Source: Allonocardiopsis opalescens (GTDB lineage: Bacteria > Actinomycetota > Actinomycetes > Streptosporangiales > Streptosporangiaceae). Taken from it: DNA of 64,000 nucleotides. The position numbers and the translations under genes are program-made. Shown piece by piece: positions 1 through 64,000 of this stretch. Every line of letters starts with the position of its first letter. Positions within the stretch are counted from its first letter, which is position 1. The stretch spans positions 124,001 to 188,000 of the forward strand of contig NZ_PVZC01000003.1 in assembly GCF_003002095.1 (NCBI RefSeq), read 5' to 3'. A model generated the notes under the pieces. The model had not been told where the DNA came from and made no database searches. It saw nothing but the letters and a program-made list of their open reading frames with translations.

Positions 1-1
1 C

Positions 2-940
2 GCGCTGCGCACCGCGCCGCCGGTGCTCTTCCTGTTCGCGGGCAGCCTGCTGGTCGGCGCCGCGATCGCCGTGGGCAATGTGCTGGTGCCGAGCCTGGTC
101 AAGCGCGACTTCCCGAGCCGGGTGGGCCTGCTCACCGGCGCGTACACCGTGATGCTGTCGGGCTGCGCGGCGGTGGCCGCCGGGGTGACGGTGCCGCTGA
201 TGGACGCCCTCGCGCTGCCGTGGCGCTGGGCGCTCGCCCTGTGGGCGCTGCCGGCGGTGCTGGCGCTGGCGGTGTGGGCGCCGCAGGCGCGCCGGCACAC
301 CAGGGAGCCGCCGCGCCTGCCGGTGCGCGGGCTGTGGCGCAGCGCGCTGGCCTGGCAGGTCACCTGCTACATGGGCCTGCAGTCGCTGCACTTCTACACG
401 CTGACCGCCTGGACTCCGGCGATCTTCGCCGAGCACGGTGTGGACGCGGAGTCGGCCGGCTGGCTGCTGTCGCTGGCCGGGCTGAGCGGACTGCCCGCGT
501 CGCTGGCCGTCTCGCTGCTCGCGGCCCGCTCGCGGCGGCAGGGGCGGTACGCCGCGGCCAATGTGGCGCTGAGCACGGCCGGGGTGCTGGGCCTGCTCGT
601 CGCACCGGTGCAGGGCGCTTACCTGTGGATGGTGCTACTCGGGCTCGGGCAGGGTACCGGGATCAGCGTGGCGCTGCTGCTGATCGTGCTGCGTTCGCCC
701 GACACCGCGCACACCACCGCGCTGTCGGCGATGGCCCAGGGCGTCGGCTACCTGCTGGCGGCGGCCGGCCCGGTGGCGATCGGCCTCTCGCACGACCTGA
801 CGGGCGGCTGGAGGGCCGCGCTGGTCGTCCTGCTGGTGCTGCTGGCGGCGCAGCTGGCCGCCGGGCTTGGGGCCGGGCGCGATCTGCGGGTACAGGGAGC
901 GGTCGAGCCGCTTCCGTCGGTAAACATCAAGCGGGTGTGA
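2..940 (+). CDS. MFS transporter, CynX/NimT-like (5' end cut by window)
   Basis: The reading frame is open from the first bases, so the N-terminal half lies outside the window; about 312 residues are visible. It is a run of hydrophobic membrane segments with short basic loops between them, for example an RRHTREPPR loop near the middle. The arrangement, a six-helix half following a central loop, is that of a major facilitator superfamily member. The order of motifs and the Trp-rich helix before a TLTAWTPAIF stretch resemble the cyanate/nitroimidazole (CynX/NimT) group. The substrate cannot be read from sequence. It ends at a TGA and is followed by a short gene on the same strand with its own possible promoter. 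Confidence 0.75.
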   Translation, partial: ALRTAPPVLFLFAGSLLVGAAIAVGNVLVPSLVKRDFPSRVGLLTGAYTVMLSGCAAVAAGVTVPLMDALALPWRWALALWALPAVLALAVWAPQARRHTREPPRLPVRGLWRSALAWQVTCYMGLQSLHFYTLTAWTPAIFAEHGVDAESAGWLLSLAGLSGLPASLAVSLLAARSRRQGRYAAANVALSTAGVLGLLVAPVQGAYLWMVLLGLGQGTGISVALLLIVLRSPDTAHTTALSAMAQGVGYLLAAAGPVAIGLSHDLTGGWRAALVVLLVLLAAQLAAGLGAGRDLRVQGAVEPLPSVNIKRV

Positions 941-971
941 CACCTCCCACGCCAAGATCAATGGATTCGGA

Positions 972-1000
972 TTGACGTGAAGGTGAACGGAAGGTTAACT
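972..1000 (+). promoter_or_regulatory. Possible vegetative promoter
   Basis: TTGACG at 972-977 and TTAACT at 995-1000 are separated by 17 bases, which fits a principal-sigma promoter. It would give a leader of about 110 bases for the small gene at 1116. Inferred from motif match only. Confidence 0.4.
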
Positions 1001-1115
1001 TGGACCATCTTAGAAGTGTGGGCGTGGTGTGGCGGCAGCCGTACCCGCCGCACAGGGAGGTCGGCCGAACCGTTCACCGGATCGGCCGGCCCTGGGGAGA
1101 GCGGGGTACAGCACG

Positions 1116-1367
1116 ATGGCGATGACGGAACCGGTCATGCTGAGCAGTGCGCCGCAGGTTCTTCTGGGCGTCGCCCACGACGTCGTCAGCAAGACCCGGC
1201 AGGTGCCGCGGCCGCGCTTCGCGCGTGCCGAGGAGGCGCTCGCCGAGGCGCCCGCCGCACCGGTGCGCGCGACCGCGGCATCCAACGCACCGCAGATGGT
1301 GTGGGAGCTGGTCGCCACCGAGGACGGCCGGCAGCGGCCGGAGTGCCGCTGGACGATGAACGACTGA
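1116..1367 (+). CDS. Small hypothetical protein (83 aa)
   Basis: I do not recognise this protein. It begins MAMTEPVML and ends with a charged segment, RQRPECRWTMND. It has no membrane segment, signal peptide or Cys cluster. The frame is open back to 1029, but the ATG at 1116 is the first good start and the upstream residues look like random high-GC translation. A second ATG at 1122 is equally possible. A strong hairpin follows the stop, so it is probably a single transcription unit. Confidence 0.45.
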   Translation: MAMTEPVMLSSAPQVLLGVAHDVVSKTRQVPRPRFARAEEALAEAPAAPVRATAASNAPQMVWELVATEDGRQRPECRWTMND

Positions 1368-1385
1368 CACACCGGAGGGGTTCGC

Positions 1386-1413
1386 AGGCGGTGCCGCGGG
1401 AGCGGCACCGCCT
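1386..1413. terminator. Bidirectional hairpin terminator
   Basis: A perfect 12-bp stem with a GGGA loop, AGGCGGTGCCGC paired with GCGGCACCGCCT, lies between two converging genes and touches the stop codon of the minus-strand gene. There is no T-run, as is usual in high-GC actinobacteria. Confidence 0.7.
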
Positions 1414-2078
1414 CACTGCGTTCCGGGGCCCTCCAGCAGGCCGTGCCGCCGCGCCAGCTCGGCGAGTTCGCCGACGCGGCCCGCCATGATGACGGCCGCG
1501 TGCTCGGTGACCAGCTCGATCGGCCAGTCCCACCAGGCGATCCGGCCCAGCAGCGACGCCTCCTCGCGGGTGAAGCGCTCCCGGATCACGCCGGCGGGGT
1601 TGCCGCCGACGATCGTGTACGGCGCGACGTCGCGGGTGACCACCGCGGCGGTCGCCACCACGGCGCCGTCGCCGATGGCCACCCCGGGCATGATGGTCGC
1701 GCCGCGCCCGATCCACACGTCGTTGCCGACGACGGTGTCGCCGGGCGAGGCGCGCAGCGCGGACCAGGTGTCGAGGGTGCGCTGCTGCCAGGCGCCGTCG
1801 AACATGGTGAACGGATAGGTGGACACCCCCGCCATCAGGTGGCTGCCGGCCGGCATCACGAAGCGCACGCCGGCGGCCAGCTGGCAGAAGCGGCCGAGGA
1901 CCAGCCGCTCGGGGCCGTAGTTGTACAGCACGTTGTCGGTCTCGAAGCGCTCGGCGGCGACCGGGTCGTCGTAGTAGGTGTACTCCCCCACCTCGATCAG
2001 CGGCGAGGTGACCAGCGGTTTCAGGAAGACCACGTTCGGCGCCCGGTCGAGCGGGCGGACGGCTGCGGGGTCGGGCAC
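1413..2078 (-). CDS. CatB/Vat-like xenobiotic O-acetyltransferase
   Basis: A 221-residue left-handed beta-helix acetyltransferase of the xenobiotic acetyltransferase (XAT) group, which includes Vat (streptogramin A) and CatB (chloramphenicol). Visible hallmarks are an N-terminal [27 protein letters not shown], the hexapeptide turns [18 protein letters not shown] and [18 protein letters not shown], and [14 protein letters not shown]. An active-site His precedes [10 protein letters not shown]. The start is a GTG five bases after the ABC-F stop codon, so the two are almost certainly co-transcribed. Vat- or CatB-like proteins of environmental actinobacteria often have unknown substrates. Pairing with a ribosome-protection ABC-F makes a streptogramin- or related drug-resistance role plausible, but this is inference. 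Confidence 0.85.
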
Positions 2079-2083
2079 GGTGT

Positions 2084-3790
2084 TCAGCTTCGGCTCCTCG
2101 GTTCCTCGGCGGTGGGCGGACGGAGTGCGGCCGGGCGGCCGGCCTCCAGGTGCAGGACGGCGCCGGTCCAGTCGCGGCGCAGCCAGCGGTCGTGGCTGGC
2201 CACCACGATCGCGCCGGGGGCGGTGCGCAGCGCCTCCTCCAGCTCCTCGGCCAGCGCGAGCGAGAGGTGGTTGGTCGGCTCGTCCAGCAGCAGCAGCTGC
2301 GGCGCGTCGGCCACCGCCACGGCGAGGGCGAGCCGGCGGCGCTGCCCGGCGCTGAGCAGGCCGACGGGCCGGTCCAGGTCGCGCGGGGCGATCAGGCCCA
2401 GCTCGCGCAGCGGCGGCCGCTCTGGCGCGCGCTCCCCCAGCGCCTCGGCGTAGACCTGCCCGGCGGTGCGCTCGGGGCGGTCGAAGCGGACGTCCTGCTC
2501 CAGGAGCCGGACCCGGATGCCGCGGCGGTGCGCCACGGTGCCGCGCGCCGGGGCGAGCCGGCCCGCGAGCAGCGCCAGCAGGGTGGACTTGCCCGCGCCG
2601 TTGGGGCCGGTGACCAGCAGCCGCCCCTGGGAGGGCACGTCGAGCCGGTCGAGGACCAGCCGTCCGGGCACCTCGGCGCCGCGCAGCCGCACGGCCGGGC
2701 CGTCGTCGCCGCCGGAGCCGCCGGTGAGCACGCCGGCGAAGCGCAGCGGCGGGCGGGGCTTGCGGACCTGTTCGCGGGTCAGCTCCTCCAGGCGCCGCCG
2801 GGCATTGCGGACCCGGCGGGAGACCTGCCGCTGCACCCGGCCGCCGGAGTAGTCGTAGGCCATCTTCGCCCTGTCGCGCATCGCCCGGCCGGGGGCGACC
2901 TGGCGGGCGGTGGTGCGCACGGACTCGCGCAGTTCGGCCAGCTCCTCCTGCTCGGCCGCCCAGCGCTCCTCCCAGCGGCGGCGCTCGGTGCGCTTGGCGC
3001 GCAGGTAGTCGGTGTAGGCGCCGCCGTACCAGGTGGGACCGTCGCGGGAGGGGTCCAGGTCGAGCAGGCCGGTGCAGACGGCGTCGAGGAATACGCGGTC
3101 GTGGGAGGCGAGCACCACCGCGCCGGGCAGCGCGGCGAGGTGGCCCTCCAGGAAGGCGATCGCGTCGTCGTCGAGGTGGTTGGTGGGTTCGTCCAGCAGC
3201 AGGGCGCGCGGCTGCCGGACGAGCAGCGCGGCCAGGGCGAGCCGGGAGCGCTCGCCGCCGGACAGCTCGCCGATCCGCCGCGAGCGCGCCACCCCGGCCA
3301 GGCCGAGGCCGTCCAGAACCAGGTCGGCGCGGTGGTCGGCCTCCCACAGCTGGTGTGCTTCGGCCCATTCGAGCAGTTCGGCGTAGTCGGCCATCGCCTG
3401 CGGCTCACCGGGCGCGCGCTCCAGGCGCTCGGCGCGGCGGGCCAGCTCGCGCTCTGCCGCGCGCAGCTCGGCCAGCGCCGCCTCCAGCACCCCGCCGACG
3501 GTGGTGTCGGGCGGGTGGGGCGGCTCCTGGTGCAGGAGGCCGGTGTCGGGCGGCCGGGCCAGGGTGCCGGAGTCGGGCTCCTCGATGCCGGCCAGCAGCC
3601 GGAGCAGGGTGGACTTGCCCGCGCCGTTCTCGCCGACCAGGCCGACGCGGTGCCGCGGCGGCGCGCTGAACGAGACGCCGTCCAGCACGGTCGCGCCGTC
3701 GTAGGACTTGGCCAGCTCGGAGGCGATGACGGCGCCGGTCGGCGAGAAGGGCAGCGGCCGGGAAGACGGCGAAGCGAAGGGAGATGACAT
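2084..3790 (-). CDS. ABC-F ribosomal protection protein (antibiotic resistance type)
   Basis: A 568-residue protein with two ATP-binding cassettes and no membrane domain, which is the ABC-F layout. Cassette 1 has Walker [10 protein letters not shown] (53-61), signature LSGGE (176-180) and [13 protein letters not shown] with catalytic Glu at 201. Cassette 2 has GPNGAGKST (395-403), LSAGQ and [11 protein letters not shown] with Glu at about 504. Between them (about 250-350) is a basic, helical inter-domain linker of the type that reaches the ribosomal P-site tRNA and peptidyl-transferase centre in antibiotic-resistance ABC-F proteins. Known relatives in actinobacteria (TlrC, LmrC, VarM groups) protect against macrolides, lincosamides or streptogramins. 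The downstream gene, five bases away, is a Vat/CatB-like acetyltransferase. The leader looks attenuator-like. Confidence 0.9.
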
Positions 3791-3817
3791 CGGCGACCAT
3801 CCGCGAGGAGGAGTCGG

Positions 3818-3888
3818 AGAGCCCGCCGGGCACTGCCTCCACAGGAGGCGCCTCAGGGCGCGGGCCTGGCTCGATGTCAGCTCTTCAT
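3818..3888 (-). promoter_or_regulatory. Leader with 3-codon ORF and competing hairpins before ABC-F gene
   Basis: On the minus strand an ATG-AAG-AGC-TGA mini-ORF (3888 to 3877) is followed by overlapping inverted repeats. These are GAGCC/GGCTC with GCCCGC/GCGGGC as long-range arms, a GCGCC-CTGA-GGCGC hairpin and a GCCTCC-TGT-GGAGGC hairpin at 3835-3849. They can only form in alternative combinations. This is the layout expected for ribosome-mediated attenuation, a known mode of control for ABC-F resistance genes. No good Shine-Dalgarno precedes the mini-ORF, so the call is tentative. Confidence 0.4.
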
Positions 3889-3951
3889 GATGATCGAGAG
3901 GATAGCCGCAGGGGTGGGGGCGCCGTCAAACGCGTTTGCCCGCGCCGGGCC

Positions 3952-4275
3952 TCAGGAGCGGGTGAGCAGCTCGCGCAGCTCGGCCAGCTTGGCGCGGACC
4001 CGGGTCTGGCCGACCACGCCGCCGGCCATCCCGGACGGGCCGACCATCATGGTGACGTGCACGGCCTCGCCGTGGCGCTCCAGTCGGATCAGGTAGGGGT
4101 AGTGCAGCGCGAAGACCCCGAGGAAGGCCGCCTTGACGGCGCTGCCCTTCTCGGCGGTGCCCTGCACCGGGCTGTCCCAGCGGACCTGGAAGCCCTGGCC
4201 GGTGAGCACGCGGTCCAGCCGCTCCCTGGCCTGCTCCACCTGGCCGGCCAGGTGGAACCGCACCGTGTCGTCCAT
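3952..4275 (-). CDS. Conserved hypothetical protein (107 aa)
   Basis: I do not recognise a named family. The protein starts MDDTVRFHL and contains a mixed alpha/beta pattern, a QVRWDSPVQGT strand, a hydrophobic AAFLGVFALHYPYLIRLE segment that looks like core beta structure rather than a membrane helix, and an amphipathic C-terminal helix. The layout hints at a small cytosolic domain similar in size to SRPBCC or DUF-type proteins. The frame is open to 4314, but ATG 4275 has a GGGAGCG upstream and a sensible N-terminus. A 21-bp hairpin just upstream terminates the SDR gene, so this gene probably has its own promoter. Confidence 0.55.
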   Translation of the reverse strand: MDDTVRFHLAGQVEQARERLDRVLTGQGFQVRWDSPVQGTAEKGSAVKAAFLGVFALHYPYLIRLERHGEAVHVTMMVGPSGMAGGVVGQTRVRAKLAELRELLTRS

Positions 4276-4318
4276 CCGCTCGCGCTCCCGTGGGTCGGCT
4301 TGTCGCCGAATCACCGTA

Positions 4319-4366
4319 CCGGCCCGGCGGCCCGGCGCCGCCGCGGGCGCCGGGCCGCCGGGCCGG
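4319..4366 (-). terminator. 21-bp stem terminator after SDR gene
   Basis: Two perfectly complementary 21-base arms (4319-4339 and 4346-4366) with a six-base loop begin one base after the SDR stop codon on the minus strand. Confidence 0.75.
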
Positions 4367-5245
4367 TCACGCCCCGAACCAGTCCGGGTCGGTGGCGCCG
4401 CCGGTGGCGGCGATGTGCTCCCAGGTCGGGCTGGTGGAGCTTCCGTCGACGTCGGTGAAGCCGTACTCGGCGGCCAGTTCGACCACGGTGCGGACCGCGC
4501 CGGCGTGCCGGGAGACCTCGGGGTCGGCGGCGAGGGCGGCGACGGCGCGGCCGACGAACTCGGTGGACTCCGTCTTGGCGGCCAGCTCCGGCGGCAGCTC
4601 CATCACCTCGGTGTTCATCCACCCCGGTGAGACGATGACCGGGGTGACCCCGGCGGGGGCGAGTTCGGCCGCCAGGCCCCGGCCTAGCCGGTTGACCGCG
4701 GTCTTCAACACGTCGTAGTAGATGTTGCCGGTGTAGCGCTGCGCGTCCACCACCCAGCTCGTCACCACGGCCAGGCCGCCGCGGGTGTCGGTCAGCAGCG
4801 GGGCGGCGCGCTGGAGGGTGAGCAGGTAGGCGCGCAGGCCGGCCGAGTACATCAGGTCCAGGTGGGCGAGGTCGAGCTCCGGCAGCGGGGTGGGCAGCAC
4901 CTCGCGCTCGTAGCCGCCCCAGGCATTGCAGACCAGCACGTCCAGGCGGCCCCGCTCGGCGCGCACCCGCTCGAACAGGGCGGTGACCTGCGCGTCGTCG
5001 GTGTGGTCGCAGCGCACCGGGATACCGGTGCCGCCGCGTGCGGTCACCTCCTCGGCGGTCGTCTCGATGGTGCCGGGCCGCCCGGTCGGGTTGCCGCCGG
5101 TGCGGCTGCTGCGGCCGGTCACGTACACGGTCGCGCCGGCCTCGCCGAGCACCCGGGCGATGCCGCGGCCCGCTCCCCTGCTCGCCCCGGTGACCACCGC
5201 GATCCTGCCGCTCAGGTCCACCGCGTTCGCGTGTCCGCTCGTCAT
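4367..5245 (-). CDS. SDR family oxidoreductase
   Basis: A 292-residue classical short-chain dehydrogenase/reductase. The cofactor loop GASRGAGRGI (TGxxxGxG) follows beta-1 RIAVVTG. TGRSSR after beta-2 suggests NADP(H) preference through its Arg. NAWGG stands for the NNAG motif, VVTSW carries the catalytic Ser, and YYDVLK supplies the Tyr-xxx-Lys pair, followed by PGWMNTEV. The substrate is unknown. It lies 81 bases downstream of the tetR gene on the same strand and is closed by a strong hairpin, so the two probably form one operon controlled by that repressor. Confidence 0.85.
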   Translation of the reverse strand: MTSGHANAVDLSGRIAVVTGASRGAGRGIARVLGEAGATVYVTGRSSRTGGNPTGRPGTIETTAEEVTARGGTGIPVRCDHTDDAQVTALFERVRAERGRLDVLVCNAWGGYEREVLPTPLPELDLAHLDLMYSAGLRAYLLTLQRAAPLLTDTRGGLAVVTSWVVDAQRYTGNIYYDVLKTAVNRLGRGLAAELAPAGVTPVIVSPGWMNTEVMELPPELAAKTESTEFVGRAVAALAADPEVSRHAGAVRTVVELAAEYGFTDVDGSSTSPTWEHIAATGGATDPDWFGA

Positions 5246-5326
5246 GGGTCCTCCCCGTCTCGTTCCGTTCCGCCGGGTCCGGCCGCCCGGCGGATCGATG
5301 CTGGCGGGAGACCCTGACAGGAGCCG

Positions 5327-5953
5327 TCAGGGTTTCGCGGCGGATTCCGGCCGGTCCGGTCCGATGCCGACGGCGGGCAGCACCGCCTGGTCGACGATCT
5401 CGGCCAGCTTCGCGTCGTCGGGGACCTGGTGGGTGTCCATCGCGTACTTGAAGACCAGCGCCTCGCCGATGTCGGCGACGACGGGGGTGATCAACCGGGG
5501 GTCGATCCGGCCCTGCTCGGCGTAGTGCCGCAGCACCGTCAGGGTGAACCTGCCGCCGCGCGGCTCGAAGACGCGCTCGTACAGGGCGCGGGCCAGTTCG
5601 GGGTGGCGGACGCGCTCGGCCACGATGGAGCCGGCCGCCTCGGCGCTGGGGCTCCGCATCCAGTCGACCAGCTGGCGCAGGGCGCGGATCAGGTCGCCGC
5701 GCAGGTCGTCGGAGCCGGGCGAGACGGTCTCCTGCGGGTGCTCGGCGTGGATGGCGTCCAGCAGCACCTCCTGCGGAGAGGACCAGCGCCGGTAGAGCGA
5801 GGTCTTGGCGGTGCCGGCCCGCTTGGCGATGCCCTCCATCGTCAGCCGGCCGAGCCCGGTCTCGGCCACTTCGGCGAGGACGGCGGCGCGGATGGCCGTG
5901 AGCAGTTCCTCGCCGCGCCGGCGCGTCCGGGCGGGCCGTTCGTGCTCGGTCAT
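5327..5953 (-). CDS. TetR family transcriptional repressor
   Basis: A 208-residue regulator. The N-terminal helix-turn-helix reads LTMEGIAKRAGTAKTSLYRRWSSPQEVLLDAI, typical of TetR/AcrR, after a basic RTRRRGEEL lead. The rest is an all-helical ligand and dimerisation domain of the TetR C-terminal 'AefR-like/Tetracyclin_C' type, with an LRQLVDWMRSPSAEA segment. The ligand is unknown. Two 16-bp operator-like repeats lie in the 179-base gap between this gene and the divergent DUF418 gene, so autoregulation plus control of the neighbour is likely. Confidence 0.88.
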   Translation of the reverse strand: MTEHERPARTRRRGEELLTAIRAAVLAEVAETGLGRLTMEGIAKRAGTAKTSLYRRWSSPQEVLLDAIHAEHPQETVSPGSDDLRGDLIRALRQLVDWMRSPSAEAAGSIVAERVRHPELARALYERVFEPRGGRFTLTVLRHYAEQGRIDPRLITPVVADIGEALVFKYAMDTHQVPDDAKLAEIVDQAVLPAVGIGPDRPESAAKP

Positions 5954-5971
5954 GTCACCTCTCCGATTGAA

Positions 5972-6020
5972 GATACGGCAGCGTAGCTTAAACTGCCAAA
6001 GTTAGATACGATTGCGTATC
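5972..6020. promoter_or_regulatory. Twin TetR-type operators
   Basis: GATACG-ATTG-CGTATC (6005-6020) has perfect arms, and a near copy GATACG-GCAG-CGTAGC sits at 5972-5987. They are spaced 33 bases start to start, about three helical turns, so two dimers would bind the same face. They sit between divergent start codons. Confidence 0.7.
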
Positions 6021-6132
6021 CAAGGCCGGGGTCCAACCGCCCCGGCCGCCATGCGCCGGACCGGACGGGAACGGGCCCATCCTGCCGGTCCGGCCGCCGT
6101 GCCACCCGCACCGCCCTACAGGAAGGACCACG

Positions 6133-7311
6133 GTGACCACCCGACCACCGGACACCCTCGGGCCGCCGGCGACCGCCCGGACCGCTCCCCGCTCACTCGC
6201 GCCGGACCTGGCGCGCGGCACCATGCTGCTCGTCATCGCCCTCGCGCACGCCCAGGTGCTCAGCACCGCACTGCCCGGCGCGGCCGCCCTCGACCTCTCC
6301 GGCGCCGCCGCCCACACGGTCGCCGCGGCGCACACCCTGCTGGTGGACAGCCGCGGCTACCCGATGTTCGCCGCCCTGTTCGGCTACGGCCTGGTCCGCA
6401 TCGCGAGCCGGCGCCGCGCGTCGGGCAGCAGCCCGCGCGAGGTCCGCGGGCTGCTGCGCCGCCGCGGCGGCTGGATGGTGCTGATCGGCTTCTGCCACGT
6501 GGCGCTGCTGTTCTACGGCGACATCATCGCCGCCTACGGACTGCTCGCCGTCGCGGCGGCGGGCGCGCTCGCCGCCGGCGGCCGGCGGCTGCTCGGCCAC
6601 GCCGCGCTCTGGGCCGCGATCGGCGCCGCCGTCTTCGGCGCCGCCGGGCCGGCCATCCCGTCCGGCGCCGACCCCACCGACATCGGGCCGCTGCTGTCGG
6701 CCGCATACCGGATGATGTCGTGGGTGCTGACCACCCCGCTGTTCGCGGTGATGGCCGTCGCGCCCTTCCTGGTGGGCATCTGGGCGGCGCGCCTCCGGCT
6801 GCTGGACGAGCCGGAGCGGCACCGCCCCCTGCTGCGCCGCACCGCCGTCATCGGCGTCGCCGCCGCCGTGCTCGGCGGCGTGCCGCTGGCCGTGCTGAAC
6901 TCCGGTCTGGCCGGGGAGCCCGGGATGCTCGCGGTCTCGGCCGCCACCGGGGTGCACACCCTCACCGGCTACTTCGGCGGCCTCGGCTACGCCGCGATCA
7001 TCGCCCTGGTCGCGGTGCGGATCGGCGAGCGGCGCGGCTTCGCGGTGCGGGCGCTGGCCGCGTGCGGGCAGCGCTCCATGTCCTGCTACCTCGCCCAGTC
7101 CGTCGCCTGGCTGATCCTGTTCGAGCCGTACCTGGCCGGGCTCGGCGGCTCGCTGCACCCGCTGGTGGCCGCAGGGGTGGGCACCGGGGTCTGGGCGGTG
7201 ACGGTGCTGCTCGCGTACGCCCTGCACCGCGCCGGGCGGGCCGGTCCGGCCGAGGCGCTGCTGCGGCGGCTCAGCTACGGCCCCCGCCACGCCCGGGTGG
7301 CGGCGGGCTGA
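6133..7311 (+). CDS. DUF418 family membrane protein
   Basis: A 392-residue integral membrane protein with about nine to ten hydrophobic helices. It opens with LAPDLARGTMLLVIALAHAQ, the usual first helix of this family, and closes with the DUF418 domain, recognisable by a GQRSMSCYLAQS segment (family pattern GrmalTnYLlqS) and a final hydrophobic helix before LRRLSYGPRH. Function is unproven; related proteins have acyltransferase-3-like topology and are suspected transporters or envelope enzymes. The GTG start has GGAAGG seven bases upstream. It is divergent from tetR, with paired operators between them. Confidence 0.8.
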   Translation: MTTRPPDTLGPPATARTAPRSLAPDLARGTMLLVIALAHAQVLSTALPGAAALDLSGAAAHTVAAAHTLLVDSRGYPMFAALFGYGLVRIASRRRASGSSPREVRGLLRRRGGWMVLIGFCHVALLFYGDIIAAYGLLAVAAAGALAAGGRRLLGHAALWAAIGAAVFGAAGPAIPSGADPTDIGPLLSAAYRMMSWVLTTPLFAVMAVAPFLVGIWAARLRLLDEPERHRPLLRRTAVIGVAAAVLGGVPLAVLNSGLAGEPGMLAVSAATGVHTLTGYFGGLGYAAIIALVAVRIGERRGFAVRALAACGQRSMSCYLAQSVAWLILFEPYLAGLGGSLHPLVAAGVGTGVWAVTVLLAYALHRAGRAGPAEALLRRLSYGPRHARVAAG

Positions 7312-7319
7312 GCGGCCGC

Positions 7320-7345
7320 GCCCCGGCGGCCACCGCCGCCGGGGC
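7320..7345 (+). terminator. Hairpin terminator
   Basis: GCCCCGGCGGC and GCCGCCGGGGC form an 11-bp stem with a CACC loop just after the DUF418 stop codon. Confidence 0.6.
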
Positions 7346-7408
7346 CGGTCGGCCGACACGGCCGCTCGCGGCGGTGCGCCTGTCGGTGGCGGGCGCTAGC
7401 GTCAGGGC

Positions 7409-8053
7409 ATGCCGGCACAGCCGCGGAGTCCGTCGGGGCGGCCCTACGTCGTCGCCCACACCGCCGTCGCCCTGGACGGCGCCACGACCGGCTTCGAACC
7501 GGACCAGGGCCTGTTCTACCGGCTCGCCGCCGGCTGGAACGAGGACGTCACCCTGGCGGGGGCCGACACCATCCTCGCCCAGGAGCCGGCGCTGGCCGCC
7601 GCCCCCCGCCCCGGACCGGCCGAGGACGGACCGCTGCTGGCCGTCGTCGACGGGCGCGCACGCGTCCGGGAGTGGGCGGCGCTGCGCGAGCTCGGCCACT
7701 GGTCCGGTGTCCTCGCCCTGCACGCCGAGGCCACGCCGCCCCGGCCCGCCGACCGCTCCGTGCCGGAGCTGGTGGCGGGCGCCGAGCGCGTCGACCTCGC
7801 CGCCGCGCTGCGGGCGCTCGGAGAGCGCGAGGGGGTGGAGACGGTGCGCGTCGACAGCGGCGGCGCGCTCACCGGCGCCCTGCTCACCGCCGGACTCCTG
7901 GACGAGGTCAGCCTGCTCGTCCACCCCTGCCTGCCCGCCGAGCCGACCGCCCACCGCTGGCACGGATCCGCGGCGGCCGCCCGCTTCACCCTCGTCGAGA
8001 GCCGCCCCCTCGACGGCGGGCTGGTCTGGCTCCGCTACCGGCCCGCGGACTGA
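7409..8053 (+). CDS. RibD C-terminal (dihydrofolate reductase-like) domain protein
   Basis: A 214-residue protein with the pyrimidine reductase/RibD C-terminal fold. It has an opening strand PYVVAHTAVALDGATTGF, LAGADTILAQEPAL for the NADPH-binding region, a central VRVDSGGALTGALLTAGLLDEVSLLVHPCL (equivalent to the EGG..l..al..aGLvDEl motif), and a closing strand FTLVESRPLDGGLVWLRYRP. Stand-alone copies are common in actinobacteria and their substrates are mostly unknown. The usual EGG is DSGG here. No clear Shine-Dalgarno precedes the ATG, and a TAGCGT about ten bases upstream suggests a near-leaderless transcript. Confidence 0.8.
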   Translation: MPAQPRSPSGRPYVVAHTAVALDGATTGFEPDQGLFYRLAAGWNEDVTLAGADTILAQEPALAAAPRPGPAEDGPLLAVVDGRARVREWAALRELGHWSGVLALHAEATPPRPADRSVPELVAGAERVDLAAALRALGEREGVETVRVDSGGALTGALLTAGLLDEVSLLVHPCLPAEPTAHRWHGSAAAARFTLVESRPLDGGLVWLRYRPAD

Positions 8054-8086
8054 CGCACCGCGCCGCCGGCGCCGCGGCCCGGTGGG

Positions 8087-9730
8087 TCAGGGGTTGATCA
8101 GCGGCTGGTAGGCGGCGCGCACATCGGCGTTGTTGGAGCGGGCGTACTGCGGAGAGGGCGGGCCGGTGTCCACACCGTAGTAGGTGTAGTTCAGGGTCTG
8201 CGGGCAGTGCCCGCCGACCGCCACGGAGGTGTCGCGCACCAGCTCCCCGGTGCGCACCTCGTAGACCCGCACGGGCACCTCGCGGGTCCGGAAGGTCACC
8301 GTCTCGGTCGGGGTGAAGGCCGTCGGCCCGTACTGGCAGGAGGTGACGACGGAGCCCATGTCGGCCTCACCGGCGCAGATCACCAGCACCGCGTCGGCGG
8401 CGTCGCCGGCCAGCCAGGAGGAGGGGAGCCGCTCGCGGCTCTGCGAGTCGCCGAAGAGCATGGCGCGGTGCGGGCCGGCGCCCTCGTACGGGTCGGCGCC
8501 GCGGTAGGGGGCCGGATCGTCGCAGTAGGCGGGGGTGCCACCGGTGCCCCCGGTGAGCAGGGCGCGCACCTCCTCCAGCTGGATCGCGGTCTCCGCCGAC
8601 CTGATGCCCCGCTCCGCCTCCTCCACCAGCTCGTGCTCGGGGTACTCGGCGAGGATCCGCTCGTAGCGCTCGCGGGCGCCGTGCGGGTCGTCGTCCGCCA
8701 GCAGGCTGTCACCGCAGCCCACGATCGCCGCGGGCGCGATCCGCGGGACGGCCTCGGCGGCGCGGTCCAGCGCGTCGCCGCCGGCCGGGCGGTCGCGCAG
8801 CCAGTCGGCCACCGCCGTGGTGGCGCAGGCGTCGGGCGCGGGCAGCTCGTCGAGGAAGCCGTCCAGGACCGCGCCGACCTGCCGGTCCTGACCCGGGTTC
8901 TCCCGCAGCACGGTGGCCAGGTAGCCGAAGCCCTCCTCCAGGGAGCGGGCCTCGCCGGTGAGGGCGTCGCCGCCCAGCACCTCGGCGGCCTCGGCGAGCA
9001 GCAGTTCGGCGCGTCGCGCGTCCGCGCCCTCCCACCGCGCGCCCGGGTGGGCGATGTAGTGGGCCAGCGTGTCCGCGGCCCGCGGCCGGTCGTCGACGCG
9101 GGCGTAGCGTTCGGCCCTGATCAGCAGCGCGCACGCCTCCCGGGCCGCCAGGACGCGGGCGCCGAGCAGGCCGTCGGCCACCCGGTGCGCGGCGTGCAGG
9201 CGGTCGAGGGCCGCCAGCGCCTGCGCGCAGTCGCCGGCGCGGTGGGACGCGGCCGCGGCCCCCTCGATCCGTCCGGTGTCGAAGCGCAGGGCGCCCAGGC
9301 CGAGCAGGAGGGCGGCGGCCGCGACGGCGGCGACCAGCCGCTGCCGCCCGACCGAGCCCAGCACCGGCTCGCCGTACGGCGGCGCCGCCGGCGGGAGCGC
9401 ACGTCCGGCCGGCCGCGGCATCCGGCCGCCGGCCAGGTACCAGGCGTGCGCGGTCAGGCCCGCCCACCACAGCGTCAGCAGGACCGAGACGGTCCGCGGC
9501 AGCCAGGTGGGCTGGTCGGCCAGGGCCATCACCGCGACGAGTCCGGCCGTGACCAGGGTGGTGCCCGCGGCGAGCCGGCGGCGCTCCAGCATCAGGTAGC
9601 CGAGGCCGGCGAGGCAGGCGTTCCCGAGCGCTGCCGCGATCGGATCGCAGCGCCGGAACGCTGCCATCGGGGCGGTCACCTGCGGGGGTCTCGGGGAATC
9701 GTCGGGCGCGTCGGGCGTCGGATTCATCAT
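8087..9730 (-). CDS. Membrane-anchored hypothetical protein with helical repeat domain
   Basis: A 547-residue protein of unknown function. Residues about 25-105 contain two to three hydrophobic helices (ALGNACLAGLGYLML and neighbours), and a further helix, LVAAVAAAALLLGLGAL, lies near residue 140. It is followed by a long helical, Ala-rich region with TPR-like pairs, such as CAQALAALDRLHAAH and ARERYERILAEYPEH. The C-terminal 150 residues are rich in Tyr, Cys and beta-type segments (TPAYCDDPAPY, VLVICAGEADMGSVV) and may be a separate outer domain. Similar architecture occurs in streptomycete membrane proteins annotated only as hypothetical or tetratricopeptide-like. It is convergent with the RibD-C gene and transcribed from an AT-rich promoter zone. 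Confidence 0.65.
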   Translation of the reverse strand: MMNPTPDAPDDSPRPPQVTAPMAAFRRCDPIAAALGNACLAGLGYLMLERRRLAAGTTLVTAGLVAVMALADQPTWLPRTVSVLLTLWWAGLTAHAWYLAGGRMPRPAGRALPPAAPPYGEPVLGSVGRQRLVAAVAAAALLLGLGALRFDTGRIEGAAAASHRAGDCAQALAALDRLHAAHRVADGLLGARVLAAREACALLIRAERYARVDDRPRAADTLAHYIAHPGARWEGADARRAELLLAEAAEVLGGDALTGEARSLEEGFGYLATVLRENPGQDRQVGAVLDGFLDELPAPDACATTAVADWLRDRPAGGDALDRAAEAVPRIAPAAIVGCGDSLLADDDPHGARERYERILAEYPEHELVEEAERGIRSAETAIQLEEVRALLTGGTGGTPAYCDDPAPYRGADPYEGAGPHRAMLFGDSQSRERLPSSWLAGDAADAVLVICAGEADMGSVVTSCQYGPTAFTPTETVTFRTREVPVRVYEVRTGELVRDTSVAVGGHCPQTLNYTYYGVDTGPPSPQYARSNNADVRAAYQPLINP

Positions 9731-10107
9731 GATCCATTTCGGAATGGGAGTGAACCGCCGGACGACTCCCCATTATTCAGATCAGCCCCCGGGAAGAGTA
9801 CCGATTGCCCGATCGTGCCAGATCCGGCCGATCGGACCAGCGAAAGCATATAAAACGGAAAAACATCCCTCTCGGATATTTTTCAATAATCGGTCCGGCC
9901 TAATGGCCCCGGCGGGCCTGGTGGAACGGGCGAGGACCGATACGGCCGGGTACCGCGGGCGGCGCGCCGCCGGGGCCGAGCCCAGTCGGACAGGACTCGT
10001 CTTCCGCCACCGGCAGGCGTACGGAATATGTTCGCCCCCCGCGCCGTCCGCAGTGGAAACGGTTGAGCGGTCCGGTGCGGTGCCGACGGATCGAAATCGA
10101 CAAGCCG
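9731..10107. other. Intergenic region with AT-rich promoter zone
   Basis: 377 bases lie between the hypothetical membrane protein and the dnaB stop codon. Positions 9840-9900 are unusually AT-rich for this genome (for example GCATATAAAACGG) and probably hold the leftward promoter. I see no coding sequence. No strong hairpin follows dnaB here. Confidence 0.5.
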
Positions 10108-12411
10108 TCAGTTGGCCATGTCGACGAAGCGGCTGTAGTGGCCCTGGAAGGCGACGGTGACGGTGGCGGTGGGGCCGTTGCGGTGCTTGGCGACGATGAG
10201 GTCGGCCTCACCGGCCCGCGGGGACTCCTTCTCGAAGACGTCCTCGCGGTAGAGCAGGATGACCATGTCGGCGTCCTGCTCGATGGAGCCGGACTCACGG
10301 AGGTCGCTGATCTGCGGTTTCTTGTCGGTGCGCTGCTCGGGGCCGCGGTTGAGCTGGGAGAGCGCGATGACCGGCACGTTCAGCTCCTTGGCCAGCAGCT
10401 TGAGGGCGCGCGACATCTCCGAGACCTCCTGCTGGCGGCTCTCCACCCGGCGCGGGGAGCTCATCAACTGGAGGTAGTCGACCACGACGAGTTTGAGGTC
10501 GTGCTGCTGCTTGAGGCGCCGGCACTTGGCCCGGATCTCCATCATCGACATGTTCGGGGAGTCGTCGATGAACAGGGGGGCCTCGGCGACCTCGCCCATG
10601 CGGCGGGCCAGCCGGGTCCAGTCGTCGTCGCTCATCATGCCCGAGCGCATGGTGTGCAGCGGCACCCGCGCCTCGGCCGACAGCAGCCGCATGGTGATCT
10701 CGTTGCGGCCCATCTCCAGGCTGAAGATGACGCTGGTCAGGCCGTTCTTGATCGAGGCGGCCCTGGCGAGGTCGAGGGCGAGGGTGGAGTTGTGGGTGGG
10801 CACCATCGAGCGGGTGGCGAGGTAGAGGTGCGAGGGGTGGTCGATCTGCACGCAGCGCACCGGCACGCTGGGCACCGGCTCGACCCGGATCACCGCGCGG
10901 GCGGCCGCGCCGGCCCGGAAGCCGCCGCCGCGCCGCTTGTGCTCCAGCCGCCGGGCCTCGGTGCCGAACACGGGGTCGGCCGGGGTGAAGGCGACGGGCT
11001 GCCCGGCGGGGCCGGGCTCGACCCGGTAGCCGAGGCCGGTGACGAGGTCGCGGCAGCCCTCGGCCAGCTCCCGGGGGGCGGCGGCGAAGGCGACCGCCCC
11101 CGAGGGGGTGACCGTGCCGGCGGCGTCCAGCAGTCCGGCGAGCAGCCGACGGCGCTGCTCGGCCGAGGCCCGCAGGTAGCGGTCGGGCAGCCCCGGCCGC
11201 TCGTAGACCCCGGCCGCGCGCAGCGCGGGGGCGGCCGGCCCGCCGCCGGGGGCGCGCAGCGCGAAGCGGCCGGGGGTGCCGGCCGGGGCGAGCCGGTAGC
11301 CGTCGGACTCGATCCGGACCGCGATCTCGGGGTCGTCGACGGCGAGGAGTTCGGAGCCGGGCCGCCCGGCGCCGAGCCAGACGCCGAGCACGTACGGGGG
11401 GACGGGCAACTCGGCCTCGGGGAGCTCCAGCGGGGCGGCGACGCGCACGGTGTGGCCGGTGCCGAGGCCGGGCGGCCGGGAGTCGTCGGCGATCTGGCGG
11501 GTGGTGCGCACGGCCGTGCCGGCCCGCAGGGTGTGGGTGAGCCACTGGTGCTCGGCGTCGGCGACCACGCTGGTGCCGTCGGCGAAGGTCATCCGGTAGC
11601 AGGGGCGGCCGGTGAGCACCTCGGTGGCGGCGACGACGGCGGTGGGGGTGCCGTCGGCGGCGAGCAGGTGGTCGCCCACCCGGACCTCGCCCATGGTGGT
11701 CCAGCCGTGCGGGGTGGGCAGCGGGGTGTCGAGCGCGAGCGCCTTCCCGACGGCGGGGCGGGCCGCGATGATGATCATCTGGCCGGGGTGCAGGCCGTTG
11801 GTGAGGGAGTCGAGGTCGGCGAAGCCGGTGGGGACGCCGGTCATGCCGCCGTCGCGGCTGGCGATGGCCTCGATCTCGTCCAGCGCCCCCGGCATGATGT
11901 CGTTGAGCTGGAGGTAGTCCTCACCGGTGCGCTTCTCGGCGACGGCGAAGACCTCGGCCTGGGCGCGGTCGACGATGTCGTCGATGTCGCCGTCGCCGGC
12001 GTAGCCGATCTGGGCGATGCGGGTGCCGACCTCGACCAGCCGCCGCAGCACGGCGCGCTCCTCGACGATCCTGGCGTAGTAGCCGGCGTTGGCGGCGGTG
12101 GGCACCGAGGAGATCAGGGTGTGCAGGTAGGGGGCGCCGCCGACCCTGGCCAGCTCGCCGCGCTTGGTCAGCTCGGCCGAGACGGTGACGGCGTCGGCCG
12201 GCTCGCCCCGGGAGTAGAGGTCGATGATGGTGTCGTAGATGACCTGGTGGGCGGGGCGGTAGAAGTCGACGGCCCGCAGCGCCTCGACCACCTCGGCGAT
12301 GGCGTCCTTGGAGAGCATCATGCCGCCGAGCACGCACTGCTCGGCCATGACGTCGTGCGGCGGAGTGCGCTCGAACTCGGAGTCCGGCGGCGGTGCTTCG
12401 GCGACGCTCAT
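10108..12411 (-). CDS. dnaB: Replicative DNA helicase DnaB with intein
   Basis: A 767-residue precursor of the hexameric replicative helicase that unwinds the fork 5' to 3'. The N-terminal primase-interacting domain is at about 1-160 and the RecA-like motor follows. The P-loop ARPAVGK-STLALD is split by a 318-residue intein between Lys223 and Ser542; removal leaves a normal 449-residue DnaB. After the intein come TSVIFSLEMG, LVVVDYLQLM (Walker B) and VPVIALSQLNRG, then a C-terminal PTATVTVAFQGHYSRF. The ATG has GGAGGACACG upstream. Because the insertion disrupts ATP binding, helicase activity must depend on protein splicing. The gene is divergent from a MATE exporter, and the gap is full of DnaA-box-like sequences. 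Confidence 0.97.
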   Translation of the reverse strand: MSVAEAPPPDSEFERTPPHDVMAEQCVLGGMMLSKDAIAEVVEALRAVDFYRPAHQVIYDTIIDLYSRGEPADAVTVSAELTKRGELARVGGAPYLHTLISSVPTAANAGYYARIVEERAVLRRLVEVGTRIAQIGYAGDGDIDDIVDRAQAEVFAVAEKRTGEDYLQLNDIMPGALDEIEAIASRDGGMTGVPTGFADLDSLTNGLHPGQMIIIAARPAVGKALALDTPLPTPHGWTTMGEVRVGDHLLAADGTPTAVVAATEVLTGRPCYRMTFADGTSVVADAEHQWLTHTLRAGTAVRTTRQIADDSRPPGLGTGHTVRVAAPLELPEAELPVPPYVLGVWLGAGRPGSELLAVDDPEIAVRIESDGYRLAPAGTPGRFALRAPGGGPAAPALRAAGVYERPGLPDRYLRASAEQRRRLLAGLLDAAGTVTPSGAVAFAAAPRELAEGCRDLVTGLGYRVEPGPAGQPVAFTPADPVFGTEARRLEHKRRGGGFRAGAAARAVIRVEPVPSVPVRCVQIDHPSHLYLATRSMVPTHNSTLALDLARAASIKNGLTSVIFSLEMGRNEITMRLLSAEARVPLHTMRSGMMSDDDWTRLARRMGEVAEAPLFIDDSPNMSMMEIRAKCRRLKQQHDLKLVVVDYLQLMSSPRRVESRQQEVSEMSRALKLLAKELNVPVIALSQLNRGPEQRTDKKPQISDLRESGSIEQDADMVILLYREDVFEKESPRAGEADLIVAKHRNGPTATVTVAFQGHYSRFVDMAN
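10789..11742 (-). other. Class 3 intein in DnaB, endonuclease probably dead
   Basis: The intein spans precursor residues 224-541 and starts with Ala, not Cys or Ser. It has the class 3 'WCT' triplet: Trp290 two residues after the block B His288 (AEHQW), Cys520 in block F (VRCVQID), and Thr539 before the terminal His540-Asn541 (PTHN). The +1 extein residue is Ser542. Two LAGLIDADG-type motifs are present but degenerate. LGVWLGAG (342-349) has Ala where Asp is expected, and LAGLLDAAG (424-432) has Ala431 at the catalytic Asp position. Splicing should therefore start from the block F Cys, while homing activity is probably lost. Class assignment rests on the published residue rules; inactivity is inference. 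Confidence 0.92.
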
Positions 12412-12513
12412 CGTGTCCTCCCCCCGGCGGCCACTGCCTCCCCAGGTCTAGCGGGCGGCTATGACAGTGCGGGACAAGTGTGCAGCCTCGTCCGCCACAG
12501 CGCTAACACGGGC

Positions 12514-12651
12514 TGTGGACAGCCTGTGGACAGTGCCGGGAGAACCTGTGCATGACTGCGGCCGACCTGTGGGGAGCCTGTGCACAAGCCTGTGGAAAAC
12601 TCTGCACATTTCTACACAGCAAGGCCCTGACCTGGGATTCGGTTATCCACC
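12514..12651. promoter_or_regulatory. DnaA-box-like cluster upstream of dnaB
   Basis: Matches to the actinobacterial DnaA box (TTGTCCACA or its complement) are TGTGGACAG at 12514-12522 and 12525-12533 (11 bases apart, one helical turn), TGTGGGGAG 12568-12576, TGTGGAAAA 12591-12599 and TTATCCACC 12643-12651. They fill the divergent dnaB/MATE gap of 356 bases, about 40 kb from oriC. They could titrate DnaA or regulate dnaB. Confidence 0.5.
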
Positions 12652-12767
12652 GCCTGTGCGTAACAAAAATCCGGCAGAAATGTGGACGGCGCCGCCCGCC
12701 GCGCTCGTCCGCGGCCGCGCGGGCCGCCCGGCGCCTGCGGAACGGGCCCGGGTAGATTGGGCGGGCC

Positions 12768-14117
12768 ATGCGCGTGTCGCTCCCCGCCGCCCCGTTCCGG
12801 CACCGCCACGACAGGGAGATCCTGTCCCTCGCCATCCCGGCGTTCTTCGCGCTGGTCGCCGAGCCGCTGTTCCTGCTGGTCGACTCCGCGGTCGTCGGCC
12901 GCCTCGGCACCGAGCCGCTGGCGGCGCTCGGCGTCGCCGGGCAGATCCTGCTCACCGTCACCGGCCTGTGCGTCTTCCTCGCCTACGGCACCACCCCGGC
13001 CGTCGCCCGCCAGGTCGGCGCGGGCGATCTCGCGGCCGCGGTGCGCCACGGCGTCGACGGCCTCTGGCTGGCCTTCCTGATCGGCTGCGGCACCGCCCTG
13101 CTCGGCTGGCCGCTGGCGCCGTGGCTGGTGGAGGCGATGGGCGCCTCGGCCGCCGTCACCCCGCACGCCGTGGTGTACCTGCGGGTGAGCCTGCTCGGCA
13201 TGCCGGGGATGCTGCTGGTGCTGGCCGGCACCGGAGTGCTGCGCGGGCTGCAGGACACCCGCACCCCGCTCGCCGTCGCCGTCGGCTCCTACCTGCTCAA
13301 CGGCGTGCTGGTCGTCTGGTTCGTGCTCGGCCTCGGCGGCGGCATCGCCGGCTCGGCCTGGGCGGGGGTGGTGGCGCAGACGCTGGCCGGCGGTGTGTAC
13401 GTCGCCATGGTGCTGCGGCTGACGCGCCGGCACGGCGTGGGCGTGCTGACCTCGCCGCGGCGGCTGCGCGCGGCCACCGCCGCGAGCACCGCGCTGCTGG
13501 TGCGCAACATCGCCATGCGCGTGGTGGTCATGGTGTGCGTGGCGGTCGCGGCCCGGCTCGGCGACCCGACACTCGCCGCGCACCAGGTCGCCTTCCAGGT
13601 CTGGGGCCTGCTGGTCTTCGCGATGGACGCCATCGCGATCGCGGGGCAGGCGATCATCGGCCGCTACCTGGGCGCCGGCGACAGCGCCGGGGCGCGCGCC
13701 GCGACGCGGCGGATGGTGGAGTGGGGCGTGGCGGCGGGCGTCGTCTTCGCCGTGGCGGTGCTGGCGGCCCGGCCCTGGATCCCGCCCCTGTTCAGCACCG
13801 ATCCGCAGGTCCGCGAGCTGATGCTGGTGGCGCTGGTGATGGTGGCGGCGCTGCAGCCGCTGAGCGGGATCGTGATGGTGCTCGACGGCGTGCTGATCGG
13901 CGCTGGCGACCTCCGCTACCTGGCCTGGGCGTCGGTCTGGACGATGCTCGCCTTCCTGCCGCCCGGCCTGGCGGTGCTGGCCTTCGGCCGGCCCGGGACG
14001 GCGGCGGCGCTGGTCGGCCTCTGGCTGGCTTACGGCGTCTGGCTGGTGGCGCGCGGGATCACCCTGGGGCTGCGGGCCCGCGGCCGGGCCTGGGCGGTCA
14101 TCGGCGCGGTGCGCTGA
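12768..14117 (+). CDS. MATE family efflux transporter
   Basis: A 449-residue protein with twelve hydrophobic helices. It begins ILSLAIPAFFALVAEPLFLLVDSAVVGRLG, the signature first repeat of the multidrug and toxic compound extrusion superfamily of the DinF-like branch. The second half repeats the pattern (RNIAMRVVVMVCVAVAARLGDPTLAAHQVAFQ). Such proteins export cationic drugs or metabolites using H+ or Na+ gradients; the substrate is unknown. A MATE gene beside dnaB is a conserved arrangement in streptomycetes and relatives. It converges on an amidase gene with only seven bases between stop codons. Confidence 0.9.
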   Translation: MRVSLPAAPFRHRHDREILSLAIPAFFALVAEPLFLLVDSAVVGRLGTEPLAALGVAGQILLTVTGLCVFLAYGTTPAVARQVGAGDLAAAVRHGVDGLWLAFLIGCGTALLGWPLAPWLVEAMGASAAVTPHAVVYLRVSLLGMPGMLLVLAGTGVLRGLQDTRTPLAVAVGSYLLNGVLVVWFVLGLGGGIAGSAWAGVVAQTLAGGVYVAMVLRLTRRHGVGVLTSPRRLRAATAASTALLVRNIAMRVVVMVCVAVAARLGDPTLAAHQVAFQVWGLLVFAMDAIAIAGQAIIGRYLGAGDSAGARAATRRMVEWGVAAGVVFAVAVLAARPWIPPLFSTDPQVRELMLVALVMVAALQPLSGIVMVLDGVLIGAGDLRYLAWASVWTMLAFLPPGLAVLAFGRPGTAAALVGLWLAYGVWLVARGITLGLRARGRAWAVIGAVR

Positions 14118-14130
14118 GGCGGCCTCAGCG
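14112..14130. terminator. Bidirectional terminator covering both stop codons
   Basis: CGCTGAGG-CGG-CCTCAGCG is a perfect palindromic hairpin in which each arm contains the TGA of one of the converging genes (MATE and amidase). Confidence 0.65.
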
Positions 14131-14946
14131 GCCCAGGTCGCGCGGGCCGATGGTGGGCCCGTGCTGGAAGGGCCGCACCCGCGGGCCGCCGTCGGTCACC
14201 CGCGACAGGTCGGGGAAGCCCGGCCGGTCGGCGGCGGGAAGCGGCGCGGCCCGCTCGATCCTGACGCCGCGTTCGGCCAGCCCGCTCGCCGTCCGCTCGC
14301 GCAGCCGGGGCAGCATCGCGTACAGCTCGTCGCCCGGGCAGGCGGTGGCGTTGAAGTCGCGGTGGCCGCGGATGGCGGAGTGCGGGTCGAGCCGGTAGCT
14401 CCGGCACAGCCACACGCAGGTCTCCACCAGCGCGTCGAACATCGCGCCGGGCGGGGTGGCCGAGGTGTAGGTGCCCTCGTTCTCGATGCCCAGGGCGGTG
14501 GCGTTGTGGTTGGCGACGTGGGCGCCGACGACGTGGCGGCCGGAGCGGACGGCCTCCAGGGAGCGGTTGCGGCCCTCCATGATGTGGCCGCCCCGGCTGA
14601 TGGTCAGCTGCTGGCCGGCGTCGGCCCAGCCGTTGCCGTCCATGTGGTGGTCCTGGATCCGCCGGGAGAGGGCGGCGGCCGCCGCCCAGGAGGTGTCGGA
14701 CTGGTTGGCCGTCGCGGTGTGGTGCACCACGATGTGGGCGGGGCGGCTGTCGAGGACGGTGGCGGCGGTCGTCGGCGGCCTGGCGCCCCAGTCGGCGCGG
14801 GTGCGGACGCGCGGTTCGGCGGCGGCCGCCGCCCCGGCCGGGGCGAGCACGCCCCCGGGGCCCACGAGCAGCGCTCCTCCGGTCACGAGGACGGCGTTCC
14901 TGAGCAGGGTCCTGCGGTCGGCGTGTCCGAACTCGTGGTGCGACAT
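14125..14946 (-). CDS. Tat-exported PGRP-domain N-acetylmuramoyl-L-alanine amidase
   Basis: A 273-residue exported amidase. The N-terminus has a twin-arginine signal, ADRRTLLRN, followed by VLVTGGALLVGPGG and an Ala-rich cleavage region. The peptidoglycan-recognition/amidase_2 domain follows from about residue 50: TRADWGAR, then HIVVHHTA with the first zinc His, GHIMEGR, HVVGAHVANHN, ALGIENEG, and CPGDELYAML, in which the cleaved lactyl-amide bond is expected to be coordinated near GHRDFNATACPG. The protein should hydrolyse the bond between MurNAc and the stem peptide outside the cell. It is about 65-70% identical by eye to the next gene downstream in coordinates, so the pair arose by tandem duplication. 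The reading start has GGGGGACGTC before the ATG. Confidence 0.9.
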   Translation of the reverse strand: MSHHEFGHADRRTLLRNAVLVTGGALLVGPGGVLAPAGAAAAAEPRVRTRADWGARPPTTAATVLDSRPAHIVVHHTATANQSDTSWAAAAALSRRIQDHHMDGNGWADAGQQLTISRGGHIMEGRNRSLEAVRSGRHVVGAHVANHNATALGIENEGTYTSATPPGAMFDALVETCVWLCRSYRLDPHSAIRGHRDFNATACPGDELYAMLPRLRERTASGLAERGVRIERAAPLPAADRPGFPDLSRVTDGGPRVRPFQHGPTIGPRDLGR

Positions 14947-15042
14947 GACGTCCCCCAGAAGTCAGTTCATCCCCCAGTCCACATCTTCACTCTTTGGAGT
15001 CGTTCTGTCACCTATAGCAACTTTATGCAGCTCATACGCGTG

Positions 15043-15073
15043 TTGGCCGGCCCGAGCAGCTCGGGCCGGCCAA
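15043..15073 (-). terminator. 14-bp stem terminator between the two amidase genes
   Basis: TTGGCCGGCCCGAG and CTCGGGCCGGCCAA pair perfectly around a CAG loop, just after the second amidase stop codon on the minus strand. The paralogues are therefore probably transcribed separately. Confidence 0.8.
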
Positions 15074-15093
15074 GTTCTCCGTGAGGGGACGGC

Positions 15094-15906
15094 TCAGCCT
15101 CGCTCGCCGGCGCCCAGTGCGGGGCCGTGGTCGAAGCGCGCCGTCTCAGGGCGTTCGGGAGTGAGCGGGAAGGCCGGCCGCTCCTGCGGCGCGAGCGCCG
15201 CCTGGGCGGGGATCCGGACGCCGTTGGCGGCCAGGGTGTCGGCCACCCGCTGCCTGATGGTGGGCAGCATGCCGTAGAGCACGTTGCCCGGGCAGGCGGT
15301 GGCGTTGAAGTCGCGGTGGCCGACGATCCTGCTGGGCGCCAGCCCATACACGGTGCACAGCCAGGCGCAGGTGGCGACCAGCGCGTTGATCATCACCGCC
15401 GGCGGAGTGGCGGAGGTGTAGAGCCCTTCGTTCTCGATGCCGATGGTGCTGGAGTTGTAGTTCGCGACGTGGGCGCCGACGACGTGGTCGCCGGCCCGGA
15501 TGGCGGGCAGCGAGCGGTTGCGGCCCTCCATGATGTGGCCGCCCCGGCTGATGGTCAGCTGCTGGCCGGTGTCGGCCCAGCCGTTGGTGTTCATGTGGTA
15601 GTTCTGGATCGCCCGGGACAGGGCGGCCGCGGCCGCCCAGGAGGTGTCGGACTGGTTGGCCGTCGCGGTGTGGTGCACCACGATGTTGGCGGGTGCGCGG
15701 TCGAGCACCTGGGCCGGGCTCGACGGGGCGCGGGCGCCCCAGTCGGCGCGGGTGCGCACATTGGGTTCGGGGGCCATCGACACGGTCGCCGCCTGAACGG
15801 GGAAGGCGTGACCGGCGAGGCCGCCGACGAGAACACCACCGGTGACCACCGCGGCGCCGCGGAAGACGGATCTTCGCGAGTGCGCGTGGCCGGCACTTTC
15901 TGCCAT
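15094..15906 (-). CDS. Tat-exported PGRP-domain N-acetylmuramoyl-L-alanine amidase (paralogue)
   Basis: A 270-residue paralogue of the neighbouring amidase, with Tat motif SRRSVFRG, a hydrophobic stretch VVTGGVLVGGLAGHA and an AQA-like cleavage region. The amidase_2/PGRP domain keeps the zinc ligands and surrounding motifs: TRADWGAR, NIVVHHTATANQSDTSWAAAAALSR, GHIMEGRNRSL, IVGHRDFNATACPG. The C-terminal 40 residues are Pro-rich and differ from the paralogue. Predicted role: cleavage of MurNAc-L-Ala bonds during wall turnover or recycling. AAAGGAGAG lies before the ATG. A 19-bp palindrome and two overlapping promoter-like sequences sit directly upstream. Confidence 0.9.
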   Translation of the reverse strand: MAESAGHAHSRRSVFRGAAVVTGGVLVGGLAGHAFPVQAATVSMAPEPNVRTRADWGARAPSSPAQVLDRAPANIVVHHTATANQSDTSWAAAAALSRAIQNYHMNTNGWADTGQQLTISRGGHIMEGRNRSLPAIRAGDHVVGAHVANYNSSTIGIENEGLYTSATPPAVMINALVATCAWLCTVYGLAPSRIVGHRDFNATACPGNVLYGMLPTIRQRVADTLAANGVRIPAQAALAPQERPAFPLTPERPETARFDHGPALGAGERG

Positions 15907-15919
15907 CTACGGCTCTCCT

Positions 15920-15938
15920 TTCGGAAGTAACTTCCGAA
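15920..15938. promoter_or_regulatory. Perfect 19-bp palindrome at amidase transcription start
   Basis: TTCGGAAGTAACTTCCGAA is a perfect odd-centred inverted repeat. It lies between the inferred -10 element and the Shine-Dalgarno of the amidase gene. It could be a repressor operator or, as RNA, a hairpin just before the ribosome-binding site. Confidence 0.6.
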
Positions 15939-15941
15939 GGA

Positions 15942-15980
15942 ATTATCACCCGGAGACGGCGATCTGTCACGGACGGTTCC
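15942..15980 (-). promoter_or_regulatory. Overlapping vegetative and ECF-type promoters for amidase
   Basis: On the minus strand GTGACA (15965-15970) and GATAAT (15942-15947) are 17 bases apart, a good principal-sigma promoter. GGAAC (15976-15980) and CGTCT (15954-15958) are also 17 bases apart, the geometry of envelope-stress ECF promoters (SigE/SigM type). Both would transcribe the second amidase. Confidence 0.55.
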
Positions 15981-16031
15981 ATTTGCCGGAAAAAGGGAGA
16001 TTCTCGACCAGATCTTTCCGGGCACGACGAA

Positions 16032-16061
16032 GGCCGGCGCCCGCTCGCGCGGACACCGGCC
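16032..16061 (-). terminator. Terminator of the rpsF-ssb-rpsR-rplI operon
   Basis: On the minus strand a 13-bp stem containing two G-U pairs closes with a GCGA tetraloop, about 20 bases after the rplI stop codon. Confidence 0.7.
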
Positions 16062-16080
16062 GGTCGGACCTGCGGGCGGA

Positions 16081-16527
16081 TCAGCCCTTGACGACCTCGA
16101 ACTCGAGCGTGGCGCTCACCTCGGGGTGCAGGCGGACGCTAACCTCGTGCCGGCCCGCCGTCTTGATCGGGTTGCGCACCTCGATCCGGCGCTTGTCCAG
16201 ATCAGGGCCGCCGGAGTCCTTCACCGCGGCGGCGATGTCGGCGGCGGTGACCGAGCCGAACAGGCGGCCGTTGTCGCCGACCTTGCTGGCCAGCCGCACC
16301 TGGACGCCCTTGAGCTGGTCGGCGACCTGCTGGGCGTCCTCAAGGCTGCGGATGTCGCGGACGCTGCGGGCGCGCTTGATCGAGTCGATCTCGCGCTGCG
16401 CCCCGCGGGTCCAGCGGATCGCGAACTGCCGGGGCAGCAGGTAGTTGCGGCCGTAGCCGTCCTTGACCTCGACCACGTCGCCCGGGGCGCCGAGGCCGGT
16501 GACTTCCTGGGTCAGAATGAGCTTCAT
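16081..16527 (-). CDS. rplI: 50S ribosomal protein L9
   Basis: 148 residues. It begins [36 protein letters not shown], the conserved N-terminal 23S rRNA-binding domain (family pattern MkVILledV.nLGk.[17 protein letters not shown]). A long connecting helix and a C-terminal domain with [17 protein letters not shown] follow. L9 binds domain V of 23S rRNA and affects frame maintenance. It is the last gene of the S6-SSB-S18-L9 operon, 27 bases after rpsR, and is followed by a hairpin terminator. Confidence 0.98.
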
Positions 16528-16554
16528 CGGTGTCTCCTCTCCTTCCCAGGCGTG

Positions 16555-16791
16555 CTAGCGAGCGGTGCTGGTGTAGGGCAGCAGCGCCATCTCGCGCGCG
16601 TTCTTGATCGCGGTGGCGACATCGCGCTGGTGCTGGGTGCAGTTCCCGGTGACCCGGCGGGCGCGGATCTTGCCCCGGTCGGAGATGAACTTGCGCAGCA
16701 GCGTGGTGTCCTTGTAATCGACGTAGGAAAGCTTCTCCTGGCAGAAAACGCAGACCTTTTTCTTCGGCTTGCGTACCGGAGGCTTGGCCAT
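16555..16791 (-). CDS. rpsR: 30S ribosomal protein S18
   Basis: 78 residues, a normal length. It binds 16S rRNA in the platform together with S6, whose gene is in the same operon. It has a basic N-terminus ([10 protein letters not shown]), [27 protein letters not shown], and RRVTGNC followed by [21 protein letters not shown]. The CxxC pair plus a later Cys marks this as the zinc-binding (C+) form; actinobacteria often carry a second Cys-free copy elsewhere for zinc shortage. Confidence 0.98.
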
Positions 16792-16857
16792 CGTGGTGCT
16801 CCTTCGTCAGAGCCCCGCCGCGAGGCGGGGATGGTCAACGGGAATGGGATGCTTCGG

Positions 16858-17406
16858 CTAGAACGGCGGCTCGTCGGAGAACCCGCCGCCGCCGGAGTCG
16901 AAGCTCGGGCTGTTGGCCCAGGGGTCGTCGGCCGGCGCGGAGTTGCGGGAGGCGGACTGGTTGCCGCCGCCGAAACCGCCGCCGCCCTGACCGCCGCCGT
17001 AGCCACCGCCGCCGCCGAACCCGCCGCCCTGGCCACCGGACCGCTGGGTCTTGGTGACCTTGGCCGTGGCGTTGCGCAGCGAGGGGCCGACCTCGTCGAC
17101 CTCGATCTCGTAGACCGTGCGGCGTTCGCCTTCCTTGGTCTCGTACGAGCGCTGCCGCAGCCGGCCCTGCAGGATCACGCGCATGCCGCGCTGCAGGGTC
17201 TCGGCCACGTTCTCCGCGGCCTGGCGCCAGACGTTGCAGGTGAGGAAGAGGGCTTCGCCGTCCTTCCACTCACCGCTCTGCCGGTCCAGGAACCGCGGGG
17301 TCGAGGCCACGCGGAACTTGGCGACCGCCTGGCCGCTGGGCGTGAAACGCAGTTCAGGGTCGTCGACGAGGTTGCCGACGAGCGTGATCTGGGTGTCGCC
17401 TGCCAT
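16858..17406 (-). CDS. ssb: Single-stranded DNA-binding protein
   Basis: 182 residues. The OB-fold domain (about 1-115) runs from [25 protein letters not shown] through [36 protein letters not shown] and [16 protein letters not shown] Gly-rich flexible linker with GGGFGGGGG repeats leads to the acidic tip SDEPPF, the protein-interaction tail (usual form DDDIPF). The frame is open to 17436, but ATG 17406 has CTGGAG seven bases upstream and fits the family start. It coats ssDNA at forks and recruits repair and replication proteins. Its place between rpsF and rpsR is conserved. Confidence 0.97.
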
Positions 17407-17520
17407 GGGCAGCTCCAGGGAGAGTTCCTGGCGCACGGCCCGGTTCGGCCGGGCTGCGCCGGAGGGTTCGGTCGGGGAGCCGGCGCGGCTCCCCGGGGAG
17501 ACGGCCGGCGGTGGTGCGGG

Positions 17521-17811
17521 TCAGTGCACCTCGGGGCGGAGGATCTTCGTGCGCAGCACGGCCTCGGTCAGGTTCAGCTGGCGGTCCAGCTCCTTGACCG
17601 TGTCGGGCGTGGCGGACAGGTCGATGACCGCGTAGATCCCCTCGGCCTTCTTCTGGATCTCGTACGAGAGCCGGCGCTTGCCCCAGACGTCGACCTTCTC
17701 GACGGTGCCGCCGTCATTGCGGACGACGCCGAGGAACTGGTCGAGCGACGGGCCGACGGTGCGCTCGTCGAGGTTGGGGTCGAGGATGACCATCATTTCG
17801 TAACGACGCAT
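17521..17811 (-). CDS. rpsF: 30S ribosomal protein S6
   Basis: 96 residues, starting [17 protein letters not shown], the conserved first strand. [34 protein letters not shown] and a C-terminal helix region, [14 protein letters not shown], complete the ferredoxin-like fold. It pairs with S18 in the 30S platform. The frame is open upstream to 17847, but the conserved start is the ATG at 17811, preceded at some distance by AAAGGAGG. It is the first gene of the operon; the leader contains a hairpin. Confidence 0.97.
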
Positions 17812-17842
17812 GCGAGCTGCATGCCTCCTTTGGACTCGGGCG

Positions 17843-17862
17843 GCCACGGTGTGCTCCGTGGC
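17843..17862 (-). promoter_or_regulatory. Hairpin in rpsF leader
   Basis: GCCACGG and CCGTGGC form a 7-bp hairpin with a six-base loop, about 30 bases before the rpsF start. S6:S18 autoregulatory leaders are known in many bacteria; whether this is one cannot be decided from sequence alone. Confidence 0.3.
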
Positions 17863-17952
17863 AGGAGGGCGTTTGCGGACCCCGCGGACCTTTGCGGGGA
17901 ACAGACACGTCAGGTTACCAAGGCGCGGGGACAGTCTGGGCCGTTCGGACGC

Positions 17953-19332
17953 TCAGGCGCTCCCCGCGGGCACCCGCGCGGCACGGCCGGCCCAGACGCC
18001 CCAGGCGAAGCGGTCGGGCGCGTCCGAAAGCACCCCGCCGGAGGGGTCGTCCACGCCGCCGGCCCGCACCGGGTCGCGGCCCGGCGCGAAGACGTCGGCC
18101 AGCACCAGCGCGCACAGCAGCGCGACCGCGGCGAAGCGGCCCAGCAGCAGCAGGCCGTACACGTCGAAGCCGATGCCGGCGACCGGCAGCCCGGCCAGGT
18201 CCTCAGGGCCGGACATGCTGAGCAGGTACCACCAGATCCCGACGAAGTAGCCGATCTCGGCCAGCTGCCAGAGCCCGAGCGCGCCGAACCTGGGCCGGGC
18301 CAGCACGGCCAGCGGCACCAGCCAGAGCACGAACTGCGGCGACCAGACCTTGTTGGTGAGCAGGAAGGCGGCGACCACCAGGAAGAGCAGCTGGGTGAGC
18401 CGGGGCCGGCGCGGCGCGCACAGCGCGACCACGGCGATGGCCGTGCAGGCCAGCACGAAGGAGCCGGTGCCGAGGGTGTTCACCTGGTCAGGCTGGATCT
18501 GGACGCCCCACTCCTGGAGCGCGTACCAGATGGAGCCCCAGTCGGCCATGCGCTCGGAGCTGAAGACGAAGAAGGTGGACCAGCCGTGCGGTGCGGCGAG
18601 CATGACCGGCAGGTTGAGGGCCAGCCAGGTGCCGGCCGTGGTGGCCAGGGCGAGGAAGAAGGCGCGCAGCCGGCCGGCGCGCAGGCAGAGCAGGAACAGC
18701 GGGCCGAGGAAGACCAGCGGGTAGAACTTGGCGGCGATCGCGGCGCCGAGCAGCACCCCGGCGAGCGCGGGCCGCCGCGCGCCCCAGGCGACGATGAACA
18801 GGACCGACAGGGCGACCGCCATCAGGTCCCAGTTGATGAAGGCGGCCAGGAAGGTGCCGGGGGCCAGCGCCATGAACAGGGCCGACCGCATCCGCCGCCG
18901 GTCGCCGGCCGCGGCGGCGACGGCGAAGACGGCGACGACCAGGAAGGCGCCCATCAGCAGGGCCGTCAGGTCGAAGAAGAGGAAGCCGCGGGCCCAGGCG
19001 TCCTCGATCGGCCCGACGACCGAGGAGAGCAGGAACATGACGGCGCCGATGAGCACCGGGTACTCCAGGTCGTACTGGAGGTAGGGCACCACGCCGTCGG
19101 TGAAGCCGTAGCCGTAGTAGAGCGGGTAGACGTCGGTGTAGCAGGCGAAGGCGTAGCGCCCCGCCCCCTCCCAGTGGCCGCCGAAGCGGCACGGCGCCTT
19201 GGCGAGGTAGGCGAGCACGAGCCCCGCCACCGAGGCCAGCAGCAGGTAGGGGGCGAGTTCGCGGACCGCGGACGCGCCGGTGCCGGCGGTCGGACCGCCG
19301 GCACCGTGTTCGCGCTGGGACTCCCCGGTCAC
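17953..19332 (-). CDS. GT87 family (DUF2029) membrane glycosyltransferase
   Basis: A 459-residue polytopic protein with about ten to twelve hydrophobic helices. Early motifs, CYTDVYPLYYGYGFTDG and VPYLQYDLEYPVLIGAVMF, match the GT87 polyprenyl-phosphate mannosyltransferase-like family, in which the acidic residues of the first extracytoplasmic loop are catalytic. INWDLMAVALSV and LLTNKVWSPQFVLWLVPL are further family marks. It probably transfers a mannose or similar sugar from a polyprenyl-phosphate donor outside the membrane, onto an unknown envelope acceptor. Its start overlaps the end of the PBP gene by four bases (ATGA), so the two are translationally coupled. The same PBP-GT87 pair precedes rpsF in streptomycetes. 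Confidence 0.85.
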   Translation of the reverse strand: MTGESQREHGAGGPTAGTGASAVRELAPYLLLASVAGLVLAYLAKAPCRFGGHWEGAGRYAFACYTDVYPLYYGYGFTDGVVPYLQYDLEYPVLIGAVMFLLSSVVGPIEDAWARGFLFFDLTALLMGAFLVVAVFAVAAAAGDRRRMRSALFMALAPGTFLAAFINWDLMAVALSVLFIVAWGARRPALAGVLLGAAIAAKFYPLVFLGPLFLLCLRAGRLRAFFLALATTAGTWLALNLPVMLAAPHGWSTFFVFSSERMADWGSIWYALQEWGVQIQPDQVNTLGTGSFVLACTAIAVVALCAPRRPRLTQLLFLVVAAFLLTNKVWSPQFVLWLVPLAVLARPRFGALGLWQLAEIGYFVGIWWYLLSMSGPEDLAGLPVAGIGFDVYGLLLLGRFAAVALLCALVLADVFAPGRDPVRAGGVDDPSGGVLSDAPDRFAWGVWAGRAARVPAGSA

Positions 19333-22169
19333 GTCGACCCGGTGGTGTCACCGCGCCGCCCGTTGGAGCCCTGAGCGGCCGCGTCGCTGTTCTGCTGCTC
19401 CTCGCACTGCCAGGGGAACGGCTCCTGGCACTCCCCGTCCGGCGGGGTCGACGACGGATCCGGGTCCGGCTCGACCGGCGTGCAGCCGGGCGGCCACATG
19501 TTGCCCTCGTCCTCGCACGGGGTGCTGGACGGGGTCGGGGTCGTCGGGTCGGGGCTGGTGGACGGGGTGGAGGGGTCCGGGCTGGGCTCGGGCTCCGTCT
19601 CGGTGGAAGGGTCGGGCGACGGCTCCACCGGCACGAAGTCCTGCGCGGTGCCGATCCGGGCCGGCGGGTCGAACTGCCTGACTTCCTCGCCGTCCATGGC
19701 CGCGGTCATGAACTCGCGCCAGATCTCGGCCGAGGTGCCGCCGCCGGAGTAGGTGTCGCCCAGCGCCTCGCCTTCGGCGTCGAAGAGGCCCACGGCGGTG
19801 GCCAGCTGGGGGACGTAGCCGGCGAACCAGGTGGACCTGGCCTCCTCGGAGGTACCGGTCTTGCCGGCCACCGGGCGGCCGTCGGGCAGCGCCGCGGCGG
19901 CGCCGGTGGCGCCGGGCTGGACCACCGCCTGCATGGCGAAGGTGGCGTCGCGCGCGACCTCGGCCGAGAAGGCCTGGGAGTCGGTGATCTCCTCTCCGGG
20001 CGAAGGCTCCAGCTCCTCGCCCTCGCGGTTGAGCACCTGCTCGATGAGGTGCGCGTCGCGGTGGACGCCCTGCGCGGCGAAGGTGGCGTACACCGAGGCG
20101 AGGTCGACGGCGCGCACCTGGTGGATGCCCAGCGCGATGTTGGGACCCGGTGTGGCCGTCTCCCACTGCGACTCCCGGATGCCGGCCTCCGTGCCTATCC
20201 GTATCACCTCGTCGGGGGTGACCTCGATCGCCAGCTGCACGTAGGTCGTGTTGACCGACTGCGCCGTGGCCTGGACCAAGTCCACTACGCCGTGGGACTC
20301 GTTGCCGGCGTTGTTCACCGGCTCCTGCAGACCCTCGAAGCTCTGCGGCGAGTCGCCGTCGAAGCGGCTCTCCAGGCTGATGCCCCGCTCCAGTGCGGCG
20401 GCGAGCACCACCGGCTTCATGGAGGAGCCGGCCTGCGCCTGGAGGTACAGCGAGTTGTCGGCCTGCTCGGCGAGGTTCGCGCCGCCGTAGAAGGCGCGGA
20501 TGCCGCCGGTGGCGGGGTCGATGGCGGTGAGGCCGGTGCGGAAGTTTTCGGGCAGGTCGGCGTTCTGGACCGCTTCCTCGGCCGCCTCCATCAGCGCCGG
20601 GTCGAGAGTGGTGTGGACCTGCCAACCGCCGACGTTGATCTCGTTGTCGGTGAGGTCGTAGCGCTCGCGCAGCTCGTTGCGCACCGCCTCGATCATGTAC
20701 CCGCGCTGGCCGGCGTACTCCTCGCCGAGCTCGTAGGGGATGGGTTCGGGGAACTCCTGCTCGGCGCGGTCGGCCGCCGACAGGGTGCCGCTCTCGACCA
20801 TGTTGTCGAGCACGTAGTTCCAGCGGAACTCGAGTTCCTCGCGGACGGCGTCGTTCTCCTCCGAGAGGTTCTCGAAGTTGCCCGGCTGCTGGATCAGCGC
20901 GGCCATGAACGCGGACTGGGCGACGTCCAGCTCGCCCACGCTGGTGCCGAAGTACGCCTGCGCGGCGGACTCGATGCCGTTGGCCTGGCGGCCGAAGTAG
21001 ATGGTGTTGAGGTACTGCTGCAGGATCTGGTCCTTGGACAGGCTCTGCTCGACCCGGAGCGAGATCATGATCTCGCGCAGCTTCCGGGTGATGCTGACGT
21101 CCTGGGACAGGGTCTCGTAGTAGTTGCGCGCCATCTGCTGGGTGATGGTGGACGCGCCCTCGATCCGGGAGCCGCCGGTGGCGATCGCGTTGTACACGAC
21201 CCGCGCCAGGCCCGGGATGGAGATCGCGGGGTCGGTGCGGAAGGTCTGCTGCTCGGCGGCGATGACCGCTTCCTGCACGTGTTCGGGCACGTCCTCGATC
21301 TCGACCGGCACCCGGTTGGAGGTTCCGATCGTGGCCAGCTCGGTCTCGTCCCCGAAGTACATCGCGGTGTCGGCCGACTCGGCGTCGGCCTGCGCCCTCA
21401 GTTCGTCGGCGCCAGGGGTGGTGGCGTAGGCGACGCCGAGCAGGCCGACCGCGCCCACGAAGCCGAGGCCCATCACGCCGAGCGCGGGCTTCCACGCCCG
21501 GGCGAAGAAGCGGCGGACGGGACCGCGGTCGTCGTCCTCCTCGACCTTCTTGCGGCGCGCGCGCCCGCGCGGGTCGGCGGCGCGGCCGCGCGGACGGCGG
21601 TGGTCGTCGTCGGGGCGGCGGCGGCCGCCCGGGCCGGAGCCGTGCCTGCTCTCGGAGCCGGCCCGGCGGCGGCCGGCGGGCTCGCCGGGGTCGGTGGTGC
21701 GCAGTCTGCGGTCGGACTCGGCGCGGCGGCGGCCGCCCTCGGGGCGCTCGGAGCGCATGGCGCCGTCGGCCGCGGCGGCGCGGCGGCGCCCGCCGGGCGG
21801 CGGCGCCTCGGAGCGGGTGCGGCGCTCGCCTTCGGCTCTGCGGCGGCCGCCCTCGGGGGCGGCGCGGCGGCCCTCCGGTGCGGCCCGCCGGCCGCCCTCG
21901 GCGGCGGGGTCGGCGGCGCGGCGGCGCGAGCCGCCCTCGGGTTCGGCCCGGCGGCGCCCGCCCGGCGGTTCGGCCCGCCGGCGGCCGGCCTGGCGGCCGC
22001 CCGTGTCGTCGGGGCGGCGGCGCTTCTTCTTGATCGGTCGGTCGTACTGGGGGTTGTGGCCCCAGAAGCCCATGTCGGTGTCTTCCACCGATCGACGGCG
22101 CCGCTCGCCGCCGGGCGGCTCCTCCGCCCGGCGGCGACCTTCAAAATCACGGGGGTTGCTGGTACTCAC
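19329..22169 (-). CDS. Bifunctional penicillin-binding protein (class A) with Arg-rich N-terminus
   Basis: 946 residues. Residues 1-225 are a cytoplasmic low-complexity tail with about ten GGRRRAE-like repeats, followed by one membrane helix (229-250). The GT51 glycosyltransferase domain has AAEQQTF (catalytic Glu306), EGASTITQQMARN and RKLREIMISLRVE; the usual second residue Asp is Gln here. The transpeptidase domain has SSMK (Ser582 nucleophile, Lys585), SVN (638-640) and KTGTSE (770-775). The C-terminal 100 residues are Pro/Ser/Thr-rich with four Cys. It polymerises and cross-links peptidoglycan outside the membrane. The start is GTG with GAGG five bases upstream. It is coupled to the downstream GT87 gene. 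Confidence 0.95.
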   Translation of the reverse strand: MSTSNPRDFEGRRRAEEPPGGERRRRSVEDTDMGFWGHNPQYDRPIKKKRRRPDDTGGRQAGRRRAEPPGGRRRAEPEGGSRRRAADPAAEGGRRAAPEGRRAAPEGGRRRAEGERRTRSEAPPPGGRRRAAAADGAMRSERPEGGRRRAESDRRLRTTDPGEPAGRRRAGSESRHGSGPGGRRRPDDDHRRPRGRAADPRGRARRKKVEEDDDRGPVRRFFARAWKPALGVMGLGFVGAVGLLGVAYATTPGADELRAQADAESADTAMYFGDETELATIGTSNRVPVEIEDVPEHVQEAVIAAEQQTFRTDPAISIPGLARVVYNAIATGGSRIEGASTITQQMARNYYETLSQDVSITRKLREIMISLRVEQSLSKDQILQQYLNTIYFGRQANGIESAAQAYFGTSVGELDVAQSAFMAALIQQPGNFENLSEENDAVREELEFRWNYVLDNMVESGTLSAADRAEQEFPEPIPYELGEEYAGQRGYMIEAVRNELRERYDLTDNEINVGGWQVHTTLDPALMEAAEEAVQNADLPENFRTGLTAIDPATGGIRAFYGGANLAEQADNSLYLQAQAGSSMKPVVLAAALERGISLESRFDGDSPQSFEGLQEPVNNAGNESHGVVDLVQATAQSVNTTYVQLAIEVTPDEVIRIGTEAGIRESQWETATPGPNIALGIHQVRAVDLASVYATFAAQGVHRDAHLIEQVLNREGEELEPSPGEEITDSQAFSAEVARDATFAMQAVVQPGATGAAAALPDGRPVAGKTGTSEEARSTWFAGYVPQLATAVGLFDAEGEALGDTYSGGGTSAEIWREFMTAAMDGEEVRQFDPPARIGTAQDFVPVEPSPDPSTETEPEPSPDPSTPSTSPDPTTPTPSSTPCEDEGNMWPPGCTPVEPDPDPSSTPPDGECQEPFPWQCEEQQNSDAAAQGSNGRRGDTTGST

Positions 22170-22737
22170 GCGTCCTCGTTCAGTTGATGCGACGGACTGA
22201 CCGGCGGGTGAGCGGGAACCGGCGAATAGACGCTAGTGCCCGAACCGCGATCTCGTACAGATAACGGACGCGGTTCCGCATCGGCAGGTCCGGCGCGTCG
22301 GCCGGGTCGGGGGCGGTGGCGTGCGCGCACACGGAGCGGTCCGCCGCGCGGCCGACCCGGTGTCCACTGCTGTGCGTGAACGCCTCAGCGTAACCGTGGC
22401 GCGGCGGGTGACGGCGTGCGTGACCACGGCTGACTGCGTTCGTGACGTCGCCACCATAGCCGAGAGCACGGGTGGGCGAATCGGCGTTTCGGCGGATCAG
22501 GGACGGGACGCTCGCCCGCTCCCGGGCGTCGCCGAAGATCATCGGCACGTGCGGAGCATCACATCGCCGCGCACGGGCCCACGAGCGGACCGGTCGCCGG
22601 ACGGGGCGCACCGGCCACTCTGTGCGATCGCGTCGCTGTGGGCACATGGGGGTCAGCGTACGCGCCATGCCCCCGCACCGTTGCCCCGTACCTGACATTT
22701 GTCCCAGAAGGCCGGTTTAGCGCCAAGAAAGCGCTGG
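22170..22737. other. Long non-coding divergent region
   Basis: About 570 bases between the PBP start and the PadR promoter. Open frames on either strand are Arg-rich and lack family features, so I treat them as chance. The stretch 22370-22460 is rich in GTGAC/GTGA words without a clear repeat unit. The PBP promoter must lie in the first 150 bases. Confidence 0.5.
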
Positions 22738-22789
22738 TTGCGGAGGTATAGGGCAGGACGTATCGTCGTGATATATCGACTCGATATAT
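22738..22789 (+). promoter_or_regulatory. PadR promoter with 19-bp palindromic operator
   Basis: TTGCGG (22738-22743) and TATCGT (22761-22766), 17 bases apart, form a promoter. Just downstream, over the expected start point, is the perfect odd-centred palindrome ATATATCGACTCGATATAT (22771-22789). Its AT-richness stands out here. It is the best candidate for autoregulation by the PadR protein that follows. Confidence 0.7.
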
Positions 22790-22869
22790 GCCTGCCGTTC
22801 GGCGGACTTTCGGTCGGCGCCCGCCGCCGGGCCGCCGGCGGCGGACCGGGCCACCGGGGAGGAGGGACC

Positions 22870-23523
22870 ATGGCCGCACGCCGGCCCGACCGCGCCAAGG
22901 CGCTCGAACTCGCCGTCCTCGGCCTGCTCGCCGACGCTCCGCTGCACGGCTACGAGCTCCGCAAGCGGCTGAACACCACGCTCGGCGCGCTGCGCGCCTT
23001 CTCCTACGGGTCCCTCTACCCGTGCCTGAAGGACCTGCTGCGCCGCGGGCTGATCGCCGAGGACACGCGCGTCCCGGCCGCCGATCCCGGGCGCGGGGCG
23101 CCGGCCCGGCCGCTGGCCGGGCGCCGGGCCAAGATCGTCTACCGGCTGACCCCCGAAGGCCGCGAGCACCTGCGGCGCAGGCTGGCGGAGGCGGGGCCCG
23201 CGGCCTGGGAGGACGACGGCTTCGGTGTGCACTTCACCCTGTTCGCGCAGACCAGGGCCGATATCCGGCTGCGCATCCTGGAGGGCAGGCGCAACCGGCT
23301 GGAGGAGCGGGTGGAGAGCTGCCGCACGGCGCTCGCCCGCACCCGCGAGCGCCAGGACGGGTACGCGGCGGAGCTGCAGCGGCACGGCCTGGAGTCCGTG
23401 GAGCGCGAGGTCCGCTGGCTGAACGAGCTGATCGGCCGCGAACGGGCCGCGGCCGGGGAACGCGGCGCGCAGCAGCGCCGCCACGCGCCGTCGAGCGGCA
23501 CCGACCGGGGGGACGCGGACTGA
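22870..23523 (+). CDS. PadR family transcriptional regulator
   Basis: 217 residues. The winged helix at the N-terminus reads ALELAVLGLLADAPLHGYELRKRLN, then LRAFSYGSLYPCLKDLLRRGLI, the PadR pattern in which the SYGSLYP segment is the recognition-helix region. An insertion (residues about 60-85) precedes the wing strand KIVYRLTPEGREHLRR. The C-terminal half is a long helical dimerisation domain of the Vir_act_alpha_C type. GGAGGG sits three bases before the ATG. It is 42 bases upstream of ino1, an arrangement also seen in Streptomyces, so it may regulate inositol synthesis along with itself. Confidence 0.9.
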   Translation: MAARRPDRAKALELAVLGLLADAPLHGYELRKRLNTTLGALRAFSYGSLYPCLKDLLRRGLIAEDTRVPAADPGRGAPARPLAGRRAKIVYRLTPEGREHLRRRLAEAGPAAWEDDGFGVHFTLFAQTRADIRLRILEGRRNRLEERVESCRTALARTRERQDGYAAELQRHGLESVEREVRWLNELIGRERAAAGERGAQQRRHAPSSGTDRGDAD

Positions 23524-23565
23524 GAGCCGCGCCGGTGCGACCACCAACAACCGAAGGAGCAGCTG

Positions 23566-24645
23566 ATGGGTTCGGTACGCGTAGCCGTCGTGGGTGTCGG
23601 CAACTGTGCGGCCTCCCTGGTCCAGGGCGTCCACTACTACCGGGACGCCGATCCGGCCGCCCAGGTCCCCGGCCTCATGCACGTCAGGTTCGGGCCGTAC
23701 CACGTGTCCGACATCGAGTTCGTGGCCGCCTTCGACGTGGACGCCAAGAAGGTCGGCCGCGACCTGGCCGAGGCGATCTCGGCCAGCGAGAACAACACCG
23801 TGAAGATCTGCGACGTGCCGCCCACCGGCGTGCTGGTGCAGCGCGGACCCACCTACGACGGTCTGGGCAGCTTCTACCGGGAGATCATCGAGGAGTCCGA
23901 CGACGACGCCGTCGACGTGGTCGCCACCCTCAAGGCGACCGGCGCCGACGTGCTGGTGTCGTACCTGCCGGTGGGCTCGGAGGAGGCCGACCGCTTCTAC
24001 GCGCGCTGCGCGCTGGACGCGGGGGTCGCCTTCGTCAACGCGCTGCCGGTGTTCATCGCCTCGGACCCGCAGTGGGCGGCCAGGTTCGCCGACGCCGGGG
24101 TGCCGATCGTCGGCGACGACATCAAGTCGCAGGTGGGCGCCACCATCACCCACCGGGTGCTGGCGCGGCTGTTCGAGGAGCGGGGGGTGGCGCTGGAGCG
24201 CACCTACCAGCTGAACTTCGGCGGCAACATGGACTTCATGAACATGCTGGAGCGCGAGCGGCTCCAGTCGAAGAAGCTGTCCAAGACGCGCTCGGTCACC
24301 TCGCAGATTCCCCGCGAGATGGGCCAGGGCTCGGTGCACATCGGCCCGTCCGACCATGTGCCGTGGCTGGACGACCGCAAGTGGGCCTATGTGCGGCTGG
24401 AGGGGCGGGCCTTCGGCGACGTGCCGCTGAACATGGAGTACAAGCTGGAGGTGTGGGACTCCCCCAACTCCGCCGGCATCATCATCGACGCCATCCGGGC
24501 CGCCAAGATCGCCAAGGACCGCGGTATCGGCGGCCCGCTCCTGTCGGCCTCCTCCTATTTCATGAAGTCGCCGCCGGAGCAGCACTCCGACAGCGAGGCG
24601 CGCGAACTGGTCGAGCGCTTCATCCGCGGCGAGATCGAGCGCTGA
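23566..24645 (+). CDS. ino1: Inositol-3-phosphate synthase
   Basis: 359 residues, the short actinobacterial form. The enzyme converts glucose 6-phosphate to 1D-myo-inositol 3-phosphate with an NAD+ cofactor; the product feeds mycothiol and phosphatidylinositol synthesis. The N-terminal Rossmann segment [18 protein letters not shown] is followed by [18 protein letters not shown]. Conserved active-site segments include [41 protein letters not shown] and [32 protein letters not shown] precedes the ATG. It lies just downstream of padR and ends at a strong hairpin. Confidence 0.96.
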
Positions 24646-24655
24646 GCCCGCTCCG

Positions 24656-24688
24656 CCGCCCCGGCCGGCCACCCGCCGGCCGGGGCGG
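24656..24688. terminator. 14-bp stem bidirectional terminator
   Basis: CCGCCCCGGCCGGC pairs with GCCGGCCGGGGCGG around a five-base loop, between the converging ino1 and GH43-like genes. Confidence 0.75.
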
Positions 24689-24699
24689 TGGGACGGCTC

Positions 24700-25812
24700 T
24701 CACCCGGCCGGGCGCGGGTCCCGGGTCCTGAACCCGGGAATGGCGATGCGCCCGGTCGCCAGGTAGAAGGGTGCGGGCACCGGGGGGCGGCGGAGGCGCG
24801 CCAGCCGGGCGGCCGCCGCCTTCGGCCAGCCGAGCGCCCGGGTGCCGGTGAAGAAGACGTACATGGTGTCGCGGTCGGCCTCGGTGTCCCCGTAGTGGAA
24901 CGACGGGCCGCAGCCGCCGTCGGCGAACCACGGCAGCGGCTCGGCGTCGGTGTCCAGCAGCCGCACCGGTGCGCCGGTCCAGTCGGCCCGCCGGCCCGAG
25001 GGCCGCGGCGAGCGCAGCCACCACAGCCCCTGCGCCGGGTAGCCGGGGGTGCCGTACAGGTTGGTGCCGCGGGCGACCACCATCTCGTAGTGGCCGTCCA
25101 CCCGCTGGACGGCGTTGTCGAAGTAGCCGTCTTCGGTGGAGAACAGCACCCGCGGGCTGCTCCAGCGGAGGCCGTCGTCGCCTTCGACGTGCTCCAGCCG
25201 GTAGTCGGGCAGCTCGCCGCGGCCGACCTCGTGCGGGGCGGACAGGTACCACATGCGCCAGACGCCGTCGTCGCAGCGGACCAGCGGCTCCAGCACGCTG
25301 GGCCGCTCGGGGGTGCCGGTGTGCACCGGGGGGCCGTGCCGACGCCAGCCGGCCGGTGTGCGCGCCAGGAAGCCGATGGCGTACCGGCTGCGGCGGCCGG
25401 TGACCGCCCGGGAGGCGTGGCCCGCGTAGTAGACGCGCTCCTCCTCCCGGCCGCCGGGACCGGGGCCGCGGACGTAGGAGGGGGTGTGCCTGCCGCCTGC
25501 GTCCCACTCGCCCCTGGGCGGAGCCGGGGCCAGCGCGAGCGCGCGGTCGGGGCGGGCGGGGTCGGTGATCAGCGCCCACTCGGTGCTGGACAGGGGTGCG
25601 CCCTCGGGGAGGGCGGCGGCGAACAGCAGCACCTTGAAGCGGTTGGTGAAGCCGCCCAGGAACATCACCCAGCGCCCGTCGATCCGGTGGACGTCCGGGT
25701 CGCTGAGGCCCCAGACGTTCCGCACCGGGCGGAGGCCGGTGAGCATGTCGAAGAAGGCGACCGCCCCGTTCGCCCCCGAGGCGCGCCACCGGTCCACCTG
25801 GTCTCTCAGCAT
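24700..25812 (-). CDS. GH43-like five-bladed beta-propeller protein
   Basis: 370 residues, with no signal peptide. Sequence patterns of a glycoside hydrolase family 43/62/32-type propeller recur: VWGLSDPDVHRIDGRWVMFLGG (blade with possible catalytic base Asp), TPSYVRGP and ERVYYAGH, VLEPLVRCDDGVWRMWYLS (with Glu-Pro), and YFDNAVQRVDGHYEMVVARG. Proteins of this kind act on arabinose- or fructose-containing glycans, but the substrate here is unknown and an inactive relative is possible. The ATG has GGAGAG upstream. It is divergent from a marR gene with an inverted repeat between them, so it is probably the regulator's target. Confidence 0.7.
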   Translation of the reverse strand: MLRDQVDRWRASGANGAVAFFDMLTGLRPVRNVWGLSDPDVHRIDGRWVMFLGGFTNRFKVLLFAAALPEGAPLSSTEWALITDPARPDRALALAPAPPRGEWDAGGRHTPSYVRGPGPGGREEERVYYAGHASRAVTGRRSRYAIGFLARTPAGWRRHGPPVHTGTPERPSVLEPLVRCDDGVWRMWYLSAPHEVGRGELPDYRLEHVEGDDGLRWSSPRVLFSTEDGYFDNAVQRVDGHYEMVVARGTNLYGTPGYPAQGLWWLRSPRPSGRRADWTGAPVRLLDTDAEPLPWFADGGCGPSFHYGDTEADRDTMYVFFTGTRALGWPKAAAARLARLRRPPVPAPFYLATGRIAIPGFRTRDPRPAG

Positions 25813-25831
25813 CCGACTCTCTCCATTTTCG

Positions 25832-25856
25832 AATCTCTCGGCTTTAGAGAGAGATT
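25832..25856. promoter_or_regulatory. MarR-type operator
   Basis: AATCTCTC and GAGAGATT form perfect arms around a nine-base spacer, within the 55-base gap between the divergent GH43-like and marR genes. It is AT-rich relative to its surroundings and is positioned to control both promoters. Confidence 0.65.
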
Positions 25857-25867
25857 AGAATGCGACC

Positions 25868-26359
25868 ATGAGCCGACACAAGCCCGAGCACCAGCGGCTG
25901 TCCGAGCAGCTGTTCGACGCGGCGCTGGCCCTGGCCCGGCTGGGCGAGGACTTCGACCGGCTGCACGGGCTGCAGGGCGCCGAGGGAGAGGCCCTGCTGC
26001 TGGTGCTGGACGCGTCCCGCGACGGCGGCCCGGACGACGGTGGCGGCGCGGCACCGATGACGCCCGGCCGGCTGGGCAGCGCGCTGCGGCTGCCCTCGGC
26101 GTCGGTGACCGCCCTCGTCGACCGCCTGGAGCGGGCCGGCCATGTCCGGCGCGTCCGCGACACCGGCGACCGGCGGCGGGTGCTGCTGGTGCCGAGCCCG
26201 GCGGCCCGGCGGGCCAGGGACGCCTACTGGGGCGGGCTCAACGAGCGGATCGTGGCGGCCATGGACGAGTTCGGCGATGACGAACTGGCCGCCGTCGAGC
26301 GCTTCCTGCGGCGGGTGGCGGGCCTGGCCTCGGACCACCGCGCCGAGGGGGCCGATTGA
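25868..26359 (+). CDS. MarR family transcriptional regulator
   Basis: 163 residues. The helix-turn-helix and wing are clear: MTPGRLGSALRLPSASVTALVDRLERAGHVRRVRDTGDRRRVLLVPSPAARRA, matching the MarR DxRxxxxxLT wing pattern. An unusually acidic, Gly-rich loop (SRDGGPDDGGGA) precedes it. Helices at both ends form the dimer interface. No good Shine-Dalgarno is visible, so the transcript may have a very short leader. The ligand is unknown; the divergent GH43-like gene is the likely target. Confidence 0.88.
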   Translation: MSRHKPEHQRLSEQLFDAALALARLGEDFDRLHGLQGAEGEALLLVLDASRDGGPDDGGGAAPMTPGRLGSALRLPSASVTALVDRLERAGHVRRVRDTGDRRRVLLVPSPAARRARDAYWGGLNERIVAAMDEFGDDELAAVERFLRRVAGLASDHRAEGAD

Positions 26360-26492
26360 CCGCGGCGGCTCCGGCGGCGTCGGAAGGCTTCTCAGCTGCG
26401 CGGACGCGGCTCGCGTGCCCGGCGGCCGCCCGTACCGGTGGGCCGGCCTCCGTCGTACCCTGAAGCCCGCACGCGATGAGCAGGAGGTCGAG

Positions 26493-27179
26493 GTGGCCGA
26501 GACGACGCTGACCGAGCCGACGGTGGCCGAGGTGATGGCCGAGCTGGCCGGGCTGGAGGACCCGAAGGCGCGCGCGGTGAACGAGAGGCACGGAGACGAC
26601 CACGGCGTGAACCTCGGCAAGCTGCGCGCGCTCGCGAAGCGGCTGAAGACGCGGCCGGAACTCGCCCGCCGCCTCTGGGAGACGCGGGACGGCGCCGCGC
26701 GGCTGCTGGCCATCCTGATCTGCCGCCCGAAAAGCTTCGAGCGGGACGAGTTGGACGCCATGCTGCGCGAGGCGCGCACCCCCAAGGTGCACGACTGGCT
26801 GGTCAACTACGTGGTGAAGAAGAACCCGCACGCGGAGTCGCTGCGCCTGGCCTGGTCGGCCGATCCCGATCCCGCGGTCGCGAGCGCCGGATGGGCGCTG
26901 ACCACCGAACGCGTGGCCAAGCGGCCCGCCGGCCTCGACCTCGCGGGCCTGCTCGACGTCATCGAGGCCGAGATGAAGGACGCCCCGGACCGCCTGCAGT
27001 GGGCGATGAACCACTGCCTGGCCCAGATCGGCATCGAGCACGCCGAGCACCGCGCCCGCGCGATCGCCATCGGCGAGCGCCTGGAGGTGCTCAAGGACTA
27101 CCCGACTCCCCCCGGGTGCACGTCCCCGTTCGCGCCCGTCTGGATCACCGAGATGGTGCGCCGACAAGACGACGAGTAG
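26493..27179 (+). CDS. AlkD-like DNA alkylation repair / HEAT-repeat protein
   Basis: 228 residues. It is mostly short helical pairs in the HEAT-like arrangement of AlkD-type DNA glycosylases: VAEVMAELAGLEDPKARAVNERHG, GVNLGKLRALAKRLKTRPELARRLWET, ARLLAILICRPKSFERDELDAML, KVHDWLVNYVVKKNPHAESLRLAW, and AGLLDVIEAEMKDAPDRLQWAMNHCLAQIGIEHAEHRARAIAIGERL. AlkD excises 3- and 7-alkylpurines without base flipping; activity here is inferred only from the fold. The start is the GTG at 26493, with AGGAGG five bases before it; longer frames reach back into the marR gene but lack support. Confidence 0.75.
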   Translation: MAETTLTEPTVAEVMAELAGLEDPKARAVNERHGDDHGVNLGKLRALAKRLKTRPELARRLWETRDGAARLLAILICRPKSFERDELDAMLREARTPKVHDWLVNYVVKKNPHAESLRLAWSADPDPAVASAGWALTTERVAKRPAGLDLAGLLDVIEAEMKDAPDRLQWAMNHCLAQIGIEHAEHRARAIAIGERLEVLKDYPTPPGCTSPFAPVWITEMVRRQDDE

Positions 27180-27215
27180 TCGAGCAGGCGGGCCCGCCGC
27201 CGTCCCCCGAAACCC

Positions 27216-27224
27216 TTGTCCACA
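27216..27224 (+). promoter_or_regulatory. DnaA-box match
   Basis: TTGTCCACA, a perfect match to the actinobacterial DnaA box, just upstream of the first copy of the interspersed element described next. Confidence 0.5.
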
Positions 27225-27245
27225 GAGAACCTTCGGACCGAGCAC

Positions 27246-27370
27246 TTATCCACAGCTCCCCCCGCCTCCCCTGGACGCTCCCCCTTGACAAGCCGCACCC
27301 TGGACGCGTGGGGATTGGTTCTTTCCTTTGGGGTGGCGTGCCCCCTGGTCGGGGCGGGGTGTGGGTGGGG
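27246..27370 (+). repeat. Interspersed element, copy A (box, CCCCTTGACA, G4)
   Basis: TTATCCACAG box at 27246-27255, then CCCCTTGACA at 27281-27290 exactly 26 bases after the TCCACA core. A 39-base spacer, GGGGTGGCGTGCCCCCTGGT (27330-27349) and the G-quadruplex motif GGGGCGGGGTGTGGGTGGGG (27351-27370) follow. It lies between two converging genes, so it is not a promoter for any gene here. The upstream inverted box seen in copies B and C is degenerate. Confidence 0.75.
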
Positions 27371-27518
27371 TGCGGCCGACGTCCGGCCGACGTGCGACCC
27401 CCCGCGCGGCCCCGCCGACCGGCTCGGGCGGCCGGCGGGGGCGGGGCGGGGGCGGGATTGCGGCGCTCCCAGGGAGCGACCGGGTCGGCACCGCTCCGGT
27501 GTCCGGCGGTGAACGGGG
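27371..27518. other. GC-rich intergenic tail
   Basis: 148 bases with no gene. The sequence remains G/C-tract rich (for example GGCGGGGGCGGGGCGGGGGC), so more than one quadruplex could form. No clear terminator stem is visible. Confidence 0.4.
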
Positions 27519-27812
27519 TCAGTCGTCCAGCTCTCCGGTGGCGTAGCGCCGGGCCTCGAGCCGGGCCGCGTAGCGGTCCCTGCGGTTGTGGGCCCGCCTC
27601 CAGTCGCCCATCTCCCTCTTGGCGGCGCGTCCGTTGGGTCCCAGGCAGCAGGTCTGGCCGATCGCGGGCATCCACCGGCAGCGTGTGCCGGATTCCTCCC
27701 GGGTGAGGGCCGGGGGCAGGTCGCAGGGACCGTAGCGGTGGTCGTGGACCGGTCGAGGGCCGTGCTCCAGGAAGCGCACCCACACCGGCTTCGTCTTGTC
27801 CGTACGGGACAT
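27519..27812 (-). CDS. Small Cys-containing hypothetical protein (97 aa)
   Basis: I do not recognise the family by name. It begins MSRTDKTKPVWVRFLEHGP and has RYGPCDLPP, TRCRW and QTCCLGPNG, giving four Cys within about 40 residues, which could bind a metal. The C-terminal third is strongly basic (KREMGDWRRAHNRRDRYAARLEARR), so nucleic-acid contact is possible. The frame is open to 28019, but the upstream residues look random; the ATG at 27812 gives a coherent N-terminus. It converges with the AlkD-like gene across interspersed element A. Confidence 0.6.
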   Translation of the reverse strand: MSRTDKTKPVWVRFLEHGPRPVHDHRYGPCDLPPALTREESGTRCRWMPAIGQTCCLGPNGRAAKREMGDWRRAHNRRDRYAARLEARRYATGELDD

Positions 27813-28194
27813 GGTCGTTCGCTCCGGAACCGCCGCCCGTGGCTCCCGGACCTTCCGGGCGGGCGGCCAGGTACTCCGCTGCACCGCGACCACGCTCCTC
27901 TCTTCTCCTCCGTCCACGGCCCCGGCCGACCCGGCACCTGCGATCCACGAGAGTGGAAAGCCTTGCAGGATATCCGGACGCATCAGACGCACACAAGAGC
28001 CCCTACCGGAACCCGTCATGGCCGCCGACCATGGGGACCCGCTCCGCGATATCCGTTCGACCGCCCCTATTGATCGATATACCTTATGCCCGATCAGCCC
28101 ACTTTCGAAGCGATAATCCGAATCAATAAACGATCATTCCGCAAATTCCCGAACAGGGTTGACCGGGATTCCGATCCAAAGTAAAAATCTACTT
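27813..28194. other. Divergent intergenic region turning AT-rich
   Basis: About 380 bases with no gene. From 28045 to 28195 the base composition falls well below the surrounding GC level, with words such as GATCGATATACC and GAATCAATAAACG. This is probably the promoter of the GWTT-repeat gene and may mark the edge of acquired DNA. Confidence 0.5.
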
Positions 28195-28617
28195 ATGGAC
28201 ATAACTCAGGTATGGAGGAAGGACTGGACGTCGGGATGGACGACGCTCCACCCTTTCGAACTGTACGGCGAGTACTATCTCCTTTCGTACAAGAGCGGAT
28301 CAGGCCACGCCAGCCTGGACAAGTTCCATAAGGACGGCGAATACAGCAACATATGGACCCAGCGCTGGACCACGGGCTGGACGACGCTCTATCCGTTCGA
28401 GATGTACGGCGGCTACTACCTGCTCTCCTACAAGAGCGGCTCGGGTGACACGAGCCTGGACAAATTCGACAAGAGCGGCGGCTACAGCAACGTCTGGACC
28501 CGGCAGTGGACGACGGGCTGGACGACGATGACCCCGTTCGAACTGTACGGCGAGCCCCATCTGCTGTCCTATAAGAGCGAATCCGGACAGGCCGACCTGG
28601 ACCGGTTCGACCTGTGA
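28195..28617 (+). CDS. Triple GWTT-repeat protein (possible small lectin-like propeller fragment)
   Basis: 140 residues made almost wholly of three tandem repeats of about 47-49 residues. Each has the form W..W-T-GWTT-hydrophobic-PFE-hYG-hLLSYKSGSG-LDKFD-YSN. Positions Trp, Gly-Trp-Thr-Thr, Pro-Phe-Glu and Leu-Ser-Tyr-Lys-Ser are invariant or nearly so. Such repeats recur in bacterial proteins with tachylectin- or beta-propeller-like sugar-binding folds, but the family here is not certain. There is no signal peptide. A longer version from a TTG at 28159 is possible. GC content and codon use are lower than in the neighbours, suggesting recent acquisition. Confidence 0.75.
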   Translation: MDITQVWRKDWTSGWTTLHPFELYGEYYLLSYKSGSGHASLDKFHKDGEYSNIWTQRWTTGWTTLYPFEMYGGYYLLSYKSGSGDTSLDKFDKSGGYSNVWTRQWTTGWTTMTPFELYGEPHLLSYKSESGQADLDRFDL

Positions 28618-28681
28618 ATCCAGGCCGGCCCCGTGATGGCGCCCCGCGGCATCGCGGGGCCGGTTTGGCTACAGTGGCGCG

Positions 28682-29200
28682 ATGCGTGAAACGCTCGAAG
28701 AGATCGACCGGCTCCAGGCGCTGCTCGACGCCTCCCTGGCCCGCTCCACCACCCATTTGCGCTCGATCGTCGCCGAGCGCACCATCACCGCGGCGCAGCT
28801 CACCCAGGTCCTGACCGGCATGTGCACGCTCGCGCTGTCCACCGTGACGGCGAAGGGCGAGCCGCGGATCAGCGGCGTGGACGGGCACTTCCTGCACGGC
28901 GCCTGGCACTTCGGCACGGCGCGCACCGCCGCCAAGGCCCGCCACCTCGCCGCCCGCCCCGCCGCCAGCGCCGCGCACCTGCGCGGCGAGGACCTGGGCG
29001 TGTTCACCCACGGCACCGTGGAGGTCCTCAACCCCGAGCACGGCGAGCCGGCCGCGGACTGGCCCGCACTGCTCGATTACTTCAAGGACTTCTACGGCGA
29101 GAACGCCTTCGACTGGGACGACGAGGTCGTCTACTACCGGCTGCGCCCGCACTGGATGACCGTCTACGCCCCCGACGTCGCGAAGCTGCTCAGCGGCTGA
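28682..29200 (+). CDS. Pyridoxamine 5'-phosphate oxidase family (FMN-binding) protein
   Basis: 172 residues. A helical lead (about 1-40) is followed by the split beta-barrel of PNPOx-like flavoproteins: CTLALSTVTAKGEPRISGVDGHFLHGAWHFGTARTAAKARHLAARPAASAAHL, where the RISGVDG and TARTAAKARHL segments match FMN/F420-contacting positions. The C-terminal YYRLRPHWMTVYAP is the typical closing strand. The cofactor may be F420 or FMN. The natural substrate is not predictable. It is monocistronic between the GWTT-repeat gene and a non-coding stretch. Confidence 0.8.
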   Translation: MRETLEEIDRLQALLDASLARSTTHLRSIVAERTITAAQLTQVLTGMCTLALSTVTAKGEPRISGVDGHFLHGAWHFGTARTAAKARHLAARPAASAAHLRGEDLGVFTHGTVEVLNPEHGEPAADWPALLDYFKDFYGENAFDWDDEVVYYRLRPHWMTVYAPDVAKLLSG

Positions 29201-29695
29201 GGCCGGGTTCACCGGCCGACCGGCACTCGCTCCCGCATGCAGCGACCTGGGATTTCTTTCTGAACTCAGCCCTCCCAGGAAGGCGCGGGAGCGGTATCGT
29301 CTGCGGTCGGGCGCCGCTTCTCGGGCGCGGGCCGCTGCCCGGCCGTGCGCGCCGCGCACCGCCGCCGGAGCTGGGTCCTGATGGACGACTCTGCGGGGAC
29401 CCCTGCTCACCTGGCCGGCGGGACGCGGGCCCGGTTCGTCGGACGGACGGTCCGGCGCACCGGTCCGGGTGCGCTGCCGCGCGCCGAGGCAGGCGGGTCC
29501 AGCCGGAAGCTCGGGCTGTACCTGAGGTGGAGACTCGCCCGACGCTGGGGCCATATCGGCGAGCAGGGGATCGCCGCCGCGCACGCGTGCGGGCCGCCGC
29601 CCGCAACGCTCCGGCCCGTGCCGGGCCCTCCTTCCGGCCGCCGCACCGGCTGGGTCCGCTTCCGCCACCCACCCGCGCGACGGCCGTGCCGCCGC
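29201..29695. other. Non-coding convergent region
   Basis: About 495 bases between two converging genes. CCTGGGA (29247-29253) and TCCCAGG (about 29273-29279) could pair as a weak hairpin after the PNPOx-like gene. Open frames present look like chance high-GC translation. Confidence 0.4.
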
Positions 29696-30400
29696 CTACC
29701 GCAGCACGGCCGGCACGCTCAGGCTCAGCCAGCCCGCCGGGGTCTCGGCCACCCGGACCCCGCCCAGGTCGGGCACCGCCAGGGTGGGCGGCGCGCCCTC
29801 GGCGCAGCGCGGCCCGACCCCGAGCACGGTCGCGCCGAGCGCGAGGCCGGCCGCGACCCCGGCCGGAGCGTCCTCGACCACCACCGTCGCCTGCGGGTCG
29901 ACGCCCAGCGCCTCGGCGCCCAGCCGGTAGCACTCGGGGTCGGGCTTGCCCGCGCGCACGTCGTCGGCGGTGATGAGCACCTCCGGCTCGGGCAGCCCGG
30001 CCGCCGCGATCCGGGCCCGCGCCAGCGAGCGGCTGCACGAGGTGACGATCGCCCAGCGCTCCGCCGGCAGGCCGCGCAGCAGCCGGAGCGCGCCGGGCAG
30101 CGCCTCGATCCCGTCCAGCATCCGCTCCTCGCGGGCCAGCATCACCGCGTTGTCGGCGTGGTTCAGCTCCGCCGAGCGGCCCGGCAGCAGTTCGGCCATC
30201 ACCTCGTGGCCCGGCCGTCCGGGCGAGACGGCCAGGACGTCGCGCACGTCGATGCCGTGCCGGGCCGCCCACTCCGTCCAGACCCGCTCGACCACCGCCC
30301 CCGAGTCGAGCAGGGTGTTGTCGAGATCGAAGAGGATGGCGTCGACGAGGATGGTGGTGTGGCCGGGCGCGGTGGCGCCCCGGACGTCGGCAAGGGTCAC
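29696..30400 (-). CDS. HAD family hydrolase (phosphoglycolate/beta-PGM-like)
   Basis: 234 residues. HAD motif I DLDNTLLDS with the nucleophile Asp, an alpha-helical cap beginning VVERVWTEWAARHGI, motif II VTSCSRSLARARI, motif III AGKPDPECYRLGAEALG with the Lys, and motif IV VVVEDAPAGVAAGLALGA. Typical substrates are sugar phosphates or phosphoglycolate. The GTG at 30400 is the start because GGAGGAG sits six bases ahead of it; a longer frame to 30439 would run into the palindrome. It is divergent from the ROK regulator, which probably controls it. Confidence 0.9.
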   Translation of the reverse strand: MTLADVRGATAPGHTTILVDAILFDLDNTLLDSGAVVERVWTEWAARHGIDVRDVLAVSPGRPGHEVMAELLPGRSAELNHADNAVMLAREERMLDGIEALPGALRLLRGLPAERWAIVTSCSRSLARARIAAAGLPEPEVLITADDVRAGKPDPECYRLGAEALGVDPQATVVVEDAPAGVAAGLALGATVLGVGPRCAEGAPPTLAVPDLGGVRVAETPAGWLSLSVPAVLR

Positions 30401-30438
30401 TGCTGGCTCCTCCGGAGCTGTCGGAAAGTTTTTGTTCA

Positions 30439-30456
30439 CTCATTTTACAAAATGAG
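30439..30456. promoter_or_regulatory. Perfect palindromic operator between HAD and ROK genes
   Basis: CTCATTTTACAAAATGAG has two perfect 8-base arms around AC. It is strongly AT-rich in a GC-rich setting and sits between divergent genes, as expected for the ROK repressor's operator. Confidence 0.7.
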
Positions 30457-30463
30457 AGAGGCG

Positions 30464-31600
30464 ATGCACAGCCCACGTTCCGCGGCCTCCCGGCTGCTCA
30501 CCCTGGTGCACCGCGAGGGCAGGATCAGCCGCTCCGCCGCCACCACCAGGCTCGGCCTGTCCCGCAGCGCCATCGGCCTCGCCATCGAGGCGCTGAGCGA
30601 GCTGGGCATGCTGCGCGTCGCCTCGCCCGCGGAACCGGCCGGCCGCGGCCGGCCGTCGCCGTTGATCGAGCCGGCCCCCGGCGGCCCCGCGGTCGTCGCG
30701 ATCCGGCTGCACCGCACCGGCGCCGAACTCGCCCTCGTCGGCCTCGGCCACCGCGTCCTCGCCCGCGCCTCGCGCGGCTTCCCCTCCGACGACCGGGAGC
30801 CCACCGCCGTCTTCGCCCAGCTGGCCGCCTGGACGCGCGAGCTGTCCGACGACCGCCCGCCCGGCCGCGCGGCCATCGCGGTGCCCGGCATGGTCGGCCC
30901 CGGCGACGGCCGCATCGCCTCGGCCACCATGTTCGACTGGGTCGACGTGCCCGGCCGCGAACTGGCCCGCGAGCACTTCGGGCCGCTGCCGGTGGAGCTG
31001 AGTCGCGACGCGCCACTCAGCGCGGTGGCCGAGTACCGCTACGGCGCGGGCCGCGGCGCCGCGCACCTGCTCTTCCTGTCCTGCACCGACGTGGGCATCG
31101 GCGGCGCGCTGGTCGACGGCGACGGGCTCTACCTCGGCAGCGGCTACGCGATGGAGGTCGGGCACCTGTGCCTGGTCCCCGGCGGGCGGCCCTGCCCGTG
31201 CGGAGCGCGCGGCTGCCTGCAGACCTACGCCGACAGCGGCGCCCTGCTCGCCGCCGCCGGGCTCACCGGCGAACCGGCCCTGGCCGGCCGCGTCCTGGAC
31301 GGCGCCGAGGCGGGTGACGCTCAGCTGCTCGCGGCGGTGGACGAGGTCGCCCGCGCGATCGGCGCCGGCCTGCTCACCCTGGTGAACCTCACCAGCCCCG
31401 ACCGGATCGTGCTGGCCGGCCGGCACGCCCGCGTGCTGCGGCTCCGCCCCGAGCTGGTCACCGGCCCGCTGCGCGCCTCGGTGGTGGCCCGCGCCAGCGG
31501 CCCCGGCGTGGTCGCGGCCGAGCTGCCCGACACCGAGCTGCGCGGCGCCGCCGACCTCGCCTTCGCCCCGCTGCTGGCCGCCCCGGAGGCGGCGCGCTGA
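30464..31600 (+). CDS. ROK family transcriptional regulator
   Basis: 378 residues. The N-terminal winged helix, AASRLLTLVHREGRISRSAATTRLGLSRSAIGLAIEALSELGML, is followed by the ROK domain with AIAVPGMVGPGDG, a phosphate/sugar-binding strand HLLFLSCTDVGIGGALV, and the family zinc motif CPCGARGCLQTYADSGALLAAAG (consensus CxCGxxGCxE). It has Gln-Thr where many sugar kinases have Glu. It is probably a sugar- or sugar-phosphate-responsive repressor. The ATG at 30464 has GAGAGG four bases upstream; the ATG at 30452 lies inside the operator. It converges on pcnB with a ten-base gap. Confidence 0.88.
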   Translation: MHSPRSAASRLLTLVHREGRISRSAATTRLGLSRSAIGLAIEALSELGMLRVASPAEPAGRGRPSPLIEPAPGGPAVVAIRLHRTGAELALVGLGHRVLARASRGFPSDDREPTAVFAQLAAWTRELSDDRPPGRAAIAVPGMVGPGDGRIASATMFDWVDVPGRELAREHFGPLPVELSRDAPLSAVAEYRYGAGRGAAHLLFLSCTDVGIGGALVDGDGLYLGSGYAMEVGHLCLVPGGRPCPCGARGCLQTYADSGALLAAAGLTGEPALAGRVLDGAEAGDAQLLAAVDEVARAIGAGLLTLVNLTSPDRIVLAGRHARVLRLRPELVTGPLRASVVARASGPGVVAAELPDTELRGAADLAFAPLLAAPEAAR

Positions 31601-31610
31601 GCGCCCGCCG

Positions 31611-33104
31611 CTACTCGGTCCCGTCCGAGGACTCAGCGCCGGACGCGCCGCCGGCCGGGGCGATGCCCTCCTCGGCCGCCCAGCGCAGCAGCTCGCGGGT
31701 GGCCGCCTCCACCCCGATGGAGCCGCGGTCCAGCCGCAGCTCCATCAGGAAGCGGTAGGCCTTGCCGACCAGCGGGCCGGGGCCGATGCCCAGCACCCGC
31801 TGGATCTCGTTGCCGTCGAGGTCGGGGCGGAGCCTGGCCAGCTCCTCCTCCTCGGCCAGCCGCTCGATGCGCCGCTCGATGTCGTCATAGGCCCGCGACA
31901 GCGCGGTCGCCTTGCGCCGGTTGCGGGTGGTGCAGTCGGCACGGGTCAGCACGTGCAGGCGCTCCAGCTCATCGCCGGCGTCACGCACGTAGCGGCGCAC
32001 CGCGGAGTCGGTCCACTCCCCGGATCCGTAGCCGTGGAAGCGCAGGTGCAGCCCGACCAGCTTGGCGACCTTGGCGACCACGTCCTTGGGGAAGCGCAGC
32101 GCCGCCAGCCGCTTGCGCGCCATCGACTCCCCCACCACCTCGTGGTGGTGGAAGGTGACCCGGCCGCCCGCCTCGAAGGCGCGGGTGCGCGGCTTGCCGA
32201 TGTCGTGCAGCAGCGCCGCCAGCCGCAGCACCAGGTCGGGCGGCATGTTCCGCCGGTGCTCCAGCTCGATGGCCTGGTCGAGCACGGTCAGGGAGTGCTC
32301 GTAGACGTCCTTGTGGCGGTGGTGCTCGTCGATCTCCAGGCGCAGCTTGGGGATCTCCGGCAGCACGTGCCGGGCCAGGCCCAGCTCGACCAGCAGCTCG
32401 ACGCCGGCCCGCGGCCGCTCGGAGAGCAGCAGCTTGACCAGCTCGTCGCGGACGCGCTCGGCCGAGACGATGGCGATGCGGTCGGCCATCGCGGCGGCCG
32501 CCTCGCGCACCGGCGGGTCGACGGCGAAGCCCAGCTGCGCCGCGAAGCGCACCGCCCGCATCATCCGCAGCGGGTCGTCGTTGAAGGAGTCCTCCGGGCG
32601 GCCCGGAGTGCGCAGCACCTTCGCCCGCAGGTCGGCCATTCCGCCGTAGGGGTCGACGAACTCGTGGCCGGGGAGGCGCACCGCCATCGCGTTGACGGTG
32701 AAGTCGCGCCGGGCGAGGTCGCCTTCCAGGGAGTCGCCGTACCGCACGGCCGGCTTCCTGGACTTGGGCGAGTACGACTCGCTGCGGTAGGTGGTGATCT
32801 CCAGCTGCTGCCCGTCCTTGCGGCAGCCGACCGTGCCGAACTCGATGCCGACGGTCCAGACGTCGTCGGCCCAGCCCTGCACCAGCTTGAGGATCTGCTC
32901 GGGCTCGGCGTCGGTGGTGAGGTCGAGATCGTTGCCGAAGCGGCCCAGCATGATGTCGCGCACGGTTCCGCCCACGATCGCCAGCTCGCGGCCCTGGGCC
33001 GCGAAGCGCTCGCCGAGCGCGTCGGCCACGGGAGAGACGCGGCCGAGCAGTTCCTCGATGGCGGCGCGCTGGGTGGCGGTCAGGTCGGGTCGCTGGTTCG
33101 GCAC
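31611..33104 (-). CDS. pcnB: CCA tRNA nucleotidyltransferase
   Basis: 497 residues. The nucleotidyltransferase head has GGTVRDIMLGRFGNDLDLTTDA (GGxVRD and the DxD metal pair), RRDFTVNAMA and ED-SFNDDPLRMMRAVRFAAQLGF, the class II template-reading region. An HD domain follows (VYEHSLTVLDQAI, ALLHDIGKPRTRAF, FHHHEVVGESMARKRLAALRFP). It adds or repairs the 3' CCA of tRNAs; the tRNA-Ile gene in this window lacks an encoded CCA. The best start is GTG 33104. No Shine-Dalgarno precedes it, but TAACCT sits eight bases upstream, so the mRNA may be leaderless. Frames farther upstream are unsupported. Confidence 0.94.
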   Translation of the reverse strand: MPNQRPDLTATQRAAIEELLGRVSPVADALGERFAAQGRELAIVGGTVRDIMLGRFGNDLDLTTDAEPEQILKLVQGWADDVWTVGIEFGTVGCRKDGQQLEITTYRSESYSPKSRKPAVRYGDSLEGDLARRDFTVNAMAVRLPGHEFVDPYGGMADLRAKVLRTPGRPEDSFNDDPLRMMRAVRFAAQLGFAVDPPVREAAAAMADRIAIVSAERVRDELVKLLLSERPRAGVELLVELGLARHVLPEIPKLRLEIDEHHRHKDVYEHSLTVLDQAIELEHRRNMPPDLVLRLAALLHDIGKPRTRAFEAGGRVTFHHHEVVGESMARKRLAALRFPKDVVAKVAKLVGLHLRFHGYGSGEWTDSAVRRYVRDAGDELERLHVLTRADCTTRNRRKATALSRAYDDIERRIERLAEEEELARLRPDLDGNEIQRVLGIGPGPLVGKAYRFLMELRLDRGSIGVEAATRELLRWAAEEGIAPAGGASGAESSDGTE

Positions 33105-33615
33105 GAAAATCGAGGTTAGAGGTTGAGCCGGACACAGGCGAATCCATTGCGGTCCGCCGCCGATCGCCCGCCGCGCGGGCGGTTTCGCGCCCCGCCGTGA
33201 CCCGCCGGGGGCGCCGTGGCGGGCGCGCACCCCCGCTCGCCTCGTACGCTGAGTACATGTGCCGCCGCGCCGCCCAGCGCCCGTGCCGCCGACTCCGCGA
33301 GCGGCACGGCGCTCCGCCGAGCGGATCGGCCGGAATCCCGCACCGTCACTGCGATTCCACGGCTCCCGCCGGAACTCAGGACGGTATTGTCATGAGGGCC
33401 GCGACCCGCGCCGATCGGGTGGCCGGCCCGCGGATCCGGGCAGCGCACCCCCGACGCCCGGAGCCGCACCGTCCCCGGATCGGCTCGCGCGCACCGCGGT
33501 GCCGGGCCGCCCGTCCGATCGCCGCGCACCCGGGCGACATCCGCAGTACGGTGCGGCAGTCCTACCGAGCCGGACGCGTCCGCCCCGGACGCGTCCCGAC
33601 GCTGGCGGATCTACG
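33105..33615. other. Long divergent intergenic region
   Basis: About 510 bases between pcnB and the DUF6049-type gene. A long open frame from 33259 in phase with the downstream gene is Arg/Pro-rich and lacks family features, so I leave it out of the CDS. No repeat or RNA gene is evident. Confidence 0.45.
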
Positions 33616-35901
33616 TTGACTCGACCTCTTCGCATGCTCGCCTCGGCCGCGGCGGTCCTCGCCGCCGCGCTGCCGGCCGTCGGCGCCGTCCCCGCCGCGC
33701 CGCCGGCCCAGGCCGAGACCCGCGCGACGGAAGTGCCGCTGGCCATCGACCGGCTCACCCCGTCGGCGCCCGACCCCGACAGCACCATCCGGGTGTCGGG
33801 CAGCGTCACCAATGTCACCGACTTCGAGCAGCCGCAGGTCGATGTGCGGCTGCGCTACTCCGCCATCCCGCTGACCAGCCGCGACGCCCTCCAGGAGTAC
33901 CTGGAGGGGTCACTGGAGCCGGGCGGCCTGTCCGTGTCGGAGTCGGTGAGCGGCACCCTGGGGGTGAACGAGTCCAGCGACTGGTCGCTGGAGGTGCCGG
34001 CCGCCGAGCTGCCGTTCACCGAGTTCGGTGTGTACCCGATCGCGATCGAGGCGGTCAACGGCGCCGGAGTGCGCATCGCCTACGAGCGCACCCTGCTGCC
34101 CTTCGACGGCGCCAACGCCCCCGACCCCACCAGCGTCGCCTGGATCTGGCCGCTGATCGACACCCCCCAGCGCGTCGACGACACCACCTTCCTGGACCAG
34201 CAGCTGGACACCTCGCTGGCCCCCGACGGCCGCCTCGGGCAGCTCCTCGCCGTCGGCGACGCGTCGACCATCCCGCTGACCTGGGCCATCGACCCCGCCC
34301 TGCTGGACGACGCGGAGGCGATGGCGGCCGAGTCCTACCAGCTCGCCGCGGAGCCGCCCGCCCCCGACGCCCCGTCGCCGTCCGCGGAGCCGGCGCCCGA
34401 GCCCTCCGCCGTGCCCGGCAGCGAGAACGCCCGCGCCTGGCTGGAGGACCTGCGCGGCGCCGTCGAACCCGAGAGCCTCATCACCACGCCCTATGCCGAC
34501 CCCGACGTGGTCGGCCTGATCGACGGCGGCCTGGAGGAGGACATCAACAGCGCCGTCACCGAGGGCACCGTCGCCGCCAACCGGGTGCTGGAAAGCGTGG
34601 TGCAGAACGGCATTTCCTGGGCGCCCGACGGCATGCTCGACCCCGACGCGCGCGACGTGCTCGCGGCACGCGGCACCGACACCTTCGTCGTCAGCGACCT
34701 CGCCCTCCCGGTGCGCTCCGACGTCGGCCACACCCCCGACGCGGCCGCCACCATCTCCTCCGTGCAGGGCGAGCTGAACGCGGTGGTGACCGACAGCGGC
34801 ATCACCGAGGCGATCTCCGCCGACACCCGCACCGCGACGGCCGCCACCCAGGCGCGGCAGCTCTTCCTGGCCGAGACCGCGCTGATCAGCCTGGAGCGCC
34901 CCGAGGACTCCCGCACCGTGGTGGCCGCCCCCGACCGGCACTGGAACCCCGACCCCGAGTTCGCCGCCGGCCTGCTCGACGCCACCCGCTCCGCCTCCTG
35001 GCTGCAGCCCGTCTCCCTCGCCGACGCCGTGGACGGCACCGACTCCACCGGGCTGCGCGGCGAGCTGCGCATCCCCGACGGCGCCGCGCCCGCGCTCGGG
35101 CGGCAGGCGCTGGACGAGGTCGCCGCGGTGCGCACCGACATCACCAACCTGACCGGCGCCCTGTCGGCCGAGGAGGGCGCGGCCGAGCGGGCCTTCGAGC
35201 GCGCCGTGCTGCGGATGGAGTCGGCCTCCTGGGCCACCTACCGCGACCGCGCCGCCCAACTGCGCGACGCCGTGTCGACCGCGGTCGCCGCCGACGCCGC
35301 CCAGATCCGGGTGGTGCCAGGGGAGCCCATCACCCTGGCCGGGCAGAGCGGCACCGCGCCGGTCGTCGTCGCCAACGACCTGGACCACGCCGTCACGGTC
35401 CGGCTGACGGCGGTGTCGGAGAACCCGGCCCGGCTGGAGGTCGGCGAATTCGAGGACGTGCTGGAGATCGGGTCCGAGGGCCGCGCCACCGTGCAGATCC
35501 CGCTGCGGGCCGGGATCAACGGCCCCAGCGAGATCACCCTCCAGCTGTCGGGCACCGACGGCAGGCCGATCAGCGAGGGCGCCGAGGCGGTGGTGATGCC
35601 GGTGGCGGTCACCGGCCTGGGCTCCACCGCCATGTGGATCACCGTGGCCGCGGTGGCGATCCTGGTCGGCGCCGTCGGGATGCGGGTGCTGCGCCGGATC
35701 CGGCGGGCCGGGCGGCACGAGGAGCCCCCGGCGCCCGCGCCCCGCGCCGACGACGGCTCCTGGCGGCCGGACGCGTCCACGCCCGAGCGGCCCGCGCGGC
35801 CGGCCGTCACCAGCCGCCCGGTGCGCCGCCCGATCGCCGTCCGCGGCACGACCGGCGCATTTCCCCGGAAGAGCGCCGAGGACCCCCGAACAGGTCGATA
35901 A
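33616..35901 (+). CDS. Secreted/membrane-anchored DUF6049-like protein
   Basis: 761 residues. N-terminal signal peptide MTRPLRMLASAAAVLAAALPAVGAVPAAPPAQA, then a large extracytoplasmic region with Ig-like strands (STIRVSGSVTNVTDFEQPQVDVRLRYS), a polysaccharide-deacetylase-like middle part (TIPLTWAIDPALLDDAEAM) and a late beta-domain. One C-terminal membrane helix, MWITVAAVAILVGAVGMRVL, is followed by a basic cytoplasmic tail. A gene of this type always precedes murJ in streptomycetes and mycobacteria, implying a role with lipid II export, but no activity is known. The TTG start at 33616 follows GGCGGAT; ATG 33634 is an alternative. Confidence 0.8.
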   Translation: MTRPLRMLASAAAVLAAALPAVGAVPAAPPAQAETRATEVPLAIDRLTPSAPDPDSTIRVSGSVTNVTDFEQPQVDVRLRYSAIPLTSRDALQEYLEGSLEPGGLSVSESVSGTLGVNESSDWSLEVPAAELPFTEFGVYPIAIEAVNGAGVRIAYERTLLPFDGANAPDPTSVAWIWPLIDTPQRVDDTTFLDQQLDTSLAPDGRLGQLLAVGDASTIPLTWAIDPALLDDAEAMAAESYQLAAEPPAPDAPSPSAEPAPEPSAVPGSENARAWLEDLRGAVEPESLITTPYADPDVVGLIDGGLEEDINSAVTEGTVAANRVLESVVQNGISWAPDGMLDPDARDVLAARGTDTFVVSDLALPVRSDVGHTPDAAATISSVQGELNAVVTDSGITEAISADTRTATAATQARQLFLAETALISLERPEDSRTVVAAPDRHWNPDPEFAAGLLDATRSASWLQPVSLADAVDGTDSTGLRGELRIPDGAAPALGRQALDEVAAVRTDITNLTGALSAEEGAAERAFERAVLRMESASWATYRDRAAQLRDAVSTAVAADAAQIRVVPGEPITLAGQSGTAPVVVANDLDHAVTVRLTAVSENPARLEVGEFEDVLEIGSEGRATVQIPLRAGINGPSEITLQLSGTDGRPISEGAEAVVMPVAVTGLGSTAMWITVAAVAILVGAVGMRVLRRIRRAGRHEEPPAPAPRADDGSWRPDASTPERPARPAVTSRPVRRPIAVRGTTGAFPRKSAEDPRTGR

Positions 35902-36030
35902 TCGCTCCACGCGCGCGGTCCGATCCTCGGGCCGGTCCCGGCACTCCTTTCCGGACCGGCGGCGCCCGTCCTCCGGCCGTCCGGCCGGGAGTGCGCCACC
36001 GACACGACAGCACGACGAAAGAGGCATGCG

Positions 36031-37749
36031 GTGACCAACGAGACGACCGGTCCGACGGACCGGCGGACCGCGGAGCCGGCCGGACCCGAGCCGCGGGACG
36101 AGCCCGCCGCCGAGCGGTCCGGCGGCGGCTCCGACGTGATGCGCTCCAGCGCGGTGATGGCGCTGGGCACGCTCGCCTCGCGGCTGACCGGCTTCGCCCG
36201 CACGGTCGTGTTCGCGGTCGTCCTCGGCACCCAGCTGCTCAATGACGCCTACACCGCCGCGAACACGATCCCGTTCATCATCTACGACCTGCTCTTCGGC
36301 GGTCTGCTGGCCAGCGTCATCGTGCCCTTCCTGGTCAAGCGCAGGAAGCTGGACGCCGACGGCGGCCAGGCCACCGAGCAGCGGCTGTTCACGGTGACCG
36401 TGGTGGCGCTGTTCGTGCTCACGGCCGTGGCCATCGCCGCCGCCGAGTGGCTGATCCGGATGTACGCGGGCAGCTTCACCACCAACCAGCACGAGGTGGC
36501 GGTGCTGCTGGCGCGCTTCCTGCTGGCGCAGATCTTCTTCGTCGGCCTGGGCGGCATCGCGGGGGCGATGCTCAACGTGCGCGAGCGCTTCGGTGCCCCG
36601 ATGTGGGCGCCGGTGCTGAACAACATCATCACCATCGCCACCGGCCTGGCCTTCCTGCTGGTCGCCGGGATCGGCGCCACTCCCGACACGGTGTCGGACG
36701 CCGACGTGGTGCTGCTGGGCGTGGGCAGCACGCTGGGGATGGTCGCGCAGGGCCTGGTCCTGCTGCCGCCGCTGTGGAAGGCGGGCTTCCGGTGGCGGCC
36801 CCGGCTGGATCTGCGCGGCTCCGGCCTGGGCGAGGCGGTGAAGACCGCGGGCTGGATGATGGTCTACCTGGTCTCGCTCCAGCTGAACTTCCTGATCACG
36901 TCCAATGTCGCCACCCGCGCGGGTGTGGAGAGCGTCACCTCCGGTGAGGCGGTGGGCGCCGGCCTGACCACCTACAACTACGCCTACCAGCTGTTCCAGC
37001 TGCCGTACGCGATCATCGCGGTCTCCGTCATCACCGCGCTGCTGCCCCGGATGAGCGGGCACGCCTCCGAGGGCCGCAACGACCTGGTGCGCGACGATTT
37101 CTCCAATGGCGTGCGGATGTCCTCGGTGCTGCTGGTGCCGGGCGCCGTCGCGCTGGCGATCTTCGCGGTGCCGATGTGCCAGCTGCTGTTCGCCTACGGC
37201 AGCACCTCCGACGCCGACGCGCGCAACATCGGCCTGGTGCTGACCGTGTTCGCGATCGGGCTGGTGCCCTTCTCGCTGTTCCAGCTGCTGCTGCGGGTCT
37301 TCTACGCGCTCGGCGACACCCGCACCCCGGCGCTGATCAGCTTCGTGAACGTGGTCGTGCACGGCGCCGTCGCGGTCGCCTCGCTGCTGGTGCTGCCCTC
37401 GCAGCAGGTCGTGATGGGGGTGGCCGCCGGATCGATGCTGTCCTTCGTGGCCGGGACCGTCGTGGCCTGGATCGTGCTGGCCCGCAGGCTCGGCGGCCTG
37501 GACGGCAGGACCGTGCTCGGCTCGCTGCTGCGGATGCACCTGGCCGCGATCCCCAGCGCGGTGTTCGCGGTCGCGATGGTGCTGGCCTTCGGTGTGCTCC
37601 CCGGGGTGGTGCTGCCCTCGCTGCTGTCCCTGCTGGTGGGCGGCGGCATCGGCATGTTCCTCTTCGTGCTCTTCGCCAAGTGGCTGGGCGTCCGCGAGGT
37701 GTCGTCCTTCCTGGCGATGGTCCGCGGCCGCCTGCTGCGCCGCGGCTGA
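36031..37749 (+). CDS. murJ: MurJ lipid II flippase, copy 1
   Basis: 572 residues with fourteen predicted membrane helices of the MviN/MurJ family, which flips lipid II across the membrane. Landmarks are SSAVMALGTLASRLTGFARTVVFAVVLG, LNDAYTAANTIPFIIYDLLFGGLLASVIVPFLVK, and QLPYAIIAVSVITALLPRMSGHA. The N-terminal 35 residues are a disordered cytoplasmic lead. The large cytoplasmic pseudokinase domain found fused to mycobacterial MurJ is absent here; a separate pseudokinase gene lies 2.4 kb downstream. An 18-bp terminator stem follows, so it is not in one transcript with copy 2. Confidence 0.94.
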   Translation: MTNETTGPTDRRTAEPAGPEPRDEPAAERSGGGSDVMRSSAVMALGTLASRLTGFARTVVFAVVLGTQLLNDAYTAANTIPFIIYDLLFGGLLASVIVPFLVKRRKLDADGGQATEQRLFTVTVVALFVLTAVAIAAAEWLIRMYAGSFTTNQHEVAVLLARFLLAQIFFVGLGGIAGAMLNVRERFGAPMWAPVLNNIITIATGLAFLLVAGIGATPDTVSDADVVLLGVGSTLGMVAQGLVLLPPLWKAGFRWRPRLDLRGSGLGEAVKTAGWMMVYLVSLQLNFLITSNVATRAGVESVTSGEAVGAGLTTYNYAYQLFQLPYAIIAVSVITALLPRMSGHASEGRNDLVRDDFSNGVRMSSVLLVPGAVALAIFAVPMCQLLFAYGSTSDADARNIGLVLTVFAIGLVPFSLFQLLLRVFYALGDTRTPALISFVNVVVHGAVAVASLLVLPSQQVVMGVAAGSMLSFVAGTVVAWIVLARRLGGLDGRTVLGSLLRMHLAAIPSAVFAVAMVLAFGVLPGVVLPSLLSLLVGGGIGMFLFVLFAKWLGVREVSSFLAMVRGRLLRRG

Positions 37750-37765
37750 CGGCCTTCCCCCCCGT

Positions 37766-37804
37766 CGCGAGGGGCCCCGGCGCGGTGCGCCGGGGCCCCT
37801 CGCG
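37766..37804 (+). terminator. 18-bp stem terminator after first murJ
   Basis: Two perfectly complementary 18-base arms starting CGCGAGGGG around a three-base GGT loop, 17 bases after the stop codon. Confidence 0.85.
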
Positions 37805-37857
37805 CGCCCGGCCGAATCACGCGGAGCGGAGTCCCGCCGTCAAGCCCGAGGAGGCAC

Positions 37858-37991
37858 CTGTGGACCACCGCACCCCCGTCCACAGCCCCCACCGCCCCGC
37901 CCTGGCATCCCCCCTTGACAGCCACCAGACTTTCCGGCGGCGCTTGCGTCGGGTGGTCTGCCCCCTGGTAGGGAGGGGCAGGAGGGCTGGG
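37858..37991 (+). repeat. Interspersed element, copy B (inverted boxes, CCCCTTGACA, G4)
   Basis: CTGTGGAC (37858-37865), N12, GTCCACAG (37878-37885), then CCCCTTGACA at 37911-37920, 26 bases after the TCCACA core. A 30-base spacer, GGGTGGTCTGCCCCCTGGT (37951-37969) and the quadruplex motif GGG-A-GGGG-CAGGA-GGG-CT-GGG (37971-37991) follow. It lies between the two murJ genes. Confidence 0.75.
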
Positions 37992-38141
37992 CCCTTACTG
38001 TCCGATCGCGGCCAAAGCGGCTCGTGCGCTGGTCGGGGTCCACCACCATGGGATGGACGGACATGATCATGTTGCCGGGCCAGGGGCCTTGCCCTGCCGC
38101 CGCCCGCCCGCGGCCCGGCGTGCCGACCGAGGGAGTGACGG

Positions 38142-39944
38142 GTGCGCAAGGACAGCGCCGACGGAGCCGAGCGCGAGCCGTCGGAGGCCGACGGGCGGCC
38201 GCGCGCCGACCGGGGTGGCCCGCTCACCCGCCGCGACCCCAGCGACATCGGCGACCTCGGCACCGCCGACCGGCCGGGCGAGGAGGGCGACGAGATCGGC
38301 GGCGCGGCGCACGCCGCCCCCGCCAACCTGATGCGCTCCAGCGCCGTGATGGCGCTCGGCACGGTCGTGTCGCGTGCCACCGGATTCGGCCGCACCCTGG
38401 TGCTGGCCGCCGCCCTGGGCGTGCACCTGCTCGGCGACGCCTACCAGGCCGCCAACATGGTGCCGTTCACCGTCTACGACCTGCTGATCGGCGGCCTGCT
38501 GGCCAGCGTCATCGTGCCCTTCCTGGTCAAGCGCAAGCGCCTGGACGCCGACGGCGGCGACGCCACCGAGCAGCGCCTGTTCACCCTCACCGTGCTGGCG
38601 CTGCTGGCCGTCACCGTCGCGGCGATCGCGGCGGCCGAGTTCCTGATCTGGATCTACGCCAGCGAGTTCGAACCGGCGCAGCGCGAGGTCGCCGTCGCGC
38701 TGGCGCGCTTCCTGCTCTCCCAGATCTTCTTCATCGGGGTCAGCGGCATCACCAGCGCCATGCTGAACAGCCGCAACCGCTTCGCCGCGCCGATGTGGGC
38801 GCCGATCCTGCACAACATCACCGTGATGGCGGTGGGCAGCCTCTTCCTGCTCCAGGCGGGCTCGGGCACCACCCCCGAGTCGATCACCGACGGCCAGATC
38901 CAGCTGCTCGGCATCGGCACCGCCGCGGGCATGGCCGTGCAGAGCGCGGTGCTGCTCTTCTCGCTGTGGCGGGCCGGGTTCCGCTGGCGGCCCCGCCTGG
39001 ACCTGCGCGGCTCCGGCCTCGGCGAGGCGGTCAGGACCGCGGGCTGGATGCTGGTGTACATCGCGGTGAACCAGCTCGGCTTCCTGGTCACCACGAACGT
39101 CACCACCTCCGCCGGGGCGCGCAGCGCCGAGGCCGGCTCGGGCATCACCGCCTACCAGTACGCCTTCCAGCTGTTCCAGCTGCCGTACGCGATCATCGCG
39201 GTCTCCGTCATCACCGCGCTGCTGCCCCGGATGAGCGCGCACGTCGCCGACGGCCGCCGCGACCTGGTGCGCGACGACTTCTCCAACGGCTTCCGGATGT
39301 CGTCGGTGCTGATCGTGCCCACCTCGATCGCGCTGGCGGTCTTCGCCACCCAGTTCTGCACGCTGGTGTACGCGCGCGGCAGCACCTCGGTCGACGACGC
39401 GCGCAACATCGGCGCGATCCTGGCCGTCTTCGCGCTGATGCTGATCCCGTTCACGCTGTTCCAGCTGCAGCTGCGGGTCTTCTACGCGCTCGGCGACACC
39501 CGCACCCCCGCGCTGATCGCGATCCCGAGCGAGGTGGTGCACGCCGCGGTCTCGTTCACGATCCTGTTCACGGTCGAGCCGACCCGGATCGTGCTGCTGA
39601 TGCCGGTGGCCTACGGGCTGTACTACATGGTCGCCGCGGCCATCGCCTGGGTGATGCTGTCGCGGAAGCTGGCGGGCCTGGACGGCCGGCGGGTGCTGCG
39701 GACGACCCTCGCGCTCTATGCGTCGGCGGTGCCGAGCGCGGTGTTCGCGATGGCGATGATCTTCGCCTTCGGGGCGCTGCCGAGCGCCACGCTGGCGTCC
39801 GTGCTGTCCATGGTGGTCGGGACGGCCGGCGGAGTGCTGCTGTTCATTCTGAGCGCCCGACTGCTCAAAGTGACAGAAGTCACAACTTTCCTTACCATGG
39901 TGCGCACGCGACTCCTGCGACGTGGCGCGGAGAAGGGCCGCTGA
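38142..39944 (+). CDS. murJ2: MurJ lipid II flippase, copy 2
   Basis: 600 residues, a tandem paralogue of the preceding gene. A 65-residue acidic, disordered cytoplasmic lead precedes fourteen membrane helices with the same landmarks: SSAVMALGTVVSRATGFGRTLVL, QAANMVPFTVYDLLIGGLLASVIVPFLVK and QLPYAIIAVSVITALLPRMSAHV. Identity to copy 1 is high throughout the membrane part, and a 71-base stretch is identical at the DNA level (36987-37057 versus 39167-39237), pointing to recent gene conversion. The GTG start lacks a strong ribosome-binding site. It lies directly upstream of the pseudokinase-sigM cluster, which is the conserved single-copy murJ position. Confidence 0.92.
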   Translation: MRKDSADGAEREPSEADGRPRADRGGPLTRRDPSDIGDLGTADRPGEEGDEIGGAAHAAPANLMRSSAVMALGTVVSRATGFGRTLVLAAALGVHLLGDAYQAANMVPFTVYDLLIGGLLASVIVPFLVKRKRLDADGGDATEQRLFTLTVLALLAVTVAAIAAAEFLIWIYASEFEPAQREVAVALARFLLSQIFFIGVSGITSAMLNSRNRFAAPMWAPILHNITVMAVGSLFLLQAGSGTTPESITDGQIQLLGIGTAAGMAVQSAVLLFSLWRAGFRWRPRLDLRGSGLGEAVRTAGWMLVYIAVNQLGFLVTTNVTTSAGARSAEAGSGITAYQYAFQLFQLPYAIIAVSVITALLPRMSAHVADGRRDLVRDDFSNGFRMSSVLIVPTSIALAVFATQFCTLVYARGSTSVDDARNIGAILAVFALMLIPFTLFQLQLRVFYALGDTRTPALIAIPSEVVHAAVSFTILFTVEPTRIVLLMPVAYGLYYMVAAAIAWVMLSRKLAGLDGRRVLRTTLALYASAVPSAVFAMAMIFAFGALPSATLASVLSMVVGTAGGVLLFILSARLLKVTEVTTFLTMVRTRLLRRGAEKGR

Positions 39945-39985
39945 GCGAAATTCAGCGTACATACGCCGTCACGGAGGCGGCGGCC

Positions 39986-40009
39986 AACCATATGGACACT
40001 TCCGGCGTC
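39986..40009 (+). promoter_or_regulatory. Possible ECF promoter upstream of pseudokinase-sigM cluster
   Basis: AAC (39986-39988) and CGTC (40006-40009) are 17 bases apart, the same geometry as the GGAAC-N17-CGTCT site before the second amidase. It could give SigM autoregulation. The -35 is imperfect. Confidence 0.3.
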
Positions 40010-40166
40010 CTACCATGGTGCAGGACCATCGTTTGATAGCGCCCACCCACCAGGGTCCCGGAGGGAGGTCTGGGGGGCCGGTGTCGGTGTCACCTGCTTG
40101 CCGTGCGTCGTGGGTCGGCCACGTCCACCGCGGGTGCCCGCCGTGCCAGCCCACTGCGTCCGCGGC

Positions 40167-41708
40167 ATGAGCGCCTTCACCTTTGAACCCGGAACCCGCC
40201 TCGACGGTCGCTACCTCCTCAAGGGCCGCGTCACCGACTCAGGGGGCGCCGCGCTGTGGGAAGCGATCGACGAAACGCTCGCGCGACCCGTCGCGGTCCG
40301 CACCTTCCACCCGCAGTTCCCGAGGATCCGCGATGTCGTCATGGCGGCCCGGGCGACAAGTCGGCTCACCGACTCGCGGGTGACCCGCATCTTCGACGCC
40401 AACGACGGCGCCGCCGGCGGCGATGTCGCCTACGTGGTCGAGGAGTGGGTGAGCGGTCAGCACCTCGGTGAACTCGTCGCCGACGGCCCGCTGGAGGCCG
40501 AGCACGCCGCCGCCCTGGTCAGCGAGGCGGCCGAAGCGCTCGCCGCCGCCCACGCCGCGGGCCTGTACCACCTGCACCTCAGCCCCTCGCAGCTGTTCTG
40601 GACCAACAGCGGCACCCTCAAGGTGATGGGCGTCGGCGTGGAGGCCGCCCTGGTCGGCGGCCAGGTCGCCGATCCCGGGCGCACCGACGCCCAGGGCCTG
40701 GGCCGGCTGCTGTACGCGGCGCTCACCGGCCGCTGGCCGGGGCCCGACCCCACCATGCTGCCGCCCGCCCCCGTCTTCGGCGGCCAGGTCGCCGCGCCCC
40801 GGCAGGTCTCCCCCGACGTGCCGATGGAGCTCGACGCGATCACCTGCCGCGCCGCCTTCCAGACCCCCCAGCGCGGCCGCGCCCCGCTGGCCGCCCCCTC
40901 CGAGGTGGCCGCCGCGCTGCTCGACGTGCCGCGGGCGATCCCGGTGCCCGAGGTGCACGTCGCCGCCCCGGCGCTCGCCGCCGCTCCCCCGGCCGACACC
41001 ATGATCGGCCGATACGACCGCTACGAGGACCTGCTGCCGCCGGTCCGCCGCGACCCCCCGTCCGGCCCGCCGCGGTCCGGCCGCGGCCGGCGCGCCGCCG
41101 CGCCCGAGCCGATGGTGAACCGCGCGCTGGTCGCCGTGATCGTCATCGTGGTGGTGGCCGCGGTCGGCGTCGGCGGCTGGCTGATCGGCCGCGCCGCGAG
41201 CGCGCCCGGCGGTCCGCTGGGCCCCGAGCCCAGCACCTCCCCCACCGATACCGCTCCGGAAATCGAGCAACTCGCCGTATCCGCGGCGAGCACGCTCGAT
41301 ATGGTCGGGAGTGAAGGTACGGACAACGAATCGGCACCCAACGCCATCGACGGCGACCCCGCCACCTCCTGGCAGACCCAGTGGTACACCACCGCGGACT
41401 TCGGTCGGCTGAAGGACGGTGTGGGGCTGGTGCTCGACATGGGAGCCCCCGTGTCGGTCGCCGAGATCGACGTCGTGCTGGCGGACGTGACCGGCGCCGA
41501 ATTCGATGTGATGATCGGTGACCAGCCCGATATCGCCGCCCTGGAGACCGTTGGCTCGTCCGCGGGTCCGGGTGGTGAAGTCCCCTTCGAGCTGGACGAG
41601 CCGGTGGAGGGACGTTACGTAGTGTTGTGGTTCACCCAGCTTCCCCCTGATAATGACGAAAACTTCCGAGTCCATGTCAATGAAGTCGAGCTGCGCGGGA
41701 ACTCGTGA
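40167..41708 (+). CDS. Membrane-anchored pseudokinase with discoidin-like outer domain
   Basis: 513 residues. The cytoplasmic part (about 5-250) follows a Ser/Thr kinase fold, LDGRYLLKGRV then VAVRTFHP, but lacks every catalytic residue: the VAxK Lys is Arg, the HRD loop reads YHLHLSPSQLFW, and DFG reads VMGVGVE. One membrane helix, VAVIVIVVVAAVGVGGWLIG, leads to an extracytoplasmic galactose-binding/discoidin-like domain with NAIDGDPATSWQTQWY. In mycobacteria the same modules are fused to MurJ and recruit FhaA after phosphorylation; here they are a separate protein next to murJ. Its stop overlaps the sigM start (GTGA), so it is co-translated with sigM. Confidence 0.85.
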   Translation: MSAFTFEPGTRLDGRYLLKGRVTDSGGAALWEAIDETLARPVAVRTFHPQFPRIRDVVMAARATSRLTDSRVTRIFDANDGAAGGDVAYVVEEWVSGQHLGELVADGPLEAEHAAALVSEAAEALAAAHAAGLYHLHLSPSQLFWTNSGTLKVMGVGVEAALVGGQVADPGRTDAQGLGRLLYAALTGRWPGPDPTMLPPAPVFGGQVAAPRQVSPDVPMELDAITCRAAFQTPQRGRAPLAAPSEVAAALLDVPRAIPVPEVHVAAPALAAAPPADTMIGRYDRYEDLLPPVRRDPPSGPPRSGRGRRAAAPEPMVNRALVAVIVIVVVAAVGVGGWLIGRAASAPGGPLGPEPSTSPTDTAPEIEQLAVSAASTLDMVGSEGTDNESAPNAIDGDPATSWQTQWYTTADFGRLKDGVGLVLDMGAPVSVAEIDVVLADVTGAEFDVMIGDQPDIAALETVGSSAGPGGEVPFELDEPVEGRYVVLWFTQLPPDNDENFRVHVNEVELRGNS

Positions 41709-42340
41709 ATGCCGTGATGGACGCGGTGGGAGAACTCCCAGACGCTGAACTACTGACCCGACACACCCAGGGCGACGACCGAGCCTTCGGCGAACTGGTA
41801 CGTCGGCACCGAGACCGCCTGTGGGCAGTGGCGGTCCGCACCCTCGGCGACCCCGAAGAGGCGTCCGACGCACTCCAGGACGCCTTCGTGTCGGCCTTCC
41901 GCGCCGCGCACCGCTTCCGCGGCGACTCAGCGGTCACCACCTGGCTGCACCGCATCGTGGTCAACGCATGCCTGGACCGCATGCGCCGCCGGATGGTCCG
42001 CCCGGCCACCCCCGTCGGCGACGACGCCAATCTCGACACCCTCGCGCTCGGCCACGGCAAGGGCGTCGTCTCCGACCCCACCGGGTCGAGCGACGCCGCC
42101 ATGGACGTCAAGTCGGCGCTGCTGCAGTTGCCGATGGAGCAGCGCTCGGCGCTGGTCCTGGTCGACATGCTCGGCTACCCCGTCGACGAGGTGGCCCGGA
42201 TCCTCGATGTGGCCGTGGGCACGGTCAAGAGCCGCTGCGCCCGCGGCCGGGCTCGTCTCCTCCCCCACGTGGCGCACCTGCGGAACCGAAACCAGGCTCC
42301 GCACGTCTCATCGGAGGGAGGAGGTGGAAGCCAGTCGTGA
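41705..42340 (+). CDS. sigM: ECF RNA polymerase sigma factor SigM
   Basis: 211 residues. Region 2: DDRAFGELVRRHRDRLWAVAVRTLGDPEEASDALQDAFVSAFRAAHRFRGDSAVTTWLHRIVVNACLDRMRRR. Region 4: LLQLPMEQRSALVLVDMLGYPVDEVARILDVAVGTVKSRCARGRARLLPHV. This is the SigM group conserved upstream of trxB in actinobacteria. The start is the GTG overlapping the pseudokinase stop; an ATG at 41717 is an alternative. The anti-sigma gene follows with a one-base overlap, so the sigma factor is probably held inactive by that membrane protein. Confidence 0.93.
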   Translation: MNAVMDAVGELPDAELLTRHTQGDDRAFGELVRRHRDRLWAVAVRTLGDPEEASDALQDAFVSAFRAAHRFRGDSAVTTWLHRIVVNACLDRMRRRMVRPATPVGDDANLDTLALGHGKGVVSDPTGSSDAAMDVKSALLQLPMEQRSALVLVDMLGYPVDEVARILDVAVGTVKSRCARGRARLLPHVAHLRNRNQAPHVSSEGGGGSQS

Positions 42341-43116
42341 TGCCCCACATCGATTTGGACACCCTCGCGGACCACGCGGAGGGGTTGCTGTCAGCCGACA
42401 GAGCCACCTCCGTGACGGCGCACCTTGATTCGTGCGCCGAGTGCCGCATGCAACTGGCCGACCTGAACGACCTGTCTCGGATGCTCGCCGCGACCCCCGC
42501 TCCGCCGTTGCCGGCGGGGGTGGCCGCGCGGATCGACTCCGCACTCGCCCGGGAGGCCGAGGAAGCCGCACGGCGGCCCGCCGACCCCGCCTACCAGCCC
42601 GACTACGGGATCGGGAAGGTGGTACCGATCAGCCGCGCCCAGCGGCGCAACCGATGGATGCGCGGTCTGGTCGCGGCGGCCGCGGCGGCGGTGCTGATCG
42701 GCGGCGGTGCCACGGTCGCGGCGCAGTTCGTCAACCAGGACCCTCCGGCGGCGGTCGGCGAGGTCCCCACGGTCGACGTCGCGCAGCTCGACGTCATCAC
42801 CAGCGGCACGGAGTACTCGCCCAACTTGCTGCAGTCGCAGCTGACCGGCGTGCTCCAGCAGATGCGTGACGACGCCGTGCCCGTGGGCGACACCGAGGCG
42901 ATCCGGTCCGATCTGGACGCATGCCTGCCTGCCGCGGTCGAACGGCAGGGCAGCGAACCCGCGGTGGTGGACGTGGCGCAGTTCGAGGGGCAGCCGGCCT
43001 TCGCCGTGTTCTTCCCCAGCGCCGACGACCAGTACGACGTCGTGATCACCAGCCGCCAGTGCACCGGCGGCGATGGCGACGTGCTGGACGTGGTCCATCT
43101 CCCGGACATCCCCTGA
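42340..43116 (+). CDS. Anti-sigma-M factor, membrane-bound, zinc-finger type
   Basis: 258 residues. The N-terminal cytoplasmic zinc-binding anti-sigma domain reads LADHAEGLLSADRATSVTAHLDSCAECRMQL (His-xxx-Cys-xx-Cys). A basic stretch, SRAQRRNRWMRG, precedes one membrane helix, LVAAAAAAVLIGGGATVAAQF. An extracytoplasmic domain of about 165 residues follows, with two Cys (LDACLPAAV and SRQCTGG) that could form a disulfide. The ATG overlaps the sigM stop by one base; GGGAGGAGG lies 15 bases ahead. It senses envelope conditions and releases SigM; the signal is unknown. Confidence 0.9.
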   Translation: MPHIDLDTLADHAEGLLSADRATSVTAHLDSCAECRMQLADLNDLSRMLAATPAPPLPAGVAARIDSALAREAEEAARRPADPAYQPDYGIGKVVPISRAQRRNRWMRGLVAAAAAAVLIGGGATVAAQFVNQDPPAAVGEVPTVDVAQLDVITSGTEYSPNLLQSQLTGVLQQMRDDAVPVGDTEAIRSDLDACLPAAVERQGSEPAVVDVAQFEGQPAFAVFFPSADDQYDVVITSRQCTGGDGDVLDVVHLPDIP

Positions 43117-43153
43117 CCCTCCCCGTCGGAACGGCTCGTCCCGTGACCGGCGG

Positions 43154-43179
43154 GGAATGGGCAGGACCTAGGATCGGTT
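43154..43179 (+). promoter_or_regulatory. SigR-type promoter of trxBA
   Basis: GGAAT (43154-43158), exactly 18 bases, then GTT (43177-43179). This is the consensus recognised by the thiol-oxidative-stress sigma factor SigR (SigH in mycobacteria), known to drive trxBA in Streptomyces. Confidence 0.8.
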
Positions 43180-43303
43180 GAGACCGACGGAACGCGATGC
43201 CTCGGCTGATCCTGTGGACGATGGAGCGCCGTCGTCCGGTCACCGCAGCCGCGATCCGCACAGATCGTTGCAGCACCGCCTGAGCGGGAGGGGACCGACG
43301 AGC

Positions 43304-44245
43304 GTGAACGACGTTCGCAATGTCATCATCATCGGCTCGGGGCCGGCCGGCTATACCGCTGCCGTGTACGCCGCACGCGCCCAGCTCGACCCCTTGGTCT
43401 TCGAGGGCTCCATCACCGCCGGCGGTGCGCTCATGAACACCACCGACGTCGAGAACTTCCCCGGCTTCCCCGAAGGCATCCTCGGCCCCGACCTGATGGA
43501 CGGGATGCGCAAGCAGGCCGAGCGCTTCGGTGCCGAGCTCGTCGCCGACGACGTCAGCTCCGTCGACCTCAGCGCCAGCCCCAAGGTGGTGCGGGTGGGC
43601 GAGCGCGAGTACCGCGCCAAGGCCGTCATCGTGGCCACCGGCTCCCAGCACCGCAAGCTGAACGTGCCCGGCGAGGACCGCCTGTCCGGCCGGGGCGTGT
43701 CGTGGTGTGCCACCTGCGACGGCTTCTTCTTCCGCGACCAGGACATCGCCGTCATCGGCGGCGGCGACACCGCGATGGAGGAGGCGACCTTCCTCACCCG
43801 CTTCGCCCGTTCGGTGACGATCGTGCACCGCCGCGACGAACTGCGGGCGAGCAAGATCATGGCCGACCGCGCCCGCGCCAGCGACAAGATCCGCTTCGTG
43901 TGGAACTCCGAGGTGACCGAGGTCCTGGGCGAGGACAAGCTCAGCGGCATCCGGCTGCGGAACCGGGTCAGCGGCGAGGAGAGCACCCTCGACGTGACGG
44001 GCCTGTTCATCGCGGTCGGCCACGATCCCCGGGTGGAGCTCTTCGCCGACCAGCTCAAGCTGGACGACGAGGGCTACCTGTCGGTGGACTCCCCCTCCAC
44101 CCGCACCAGCATCGCCGGCGTGTTCGGCGCCGGCGACGTCGTCGACCACCGCTACCGCCAGGCCATCACGGCAGCCGGCACCGGCTGCTCGGCGGCCATG
44201 GACGCGGAACGCTATCTCGCCGAGCTGGCCGACGCCGACGTGTGA
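43304..44245 (+). CDS. trxB: Thioredoxin-disulfide reductase
   Basis: 313 residues. FAD-binding Rossmann motif [19 protein letters not shown], redox-active [19 protein letters not shown]-binding [17 protein letters not shown] with [10 protein letters not shown], and the FAD-contacting [23 protein letters not shown]. It transfers electrons from NADPH to thioredoxin. The start is GTG 43304 with GGGAGGGG upstream; the frame is open to 43178 without support. trxA follows 29 bases later under the same SigR-type promoter. Confidence 0.97.
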
Positions 44246-44274
44246 TTTCGATTAGCTGAACTGGAGTGGTAGAC

Positions 44275-44598
44275 GTGTCCAACGCCCCTAAGGTGACCGA
44301 CGACAGCTTCGCGGCGGACGTACTGGAGAGCGACAAGCCGGTGCTGGTCGACTTCTGGGCCGAGTGGTGCGGTCCGTGTCGTCAGGTGGCGCCGATCCTG
44401 GACGAGATCGCGGCCGAGCACGGCGAGAAGCTGAAGGTCGTCAAGCTGAACGTCGACGAGAACCCCAAGGTCACTCGCGACTACGGCGTGATGCAGATCC
44501 CGACCCTCGGCGTCTTCTCCGAGGGCAAGGTCGTGAAGCAGATCATCGGCGCCAAGCCCAAGGCCATGCTGCTGCGGGAGCTCGGCGACTTCATCTGA
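44275..44598 (+). CDS. trxA: Thioredoxin
   Basis: 107 residues with the active site FWAEWCGPCRQVAPILDEIA and the cis-Pro loop VMQIPTLGVFSEG. It reduces protein disulfides and is recycled by TrxB. The start is the GTG at 44275, eight bases after GGAG; a GTG nine bases earlier overlaps the ribosome-binding site. A strong T-tailed terminator follows. Confidence 0.97.
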   Translation: MSNAPKVTDDSFAADVLESDKPVLVDFWAEWCGPCRQVAPILDEIAAEHGEKLKVVKLNVDENPKVTRDYGVMQIPTLGVFSEGKVVKQIIGAKPKAMLLRELGDFI

Positions 44599-44612
44599 CC
44601 GACACGGCGAAG

Positions 44613-44643
44613 GAGGCGGCCACCGCAGGGTGGCCGCCTCTTT
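44613..44643 (+). terminator. Intrinsic terminator of trxBA
   Basis: A 12-bp perfect stem (GAGGCGGCCACC with GGTGGCCGCCTC), GCAG loop, followed by TTT. This is one of the few T-tailed terminators in the window. Confidence 0.85.
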
Positions 44644-44670
44644 CCATGCCGCTCCTCGTCCGCACCGCGG

Positions 44671-44686
44671 TGTTTCACGTGAAACG
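44671..44686. promoter_or_regulatory. parS site 1
   Basis: TGTTTCACGTGAAACG, one mismatch from the 16-bp parS consensus; ParB loading site. It lies between trxA and parB and touches the parB terminator. Confidence 0.9.
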
Positions 44687-44719
44687 GCGGCGGCCCCGGC
44701 ATCGACCGGGCCGCCGCCG
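44685..44719 (-). terminator. Terminator of parAB
   Basis: On the minus strand a 12-bp stem (CGGCGGCGGCCC arm) plus two further pairs and a six-base loop, 14 bases past the parB stop codon. Confidence 0.7.
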
Positions 44720-44733
44720 TTGACCGTAGCGGG

Positions 44734-45696
44734 CTACTCGTCGCCGCCCGCGGCGCGCAGTTCCACCGCCGCCTGCGGAGCCATCGAGGCGATGATGCGC
44801 TCCAGGTCCTCCATGGTGGCGAACTCGACCACGATCTTGCCCTTGTGCTTGCCCATGTCGACCTTGACCCGGGTGTCGAACATGTCCGAGAGCCGGTTGG
44901 ACAGTTCCTTGATGCCCGGTGCCATCGGAGCCCGCTGCGTGGTCCGGCGCGGCCGCTGGCCGTCGTCCTGGGCGCCCACCGCGAGGATCTCCTCAACGGC
45001 GCGCACCGACAGCCCCTCGGCCACGATGCGCTGCGCCAGCCGGTCCTGCGCCTCGGCGTCGCTGAGCGAGAGCAGCGCCCGGGCGTGGCCCGCGCTCAGC
45101 ACTCCGGCGGCGACGCGGCGCTGCACGGCGGGCGGCAGGTTCAGCAGCCGCAATGTGTTGCTGATGTGCGGGCGGGAGCGGCCGATCCGCTTGGCGAGTT
45201 CGTCGTGGGTGGCGCCGAAGTCGTCCAGCAACTGCTGGTAGGCGGCGGCCTCTTCCAACGGGTTCAGCTGCTGGCGGTGCAGGTTCTCCAGCAGCGCGTC
45301 GCGGAGCAGGTCGTCGTCGCCGGTCTCCCGCACGATCGCCGGGATCGAGGTGAGGCCCGCCTCCCGGCTGGCCCGCCAGCGCCGCTCCCCCATGATGAGC
45401 TCGTACTGGTGCGGCGCGAGGCGGCGCACCACCACCGGCTGCAGCAGACCGACCTCGCTGATAGAGGCGGACAGCTCGGCCAGTGCCTCCTCGTCGAAGT
45501 GCTGCCGCGGCTGGCGGGGGTTGGGCGTGATCTCGCTCAGCGGAAGCTCTTCGAGGTACGCCCCTTCAACGGGGGTGGGTTCCGCCTCGACGGTTCCGGT
45601 GGCCGACCGGGAGGCCGCTGCCCCGCCTCCCGGCGGGGGGCCCTGCGGGATCAGGGCCCCGAGTCCCTTGCCGAGACCCCGCCGCTGCTGACTCAC
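44734..45696 (-). CDS. parB: Chromosome partitioning protein ParB
   Basis: 320 residues. The N-terminal [13 protein letters not shown] is the ParA-activating tail. The ParB/CTPase domain has [29 protein letters not shown], the CTP-binding [12 protein letters not shown] and [14 protein letters not shown]. The parS-binding helix-turn-helix reads [27 protein letters not shown], and the C-terminal dimer domain ends in [19 protein letters not shown]. It loads on parS, slides as a CTP clamp and organises the origin for segregation. Its start overlaps the parA stop by four bases. Confidence 0.97.
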
Positions 45697-46808
45697 GCTT
45701 GGTTCTCCTCCGTACCGGCGGGCTGGACCTGCCCGCTGTTCTGATACGCCATTTCCTTCGCCGCGTCCTTGTAGGCCAGCGCGCCGGTGGAACCGGGATC
45801 GTAGGTGATGACCGACTGGCCGTAGCTCGGCGCCTCCGACACGCGCACGCTGCGCGGAATGACCGTGGACAGCACCAGTTCGCCGAAGTGCGAGCGCACC
45901 TCATCGGCCACCTGCTGGGCCAGCCGGGTGCGGCCGTCGTACATGGTGAGCAGGATGGTGGAGATCTGCAGCTCGGGGTTGAGGTGCGCCTGGACGAGCT
46001 CGACATTGCGCAGCAGCTGCCCTAGGCCCTCCAACGCGTAGTACTCGCACTGGATCGGGATCAGCACCTCGCTGCCGGCCACCATCGCGTTCACGGTCAG
46101 CAGGCCCAGTGAGGGCGGGCAGTCGATCAGGATGTAGTCGAGTTCGTCGCTGTCGTAAGCTTCACAGGCCCGCCGCAGCCGCGACTCGCGCGCGACCAGG
46201 GAGACGAGTTCGATCTCGGCGCCGGCCAGGTCGATGGTGGCCGGGACGCAGAGCAGGTTCGGGATGCCCTCGACCTCCACCGCCACCTCGGCGAGCGGAC
46301 GCCCCTCCACCAGGCAGTGGTAGATGGACGGCACATCGGCGTGGTGGTCGACGCCCAGCGCGGTGGAGGCATTGCCCTGCGGGTCGAGGTCGACCACCAT
46401 GACCCGGTTGCCGTGCAGAGCGAGCGAGACGGCGAGGTTGACGGTGGTGGTCGTCTTGCCCACCCCGCCCTTCTGATTGGCGACCGTCATGACCCGGCAG
46501 GCCTTTGGCCGGGGCCACTCCTCCTGGCCGTTCTGCATCGCGACCGCGGCCTGGGCGGCACGCGCGATCGGCGTGTCCGGGCCCTCGGGCTGCTCCAGCG
46601 GCGGTGTGATGACGTCCGGTGTTTCACGTGAAACGGCTGCGCTCAATGCCCTGCGCACCAATGGTGACTCCCCCTGCGTTTCGACCGCCTGTTCCGCGCC
46701 CCCGCTGGACGGCTCCGAATGCGCGCCCGGATCGCGCTCGGTTCTCCGGGCGTCGTCGTCATTGCGATCGCGTACGGTCTCTCTGCCCGCGTCCGGCACG
46801 ACCGTCAC
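45693..46808 (-). CDS. parA: Chromosome partitioning ATPase ParA
   Basis: 371 residues. The first 105 residues are a poorly conserved, disordered extension. The ATPase starts [23 protein letters not shown] with the deviant Walker A Lys, then [31 protein letters not shown] and a C-terminal DNA-contacting region. Dimeric ParA-ATP on the nucleoid pulls ParB-parS complexes apart. The GTG start overlaps the rsmG stop by four bases. A parS site lies inside the extension and encodes AVSRETP. Confidence 0.96.
46620..46635. promoter_or_regulatory. parS site 2 (inside parA)
   Basis: TGTTTCACGTGAAACG within the codons for the non-conserved N-terminal extension of ParA. Confidence 0.92.
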
Positions 46809-47599
46809 CTCTTCCGTCCGCGCTGTTTCGTCGCGCCCGCCGACCGCCGGGCGGTTTCACGTGAAACCGCGCTTCCCGTCGCGATCACCTGGACGACAGT
46901 AGTAGCCGGATCGACCATACCGTGTCCGACCGGCACGACTTCGGCTTGACATGAACGCAGCGCCGGGAATTCACGTCGCGCGGTCTCGAGTTCGTCCGCC
47001 GCCCGCTCCCCTTTGAGCGCTAGCAGCCGGCCGTCCGGTTTCAGCAGCGGTAGCGCCCAGCGCGCGAGCCGGTCCAGCGGCGCGACCGCCCGGGCCGTCA
47101 CCACATCGGCGCGCAGCCGCGCGGCGAACTCCTCGGCCCGCCCCCGCTCCACCACCACGCGGTCCAGGCCGAGGAGTTCCAGGCACTCGTTCAGGAAGAC
47201 GGTTCGGCGCAGCAGCGGCTCCAGCAGCGTGACGGTGAGATCGGGTCGCGCGATGGCGAGCACGATCCCGGGCAGGCCCGCGCCCGAACCGATGTCGACC
47301 ACGTGCGCGCCGTGCGGCACCAGTTCTTCGACCACGGCGCAGTTGAGGATGTGCCGGGTCCAGATCCGGTCGACTTCGCGCGGCCCGATGAGGCCCCGCT
47401 GCACGCCGGCGTCGGCCAGCAGCGCGGCGTACCGCTCGGCCAGTGGGAGCCGGGAGCCGAACAGCTCTGCCGCGGCGGCCGGCGCCTCGGGCGGTACCGC
47501 TTCGGGCCCCGGCGAACCCGCCGGCCGCTCCTCCCCCGTCTCACCGCCCGCGGCGGAGCCACGCCGCGATTGCCCGCCATCGTCCGACCGCATCGTCAT
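46805..47599 (-). CDS. rsmG: 16S rRNA (guanine527-N7)-methyltransferase RsmG
   Basis: 264 residues. After a Pro/Ala/Gly-rich lead of about 40 residues come LAERYAALLADAGVQRGLIGPREVDRIWTRHILNCAVV, the SAM-binding VVDIGSGAGLPGIVLAIARPD, LLEPLLRRTVFLNECLELLGL and VVTARAVAPLDRLARWALPLLKPDGRLLALKG. It methylates G527 in the 530 loop; its loss gives low-level streptomycin resistance in other bacteria. A parS site overlaps the C-terminal codons, encoding AVSRETA. It is the first gene of the rsmG-parA-parB run. Confidence 0.95.
   Translation of the reverse strand: MTMRSDDGGQSRRGSAAGGETGEERPAGSPGPEAVPPEAPAAAAELFGSRLPLAERYAALLADAGVQRGLIGPREVDRIWTRHILNCAVVEELVPHGAHVVDIGSGAGLPGIVLAIARPDLTVTLLEPLLRRTVFLNECLELLGLDRVVVERGRAEEFAARLRADVVTARAVAPLDRLARWALPLLKPDGRLLALKGERAADELETARREFPALRSCQAEVVPVGHGMVDPATTVVQVIATGSAVSRETARRSAGATKQRGRKR
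46853..46868. promoter_or_regulatory. parS site 3 (inside rsmG)
   Basis: GGTTTCACGTGAAACC, a perfect palindrome containing the 14-bp parS core, located in the last codons of rsmG. Confidence 0.92.
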
Positions 47600-47717
47600 C
47601 GATCCGCCCTGCGCTTGCCGCGATCCGTCAGCTGTCGTCTCCAGCTAACCGCACCCGGCGCACCGCCCGGAACGGAAAGGCCGCCGCCGCGGCCCGTCGA
47701 GACCCCGACATGACGAC

Positions 47718-47748
47718 GGCGGCCCCGCCGGACTCCGGCAGGGCCGCC
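47718..47748 (-). terminator. Terminator after jag
   Basis: Arms GGCGGCCCCGCCGGA and TCCGGCAGGGCCGCC pair with one mismatch around a very tight loop, 22 bases beyond the jag stop codon. It separates the rpmH-to-jag run from rsmG-parAB. Confidence 0.65.
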
Positions 47749-47769
47749 GCGGCGGCGTTCACAGGGACC

Positions 47770-48324
47770 TCAGTCGGCGACCCGCACCACGACGTAGCGG
47801 TGCGGCTCCTCCCCCTCGGACTCGCTGACCAGACCCATGGCGGCGACCGCGTCGTGCACCACCTTGCGCTCGAAGGGGGTCATCGGCTCCAGAGCGACGG
47901 CGTCGCCGGTCTCCTGGGCCTTGGTGGCCGCCTCCTTGCCGAGCGCGGTCAGCGCGGCGCGGCGCCGCTCGCGGTAGCCGCCGACGTCGAGCATCAGCCG
48001 GCTGCGCTCACCGGTCTTGCGGTGCACGGCGAGGCGGGTCAGCTCCTGGAGGGCTTCGAGCACCTCGCCGCGCGGGCCGACGAGTTCGTCGAGGGTGCCG
48101 CCGACCACGGATACGACCGCCCGGTCGCCCTCAACGTCCATGTCGATATCGCCGTCGAAGTCGGCGATGTCCAGTAGGCCCTCGATGTAGTCGGCGGCGA
48201 TGTCGCCCTCGCGCTCCAGTGCCGCGATGTCGACGACGGCGTCAGGACCGGGTTGAGTCTCGATCTCCACGTCGGCAGAGGATTCGTCCTCGACCTGTAC
48301 GCTGTCGAGCTGGCCATTGCTCAC
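47770..48324 (-). CDS. jag: Jag/KhpB-type KH-R3H RNA-binding protein
   Basis: 184 residues. An acidic lead is followed by AADYIEGLLDIADFDGDIDMDVEGDRAVVSVVGGTLDELVGPRGEVLEALQELTRLAVHRKTG, the KH-like domain. The R3H domain contains RLMLDVGGYRERRRAALTALGKEAATKAQ and PFERKVVHDAVAA. It binds RNA, and in other bacteria it affects cell division and elongation. The start is GTG 48324 with AAGGAG nine bases upstream. It sits 33 bases after yidC in the conserved order. Confidence 0.94.
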   Translation of the reverse strand: MSNGQLDSVQVEDESSADVEIETQPGPDAVVDIAALEREGDIAADYIEGLLDIADFDGDIDMDVEGDRAVVSVVGGTLDELVGPRGEVLEALQELTRLAVHRKTGERSRLMLDVGGYRERRRAALTALGKEAATKAQETGDAVALEPMTPFERKVVHDAVAAMGLVSESEGEEPHRYVVVRVAD

Positions 48325-48357
48325 GACGCGGTTCTCCTTATGCTCAACACCCACTGA

Positions 48358-49470
48358 TCAGCTACCGCTCCGCTTGCGCTTGCTGCGGGGTACGTTCGTC
48401 CGCTGCTGGTTACGCACGATCATAGGCGGAGCCGCGGGCTCGGATTCAGCGCTTTTCTTCTGCTTCTTGTTCTTGCGGCCGTTCACACCGCCGGTGGAGC
48501 CGTTGGGGGTGGCGCCGCCGCTCGGCGCGGGCTCGTCGGCGGGCTTGTCGGCCGATGCCCCGTTCGGCGCGGCGCCGGGCGCGCCGTTGGCCTTGCGCCG
48601 CTCCCGCAGCGCCTTGGCCCGGGCGGCCGCCGCCTTGCCCGCCTCACGCGCCGCGCGCGCCCGCTCGCGCTCCTCCTCCGCCAGCTCGTCCGGCGACTTC
48701 ACCGGGTAGCGCTTGTAGACGAAGTGGTTCTGCAGCAGCGTCCAGGAGTTGGTGGTCACCCAGTAGATCAGCACACCGATCGGCAGCGTCAGGCCGAACA
48801 GCGCGAAGGCCGGCGACATGTACATCATGATCTTCTGCGCCTGGATCATCGGGTTGTCCGGCGTCTGCTTCATCGAGCGCATTACGCCCTGGCGCACGGT
48901 GAGGAAGGTGGTGACGGCGCTGATGGCCAGGCCGGTACCGATCATGACCCGGGCGAGTACGGGGTCGGCGCCCATGCCGATCAGGACGTCATTGGAGTCC
49001 ACGAAGCGGGCGATGACGGGGGCGGTGATGATGAAGGCGTCGCGTGCGCTGGCGACCAGTTCGGTGGAGAAGCCGGCGAGGGTGGCCGCGTTCTCAGGGT
49101 TGTCGGCGATCTGCCAGAGCACCTGGAACAGCGCGATGAACACCGGGGTCTGGATGAGCAGCGGGAGGCAGCCGCCGACCGGGTTCGCGCCCTCGGCCTG
49201 GTAGAGCTGCATCGTCTCCTGGTTGAGGCGCTGCTTGTCGTCCTTGTACTTCTCGCGCAGCTTCAGCACCTTCGGCTGCAGCTCCTGCATCTTGCGCATG
49301 GACTGCATCGACTTCAGCGTCAGGGGCAGCGCCAGGATCCGCACGCACAGGGTCAGCAGCAGGATGGACAGGCCCCAGGCCCATCCGCCGTTCGGATCGA
49401 GGAAGAGGCTCAATCCCGCATGAATCTGGGCCAAGGGCCAAGACACCAATGCGAACAGCCAGTTAAACAC
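48358..49470 (-). CDS. yidC: Membrane protein insertase YidC
   Basis: 370 residues. Five membrane helices of the Oxa1/Alb3/YidC fold: WGLSILLLTLCVRILALPLTLKSM (with the conserved Arg in the groove), a cytoplasmic helical hairpin with KLREKYKDDKQRLNQETMQLY, GCLPLLIQTPVFIALFQVLW, and later ALFGLTLPIGVLIYWVTTNSWTLLQN. The C-terminal 110 residues are a charged, Ala/Arg/Lys-rich tail that can contact ribosomes. It inserts membrane proteins alone or with SecYEG. It is the actinobacterial short form without the large periplasmic domain. Confidence 0.97.
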   Translation of the reverse strand: MFNWLFALVSWPLAQIHAGLSLFLDPNGGWAWGLSILLLTLCVRILALPLTLKSMQSMRKMQELQPKVLKLREKYKDDKQRLNQETMQLYQAEGANPVGGCLPLLIQTPVFIALFQVLWQIADNPENAATLAGFSTELVASARDAFIITAPVIARFVDSNDVLIGMGADPVLARVMIGTGLAISAVTTFLTVRQGVMRSMKQTPDNPMIQAQKIMMYMSPAFALFGLTLPIGVLIYWVTTNSWTLLQNHFVYKRYPVKSPDELAEEERERARAAREAGKAAAARAKALRERRKANGAPGAAPNGASADKPADEPAPSGGATPNGSTGGVNGRKNKKQKKSAESEPAAPPMIVRNQQRTNVPRSKRKRSGS

Positions 49471-49527
49471 GGGCTCTCTCCCTCACATTCTCTTTCACAG
49501 CCGGCACCGCACTCGGCCCGTCAACGT

Positions 49528-49812
49528 TCACGACGCCGCCCCGGTTTCCCGGTCCGCCCGCGGCGCGGATCCCCTGGGCGGCACCGGATCGAGTCCGCCG
49601 GGGTGGAAGGGTTGGCAGCGGCCGAGTCTGCGGATCGTCAGCCACAGGCCGCGCGCCGCTCCGTGCACCGCCAGCGCCTCCATGGCGTAGGCGCTGCACG
49701 ACGGCTGGAAGCGGCAGACCGGGGGCATCAGCGGGCTGATGAACCGGCGGTAGCCGCGGATGGGCAGCATCAGCACGCGCGCCGCCGTCGAAGGTGTCGT
49801 GGTCATGTTCAC
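49528..49812 (-). CDS. yidD: Membrane protein insertion efficiency factor YidD
   Basis: 94 residues. Recognised by [63 protein letters not shown], the invariant CRFxPSCSxYA and RCxPxxxGGxDPVP motifs. It is a small peripheral membrane protein that assists YidC. The GTG start overlaps the rnpA stop by four bases; an ATG two codons later is also possible. Confidence 0.95.
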
Positions 49813-50279
49813 CCGGCCTCTGAATGCCGCCGCGACCGAGGCTGCGGCGCCCGACCGCTCCGTCCGGTCCTCGCGCCGCCGGTGCCGGCCCCGGGACGGG
49901 CCAGGCGGTCCAGAGCGCTGTCCAGCTGGACGGCGAGCTCCTGGTAGTGCGTTGTCGCGGCCGCGGGATTGGCCCGCACTACTAGCAGGCTACCCGGAGG
50001 CAGCAGCGGGAGCCGTTCGCGTACCAGATGGCGCAGTCGGCGCCGGACCCGGTTGCGGACGACGGCGCCGCCGACGGCGCGGCTCACCACGAACCCGGCG
50101 CGCGTGGGCGACGCGTCAGGAGAGGCATCGGACGCGGGTGCCTGCTCGGGCGCGGTGCCGCCGGGCGGGTCCGGCGGGAGGAGGTGCACGACCAGCGCGG
50201 GCCGTCCGGCGCGGCGGCCGCGCCGCAGCACCGAGGTGAAGTCAGCACTCCGGCGGATCCGTGATCCGCGGGGCAGCAC
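49809..50279 (-). CDS. rnpA: Ribonuclease P protein component
   Basis: 156 residues. [33 protein letters not shown], then a Pro/Ala/Ser-rich insertion of about 25 residues, then the RNR motif region [27 protein letters not shown] and the closing [18 protein letters not shown]. It helps the RNase P RNA mature the 5' ends of tRNAs. The GTG at 50279 is chosen because AGGAGG is eight bases upstream, while the GTG two codons earlier is too close to it. The insertion makes it longer than the usual 115-130 residues. Confidence 0.95.
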
Positions 50280-50384
50280 AGGCACATCCTCCTGAATCGG
50301 ACGCCGAAACCGCGCAAAACGCCGATCGTCACCGCACAGCGGCGCGATCGGCGTTGAATGGTCGCGTGGAGACTGGCGAAGGGG

Positions 50385-50522
50385 TCAGACCGACAGCCGG
50401 GCACGGCCCTTGCGCCGACGCGCGGCCAGGATGGCCCGCCCGGCACGGGTGCGCATGCGCAGCCGGAAACCGTGGGTCTTGGCACGGCGGCGGTTGTTCG
50501 GCTGGTACGTACGCTTGCTCAC
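50385..50522 (-). CDS. rpmH: 50S ribosomal protein L34
   Basis: 45 residues, the normal length: [19 protein letters not shown], then [25 protein letters not shown], nearly all conserved. GTG start with AGGAGCC upstream. It is divergent from dnaA, as in most bacteria. Confidence 0.98.
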
Positions 50523-50697
50523 GGGAAGGCTCCTGCTGCGCTCGATAGATCTACGCCGTATCCGTGTTCGAGACCACGGCGATCCGGGACTTTGCGTCAA
50601 CGTCCCGCATCTGGGCACGCGGGGACGCCGCCGATACGGCTCGACGCTGGAAATCTACGTCGCCTTCCCGGGGTCGTCAAATCAGCGCGGGGGCCGG

Positions 50698-51107
50698 TTG
50701 TCCACAGCCGGTGGATCTCGCCGCCCGCCGCACGTCCGCAGCCTGTGGACAACCCGCCCTGGCGGCGACGCCGGGAGCCCGGCGGAGACACGCCCTGTGG
50801 ATAATGTCGGCCGCGTTGTCCACTGGCAGCCCTAGGCTGTGGACAGTAGCTTGGACCACTATCCCCAGGTTCGGCCGCACACAGCGGGTCTCCCACTGGA
50901 AACCCCACAGCTACCAGTGGATTGTGGATAACCGAGACGTCGGCAACCGTGTGCATAACTCCGTGTACAACCTGTGGATCGCCTGTGGGTTCATGTGGAT
51001 GACCCCGATGCGGGCCACCCTCGCCGAACGCGGTGTTCCACCGCTTCATCCACAGGTTCACCCGTCGCCGGGGGGCGGCGCGTGGCGGACCGGCAGGCTG
51101 TGGACAA
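50698..51107. promoter_or_regulatory. DnaA boxes and promoters in rpmH-dnaA gap
   Basis: The 631-base gap (50523-51153) holds multiple DnaA boxes: TTGTCCACA 50698-50706, TGTGGACAA 50744-50752 and 51099-51107, TGTGGATAA 50796-50804 and 50923-50931, TTGTCCACT 50817-50825 and TGTGGACAG 50838-50846. This fits dnaA autoregulation and a second origin half. One more box, TTATCCACA 51498-51506, lies inside dnaA, in the linker codons. Confidence 0.85.
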
Positions 51108-51153
51108 CGGCAGCGCAAGCGGGAGTGAAAGGGGCGGGAGATGGCAGGTCGCC

Positions 51154-52875
51154 GTGGCTGACCCGACGATCAATCTGGCCGCGGTGTGGGCCCGGGCGCT
51201 CAGCAGCCTGGACAACAGCTCGCTACCGCCCCAGCAGCGCGCCTGGCTGCCGCAGACCAGGCCGCTCGGGCTCGTCCAGGACACCGCGCTGCTCGCGGCC
51301 CCGAACGAGTTCGCCAAGGAGATCCTGGAGACCCGCCTGCGCCCCCTGATCAGCCACGCCCTCTCGCGGGAGCTGGGTCGGGAGATCCGGGTGGCCGTGA
51401 CGGTCGACCCGATGGCGGTGCAGCCGACCTCCCCCGCCCCCTCCCCTCCCCCCTCCTCCGAGCCCGACGCCCGGACCGCGCCCCTGGACCGCGGCGGTTA
51501 TCCACAGGCGCCCGAGCCGGTGGGGCGGCATGCCCAGCCCGCCGAGTACGATGCCGCGGCCGTCCCGGCCGCGCACGCACAGGCGCCGTCGCCCTTCGGC
51601 GAGCCCGCCCGCCCCCGGCCGGCCGAACCGGAGCCGCCGCGCTACGAGCAGGGCCCCGGCCCCGACACCCGGCAGCCCTTCGCGGCGCCGACGGCCGCAC
51701 CGCGGTACGCCGCCGCGCCGCCCTCCCCCGTCCCCTCCGGAGACGGGTCCGGTCCGCCGCCCCCGCAGCCGGGCGGCGTCGCGGGCGTCGCCCCGCCGGA
51801 GGGCGACGACGGCCCGCCGGGCGAGGAGACCCCGGGCGAGCACGCCCGGCTGAACCCGAAGTACACCTTCGACACCTTCGTCATCGGGTCGAGCAACCGC
51901 TTCGCCCACGCCGCCGCCGTCGCGGTGGCCGAGGCGCCCGCCAAGGCCTACAACCCGCTGTTCATCTACGGCGACTCCGGCCTCGGCAAGACCCACCTGC
52001 TGCACGCCATCGGCCACTACGCCCAGCGCCTCTACGACGGCGCCCGGGTGCGCTATGTGAGTTCCGAGGAGTTCACCAACGACTTCATCAACTCCATCCG
52101 CGACGGCAAGGCGGACGGATTCCGGCGGCGGTACCGCGATGTCGACATCCTGCTGGTCGACGACATCCAGTTCCTGGAGAACAAGGAGCAGACGCAGGAG
52201 GAGTTCTTCCACACCTTCAACACCCTGCACAACGCCAACAAGCAGATCGTCATCTCCAGCGACCGCGCCCCCAAGCAGCTGGTCACCCTGGAGGACCGGC
52301 TCAGGAACCGCTTCGAGTGGGGGTTGATCACCGACGTGCAGCCGCCCGAACTGGAAACCCGTATCGCGATCCTGTGGAAGAAGGCCGCGCAGGAGGGCCT
52401 GGCCGCGCCGCCGGACGTGCTGGAGTTCATCGCCAGCAAGATCTCCACCAACATCCGCGAGCTGGAGGGCGCGCTGATCCGGGTCACGGCCTTCGCGAGC
52501 CTGAACCGGCAGTCGGTCGACATGCAGCTCGCCGAGATCGTGCTCAAGGACCTCATCCCCGACGACAGCGGGCCGGAGATCACCGCGGCGACGATCATGG
52601 CGCAGACCGCGTCGTACTTCGGGCTGAGCATGGAGGACCTGTGCGGCACCTCGCGCTCGCGGGTCCTGGTCACCGCCCGGCAGATCGCCATGTACCTGTG
52701 CCGCGAGCTCACCGACCTGTCCCTGCCGAAGATCGGTCAGCAGTTCGGCCGCGACCACACCACGGTGATGCACGCCGATCGCAAGATTCGTTCGTTGATG
52801 GCCGAGCGACGCTCGATCTACAACCAGGTGACCGAGTTGACCAACCGGATCAAGCAGCAGGCCCGGAAAGACTGA
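51154..52875 (+). CDS. dnaA: Chromosomal replication initiator protein DnaA
   Basis: 573 residues. Domain [19 protein letters not shown], is followed by a long Pro/Ala-rich domain II (about 90-220), typical of actinobacteria. Domain III is the AAA+ ATPase with [23 protein letters not shown], Walker [16 protein letters not shown], Walker [11 protein letters not shown] and sensor [11 protein letters not shown]. Domain IV is the DNA-binding part with [30 protein letters not shown]. It binds DnaA boxes and melts oriC. The GTG at 51154 is in frame; an ATG at 51141 is not. It is flanked on both sides by DnaA-box clusters. Confidence 0.98.
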
Positions 52876-53400
52876 CCCTGGGGATAACTCTCCGCCCGGT
52901 GGTCCCGCATTCTTCTCCGGCCGTCCTCCGCTGGCCTGAAGTGGCCCGACACGCCGATTTCCGCTCGACCGACCCGCTGACCTGTGGACAAGGCTGTGGG
53001 TAACTCTGTGGATTAGTGCCCGTTCCCTGTGGGAAAGCTGCGGACAACCTGTGGGCGGCTTGTGGGTGGACTGTGCACGGCGGGACCGCGCCTGTGGGTG
53101 CGGCTGTGCGTAACCGGGGGAAAACCTGTGGACGGCCGTGGGACAACCGATCGCCGTCCACAGGGCACCCCGGTAACCCACAGGTTCACCCACAGCCCCT
53201 GTGGATGAAAATTCCCGCGTTGACGTGCGCTAACAGTGGTTATCCCCAGTATCCACAGCCCCTATTACTATGACGCACCTTGTTAAGCGATAAGGGGGCG
53301 AGAAAACGAAGCTGCGCACAATCTGGGGATAACCCGGCTCCGGCCGACCAGCGGCGGCGACCTGCTCCAGACGGCCGACAGGCGGCCGGGGACCCGGTAC
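52876..53400. other. oriC: Chromosomal origin of replication, oriC
   Basis: The dnaA-dnaN gap (661 bases) is packed with DnaA boxes. Clear ones are TGTGGACAA 52983-52991, TGTGGGTAA 52995-53003, TGTGGATTA 53007-53015, TGTGGGAAA 53028-53036, TGTGGACGG 53127-53135, CCGTCCACA 53154-53162, TAACCCACA 53174-53182, TGTGGATGA 53200-53208, TTATCCCCA 53240-53248 and GTATCCACA 53249-53257, with several weaker copies between. The left half is mostly in one orientation and the right half reversed. The AT-richer stretch at about 53258-53295 (CCCTATTACTATGACGC and following) is the best candidate for the unwinding element. A promoter and Shine-Dalgarno for dnaN follow. Confidence 0.93.
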
Positions 53401-53536
53401 GGTGGAGCGGATTGCTGGTGGGGTCGCCGCGCATCCTCCGAGGAACGCCGCCCGCGCCACGGCCGCCGCCACGGCGGACGGCGACGCGGCCCGCAGGACC
53501 CCGCAGACGACGAGCCCGCAGGTTGGGGAGGGCCAA

Positions 53537-54664
53537 GTGAAATTCCGGGTTGATCGCGACTCGCTCGCCGAGGCGGTGGCGTGGACCGCGCGCACCCTGC
53601 CGGTGCGCCCCCCCGTCCCCGTCCTGGCCGGGATGCTGCTGGAGGCGGGCGACCGCCTCAAGCTGTCGAGCTTCGACTACGAGGTCTCGGCGCAGGTGTC
53701 CGTCGACATCGACGTCGACGAGCCGGGCAGCGCGCTGGTGTCGGGGCGGCTGCTCGCCGAGATCACCCGCAGCCTCCCCGCACAGCCTGTGGACATCGAG
53801 ACCGACGGCTCCAAGGTCACCGTCTCGTGCGGCACCGCCAAGTTCACCCTGCTCACCCTCCCCGTCGAGGACTACCCCACCCTCCCGGAGATGCCCGAGC
53901 TCACCGGCTCCGTCGGCAGCGACGCCTTCGCCGCCGCGGTCGGCCAGGTCGCGATCGCCGCCGGGCGCGACGACACCCTGCCCGTGCTGACCGGCGTGCG
54001 GATCGAGATCGAGAACGACACCGTCACCCTCGCCTCCACCGACCGCTACCGCCTCGCCGTCCGCGAACTCCAGTGGAAGCCGGAGCGGCCCGACATCTCG
54101 GCCGTCGCGCTGATCCCGGCCAAGACCCTCGCCGACACCGCCAAGTCCCTCACCGCCGGAGCGGAGGTCGCCATCGCGCTGGCCGCCGCGGGGGGCGCGG
54201 GCGAGGGCATGATCGGCTTCGAGGGCGGCGGCCGCCGCACCACCACCCGGCTGCTCGACGGCGACTTCCCCAAGTACCGCTCGCTGCTGCCGAGCGAGTT
54301 CAACGCGCAGGCGGAGATCCAGACCGCCCCCTTCGTCGACGCCGTGAAGCGCGTCGCCCTGGTGGCCGAACGCAACACCCCGCTGCGGCTGGCGTTCAGC
54401 CAGGGCCAGGTGGTGCTGGAGGCGGGCACCGGCGACGAGGCCCAGGCCGTGGAGGTGCTGGAGGCCGCCCTGGACGGCGACTACATCCAGATCGCCTTCA
54501 ACCACACCTTCCTGCTCGACGGCCTCGGCGCCATCGGATCCGACACTGCGCGGCTTCAGTTCACCAGTTCAACGAAGCCCGCCATCCTTACCGGGAAGCC
54601 TGCGGACGACTCCGGCACCTCGGACTATCGTTACCTGCTGATGCCCGTTCGCCTGAACGGCTGA
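53537..54664 (+). CDS. dnaN: DNA polymerase III beta sliding clamp
   Basis: 375 residues. Starts KFRVDRDSLAEAVAWTARTLPVRPPVPVLAGMLLEA. The three similar clamp domains follow, with VSCGTAKFTLLTLPVEDYPTLPEMP, ALIPAKTLADTAKSL, TTTRLLDGDFPKYRSLLPSEF and a C-terminal YLLMPVRLNG that carries the conserved MPVRL end. It encircles DNA and tethers polymerase III. The GTG start has GGGGAGGG upstream; the open frame to 53402 lies in the origin region. Confidence 0.98.
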   Translation: MKFRVDRDSLAEAVAWTARTLPVRPPVPVLAGMLLEAGDRLKLSSFDYEVSAQVSVDIDVDEPGSALVSGRLLAEITRSLPAQPVDIETDGSKVTVSCGTAKFTLLTLPVEDYPTLPEMPELTGSVGSDAFAAAVGQVAIAAGRDDTLPVLTGVRIEIENDTVTLASTDRYRLAVRELQWKPERPDISAVALIPAKTLADTAKSLTAGAEVAIALAAAGGAGEGMIGFEGGGRRTTTRLLDGDFPKYRSLLPSEFNAQAEIQTAPFVDAVKRVALVAERNTPLRLAFSQGQVVLEAGTGDEAQAVEVLEAALDGDYIQIAFNHTFLLDGLGAIGSDTARLQFTSSTKPAILTGKPADDSGTSDYRYLLMPVRLNG

Positions 54665-54752
54665 CACCGCCGCGCCGCGACGCGCACGGGGGCGCCAGGC
54701 ACCTCCGGCGTGCCCGCGTCACCGGCGACGGCTTCGCGAGACAGGGGACACG

Positions 54753-55640
54753 ATGCAGATCGGGATGATCGGCCTGGGCCGGATGGGCGGCAATATGGCC
54801 CAGCGGCTGCGCGACAACGGTCACGAGGTCATCGGCTACGACCACAGCCCCGACCGCCGCGATGTCGCGAGCCTGCCCGAACTCGTCGAGCGGCTGGCCG
54901 CCCCCCGCGCGGTGTGGGTGATGGTCCCGGCCGGCGAACCCACCAGGGCGACCATCACCGAGCTGTCCGGCCTGCTGTCGGAGGGCGACATCGTCGTCGA
55001 CGGCGGCAACTCCCACTACCTGGACGACCGCCACCACGCCGAGGAACTGGGCGCGCGCGGCATCGGCTTCGTCGACGTCGGGGTGAGCGGCGGCGTGTGG
55101 GGCCGCGAGAACGGCTACGCGCTGATGGCGGGCGGCGAGGCCGAGCACATCGACCGGGTGCGGCCGATCTTCGACGCGCTCAAGCCGACCGGCGACTTCG
55201 GCTTCGTGCACGCGGGCGGCGTCGGCGCGGGCCACTACACCAAGATGGTCCACAACGGCATCGAGTACGGCATGATGCAGTCCTTCGCCGAGGGCTACGA
55301 GCTGCTCGCCGCCTCCGACATCGTCCACGACGTGCCGGGCACCTTCCGCAGCTGGAAGGAGGGCACCGTCATCCGCTCCTGGCTGCTCGATCTGCTGGTG
55401 CGCGCCCTCGACGACGACGCCGACCTCAGCGCCATCAAGGGCTACGCCGAGGACTCCGGCGAGGGCCGCTGGACCGTGCAGGCCGCCGTCGACCACGCCG
55501 TGCCGCTGCCGGTGATCACCGCCGCCCTCTACGCCCGCTTCGCCTCCCGCCAGGAGGAGTCGCAGGCGATGAAAGTGGTGGCCGCCCTCCGCAACCAGTT
55601 CGGCGGCCACGCCGTCGCCAAGGAGGACCCGGCGGGCTGA
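54753..55640 (+). CDS. gnd: 6-phosphogluconate dehydrogenase, short NAD-type form
   Basis: 295 residues, the short form lacking the long C-terminal domain duplication. The Rossmann MQIGMIGLGRMGGNMAQRL, with GYDHSPDR after beta-2 (Asp suggests NAD preference), is followed by VDGGNSHY, GVSGGVWGRENGYALMAGG and GAGHYTKMVHNGIEYGMMQ with the catalytic Lys-His-Asn. It decarboxylates 6-phosphogluconate to ribulose 5-phosphate. gnd between dnaN and recF is a conserved streptomycete-type arrangement. Confidence 0.95.
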   Translation: MQIGMIGLGRMGGNMAQRLRDNGHEVIGYDHSPDRRDVASLPELVERLAAPRAVWVMVPAGEPTRATITELSGLLSEGDIVVDGGNSHYLDDRHHAEELGARGIGFVDVGVSGGVWGRENGYALMAGGEAEHIDRVRPIFDALKPTGDFGFVHAGGVGAGHYTKMVHNGIEYGMMQSFAEGYELLAASDIVHDVPGTFRSWKEGTVIRSWLLDLLVRALDDDADLSAIKGYAEDSGEGRWTVQAAVDHAVPLPVITAALYARFASRQEESQAMKVVAALRNQFGGHAVAKEDPAG

Positions 55641-55648
55641 GCCGGCCG

Positions 55649-55784
55649 CCCCCGCCCCCACCCCTCCCCGACCAGGGGGCTGACCACCCCAAAGGCCAAG
55701 GCGCCCGCCCAGCGTGGCAGGTGTCAAGGGGCGGTGCCAGTGGGGCGGGCTAGGGTCTGTGGACGGTGGAGAAGTTGTCCACAG
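55649..55784 (-). repeat. Interspersed element, copy C (inverted boxes, CCCCTTGACA, G4)
   Basis: Read on the minus strand: CTGTGGAC (55784 down), N12, GTCCACAG, then CCCCTTGACA (55731 to 55722) 26 bases after the TCCACA core. A 31-base spacer, GGGGTGGTCAGCCCCCTGGT, and G-tracts GGGG-A-GGGG-TG-GGGG-C-GGGG ending at 55649 follow. It lies in the gnd-recF gap, opposite to both genes, so it is not their promoter. Confidence 0.75.
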
Positions 55785-55864
55785 GGTGGGCCGGGGGCTT
55801 GTGGATGGAGTGGTGGGCCGGGCGCCCGGCCGCCGCGACGGAAGGCGGGAGTGAGGAGGAGGGC

Positions 55865-56987
55865 ATGTACGTCTCGCACCTCCAGCTGGCCGACTTCCGC
55901 TCCTACCGCGGTGTCGACATCGAGCTCGGCCCCGGCGTCTCCACTTTCCTGGGGGCCAACGGGCAGGGCAAGACCAACCTGGTCGAGGCGGTCGGCTACC
56001 TCGCCACCCTCGGCAGCCACCGGGTGTCCACCGACGCGCCGCTGGTCCGCCAGGGCGCCGAGCGCGCCATCGTGCGCGCCGCGATCGTCAACCGCGACCG
56101 CCACGCCGTCGTCGAGCTGGAGATCAACCCGGGGCGGGCCAACCGCGCCCGCGTCAACCGCGCCCCGGCCGCCCGCCCCCGCGAGATCCTCGGCCTGCTG
56201 CGCGCCGTGCTCTTCGCGCCCGAGGACCTCGCGTTGGTCAAGGGCGACCCCGGCGAGCGCCGCCGCTTCCTGGACGAGCTGCTCGTCGCCCGCACCCCCC
56301 GCATGGCGGCGGTGCGGGCCGACTACGACCGGGTGCTCAAGCAGCGCAACGCCCTGCTCAAATCGGCGGCCGCCGCCCGGCGCGGCGGCCGATCCGGCAC
56401 CGAGCTGCCCACCCTCGACGTGTGGGACTCCCACCTCGCCGAGGTCGGCGCCGAACTCCTCGCCGCCCGGATCGAGCTGGTCGCCGAGCTGAACCCGCTC
56501 GCGGGCAAGTCCTACGCCGCGCTCACCAGCTCCGGCGGACCCGCCGTCCTCTCCTACCGCAGCTCCCTGGACCCCGACCGGCCGCCACCCGCCGACCGCG
56601 CCGAACTCGTCCAGGCGCTGCTGGACGCGGTGGCCCGCTCCCGCCCCGCGGAGCTGGAGCGGGGCATCAGCCTCGTCGGCCCGCACCGCGACGACCTCGT
56701 CCTCAACCTCGGCACCCTCCCCGCCCGCGGCTACGCCAGCCACGGCGAGTCCTGGTCGTTCGCGCTGGCGCTGCGGCTGTCCGGCTACGAGCTGCTGCGC
56801 GCCGACGGCACCGACCCGGTGCTGCTCCTGGACGACGTCTTCGCCGAACTCGACGTCGAGCGCCGCACCAGGCTGGCCGGGGTCGTCACCACCGCCGAGC
56901 AGGTCGTCATCACCGCGGCGGTGGCCGAGGACGTGCCCTCCGTGCTCACCGGCGCGCGCTTCCGCGTCGACGGCGGGGAGGTGCGGC

Positions 56988-56995
<8 letters not shown>
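55865..56995 (+). CDS. recF: DNA replication and repair protein RecF
   Basis: 376 residues of the SMC-like ATPase family: [21 protein letters not shown], Walker [22 protein letters not shown], then [61 protein letters not shown] (signature) and [17 protein letters not shown] (Walker B). It loads RecA at gaps together with RecO and RecR. Its last codons overlap dciA by eight bases. Confidence 0.97.
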
Positions 56996-59830
<2,835 letters not shown>

Positions 59831-59894
59831 GCAGCCCCCGGCGCCGCCCGTCGGCGAACCACCCCACGAAGGAACACGAAGGATCGGTATCGAC

Positions 59895-62423
<2,529 letters not shown>

Positions 62424-62549
62424 ATTTCCCGGAGCCTTTCGGGGCAAACCACTACCATGCCGACGTCAGCGGGTCCGGCCCCCACCGAACCGACCGACGC
62501 CGAGCAGCATCCCGACCACGACCAGCGAGGGTAACGAGGCTAACGGGCC

Positions 62550-63224
62550 ATGTCTGACCAGCCGTACCGGCCGAACTCCGGCCCGCAATCCAGCCCGCAG
62601 GGGCCCAACTCCGCCATGAGCCGCCCCGGCCAGCCCGGCAGCGGCGTCAAGACCGGAACACCGCCCCCCGCGGCACAGCCCAACGGAACGCGCCCGACCC
62701 CGTCGGGAGGTACGGCGGCAAGCAACGGGGCCCAGGTCCGCCCGGGCTTCAGCGCCCCCAGCGGCCCCCGGCCCGCCGCCAAACCCACCCAGCCGGCCCA
62801 GCCCGTCCAGTCGGGCGGCGGCACCGTGCCCGCCGCCCGGCCGCCGGCCAAAGGCGTCCGCAAGGCCCACCTCACCCTCAGCCGGGTCGAACCCTGGTCG
62901 GTGATGAAGTTCAGCTTCGTCATCTCACTGGTGTGCTTCATCATCCTGTTCGTCGCCGTCGTCGTGATCTACCTGATCCTGTCCGGGCTCGGCGTCTTCG
63001 ACGCCCTCATCGACACCCTCACCCAGCTCGGCAACGAAGACGGCGGCACCGACTTCGACCCCTCATCCTGGTTCTCACCCGGAACCATCCTCGGCTACAG
63101 CGGCCTCATCGGCGCCCTCAACGTCATCCTCATCACCGCCCTGTGCACCGTCGGCGCGATGCTCTACAACATCGCCGCCGACCTCGTCGGCGGCGTCGAC
63201 ATGACCCTCAGCGAAACGGACTGA
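62550..63224 (+). CDS. DUF3566 membrane protein
   Basis: 224 residues. The first 105 are a Pro/Ser/Gly-rich disordered tail. The DUF3566 domain follows: KAHLTLSRVEPWSVMKFSFVISLVCFIILFVAVVVIYLIL, an extracytoplasmic helical loop (GVFDALIDTLTQLG) and a second membrane helix, GALNVILITALCTVGAMLYNIAADLVGGVDMTL. It is always found after gyrA in actinobacteria (Streptomyces and Mycobacterium). Function is unknown; in mycobacteria the corresponding protein CwsA is involved in division and wall synthesis, though homology between the two is not certain. Confidence 0.88.
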   Translation: MSDQPYRPNSGPQSSPQGPNSAMSRPGQPGSGVKTGTPPPAAQPNGTRPTPSGGTAASNGAQVRPGFSAPSGPRPAAKPTQPAQPVQSGGGTVPAARPPAKGVRKAHLTLSRVEPWSVMKFSFVISLVCFIILFVAVVVIYLILSGLGVFDALIDTLTQLGNEDGGTDFDPSSWFSPGTILGYSGLIGALNVILITALCTVGAMLYNIAADLVGGVDMTLSETD

Positions 63225-63311
63225 CCCACCCCGCCGACGCGATACGATCGAGAAGTCCGCAAGGCACCGCCCAGGTGGACCCCGGGCGAACCCGCTGGCC
63301 CCGCCAAACGA

Positions 63312-63340
63312 TTCGCCTCCACCCGAACCGGTGCGATAAC
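63312..63340 (+). promoter_or_regulatory. Promoter of tRNA-Ile
   Basis: TTCGCC (63312-63317) and GATAAC (63335-63340) with a 17-base spacer, 16 bases before the mature tRNA 5' end. Confidence 0.5.
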
Positions 63341-63356
63341 CTTCCGGACGTATCCC

Positions 63357-63430
63357 GGGCGTATAGCTCAGTCGGTTAGAGCGCATCCCTGATAAGGATG
63401 AGGCCCCAGGTTCAAGTCCTGGTACGCCCA
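63357..63430 (+). tRNA. tRNA-Ile(GAT)
   Basis: 74 bases with a perfect seven-pair acceptor stem (GGGCGTA with TACGCCC), D-arm AGCTCAGTCGGTTAGAGCG, anticodon loop CTGATAA with GAT at 63391-63393, and T-arm CCAGGTTCAAGTCCTGG. The discriminator is A. The 3' CCA is not encoded (next bases CCGG) and must be added by the CCA enzyme. An tRNA-Ile after gyrA-DUF3566 is common in actinobacteria. Confidence 0.97.
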
Positions 63431-63499
63431 CCGGATCCTTGGGCCGTCCCTGCTCGCAAGCCGTTGGCTTGCTCGCCGGGGCGGCTCCGTTGTGTTGGC

Positions 63500-63519
63500 C
63501 CGGGGGCATGGCCCCCCGG
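63500..63519 (+). terminator. First hairpin after tRNA-Ile
   Basis: CCGGGGG and CCCCCGG pair over a short loop about 70 bases after the tRNA. Confidence 0.6.
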
Positions 63520-63530
63520 AACCCCCCACA

Positions 63531-63552
63531 CCAGGGGGCTGCCGCCCCCTGG
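63531..63552 (+). terminator. Second hairpin after tRNA-Ile
   Basis: CCAGGGGGC-TGCC-GCCCCCTGG, a perfect 9-bp stem. The tandem arrangement of the two hairpins suggests efficient termination. Confidence 0.65.
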
Positions 63553-63566
63553 ACCCCCGCCACCCC

Positions 63567-63762
63567 CACATCCTTCGGTCGCGCCTCGGTGATGTGGGGC
63601 GAATTGAACCCGGTGGGTGAGCGGCCGTCGTTGACGGGTGTGGGGCTGTGCCCCTTGCCCCCGCACATCCGTGAGGTCGCGCTTCCACGGTGTGGGGTGG
63701 ATTGAGTCTGGTGGGTGATCGGCCGTCGTTCGCGGGTGCGGGGCTGTGTCTCTCGCCCCCGG
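63567..63762. repeat. Two imperfect 98-bp direct repeats
   Basis: GGTCGCGC (63577 and 63675), ATTGA (63603 and 63701) and GGCCGTCGTT (63623 and 63721) all recur at a period of exactly 98 bases, with similar sequence between. Each unit contains CACATCC and GTGTGGGG/GATGTGGGG that could form a hairpin. It is downstream of the tRNA and its terminators. Confidence 0.75.
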
Positions 63763-63794
63763 TGAGGCTCTGGGGCGAGCGGGGCGTTCGAGTG

Positions 63795-64000
63795 TTACGT
63801 CTTGGAGGGGGACGACCCACGTAGCGTGCGCAGGGGCTCCCAGTCGGCTCCGGACGGGTACCGATGAATTCGAGTGCGCCTGCCAGGCCCTCGGTGTCGT
63901 GGAAGGACTCGATGCGGGAGGTCTCGCCCTGTTTGTTCGTCTGGATGTGGTCGACCTCATAGAAGCCGAGCGTCCGGCCGTCCTCGGTGGTCCCCTCGTA
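63795..64000 (-). pseudogene. Partial gene, apparently frameshifted near its 3' end
   Basis: The minus strand enters the window at 64000 with convincing coding sequence: YEGTTEDGRTLGFYEVDHIQ, then TNKQGETSRIESFHDTEGLAGALEFIGT. The pattern fits a small NTF2/SnoaL-like domain, but the family is not certain. After about 63856 the same frame turns into random Arg/Pro-rich sequence and runs on into the antisense of the tRNA. A different frame there reads SGADWEPLRTLRGSSPSKT and stops at TTA 63795-63797, which looks like the true C-terminus. A one-base indel near 63853-63860 is implied; it may be a real mutation or a sequence error. Confidence 0.5.

Follow-up and report, generated by a model that had tools for sequence, protein, structure and literature searches.

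The stretch of DNA analysed here (the window) comprises 64,000 nucleotides of the Allonocardiopsis opalescens genome (contig NZ_PVZC01000003.1, positions 124,001 to 188,000 of the forward strand). On its minus strand lies a gene for an ABC-F protein of the ribosome-protection type, probably co-transcribed with the gene for a Vat-like O-acetyltransferase (Table 1). The best NCBIfam model for the ABC-F protein was NF000171 (TlrC/CarA/OleB/SrmB; 457 bits, under the cut-off of 800), and the general ABC-F model NF000355 gave 323 bits, under its cut-off of 380. Pointers to the subfamily diverge (ARE4 or ARE5), the best NCBIfam model being a macrolide-producer model while the Vat-like partner points to streptogramin A. 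A Vat-like homologue adjoins the ABC-F gene in five relatives among the examined loci (L011, L012, L115, L124 and L125; related loci and leaders are cited by L number).

Table 1 Features of the ABC-F locus and its leader in the window.
Feature	Position	Strand	Basis
-35 element TTGACG	3924-3929	-	Sequence; spacer of 19 to the -10 element, inside the 16-19 range of actinomycete WblC-type promoters (PMC7157823)
-10 element TATCCT	3899-3904	-	Ends 10 nt before the uORF ATG; TANNNT box likewise placed in related leaders
uORF ATG-AAG-AGC-TGA, ATGAAGAGCTGA (Met-Lys-Ser-stop, MKS)	3877-3888	-	Sequence; mini-ORFs in the same place in 60 related leaders; full-length match to covariance model R3
Segment 1, anti-start strand TGACATCG, from the uORF stop codon on	3872-3879	-	Covarying pairing with segment 2
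P2 hairpin, 5' arm GCCCGC	3860-3865	-	Compensatory changes in relatives
Loop insertion specific to the window, holding two small hairpins that overlap	3835-3861	-	Sequence and folds; missing from aligned relatives
P2 hairpin, 3' arm GCGGGC	3821-3826	-	Compensatory changes in relatives
Segment 2 CGATGTCA, includes the ABC-F ATG (3790-3788)	3785-3792	-	Pairs with segment 1
ABC-F ribosome-protection-type protein, 568 aa	2084-3790	-	Two ABC domains (Pfam ABC_tran, two stretches)
Vat-like O-acetyltransferase	about 1413-2078	-	NCBIfam Vat family, E 2e-63, below cut-off; begins right past the ABC-F stop

Two further observations concern other genes of this genome. In the DnaB replicative helicase encoded at 10108-12411 of the window (minus strand), the ATP-binding site is apparently split by an intein-like insertion of about 300 aa, for which no match to a Pfam intein family was found at E<=1e-5. 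The A. opalescens genome also holds a second ABC-F gene (L027, G000:C8:172332-173972). The 8-codon uORF in its leader, MGFGIIYL-stop, lies about 279 nt ahead of the ABC-F match and about 6 nt past a TAGGAT box, and appears to be leaderless.

A first-pass annotation of the sequence had placed a three-codon Met-Lys-Ser-stop ORF ahead of the ABC-F gene, and this ORF was confirmed upstream of the ABC-F start at 3790. With 15 three-codon ATG ORFs in the window, the MKS ORF is by itself unremarkable. A search of both strands of the window for the arrangement of a -35 element, a -10 element and an ORF of two or three codons returned a single instance, the MKS leader. In S. coelicolor, WblC-activated promoters mostly start transcription 7-8 bp past the -10 box (PMC7157823); combined with the -10 spacing of the window promoter, these distances lead us to expect the mRNA 5' end within about 3 nt of the mini-ORF. 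The predicted promoter would place the transcript start at about 3888-3892, rather than downstream of 3877, the alternative that had been raised against a role for the mini-ORF.

Homologues were searched for in relatives, the family, the order (200 genomes) and the class, and occurred in two contexts. In the first (L014, L130-L141), two ABC-F genes stand in tandem, and the homologue comes second and lacks its own leader. In the second, a promoter-proximal mini-ORF precedes the ABC-F gene; 60 such leaders, from at least six families, were collected. Their mini-ORFs have three codons in 52 cases, two in 6 and five in 2, and end in TGA in 59 of the 60. Arg or Lys is the second residue in 45, and position 3 is highly variable (N, H, K, S, I, L, M, Y). 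Since the 60 leaders were chosen for bearing a mini-ORF, the fact that they have one does not count as independent evidence, unlike the pairing and model tests described below. In 48 of the 60 leaders the mini-ORF start is preceded, at 7-10 nt, by a TANNNT box, against 2.9% in shuffled upstream sequence, and from this spacing, together with that in the window (10 nt), the uORF is predicted to be probably leaderless. Most of the short leaders measure 75-118 nt from start to start. Two-codon uORFs (GTG-ATC-TGA, GTG-AAG-stop) stand where others have three codons in L176, L181, L187 and L193 and in L118 and L129; in the L176-L193 set an ATG-TGA is also present two bases upstream, in another frame.

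A covariance model, R3, was built from 19 leaders with the window excluded. Searched against the 6.97 Mb genome, its sole match at E<=1 was the window leader (39.6 bits, E 1.1e-4), and the match runs from the mini-ORF ATG to just beyond the ABC-F start. R3 also picks up several long-form leaders outside its training set. When the class was scanned with R1, a sister model that does include the window, one match each was obtained in 32 of 375 genomes, nearly all directly upstream of this ABC-F gene, so that a conserved leader in relatives, the absence of which had been proposed as an argument against regulation, is present. One model match near a helicase-like ORF (L230) was judged spurious. Searched against Rfam, the leader had no match at the gathering threshold or at E<=1.

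A protein-profile search of genome contigs yielded mostly distant ABC-F genes, with only L033 (Catellatospora) being useful. Several distant genes (L020, L025, L030, L031, L021, L022) have other apparently leaderless mini-ORFs encoding conserved hydrophobic peptides, namely MQYLFFL (in three genomes), MHLYFL, MRYFL and MGSL. It may be that actinomycete ABC-F genes generally have leaderless uORFs, and that the longer hydrophobic mini-ORFs of the distant genes are peptide-specific. At L142, a tiaA-like leader about 262 nt upstream of the match contains the uORF MAGDDDISG, close to the MVGDDDISG reported for tiaA; behind it, the first ABC-F gene seems to have been deleted and joined to the beginning of the second.

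Comparison of the short leaders revealed a covarying pairing between segment 1 and segment 2, which would lock the ABC-F start codon to the stop region of the uORF. In alignment A3 (11 leaders), 7 pairs of this helix are changed on both sides, compared with 2.2 in shuffles, and none of 500 shuffles reached 7; when the partner was slid along, at most 2 double-changed pairs were found and the signal was lost. Among short leaders, own helices scored 19.0 and swapped helices 13.5 (permutation p<=5e-5). The 8 bp helix of the window itself has a modest shuffle p of 0.015. The sequences of the two strands differ between relatives, reading GAGCACC/GGTGCTC in L016, GACACCACC/GGTGGTGTC in L157, GACTCCGA/TCGGAGTC in L170, GACACCTGA/TCAGGTGTC in L173 and GACACGTGAC/GTCACGTGTC in L193. 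A strong lock is absent in a few short-form relatives (L168, L172, L174, L179, L194). Inside the lock, the P2 hairpin is kept in relatives with compensatory changes.

The first-pass annotation had instead drawn attention to competing inverted repeats between the mini-ORF and the ABC-F gene. These repeats are present, as hairpins GCGCC-CTGA-GGCGC (3861-3848) and GCCTCC-TGT-GGAGGC (3849-3835); the two have two bases in common and hence compete only weakly. Both belong to an insertion missing from the aligned relatives, which rules them out as a conserved switch. Judged from the aligned sequences, the conserved element is the lock between uORF stop and ABC-F start, together with one central hairpin, a pairing that differs from the one proposed earlier. 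The range given at that time (3818-3888) covers the uORF but does not reach the 3' partner on which the pairing depends, the ABC-F start region at 3792-3785. For its composition the leader has an ordinary folding energy (z -1.36, with 21 of 200 shuffles equally good), which was dropped as evidence. Given this ordinary energy and the abundance of three-codon ORFs, the original observation was correct but weak without comparison, and it is conservation that lifts it above chance.

These comparisons also bear on whether the operon is controlled by its promoter alone, through WblC or another regulator, with a structured 5' leader in which the mini-ORF is incidental. Chance three-codon mini-ORFs are indeed common, and WblC-like AAAA stretches lie ahead of the -35 element in many relatives. 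WblC/WhiB7 promoters carry a GAAAWY box 3 nt upstream of a -35 element TKGMNN, with a spacer of 16-19 (PMC7157823); relatives such as L113 match this consensus, and the window promoter fits it in -35 element and spacer but has a poor box, CAAACG. The start and stop of the mini-ORF are kept while its third codon varies, it stands at a fixed distance from the -10 element, and its stop overlaps the covarying strand, all of which makes promoter-only control a highly improbable account.

A ribosome at the uORF start codon was modelled by masking nt 1-16 of the leader. In the window, the unpaired probability of the ABC-F start codon rose from 0.00 to 0.67 with this mask, and remained at 0.00 with control masks. 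Across 26 short-form leaders, the uORF mask exceeded control masks in its effect on the accessibility of the ribosome binding site (RBS; p=1e-7) and of the start codon (p=3e-4). Mean accessibility over the whole RBS of the window rose just from 0.20 to 0.26, and its Shine-Dalgarno sequence is weak. P2 persisted when the induced fold was predicted for the leader as far as the ABC-F start. In this model, the ABC-F start signal lies within a structure that could be broken by a ribosome on the uORF.

We consider it likely that the window leader is a translational attenuator of the resistance operon, worked by a leaderless tri-codon uORF. The mRNA is predicted to begin at the uORF ATG or 1-3 nt before it. 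In the absence of drug, TGACATCG, from the uORF stop, would pair with CGATGTCA around the GCCCGC/GCGGGC hairpin, as the covariation supports, and the closed ABC-F start codon would be repressed. An antibiotic targeting the 50S subunit would arrest a ribosome on the uORF, in the simplest case at the start codon, where the leading edge would cover the first 15-17 nt, including most of segment 1; the lock would then open and the ABC-F/Vat-like operon would be translated. The length of the uORF would be important, because, with three codons, a first-codon ribosome would cover the anti-start strand with its footprint, and the peptide sequence would be of little importance. Drug stalling at the start codons of ABC-F uORFs, including the 3-codon MLV, has been described for lincosamides, streptogramin A and pleuromutilins (PMC12421871), and tri-codon uORFs precede cplR and vmlR (PMC10201436). 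A start-codon stall would suit a short ORF that has no peptide code, and a streptogramin A signal would suit the Vat-like partner. The earlier proposal, in which stalling on the mini-ORF changes the RNA fold and so frees the gene for expression, is supported and fits the comparative data well, with different pairing partners.

In transcription attenuation of the lmrC/vmlR type, a stalled ribosome would instead keep a premature terminator from forming in the leader; this mode has often been published for ABC-F genes, Streptomyces lmrC among them (PMC8546547). A search for intrinsic terminators in 3700-4050 found no terminator-like site, which favours translational control; terminators without a U-tract may escape this search, actinomycete terminators may lack that tract, and the GC-rich P2 could terminate, so this mode keeps a small share of the probability. 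The covarying pairing takes in the start codon itself, which would be needless for a terminator, and P2 persists in the predicted induced fold. On balance, transcription attenuation appears unlikely at this locus, and translational attenuation through the lock is preferred.

Some close relatives have long-form leaders (L010-L013, L113-L129, L143-L153, L190) of about 150-290 nt with four ErmC-like repeat segments. An ErmC-type switch would alternate between pairings 1:2 and 3:4, with the Shine-Dalgarno sequence hidden, and 2:3, with it free; long-form leaders L010-L013 and L113-L129 do bear segments like CATCGAGACC, GGTCTCGATG, CATCGAGGCCCACC and GGAGGTGG in this order. Masking the uORF did not give the expected opening of the RBS in long forms, which stayed closed in the equilibrium model, so either co-transcriptional folding matters in them or they work in a different mode. 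The window leader belongs to the short form, and the behaviour of the long forms has no direct bearing on it. As it is short and has two strands only, with segments 3 and 4 missing, an ErmC-type switch is scarcely credible here. Most long-form leaders (L010, L013, L113, L116, L151 and others) have a WblC-box-like GAAAA stretch a few nt before TTGC, and their operons may be under dual control by WblC and an attenuator.

Beyond the window, we lean slightly towards a class-wide actinomycete attenuator in which a leaderless uORF of two or three codons would sense the drug without a peptide code, a first-codon ribosome breaking the stop-to-start lock. In some relatives two codons seem to suffice (GTG-ATC-TGA or GTG-AAG-TGA), near the smallest workable ORF. 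The geometry offers an answer to why ABC-F uORFs so often have exactly three codons, namely that the anti-start strand must lie under the first-codon ribosome. The covariance model enables such leaders to be found, and the ABC-F/Vat-like operon and its relatives are predicted to be drug-inducible intrinsic resistance loci.

Tri-codon ABC-F uORFs are already known from Firmicutes and S. coelicolor, and leaderless regulatory uORFs from mycobacteria; a leaderless tri-codon uORF with a stop-to-start lock was not found in the literature searched, which covered few subscription journals. The cplR, vmlR and vmlR2 leaders of Firmicutes (uORFs MRI, MIN and MK[LQ]; PMC10201436, PMC9226507) resemble the window leader in having a three-codon uORF before an ARE-ABCF gene, and cplR resembles our model further in its translational attenuation, which there accompanies transcriptional attenuation, the Shine-Dalgarno sequence being hidden. 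In cplR a terminator hairpin with a U-tract does the hiding, whereas no terminator was found in 3700-4050 of the window, where the uORF is apparently leaderless and the resistance gene has its start codon paired with the uORF stop region itself. The are5sc, tiaA and lmrC leaders of Streptomyces (PMC12421871, PMC8546547) differ in having lengths of about 190-230 nt, uORFs described with ribosome binding sites and a terminator/anti-terminator model. With ErmC-type attenuators the window leader would share the opening of a hidden start region by stalling on a leader ORF, but it lacks both the long arrest peptide and the four-segment switch, using two strands only. The leaderless cysteine-rich uORF attenuators of mycobacteria (PMC4633059; Canestrari 2020 as cited in PMC13236596) are short and leaderless, as is predicted for the window uORF, are likewise actinobacterial, and are proposed or shown to attenuate downstream genes; in them a peptide code serves to sense an amino acid, whereas the window type has two or three codons, a variable peptide and a resistance gene downstream. 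The leader described here would thus be a compact addition to the ABC-F attenuators: leaderless, two to three codons long, free of a peptide code and built on a direct stop-to-start lock.
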